This document shows positions 1-11,675 of a stretch of DNA of 11,675 nt, one piece after another. The DNA lies in NCBI GenBank assembly GCA_027296805.1, contig JAPUIR010000082.1, positions 1 to 11,675 of the forward strand, given 5' to 3'. The notes beneath the pieces are model-generated. The model searched no databases. It saw only the letters and a program-made list of their open reading frames with translations, and was not told where the DNA came from. Within the stretch, counting starts at the first letter, position 1. Each line of letters begins with the position of its first letter. Source of the DNA: Chloroflexota bacterium (lineage in GTDB: Bacteria; Chloroflexota; Dehalococcoidia; Bin125). A program made the translations under genes and the position numbers.

Positions 1-408
1 GCGCTGCTGGTAGTCCTTGTAGGGCGAGAAGAGCGTCGACATCTGTTCCCACAGGGCCACGCGCTCGTCGCCGCTGGCCGTGCGTGCGGTCGCGGCCATG
101 CGCTCCGCGCCCACTTGGAGCCAGACCTCCGGCTCCGCGTCCAGGTTCAGGTACCAGGCCGGGTTCGTGGGAGCCCCACCCTTCGACGCCACGATGACGT
201 AGTTGCCATCGGCCTCCCCGTAGATCAGCGGGAGGGTGAGATCGTTGCCGGAGCGACGCCCGGTGGTGACCAGGAGCAGCGTCGGGATTGTGCCGCTTCC
301 GTCTGGACGATCCCAGATATGTCCCTTCTCGCCGTTGCTGTCCAGGTACTCCTGGGTGTGGTCGCGGATCCAATCGGGGACGCCCTCGGGAACGGTAAAT
401 TTCGTCAC
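1..408 (-). CDS. F420-dependent nitroreductase-family protein (Ddn/DUF385 type), 3' end missing
   Basis: Partial: 136 residues are visible and the gene runs off the left edge. Residues about 44-96 carry the family block: a TTGRRSG motif, then LPLIYGEADGNYVIVASKGG, then NPAWYLNL and a V-x-LQVG strand. This is the split beta-barrel fold of deazaflavin (F420)-dependent nitroreductases such as Ddn. Family members use F420H2 to reduce quinones, nitro compounds or other activated electrophiles; the substrate here cannot be told. The start is GTG at 408-406, chosen because GGAGG (complement of 414-418) lies 5 bases upstream and homology begins just after it. The visible end, with the SPYKDYQQR segment, is near the usual C-terminus, so probably only a short tail is missing. 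It is divergent from the small CXXC protein. F420 use fits the luciferase-like monooxygenase at 4505-5404. Family call firm; F420 rather than FMN use is from family knowledge. Confidence 0.9.
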   Translation of the reverse strand, partial: MTKFTVPEGVPDWIRDHTQEYLDSNGEKGHIWDRPDGSGTIPTLLLVTTGRRSGNDLTLPLIYGEADGNYVIVASKGGAPTNPAWYLNLDAEPEVWLQVGAERMAATARTASGDERVALWEQMSTLFSPYKDYQQR

Positions 409-442
409 GGCAACCTCCAGAGCTGAACAGTTCTGCGACGGC

Positions 443-448
443 ACGCTA
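443..448 (-). promoter_or_regulatory. Possible -10 box (TAGCGT) of the nitroreductase gene
   Basis: On the minus strand TAGCGT lies about 34 bases before the GTG start. It fits the TAGNNT pattern seen before other genes in the window. No convincing -35 is visible. A second TAGG-containing hexamer lies a few bases further upstream, so the exact box is uncertain. Confidence 0.25.
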
Positions 449-491
449 CCACGCCTACCAGCCATCGTCGGACTGGCGACTGTCGCTCTCC

Positions 492-520
492 CTGACGACG
501 ATCCCACTCCTCGCTAGACT
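492..520 (+). promoter_or_regulatory. Promoter of the small CXXC protein gene, likely giving a leaderless mRNA
   Basis: CTGACG (492-497) and TAGACT (515-520) are separated by exactly 17 bases, a good match to a housekeeping sigma promoter. Transcription would start about 7 bases after the -10, at or within a base or two of the ATG at 527. There is no room for a Shine-Dalgarno sequence and none is visible, so the message is probably leaderless. Confidence 0.5.
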
Positions 521-526
521 GCACCC

Positions 527-796
527 ATGGGCAGCTTGATTCAGTCCTTCGGAAAACGCTTCACGGAGTCGCGCACCTGTCAGGGCTGCGCCGTCTCCCG
601 ACGCCCTGCAGTTCGTTACCTCCGCGGCTGGACCGGCTGCGAGCACTGCGCCGCGGATTACTGCCGCCCCTGTCGCGGCGACCTGGAGGTCAGCGACAAC
701 GGCGCCGACTTCTGGAACGCCAAAGAGACCCTGATCCGCTACCGCACCTGCCTCTCCTGTCACTCCGTCATGGAGGAAACCGTCCTCCCTCACTAA
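527..796 (+). CDS. Small cysteine-rich protein with four CXXC pairs, probable zinc binder
   Basis: 89 residues, function unknown. Eight cysteines form four CXXC pairs: C18/C21, C38/C41, C46/C49 and C75/C78, with H40 and H79 beside two pairs. The central stretch GCEHCAADYCRPC places two pairs four residues apart. The four-pair layout is what two-zinc treble-clef/FYVE- or RING-like modules show, so binding of two structural zincs is the simplest reading; this is inference, not a recognised family hit. No signal peptide or membrane segment is visible, so it is probably cytoplasmic. The ATG start follows a -35/-10 pair directly, without an RBS; the next in-frame ATG is close to the C-terminus, so no other start would keep the cysteines. 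Stop is TAA. GC-rich codon use matches its neighbours, and the ordered cysteine pairs argue that it is a real gene. It is followed in the same direction by the amidohydrolase, 81 bases on. Confidence 0.7.
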   Translation: MGSLIQSFGKRFTESRTCQGCAVSRRPAVRYLRGWTGCEHCAADYCRPCRGDLEVSDNGADFWNAKETLIRYRTCLSCHSVMEETVLPH

Positions 797-806
797 CCCG
801 CGACCC

Positions 807-835
807 CCGTCGACCGCCACCCCCGGGCGCGACGG
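807..835 (+). terminator. GC-rich hairpin after the CXXC gene, possible terminator without a U-tract
   Basis: CCGTCG (807-812) pairs with CGACGG (830-835), and CGCC (815-818) pairs with GGCG (826-829). This leaves a 2-base bulge and a 7-base loop. No T-run follows, so it is not a classical intrinsic terminator. It may simply reflect GC-rich sequence. Confidence 0.25.
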
Positions 836-847
836 CGGCCAATTCGC

Positions 848-871
848 TAGCCTATCGATGCCGGGTGGAGG
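848..871 (+). promoter_or_regulatory. -10 box and Shine-Dalgarno of the amidohydrolase gene
   Basis: TAGCCT (848-853) sits in the context GCTAGCCT, which recurs upstream of the SDR at 2910-2915 on the other strand. GGAGG (867-871) lies 6 bases before the ATG at 878 and fixes that start. No clear -35 is seen 17 bases upstream. Confidence 0.45.
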
Positions 872-877
872 CATGCC

Positions 878-2026
878 ATGACCGAGAAGCTCTACTACTC
901 CTGTGATTCCCATGTGGTCGAAGGCCCGGAGGTCTTCGAAGGCTTGGTGGACAAGTTCGGTGAGCGCGCACCACGCGTGGTGCAAGATCCCCCGGGCCGC
1001 GACGGGATCTACCTCGTTTGGCCCAAGCAGGATCTTCCTCTGCCCATTGGACGCTTTGGCATCGCGGGCGCCAACCTGGACCTGCCCGAGACGAAGGAAC
1101 GTATCAAGCAGGGCTGGGACGGGATCAACCCGGGCGTCAAAGACCCCGTCGCCCGTCTCAAGGAGCAGGCCCAAGACGGCATCGTGGGCGAGGTGATGTA
1201 CCCCAGCATCAACATGTTTACCTTCTCCGTCCCCGACCGTGAGGTCGTGCAGGAGGTCTTCCGCCGCCACAACGACTGGATCGTCGACTACTGCTCGCAC
1301 TCCCCAGACCGACTGATCGGCGTCGGCTGCCTCCCCCTGCCCGACGTCGAGGAATCGATCACGGAACTTGAGCGCGTCGTCAAGCGGGGCCTGCGCGGCG
1401 TCGCGATCCCCTGCACCGCTCCCCCCGACAAGCCCTACAGCGATCCCGCCTATGAGCCCTTCTGGTCGGCCGCGGAAGAGGCCGGCATCCCCATCACCAT
1501 GCACATCTTCTGCGGCTCGGAATGGGGCATGAGCCTGCCTTCCCACTGGAATCCCGTCACCTCCTACGCCATGGCTTTGTCCGCGATCTCCTGGACGGTG
1601 GAGACGCTGATCACATCTGGCGTCGTCGAACGACACCCCAAGCTCCAGTTCGTCTGCGCCGAGTGGGAGACCGGCTGGATGGCGCACTGGTTGGAGCGCC
1701 TCGACCACGCCGCCTACCGCTCCCCCTTCGCCATCGCCAAAGAGGTCAAGGACAAGCCCACTGAGTACTTCCGTCGCAACTTTCACGTCACCTTCGAGGA
1801 CGACGAGTTCGGCATCCGCACCCGTGACGGCATCGGCGTCGACCGCATGTTGTGGGGCAACGACTACCCCCACCACGATTCGATCTGGCCCAACTCCCGC
1901 CAGGTCCTGGAGCGGATCATGCGCGACGTGCCCGAGGCGGAAGAGCGCGCCATGACCTGGGGCAACGTACTCAAGCTCTACAACCTCGACGAGGCCAAGG
2001 TGCGCGCCGCTGCCTTGGTCGAGTAG
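878..2026 (+). CDS. Amidohydrolase-2 family metal-dependent hydrolase/decarboxylase
   Basis: 382 residues, a full-length TIM-barrel amidohydrolase of the amidohydrolase-2 (ACMSD-like) group. Visible metal/active-site elements are the N-terminal D10-S-H12 (DxH), H209 in ITMHIFCG after strand 5, E262/E264 in the CAEWETGW segment, and the C-terminal LWGNDYPHHDS with D329 and H332/H333. Family members hydrolyse or non-oxidatively decarboxylate aromatic and other acids with a bound divalent metal; substrate and reaction cannot be decided. There is no signal peptide, so it is cytoplasmic. The start is set by GGAGG 6 bases upstream; an ATG at 873 is out of frame. It ends in TAG, 20 bases from the end of the convergent SDR. 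Such enzymes are often found in many copies in bacteria that degrade recalcitrant organic matter. Family call firm, exact function open. Confidence 0.92.
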   Translation: MTEKLYYSCDSHVVEGPEVFEGLVDKFGERAPRVVQDPPGRDGIYLVWPKQDLPLPIGRFGIAGANLDLPETKERIKQGWDGINPGVKDPVARLKEQAQDGIVGEVMYPSINMFTFSVPDREVVQEVFRRHNDWIVDYCSHSPDRLIGVGCLPLPDVEESITELERVVKRGLRGVAIPCTAPPDKPYSDPAYEPFWSAAEEAGIPITMHIFCGSEWGMSLPSHWNPVTSYAMALSAISWTVETLITSGVVERHPKLQFVCAEWETGWMAHWLERLDHAAYRSPFAIAKEVKDKPTEYFRRNFHVTFEDDEFGIRTRDGIGVDRMLWGNDYPHHDSIWPNSRQVLERIMRDVPEAEERAMTWGNVLKLYNLDEAKVRAAALVE

Positions 2027-2046
2027 CGGCACCGAATACCCGTCGG

Positions 2047-2865
2047 CTAGCGGGCCGGTCCCCGCAACAGCACCCCGCCGTCCACAGGCAGCACAACGCC
2101 CGTGACGTAGCGCGCCTCGTCCGACGCCAGGAACAACGCCGCGTATCCGATGTCCCAGCCCGTCCCCTCGATCTCCAGGATCGAGGCCCGTCGCCGCCGT
2201 TCTCGCAGCTCTTCCGGCATCGCCCCGCCCGCGCCCACCATCGGCGTATACACGGGCCCGGGTGCGATGCAGTTGACCCGGATTCCGTCCCCCGCGTGGT
2301 CCACCGCCATCGCCCGGGTCAGTGCGATCACCGCCCCCTTCGACGTCGTGTACGCCGTCAGCCCCCGCGCGCGCATCGCCGCAATCGACGAGATATTGAC
2401 GATCGCCCCGCCACCCGACGCCGTCATCGCCGGGATCGCTGCCCGGCTCGACAGCATCATCCCGGTCACGTTCACCTCCAGCACCCGGTTCCAATCATCG
2501 GGGTCCAGATCGACCACGCTGCCCCGGCTGCCGATGCCTACGTTGTTGTGCAGGATGTCCAGCCGCCCCCAGCGATCGAGCGCCCCAGCCGCCATCGCGG
2601 CACAGTCCTCCTCCGAGGTCACATCAGCCTCGAACGTGGCCGCCTCGCCACCCTCCTCCGTGATCATCGCCAGCGTCGCCTCGGCCGCGCTCAGGTCACG
2701 GTCGACCAGGAGCACCTTCGCGCCCGCCCGCGCGAACAGGATCGACGCCGCACGTCCGTTCCCAATACCGGGACCCCGCGACCCACCACCCGTCACGATC
2801 GCGACCTTGTCTTGCAGTCGCTGGGGGACCGCGGCGAGGGGATCGGGCGGTGTCTGGCTGGGCAT
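2047..2865 (-). CDS. SDR-family NAD(P)-dependent oxidoreductase
   Basis: 272 residues, a classical-length short-chain dehydrogenase. The cofactor loop is VTGGGSRGPGIGNG (residues 24-37), a longer variant of TGxxxGIG that I recognise from one SDR subfamily. An acidic D55 after strand 2 (LLVDRD) suggests NAD rather than NADP. The NNVG motif is at 107-110. The catalytic serine is S159/S160 in NISS, and Y172-x-x-x-K176 is present. PG and VDGG motifs close the C-terminus. It should oxidise an alcohol or reduce a carbonyl in the cytoplasm; substrate unknown. The start at 2865 is chosen because AGGAGG (complement of 2871-2876) lies 5 bases upstream. An open frame continues upstream but has no SDR homology. 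It is divergent from the thioredoxin/NHL gene and convergent with the amidohydrolase, and ends in TAG. Confidence 0.93.
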   Translation of the reverse strand: MPSQTPPDPLAAVPQRLQDKVAIVTGGGSRGPGIGNGRAASILFARAGAKVLLVDRDLSAAEATLAMITEEGGEAATFEADVTSEEDCAAMAAGALDRWGRLDILHNNVGIGSRGSVVDLDPDDWNRVLEVNVTGMMLSSRAAIPAMTASGGGAIVNISSIAAMRARGLTAYTTSKGAVIALTRAMAVDHAGDGIRVNCIAPGPVYTPMVGAGGAMPEELRERRRRASILEIEGTGWDIGYAALFLASDEARYVTGVVLPVDGGVLLRGPAR

Positions 2866-2909
2866 GATGACCTCCTGCGTCACAACGACGGCGCGCCTGG
2901 CGAGCCCGT

Positions 2910-2915
2910 AGGCTA
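2910..2915 (-). promoter_or_regulatory. -10 box (TAGCCT) of the SDR gene
   Basis: The minus strand reads GCTAGCCT, the same octamer as before the amidohydrolase at 846-853. Expected transcription start is about 2903, giving a leader of some 38 bases that holds the AGGAGG ribosome site. No clear -35 is visible. Confidence 0.4.
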
Positions 2916-2975
2916 GCGCTCCGCCGTCACAGCGGGCGCTGCAGCCAAAGCGAGCAGGCCGGCCGCCCCCTCCGA

Positions 2976-3002
2976 TACGATGGCGCGCAGCAGATCGGAG
3001 AG
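2976..3002 (+). promoter_or_regulatory. -10 box and Shine-Dalgarno of the thioredoxin/NHL gene
   Basis: TACGAT (2976-2981) is a plausible -10. GGAGAG (2997-3002) ends 4 bases before the ATG at 3007. This ribosome site matters: it supports translation starting upstream of the in-frame TGA at 3145, not at a later internal codon. Confidence 0.5.
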
Positions 3003-3006
3003 CCGC

Positions 3007-4494
3007 ATGACAGCACCGCCCGCCTACGGCGACGCGCCCGCACCGCTTATCGCACCGGGCCTGGAATGGCTCAACACCGGACGCTCGCTCTCCATGGACG
3101 ATTTCCGTGGGCGCCTCACCATCTTCCATTTCTGGACCTACGCTTGAATCAACTGTCTCCATGTCCTTCCGCAGTTGCGGAAGCTTGAGCGGCGCTACCC
3201 CGGGAAACTCCAGGTCGTCTCCGTGCACTCGCCCAAGTTCCCCACCGAGCGGGAAACCGAGGCCTTGCGCGCGGCCATCCTCCGCCTTCGCATCGACCAC
3301 CCCGTCGTTAACGACGCCGACTTCCAGATGTGGCAGACCTACGACAACCGCGCCTGGCCCACCCTGCTCTTCGTCGATCCCAAGGGCAACATCATTGGCA
3401 AACACGAAGGCGAGATCGTCGCCGAATCAATCGACGGCCTGATCAGGCAATGGATCGAGCAGTACGATCAGAACGGCGACTTGGTCGGCCAACCCCTGGA
3501 CTTGACTCCCGAAAACGCGGCCGGCAGCGGCCTGCTGTTCCCCGGCAAGGTGCACTACGACGACAAGACGGGCCGCCTCTTCATCGCCGACTCCAACCAC
3601 GACCGGATCGTCGTCTCCAACCTGGACGGCGACGTCGAGCAAGTTATCGGCGGCGCCGACATCGGCCGCAACGACGGCCCAGCCGACGTCGCGACCTTCA
3701 ACCAGCCCCAAGGCCTCGCCCTGGGCGAAGGCGGCTGCTGGGTCGCCGACGTGGAGAACCACTCGATTCGTCGCATCGATCTGAAAACGTGGGAGACGGT
3801 CACAATGGCGGGCACCGGGACGCAGTCCTATGTCCGCCCCCAGCGCGGCGCCCCCATGGCGACCGCACTCAACTCCCCCTGGGACGTCGCCGTCCACGAC
3901 GGCACCCTTTACATCGCGATGGCCGGCAGCCACCAACTCTGGTCAATGCCGCTCACCGCCAACGATGTCGGCCCTTGGGCCGGCAGCATGGCGGAAGGCA
4001 TCGTGGATGGGCCGCGCGCCGAGGCCGAACTGGCACAACCCTCGGGACTGGCTATCGGACCCAGCGGCGTCACCTTCGCCGACTCCGAGTCGAGCGGAGT
4101 CCGCGAAGTCACCTTTGCCGACGAGCGCGTCCAGACCTTCATCGGCCGCGGGCTCTTCGAGTTCGGCGATCAGGACGGCGACCGCGACGTCGCCAAGCTG
4201 CAACACCCGCTCGACGTCGCCTGGGTTGGCGACGACCTCTACGTCGCGGACACCTTCAACCACAAGATCAAGCAAGTCTTCCCCGGCATGCAGCAGGTCC
4301 GGACCCTCACCGGCGGGCTGGGGATGGCCGACGGACCGCTCAGCGACGCCCGCTTCAACGAGCCGGGCGGGCTTTGCACGGGCCCCGGTCACTCCCTCAT
4401 CGTCGCCGACACCAACAATCACCGCATCCGTCTGCTCGACCTCGACCAGCAGGACGTCCGTACGATCCCCATCGACCTCGACGGTCCGGCTTAG
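3007..4494 (+). CDS. Selenocysteine-containing thioredoxin-like/NHL-propeller protein (NHLRC2-type), in-frame TGA read as Sec
   Basis: 495 residues if TGA 3145-3147 is read as selenocysteine (U47). The thioredoxin-like domain (about 1-155) has FHFWTYA-U47-INC50-LHVLPQL, i.e. Sec-x-x-Cys where relatives have CCINC, and a cis-Pro in RAWP (P118) before TLLFVDPKG. A six-bladed NHL propeller (about 165-493) follows, with NHL-type motifs at about residues 192, 246, 303, 357, 413 and 466, spaced roughly 55 apart. Animal NHLRC2 has an extra C-terminal beta domain that is absent here. No signal peptide is seen, so it is probably a cytoplasmic thiol/selenol redox protein; partners unknown. The ATG at 3007 has GGAGAG 4 bases upstream, and the 46 codons before TGA encode the expected first strand and helix. 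The frame is continuous on both sides of TGA, with no other disruption. Alternatives are a nonsense mutation or a sequencing error. A default gene finder would start at TTG 3175, inside the hairpin, and lose the active site. Confidence 0.85.
3145..3188 (+). promoter_or_regulatory. Candidate bacterial SECIS element directing Sec insertion at TGA 3145-3147
   Basis: CTTCCGC (3166-3172) and GCGGAAG (3177-3183) form a perfect 7-bp stem closed by the loop AGTT (3173-3176). TCAA (3149-3152) can pair with TTGA (3185-3188) as an outer stem below a large internal loop. There are 25 bases between TGA and the loop, and a G among the first two loop bases. Both agree with the bacterial SECIS rules as I know them (roughly 16-37 bases; G in the first two loop positions). 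Leu codons CTT, TTG and CTT in this stretch depart from the CTC/CTG preferred elsewhere in the gene, as expected if RNA structure constrains the codons. Confidence 0.7.
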
Positions 4495-4504
4495 CGAGAG
4501 CCGA

Positions 4505-5404
4505 CTAGCGGAACTCGGATCCGACCTCCGTGATGAAGCGATCAGCGATCGCCAGCTTCTCCTCCACGCTCGCGCCCAGGTTGAAGTCCGGGATGATGAT
4601 CTCGTCCACCCCGGCATCCACGTAGCGCTGCACGATCGTCTTGACCTGATCAACGTTGCCCGCGATCACTGGACGTCCCATGCTGGCCGCCTTCTCCACC
4701 TCCGCCGCATCGTCACTCAGGACCAGAAGCGCCGCCGCGGAGCGCTGAATGGCCGCCGGATCCCGGCCCACCTTCGAGCAGTGGTCGTCCAGCACCGACA
4801 TCTTGTGCCGCAACGTGTCGGGATCGCCCCACACGTTCCACTCGTGCGCGTACTTCGCCGCGATCTTCAGCGTCACCTTCTCGCCGCCCCCACCAATCAT
4901 GATCGGCAGCGGCGACTGCACGGGCTTCGGGTTTAGAGGCGCGTCGTTCACCGTGTAGTACCGTCCCGCGAACGACGTCTTCCCCTCCGAGAACAGCCCC
5001 GTGATGATTGCGCAGGCCTCATCCAGGCGGCGCAACCGCTCCGGCATGTCGTAGAACGGAATGCCATAGGCGGCGTGCTCGTTCTCTTGCCACCCCGCGC
5101 CCAAGCCCAGAATGAAGCGGCCCCCACTGATCTGGTCAACTCCGGCAGCCATCTTCGCCGTCACCGGCGGATACCGGTACGTGTTGCCATTGACCAGATG
5201 CCCGATTCGCACGCGGGGCACGCTCGCGGCGATCGCCGCGACGAACGTCCACGACTCATTCGTGGGTCCCACCGGGTCCGCCACGTTGGGCATGAAGTGG
5301 TCCGCGTACCAGATCCCATCCCAACCCGTCGCCTCGACATGGCGGCACAGCCCGATCGTGTCTTCCCAATCGCTCCCCGCTCCCGGCCAAAACCCAAATC
5401 GCAT
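4505..5404 (-). CDS. Luciferase-like (LLM) F420-dependent oxidoreductase
   Basis: 299 residues, full-length luciferase-like monooxygenase TIM barrel. Visible blocks are MRFGFWPG at the first strand, GWDGIWYADHF (27-37), HLVNGNTYRYPPVTAKMA (69-86), the hallmark SGGRFILGLGAGW (93-105) followed by ENEHAAYGIPF, and the phosphate-binding PIMIGGGGEK (167-176). Family members use F420 or FMN for oxidoreduction or flavin monooxygenation; the closest-looking group is the F420-type LLM class, but substrate and cofactor are not proven. The start is ATG 5404-5402, with GAGGAG (complement of 5414-5419) 9 bases upstream. A longer frame to 5494 overlaps the preceding gene and adds non-homologous residues. 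It lies 44 bases behind the winged-helix regulator on the same strand, so co-transcription is plausible. It ends in TAG, only 10 bases from the convergent selenoprotein gene. Confidence 0.92.
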   Translation of the reverse strand: MRFGFWPGAGSDWEDTIGLCRHVEATGWDGIWYADHFMPNVADPVGPTNESWTFVAAIAASVPRVRIGHLVNGNTYRYPPVTAKMAAGVDQISGGRFILGLGAGWQENEHAAYGIPFYDMPERLRRLDEACAIITGLFSEGKTSFAGRYYTVNDAPLNPKPVQSPLPIMIGGGGEKVTLKIAAKYAHEWNVWGDPDTLRHKMSVLDDHCSKVGRDPAAIQRSAAALLVLSDDAAEVEKAASMGRPVIAGNVDQVKTIVQRYVDAGVDEIIIPDFNLGASVEEKLAIADRFITEVGSEFR

Positions 5405-5445
5405 CTCGATTCGCTCCTCTCCAACGTTGCTCACGGCCGCTCCGC

Positions 5446-5451
5446 AGCCTA
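5446..5451 (-). promoter_or_regulatory. Possible internal -10 box (TAGGCT) for the LLM gene
   Basis: TAGGCT on the minus strand begins with the TAG stop codon of the regulator gene and fits the TAGNNT pattern. It would place a start about 35 bases before the monooxygenase ATG. Because the TAG is already explained as a stop codon, this is weak; read-through from the regulator promoter is equally likely. Confidence 0.2.
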
Positions 5452-6099
5452 CCGGATGGGCATGCGACGTCCCGCCTTCCCGCTGGCCTGCCAACTCGGC
5501 TCGCCCAGACGCACCACGGGCGCGAAGTAACGCGGCCCCACTCGCTCGATCACCTCACCCAGCCCAGCCTTCCGGCATTTGCGCCGAATGTTCGCGACGT
5601 GAGTACGCGAGACCCCCGTCGTTCCGCTGGCATATCCCAGCTCGGACCGCAGCTCCTCCCCGGTCACGCCTCCAGGGGCGGCCACCAAGCAGGCCACAAT
5701 CGTCAGCTCTGACGGAGTCAGAGCGATCTCCCCATCGGCACCGCTCAGCCTCGCGAGATGCGGATCCAGGACCAACGCGGCCGGGGGCAACAATGCCTCC
5801 CAGATGCGCCCCACCTCCCGCTCCACGAGTGTGACGCTTGCGGGCATCGCTCCCTCCCACGGTTCGACGGCGACCGCGACGCCCGCCTCCACCAGGCCCG
5901 ACTCCCACGCCCGCACCGCCCCTTCGAACTCGGTATCGGGCAATCCCCCATCGATAGCGATCCCCGCGAAAACCACGGATGGCCAGGATCGCAGCGCTGC
6001 CGGAACGTCGGCCGCCACGTGGAGCTGAGCCCGATCGGGCATCGCGTCCCGCAGCCGCGCCGCAAGCCGCTCGTCCCGAGAGACCAACAGATAACCCAT
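5449..6099 (-). CDS. OmpR/PhoB-type winged-helix transcriptional regulator with degenerate receiver-like N-terminus
   Basis: 216 residues. The C-terminal part (about 118-205) is an OmpR/PhoB-type winged helix: a LTPSELTIVACLVAAPGG helix pair, the EELRSELGY turn, recognition helix VSRTHVANIRRKCRKAGL and the wing IERVGPRYFAP. The N-terminal part is only distantly receiver-like: LLVSRDERL stands where receivers have an acidic pair, and AIDGGLPD aligns with the phospho-acceptor segment, so D50 may be the acceptor. One of the two pocket acids is missing and the rest of the domain is unusual, so phosphorylation control is doubtful. No histidine kinase gene is nearby. Start is ATG 6099-6097, with GGAG (complement of 6108-6111) 8 bases upstream; no alternative upstream start is visible. 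It is divergent from the ABC exporter operon across 48 bases and is followed by the LLM gene, so it probably controls the exporter and itself. Confidence 0.8.
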   Translation of the reverse strand: MGYLLVSRDERLAARLRDAMPDRAQLHVAADVPAALRSWPSVVFAGIAIDGGLPDTEFEGAVRAWESGLVEAGVAVAVEPWEGAMPASVTLVEREVGRIWEALLPPAALVLDPHLARLSGADGEIALTPSELTIVACLVAAPGGVTGEELRSELGYASGTTGVSRTHVANIRRKCRKAGLGEVIERVGPRYFAPVVRLGEPSWQASGKAGRRMPIR

Positions 6100-6147
6100 C
6101 TCGACCGCTCCAATGTGAGTGATAGCATCCTCCGGCGAGCGAGTTGT
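6100..6147. promoter_or_regulatory. 48-base divergent promoter region between regulator and ABC exporter operon
   Basis: On the plus strand TCGACC (6101-6106) and TAGCAT (6123-6128), 16 bases apart, form a possible -35/-10 pair, giving a leader of only about a dozen bases for the permease. On the minus strand TATCAC (complement of 6119-6124) in an extended TGC-TATCAC context could be the regulator's -10, overlapping the other box. Two promoters in so small a space would interfere, and one bound regulator could control both. No clean operator repeat is visible, though a short GCGAGCGAG direct repeat lies at 6135-6143. Confidence 0.45.
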
Positions 6148-9100
6148 ATGCCTATCTCTCTGGTAACGGTGTTGCGGATTGTGATCCGCCGCGTCAACGG
6201 CAATCGCCGCCTGACGGTGGCCATGATCGTGGGCGTCGTCCTCGCTATCGGCCTGATGTCCAGCACCGTCATCTACCGCGACGCCCTCGACGACCTGGGC
6301 CTCAAGTTCGACCTCGGCCGGACCGACCAATCCGAACTCGACCTCCTGATCAGCACCTCCAACCACCTCGCCTCCAGCGACGAATACGAGCGCGACCAAC
6401 GCACCATCGACCGGCGGCTCGACCCGATCGATCACTTCCTCACGGGACGCACACGCGTGCTCACGACTGCGACCTTCTTCCTCACCCCTCCCGGCGAGGC
6501 CGTGACCGAGGAGCCGGACCGGCCCCGCTCGCGCTTCCAATTCCTCAGTGACCTTGAATCCAACATCACGGTCGATGAGGGCACCTTCCCCCCGCGCGAG
6601 GCCACCTTCAGCAACCCACCACGGATTGATGTGTCGCTGAGTTCAGAGGCGGCAGCGGCCTTCGGAGTCTCCATCGGGGACGAATTCGACCTGCACCCCT
6701 TCTGGCGCGCGGACAAGGAACCGGTACGAGTCATCGTGACGGGGCTGATCAGCCAAACAGACCCAGAGGCCGATTACTGGCGCGACGATCCGGATCGCTT
6801 CGTCGTCAACACCCCCGCCTGGAACACCTTCGCCTTCTTCATCGACGAGAACGCCCTCTTCGACGTCCTCGCCGTCTACCTGCCCGACATATCCGCCGAC
6901 CTCGAAACCATCGCCTACGTCAACCAGGGATCCCTCAACTCACGCAACGCCGCGGAGGCCGCCCTCCTCCTGCGCGCCTCCATGCAGGCCATTGGCGGCG
7001 AAGTTGAACGCACGCGCGTTCAGACCCAGCTTCCCAGGGTCCTGGAGACCTTCACCGAAAAGAAGTTTTTCTCTCGCTTGCCCCTCCTGGTCCTTACCCT
7101 GCAAGTGGTCGGTATCGTCCTCTACTACGTCGTCATGGTCTCCACCCTCGTCGTCGATCGGCAGAGCGGCGAGATTGCGCTGCTCAAGAGCCGCGGGGCG
7201 GGGCTGTACCAGATCGTCTCGGTCTACCTCATCGAAGGCGGCGTCCTCGCGGCCATCGGGATGGCGCTGGGACCGCTGCTCGCCCTGGGCGCCATCGCCG
7301 GACTCGGCAAGACCCCACCCTTCGATGGCCTCAGCGGCGGAGACTTCCTCAGCGTGCGCCTCACCGCAGGGGCCTATCTCTGGGGTGGCATCGGCGCCGC
7401 TCTCTCCATCCTCGCCCTCGTCTGGCCCGCCTTCCGCGCCAGCAACTACTCCATCGTGCGCTACAAGCAGGCGATCTCCCGCCCCGCGGAAAAGACGGTG
7501 ATTCAGCGCTACTACCTGGACGTCGTCCTAGTCATCGTCGCGTTGATTTTGTTCTTCCAGCTCCAGGACTCCGGCTCGCTCGTCACCGAGGACCTGTTCG
7601 GCGGCTTGGAGCAAGATCCGCTGCTGCTCATCGCCCCCGCCATCTTCATTGTCGCTGTGGGCATCATCTTCCTGCGCATGTTCCCGCTGATCCTCTCGAT
7701 CGCTTCATGGGCAAGCGACAAATTCGCCGGCATCGCGGTCCAACTCAGCCTCTGGCATCTCGTCCGCGCCCCACTCCAGAATGCCCGGCTCGTCCTGCTC
7801 CTCATCCTTGCCACCAGCATCGCCATGTTCTCCGCCACCTTCGGCTCCACGCTCGATCAATCCTTCGAAGATCGCGCCAGCTACCTGACCGGTGCACCGT
7901 TGCGCGTCTCGGAGGTGCGGCTGGCTCGCGGGCTCGGCGTCGAACCTTTCCGCGAGACGTTCCAGAATCACCCCGGCGTGGAACGAATCGCGCCCGTCAT
8001 CCGCAGCGAGGCAACCTACGTCCGCGCGCTCGCCACCACCTTCCGCGCGAGTCTGCTCGGCGTCGACGTCGAGTCCCTCCTCCTCGAGGATGTCGCCTTC
8101 TTCCGCGAGGACTTCGCCGCCGTCGACCTCGCGACATTGCTCGAGCCCATCGCAGCGAACGGCGTCGATCCACCGCAGCTCCGAGTCCCGGCTGAGGCGC
8201 GCCGCCTCGGCATGTGGCTACGCGTGCCGCAAGGGACTCAGGGAATGCTCGTCTCGGCGCGCGTGCGCGACTCCCTGGGCAGCTATCAAGACATCAGCTT
8301 CTTCGGCCTCGACCCCCGCAACCCCGCTCCCGGGGGCTGGCTCTTCGTCGTCGCCCCGCTCGAACCTGACGCGCTCGCACCCGACATCGACTTCCAGATC
8401 TCCCCCCTCGCCGACGGCCCCAAAGACGTCGTTTCCGTCTTCATGCGGACCTTCGGCCGCAGCATCTTTTCCGGCGAGGTCTTCTGGGACGACCTCCAAT
8501 ACAGCACCGAAGCAGGCTTCCCCGAACCCCTCATCCAGGAAGGCTTCACCGACGGCACGGTGATTGAACCCTTCGAAGACATCCGGCGTTGGGAGGTCCT
8601 CAGCGGCTTGGTGCGCGGCCGCGTCCCCGACGAGTTCAGCATCTCCCGCTCCGACCCCAAAGTCGGGCAAGCCTCCGCCCGCTACGCCTGGACCCAGAGT
8701 TTCGGCAGCAGCGGCATCCGCGGCGCCCGTCTCGTGGGCGACCAGGAGCGGCTTGCCGTCGTCGCCAGCGCCGACTATCTCGACGACGCAGGGCTTTTCG
8801 TCGGCGATGAGATCGAACTCTCAATCACGGGCGGCTTCATCCCCGCGCGCATCGCCGGCTCCTTCGATCTCTTCCCCACCTACGACCCCCGCGTCGACAG
8901 CGGCCTCCTCATCGTCAACATCGATCGCTTCCTCTATTTCGGCAACCGCAACCCTGGGGGCGGCCGCAATCGCACACCCAACGAAGCCTGGATCGTCCCC
9001 ACCGCAAACGGCGGACTGGAGCTGCTGCGAGCCGATCTCGAAGAAGAGATATTCGGGCGCGTGGAGGTCTTCGACGCTTCCGCCGTGCGCACCGAACAAG

Positions 9101-9549
9101 AAGAAGATCCCCTCGTCGCCGCCGGTTGGGAAGGGGTACTCTTCCTCGCCTTCCTCGCCGTCCTCATCCTCAGCGCCCTTGGCTTCCTCGTCTCCTCCTT
9201 CCTCACCGCTCAGACCCGCTCCCTGGAATTCGCCATCCTGCGCACGATGGGCTTCTCCACCCGCCAGATCCTCAGCGTCGTCTCCTTCGAGCAACTCTTC
9301 ATCATCTTCGTCGCCATGACCATCGGTACCTTGGTCGGTCTCCGACTCGGCGTGCTCATGATGGAGTTCCTGGGCGTCACGGAACGCGGCGAAGAGGTCA
9401 TCCCGCCCTTCACACTGGCCATCGACTGGGCGACAATCGGGGTCGCCTACGGGATCCTGCTAGCGGTCTTCCTTGGTACGATCGCGGTGGTTGTCCTGGC
9501 CTACGCTCGGCTCGCCGTCGCGCGAACCTTGCGGCTGGGCGAGTCCTAG
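6148..9549 (+). CDS. FtsX-like (MacB/LolC-type) ABC transporter permease, duplicated module
   Basis: 1133 residues. Ten membrane segments can be read: TM1 (about 22-43), three of the first FtsX module (about 311-335, 356-386, 408-430), two linkers (456-474, 492-519), TM7 (545-566) and three of the second FtsX module (997-1022, 1042-1075, 1096-1122). Large extracytoplasmic domains lie between TM1 and TM2 (about 270 residues) and between TM7 and TM8 (about 430 residues), of the MacB periplasmic-core kind. Two half-permeases are thus fused in one chain, as in many FtsX-superfamily (type VII) exporters that move lipids, lipoproteins, peptides or drugs from the membrane outward. The short cytoplasmic loops after TM2 and TM8 (RQSGEIALLKSRGA; RSLEFAILRTMGF) are the ATPase contacts. 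The ATG at 6148 begins just before TM1; its ribosome site is weak. The frame is open further upstream, but there it overlaps the regulator. First gene of a three-gene operon. Confidence 0.93.
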   Translation: MPISLVTVLRIVIRRVNGNRRLTVAMIVGVVLAIGLMSSTVIYRDALDDLGLKFDLGRTDQSELDLLISTSNHLASSDEYERDQRTIDRRLDPIDHFLTGRTRVLTTATFFLTPPGEAVTEEPDRPRSRFQFLSDLESNITVDEGTFPPREATFSNPPRIDVSLSSEAAAAFGVSIGDEFDLHPFWRADKEPVRVIVTGLISQTDPEADYWRDDPDRFVVNTPAWNTFAFFIDENALFDVLAVYLPDISADLETIAYVNQGSLNSRNAAEAALLLRASMQAIGGEVERTRVQTQLPRVLETFTEKKFFSRLPLLVLTLQVVGIVLYYVVMVSTLVVDRQSGEIALLKSRGAGLYQIVSVYLIEGGVLAAIGMALGPLLALGAIAGLGKTPPFDGLSGGDFLSVRLTAGAYLWGGIGAALSILALVWPAFRASNYSIVRYKQAISRPAEKTVIQRYYLDVVLVIVALILFFQLQDSGSLVTEDLFGGLEQDPLLLIAPAIFIVAVGIIFLRMFPLILSIASWASDKFAGIAVQLSLWHLVRAPLQNARLVLLLILATSIAMFSATFGSTLDQSFEDRASYLTGAPLRVSEVRLARGLGVEPFRETFQNHPGVERIAPVIRSEATYVRALATTFRASLLGVDVESLLLEDVAFFREDFAAVDLATLLEPIAANGVDPPQLRVPAEARRLGMWLRVPQGTQGMLVSARVRDSLGSYQDISFFGLDPRNPAPGGWLFVVAPLEPDALAPDIDFQISPLADGPKDVVSVFMRTFGRSIFSGEVFWDDLQYSTEAGFPEPLIQEGFTDGTVIEPFEDIRRWEVLSGLVRGRVPDEFSISRSDPKVGQASARYAWTQSFGSSGIRGARLVGDQERLAVVASADYLDDAGLFVGDEIELSITGGFIPARIAGSFDLFPTYDPRVDSGLLIVNIDRFLYFGNRNPGGGRNRTPNEAWIVPTANGGLELLRADLEEEIFGRVEVFDASAVRTEQEEDPLVAAGWEGVLFLAFLAVLILSALGFLVSSFLTAQTRSLEFAILRTMGFSTRQILSVVSFEQLFIIFVAMTIGTLVGLRLGVLMMEFLGVTERGEEVIPPFTLAIDWATIGVAYGILLAVFLGTIAVVVLAYARLAVARTLRLGES

Positions 9550-9571
9550 CAGGCGGATTGGAGCAGTGTCG

Positions 9572-10543
9572 ATGTCGCAACAGGGTGCGCACGGACCTCG
9601 GGGGGTGGACACGCCGTCCGCCTACGTCCGCGACGCCGGCCGCGACTCCCAAGACCTGTTCCACATCGTCTGCGAGGACCTCTTCAAGATCTACAAGATC
9701 GCCGACCTGGAGGTCGTCGCTCTGCGCGGCCTAGATCTCCGCGTGCGCCGCGGTGAGCTGATGGGAATCGTCGGCTCCTCCGGCTCTGGCAAGTCCACGC
9801 TGCTCAACGTCCTCGCCGGCCTCGACCTGCCTAGCGCCGGCGCCGCGTACGTCAACGGCCGCAACCTCATCGCGATGTCGGAAGAGGAACTCGTCGACTA
9901 TCGCCGCCGCGAGGTCGGCTTCGTCTGGCAGCAGACCGGCCGCAATCTCATCCCCTACCTCTCCACCCGGCAGAACGTAGAGATCCCCTTGGTCCTCAAC
10001 GGCACCTCGCGACGCCAAGCCAAGCAGCGCGCCGAAGGGCTCCTGGAGTCGGTCGGCCTGACCGGCAAGCTGAAGGCGCTGCCCGACACCCTCTCGGGAG
10101 GTGAGCAACAGCGCGTCAGCATCGCCGTCGCCCTCGCCAACGCCCCCAACGTCCTCCTCGCCGACGAGCCCACGGGCGAACTCGACACGCACACCTCAGA
10201 GGAGATCTTCGAACTCTTCGCCAACCTCAACAAGGACTTGGGCGTCACCATCATCGTCGTCACGCATGATCCGGCGATCGCCGCCCGCGTCGACCGCGTC
10301 GTCGCCATCCGCGACGGCCGCATCGCCACCGAAACCTTCCGCCACTACGAGTACAACTCCGCCGGCGAGCGCACTATCGTCCACCGCGAGTACGCCGTGG
10401 TCGACCGCGCCGGCCGCCTCCAGATCCCCAAGAGCTTTATGGATGCCCTCGACTTGCGCGAGCGTGCCCGCGTCCTACTCGCCTCCGACCACGTCACGAT
10501 CTACCCCGAGGACGCCGGGCCAGAAAAGCCCCCAGAGGAGTAG
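9572..10543 (+). CDS. ABC transporter ATP-binding protein with C-terminal AbrB/SpoVT-like domain
   Basis: 323 residues. The ATPase domain (about 33-255) is complete: Walker A GSSGSGKST (68-76), Q-loop VWQQTGRNLIPYL, signature LSGGEQQR (174-181), Walker B NVLLADEP with E199, and switch H232. This is the MacB/LolD/FtsE-like class that pairs with FtsX-like permeases. Residues about 277-312 (VDRAGRLQIPKSFMDALDL, then a VLLASDHVTIYP strand) resemble the swapped-hairpin AbrB/SpoVT fold, an unusual addition to an exporter ATPase. A 30-residue N-terminal extension precedes the domain. ATG 9572 has GGAG (9560-9563) 8 bases upstream; an in-frame GTG two codons earlier is too close to that site. It follows the permease by 22 bases and precedes the second ATPase by 3 bases. 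It powers the exporter, probably as a heterodimer with the next gene product. Confidence 0.93.
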   Translation: MSQQGAHGPRGVDTPSAYVRDAGRDSQDLFHIVCEDLFKIYKIADLEVVALRGLDLRVRRGELMGIVGSSGSGKSTLLNVLAGLDLPSAGAAYVNGRNLIAMSEEELVDYRRREVGFVWQQTGRNLIPYLSTRQNVEIPLVLNGTSRRQAKQRAEGLLESVGLTGKLKALPDTLSGGEQQRVSIAVALANAPNVLLADEPTGELDTHTSEEIFELFANLNKDLGVTIIVVTHDPAIAARVDRVVAIRDGRIATETFRHYEYNSAGERTIVHREYAVVDRAGRLQIPKSFMDALDLRERARVLLASDHVTIYPEDAGPEKPPEE

Positions 10544-10546
10544 CCG

Positions 10547-11512
10547 GTGCCCGACCTCCCCGTCGTCTCCGCCATCGATGTCAACCGCGAGTTCCAGGTC
10601 GGCTCTGAGGTCGTCCATGCTGTCCGCGATGCTTCCCTGGAAGTCCATCGCGGAGAGTTCGTCGCGCTCATCGGGCGCTCCGGCTCCGGCAAGACCACCC
10701 TCCTCAACATCATCGCCGGCCTCGACAAGCCCACTTCCGGCATCGTCAAGATCGACGGCGAAGACATCACCAAGTACAACGAGCGCCAGCTCACCAACCT
10801 GCGCCGCCACAAGATCGGCTTCGTCTTCCAGTCCTTCGGACTGTTGCCTCTGCTTTCGGCCGCCGAGAACGTGGAGATCGCGCTGCGCATCGCTGGAGCA
10901 GGCCTGCGCGCCCGCCGGCGCCGCACCGACGAACTCATGGAGATGGTCGGCCTCGCCGGCCGCGCCCACCACCGCCCCTACGAACTCTCCGGCGGCGAAC
11001 AGCAGCGGGTCGCGATCGCTCGCTCCCTGGCCAACAGCCCCGAACTCGTTCTCGCCGACGAGCCCACCGGCGAACTCGACTCCTCGACCGCCGTCAGCAT
11101 CTTCGAACTCCTGGGCAGCCTCGTGCAGGAGCAGAACGTCACCATCATCACGACGACCCACGACCGCACGGTTATGGAGTTCGTCCCTCGCATCGAAGAG
11201 ATGAGCGACGGACACATCCTCACCCCAGATGAGCAGGAGCTGTTCGAATACACCATGCGGGACGAGCGCAGCCACTTCGCGGCCGAGCTCCCCGCCGACA
11301 TTCAGGAGGAGGTCTCCGCGACCTTCACCCGGGAAACGGAAGTCCGCCACGTGGTCCAGCAGCGGGAGCTGCCCGCCCGGGACGGTCGCCCCCAGCCGGA
11401 ACCGGAACCCGCGCCCGCCGGAGCCGCCGAAGAGAGCGAGCCCGCCGGGCCCGCCGACTTCCGACCGCCCCCCGACCGCGAACGACCGGACTGGGCCAAG
11501 AAAGAGGACTAG
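10547..11512 (+). CDS. ABC transporter ATP-binding protein, MacB/LolD-like, with acidic Pro-rich tail
   Basis: 321 residues. The ATPase core (about 5-225) is intact: Walker A GRSGSGKTT (43-51), Q-loop VFQSFGLLPLLSAAENV, signature LSGGEQQR (147-154), Walker B LVLADEP with E172, and switch H205. After residue 225 comes a helical linker and a Pro/Glu/Arg-rich, probably disordered tail (about 279-321) that is not part of the ATPase fold. The start is GTG 10547, with GAGGAG (10535-10540) 6 bases upstream. The gene begins 3 bases after the stop of the first ATPase, so the two are translationally linked. Both ATPases keep all catalytic residues but differ in sequence and C-terminus, so the working unit is probably one duplicated permease with two non-identical ATPases. 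Ends in TAG. Confidence 0.93.
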   Translation: MPDLPVVSAIDVNREFQVGSEVVHAVRDASLEVHRGEFVALIGRSGSGKTTLLNIIAGLDKPTSGIVKIDGEDITKYNERQLTNLRRHKIGFVFQSFGLLPLLSAAENVEIALRIAGAGLRARRRRTDELMEMVGLAGRAHHRPYELSGGEQQRVAIARSLANSPELVLADEPTGELDSSTAVSIFELLGSLVQEQNVTIITTTHDRTVMEFVPRIEEMSDGHILTPDEQELFEYTMRDERSHFAAELPADIQEEVSATFTRETEVRHVVQQRELPARDGRPQPEPEPAPAGAAEESEPAGPADFRPPPDRERPDWAKKED

Positions 11513-11537
11513 CCGGCCTGACCAACCCGGCCTGACC
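11513..11537 (+). repeat. 11-base direct repeat after the ABC operon
   Basis: CCGGCCTGACC occurs at 11513-11523 and again at 11527-11537, directly after the stop codon. GGCCGG a little further on (about 11556-11561) could pair with CCGGCC of the second copy across a loop of some 22 bases, but no T-run follows, so terminator function is unsupported. Within the rest of this 79-base gap, TACGAC (11572-11577) is a faint -10 candidate for the next gene. Confidence 0.4.
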
Positions 11538-11591
11538 TTCAAAGCGGGATACAGGGCCGGGACTCCAGGTCTACGACGAAGGCGGGAACCG

Positions 11592-11675
11592 ATGCTGCTT
11601 GAAAACAAAGTCGCCATCGTGACGGGCTCCACCCGTGGACTCGGCCGTGGCTTCGCCCAAGCGCTCGCCGCCGAA
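11592..11675 (+). CDS. SDR-family oxidoreductase, 5' end only
   Basis: Only 28 residues are visible before the right edge. They begin LLENKVAIVTGSTRGLGRG, with the classical TGxxxGxG nucleotide-binding loop of short-chain dehydrogenases (T11, G12, G16, G18) at the expected distance from the N-terminus. The frame is open to the window end. The ribosome site is weak (GGCGGGA, starting about 11 bases before the ATG). It differs clearly from the SDR at 2047-2865 and has the standard loop length. Substrate cannot be inferred. Confidence 0.85.
   Translation, partial: MLLENKVAIVTGSTRGLGRGFAQALAAE

Follow-up and report, generated by a model that had tools for sequence, protein, structure and literature searches.

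The window, by which we mean the whole stretch of 11,675 nucleotides that was analysed, carries at 3007-4494 a reading frame with one internal stop codon. On direct translation the frame extends on the forward strand from the ATG at 3007 to the TAG at 4492-4494, and its single internal stop is the TGA at 3145-3147. If this TGA is decoded as selenocysteine (Sec), the product has 495 residues, with Sec47 located within FWTYA-U-INCLHVLPQLRKLE. The nearest in-frame stop 5′ of the gene is at 2914-2916, and there is an extra in-frame ATG at 2980. The features of the gene are listed below.

2997-3000, forward strand: likely ribosome-binding site GGAG, 6 nt 5′ of the ATG at 3007 (direct reading)
3007-4494, forward strand: predicted NHLRC2/SOQ1-type selenoprotein gene; thioredoxin (Trx)-like domain and six-blade NHL propeller, 495 aa with Sec47
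3145-3147, forward strand: in-frame TGA, predicted Sec47, position 1 of UxxC (A-U-I-N-C), aligned with Cys90 of human NHLRC2
3154-3156, forward strand: TGT, Cys50, the second Cys position of UxxC (direct reading)
3166-3183, forward strand: SECIS-type hairpin, stem 3166-3172 / 3177-3183, loop AGUU 3173-3176
3175-3177, forward strand: TTG, an almost invariant Leu codon where loop and stem of the hairpin adjoin (synonymous-codon test)
3355-3363, forward strand: W-P-T (W117-P118-T119), the cis-Pro position of the thioredoxin fold (translation; 48-sequence alignment)

Re-reading of the sequence and its translation agreed with the initial annotation, which had described a single in-frame TGA at the first Cys of a CXXC motif in an otherwise intact frame, and a ribosome-binding site before the upstream ATG. 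The gene stands alone, flanked on both sides by opposite-strand genes. The neighbours at 878-2026, 2047-2865, 4505-5431 and 6100-11512 correspond to an amidohydrolase, a short-chain dehydrogenase, a luciferase-like oxidoreductase and an FtsX-type permease with two ABC ATPases. None of the eight assumed genes of the window (527-11512) ends in TGA (seven TAG, one TAA), possibly reflecting avoidance of TGA as a stop, although the sample is small.

The N-terminal part of the window protein matches the Pfam families Thioredoxin_8 (38.9 bits) and AhpC-TSA, and the NHL repeats score 91.8 bits. NCBIfam has no model that reaches its own cut-off for this protein. The top PDB sequence match found by phmmer is human NHLRC2 (6gc1, E 1.1e-98). 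The AlphaFold2 model, made from an input alignment of 48 rows out of 121 available proteins, had a mean pLDDT of 94.0 and a pTM of 0.92; when compared by Foldseek with 6gc1 it gave a TM of 0.92 at 40% identity. By manual count the predicted model contains 24 propeller strands, equal to six blades, and W117 and P118 are invariant in the 48-sequence alignment. The order of domains, Trx-like and then a six-blade NHL propeller, is that of the NHLRC2/SOQ1 architecture. The assignment to the NHLRC2 type and the complete six-motif propeller, both of which had been proposed from the letters of the DNA, are borne out by these comparisons. The same applies to the proposal that the FWTYA and INC flanks form the active-site segment of the family: FTYCCINC of NHLRC2 aligns with FWTYAUINC.

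Human NHLRC2 shares the two-domain architecture and the fold. Its CCINC motif (residues 89-93) was placed in the cleft between the domains, with the cis-Pro adjacent (PMC6107167). In this numbering the window protein has Sec for Cys90 and Ala for Cys89, and it stops after the propeller, without the C-terminal domain of NHLRC2. The active-site motif of the NHLRC2/SOQ1 family is given as CC(I/V)NC (PMC6107167). A-U-I-N-C of the window protein departs from it, and by motif the protein is a Sec/Ala variant and not a strict member of the family; we file it as NHLRC2-type because of its fold and full-length homology, not because of the motif. C-U-I-N-C is present in 52 of the 72 Sec rows of the tree described below. 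The lumenal domains of plant SOQ1 are also alike (7djj, E 2.3e-98 by sequence; 7djk, TM 0.92 by Foldseek), but SOQ1 is a Cys form. The C-terminal domain of mycobacterial DipZ (2hyx, 5cyy) has a related Trx-like domain with an SCINC site, but it matches only query residues 17-167, the Trx-like part, and has no NHL propeller match. As no signal peptide is evident by eye, the window protein is probably cytosolic.

The TGA is conserved among relatives. The gene is present in 19 of 20 same-family genomes, the source included, and all 19 copies carry TGA at the identical codon; in a wider set, 23 of 100 related genomes had a match at E≤1e-60. The twentieth same-family genome (G001) gave no match at E 1e-60 though it has a tRNA-Sec, which we counted against the selenoprotein reading. 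Beyond the TGA, 16 of the 19 family loci stay open for 448-462 codons, and the other three run off contigs. The additional stops seen in L023, L028 and L032 agree with the C-terminal stops of these loci (TAG, TAA and TGA, respectively). Class-level relatives L035, L036 and L038 carry TGC at the site; L040 does not cover it. A sample of 400 genomes of the phylum contained the protein in 80, of which 58 have an internal TGA and 22 have no stop (one of these does not cover the site). Where the codon was read (26 of the 58 and 7 of the 22), it was TGA in 26/26 and Cys in 7/7. Homologues with TGA and homologues with TGC or TGT, which the initial annotation had proposed to look for, were thus both found. 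The site aligns with Cys in homologues, and the codon is TGC or TGT in seven Cys loci, which places the UGA at a Cys position.

The source genome is a draft, 79.63% complete and in 453 contigs, and in such an incomplete genome the TGA might be a nonsense mutation, a mark of a decaying pseudogene or a sequencing error. The identical TGA in 18 other same-family genomes makes a one-base error very unlikely. Scattered stops and frameshifts, named earlier as a sign of decay, were sought in relatives, but none of the 16 loci that are complete within their contigs has an additional internal stop. Selection was assessed from pairwise dN/dS, with pairs of dS outside 0.05-2.5 left out. For the 46 codons 5′ of the TGA the median was 0.107 (114 of 120 pairs; highest single pair 0.71), which indicates purifying selection, and the medians after the TGA were 0.049 and 0.119 (single pairs up to 0.40 and 1.28). 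With purifying selection on both sides of the TGA, we give decay or error next to no chance.

A second explanation, in which this lineage has reassigned TGA or reads it through as a different amino acid, would fit the lack of TGA among the eight stops of the window genes. However, TGA terminates the same gene in five relatives (L019, L026, L031, L032 and L033), so it still serves as a stop there, and in the source genome it terminates an acyl-CoA-dehydrogenase-like ORF. The only other in-frame TGA of this genome that was examined lies in SelD, in a context that fits a known Sec motif (see below), and in homologues of the window protein the site aligns with Cys. Reassignment is therefore a very improbable explanation.

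The TGA is followed by the hairpin CUUCCGC-AGUU-GCGGAAG. The published bSECIS model specifies an apical loop of 3-9 nt, an upper stem of 4-16 bp, a G in the first two loop positions, a spacing of 16-37 nt and an MFE of ≤-7.5 (PMC13188914). The window hairpin agrees with it in every respect: a 4-nt loop with G second and then U, 7 bp, 25 nt from UGA to loop, and a fold of -14.3 kcal/mol for the 48-nt segment 3145-3192. The hairpin, like the wide spread of the Sec form, had not been noticed in the first reading of the sequence.

Conservation of the hairpin was evaluated in 100 unique Sec loci, which comprise 94 distinct sequences. In these 94 sequences 92.2% of the 658 stem cells are paired (83.9% in shuffled alignments, at most 68.1% when the stem is slid). 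Compensatory double changes occupy 50 cells against 14.8 in shuffles, a value that 0 of 500 shuffles reach, and the covariation score is 0.283 (0.136 shuffled, at most 0.124 slid). Counted by pairs, double changes are not significant (4 against 3.0 shuffled, a value that 90 of 500 shuffles reach), and the RNAalifold consensus energy is weak, -1.14 kcal/mol; we counted both against the selenoprotein reading.

A strict hairpin, with at least 6 unbroken bp and fitting the model, was found in 87 of the 100 Sec loci, compared to 18.6 expected under synonymous shuffling, and in none of seven Cys loci (0.7 expected). It was not found in 13 of the 100 Sec loci, close relatives L020, L023 and L027 included. 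Measured against a synonymous-codon null, 6.81 of the 7 stem pairs are formed in the 16 loci that score over 500 bits (4.11 expected) and 6.36 in the 84 others (4.26 expected); in the seven Cys loci the figure is 3.29 (3.47 expected). TTG is the codon used for Leu at the edge of the loop in 91 of 97 Leu cases of the Sec loci (11.2 expected) and in 3 of 7 Cys loci (0.5 expected). Free energy alone was a weaker discriminator: against synonymous variants the mean z was -1.55, with p<0.05 in 46 of 100 Sec loci and in 0 of 7 Cys loci. One Cys locus, L185, has in the region after its active-site TGT six of seven stem positions paired, an AGTT loop and one mismatch. This may be the trace of a lost SECIS, possibly after a recent Sec-to-Cys change with the hairpin decaying. 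In the copies from NC10 (L044, L126) and a planctomycete (L082) the hairpins differ from this one, with loops UGGAC and GGUC.

How the gene appears in databases was examined in a set of 5.8 billion sequences, in which 7,823 proteins passed the E-value. Among the best 120 of these 7,823, 87 are without the active site and 33 are Cys forms; none contains U. The printed starts of the truncated proteins among these 120 lie a short way past the TGA position. The window's own protein is one of the 87, and some truncated entries are named alkyl hydroperoxide reductase. That ordinary gene calling misses the gene, as had been claimed, agrees with the loss of the active site in these 87; we attribute it to the Sec codon being read as a stop.

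The same entries could be used to argue that the TGA is a true stop and that the working product is a headless propeller protein of 439 aa started after it. The 87 proteins without active site measure 422-462 aa, and the sole ORF in the frame of the gene in the mechanical ORF list has 439 aa, starting at TTG 3175. But the 46 codons before the TGA, with the low median dN/dS given above, are conserved at the protein level and correspond in alignment to the beginning of the Trx domain; the database proteins begin at varying residues. Moreover, the start of the 439-aa ORF is the near-invariant TTG that belongs to the hairpin itself, and a true stop leaves the hairpin unexplained. We consider a headless product highly unlikely.

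The initial annotation had proposed a search of the source genome for selA, selB, selC and selD. A tRNA-Sec (selC) was found at 75.7 bits, its anticodon TCA confirmed by ARAGORN, and, like it, selA (540.6 bits) and selD (365.7 bits) exceeded their curated cut-offs. SelB was represented by a fragment below the cut-off (207.4 bits; cut-off 242.25), which covers profile positions 2-166 and stops 28 bases from a contig end. Three of the four genes were thus present; selB was seen as a partial match, which we counted against the selenoprotein reading. Thioredoxin reductase, a possible electron donor, gave one piece of 118.6 bits, below its cut-off. The selD gene of the source genome (L191:2190-3041 and upstream, contig C388) itself has one in-frame TGA, in HCGG-U-ASK; a UxxK motif is listed for Sec-containing SelD (PMC13188914), and HCGG-U-ASK fits it.

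A tRNA-Sec scoring over 60 bits is present in 16 of the other 19 same-family genomes, and G006, G014 and G019 have selA instead. Weak tRNA-Sec matches (about 30-53 bits) occurred in same-family genomes and in 14 of 14 control genomes, and strong ones alone were counted. In the phylum sample tRNA-Sec (E≤1e-9) accompanies 49 of the 58 TGA genomes, and the remaining 9 have selA. The background is high, 305 of 400 genomes, so the presence of tRNA-Sec alone discriminates little. Co-occurrence was accordingly discarded as a proof: it is necessary but non-discriminating, 19 of the 22 no-stop genomes having tRNA-Sec as well. In 12 same-family genomes (G002:C7, G003:C4 and ten others) the NHLRC2-type gene and tRNA-Sec share a contig, about 12-20 kb apart. 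Scanning of nine ORFs in this stretch of G002 revealed no selenium gene (five belong to unrelated families, four had no match at E 1e-10), and we tentatively read the linkage as ordinary synteny, not as a selenium locus.

The TGA in 19 of 19 family copies, the presence of selA, tRNA-Sec and selD, the conserved hairpin and the intact frames uphold the claim of a real selenoprotein. We are highly confident, on sequence evidence, that the gene encodes an NHLRC2/SOQ1-type Trx-like/propeller protein that has Sec in place of the first active-site Cys. Judging from the machinery genes and the hairpin, SelB with Sec-tRNA(Sec) would bind the hairpin 25 nt after the UGA and insert Sec47. From the fold and UxxC chemistry we infer a redox cycle between Sec47 and Cys50. 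The selenolate of Sec47, at the N-terminus of the Trx helix and beside the cis-Pro, would attack an oxidised substrate bound in the cleft that separates the Trx domain from the propeller; the selenenylsulfide would be resolved by Cys50. A cytosolic, reducing role seems most likely because there is no evident signal sequence. Human NHLRC2 was inactive in an insulin reduction assay, which according to its authors suggests no role in thiol-disulfide exchange (PMC6107167), and this counts against a catalytic role.

The distribution of the Sec form was followed with the pattern FWTxxUINC, which by design detects TGA forms only. A scan of 84,980 species genomes gave at least 119 stretches. In total 169 loci were classified, 10 of them without an alignable site; 41 at ≤150 bits (39 TGA, 2 Cys) were put aside as weak, a set made up of some contig-cut NHLRC2-type genes (e.g. 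L050, L061, L071, L081) and, for the remainder, mostly short redoxins. Among the matches listed, 118 loci are NHLRC2-type (111 TGA, 7 Cys), 107 without exact duplicates. They come from records of Chloroflexi and its classes, Rokubacteria, NC10/Methylomirabilota, Planctomycetota, Actinomycetota (Thermoleophilia, Coriobacteriia), Gemmatimonadetes, Acidobacteria and one Bacillota MAG. As almost all of these records are metagenome bins, single placements may be binning errors. The predicted Sec form of the NHLRC2-type protein recurs across several phyla.

A quick ML tree was made from 133 rows thinned to 104 (72 Sec, 32 Cys), the window protein being removed by the thinning. It needs six changes between Sec and Cys, at least four of which are forced by starred branches. 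L182, a Cys gene of the window's phylum, sits inside a Sec group, and Sec genes of NC10 and a planctomycete are placed in a group dominated by Cys forms (26 Cys, 2 Sec). The tree is unrooted, has SH-aLRT support only and includes three long-branch rows, and the directions of the changes are tentative. The Sec and Cys rows also differ near the active site. At +9 from Sec there is Gln in 65 of 72 Sec rows and Asp in 24 of 32 Cys rows; at +11 there is Arg in 65 of 72 Sec rows and Lys in 25 of 32 Cys rows. The codons of +9 and +11 fall in the loop and stem of the hairpin, and we counted the difference in favour of the selenoprotein reading. Shared ancestry accounts for part of this difference, and the F, W, T, I, N and C of the pattern-drawn Sec rows were fixed by the search itself.

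The pattern scan also drew short redoxins with FWTxxUINC and TGA (L068:6538-7056, L075:267-899, L072:2494-3198, L149:3800-4411 and similar). These four belong to PF00578/PF08534, and TGA redoxins occur in Rokubacteria, Binatia, Chloroflexi and others. Of the 39 weak-match TGA loci, some of which are cut NHLRC2-type genes, 27 have a SECIS-type hairpin (6.1 expected). The short TGA redoxins are probably the catalogued Prx-like/Redoxin UxxC selenoproteins. The catalogued Prx-like thiol:disulfide oxidoreductase and Redoxin-family selenoproteins (PF00578, PF08534) resemble the window protein in having Sec first in UxxC and a related Trx-like fold, but they are listed without an NHL domain (PMC13188914); the Redoxin entry may partly overlap with the NHLRC2-type protein.

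Table 1 of the 2026 catalogue names 119 selenoprotein families and subfamilies, none of them with an NHL or propeller domain, and the words 'NHL' and 'propeller' do not occur in its main text (PMC13188914). Neither do they occur in the main texts of PMC9312934, PMC12013277, PMC2398784, PMC1088965, PMC5029168, PMC5736913 and PMC3281104. Among the open-licence papers found on selenoproteins in connection with NHLRC2, NHL or propeller domains, SAR202, Chloroflexi or Chloroflexota, and on bacterial selenoproteomes, no title or opening of an abstract describes an NHLRC2-type, NHL or propeller selenoprotein. Within these sources, the initial impression that a Sec form of the Trx-NHL architecture was undescribed stands. 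The entries 'Redoxin family, UxxC' and 'Trx-like 1, COG0526, UxxC', as given in the catalogue table (PMC13188914), could include unrecognised fragments of the NHLRC2-type protein.

A broader reading, taken as a whole and held with slight preference, is that annotation conceals a large selenoprotein family of NHLRC2-type proteins, with Sec as the prevailing and perhaps the older state in Chloroflexota. It holds, at the same modest strength, that the recoding hairpin altered the helix that follows the active site (Asp/Lys to Gln/Arg), that Sec was gained and lost several times, and that the residue repeatedly occupied by Sec acts as the redox nucleophile throughout the family, in human NHLRC2 and plant SOQ1 as well. 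The unrelated hairpins in the NC10 and planctomycete copies point to gains of Sec, and the damaged hairpin retained by the Cys copy L185 to a recent loss.

The finding would add to the selenoproteins a two-domain architecture that is absent from the 2026 list of 119 (PMC13188914, Table 1). It also exposes a systematic misannotation, the active site being missing from 87 of the best 120 of 7,823 database proteins. Human NHLRC2 is an essential protein, and its family is poorly understood. The exchange of one active-site Cys for Sec in many bacteria points to the nucleophilic residue and to a redox function, and the bacterial Sec enzymes may offer test systems for the redox function of NHLRC2-type proteins.
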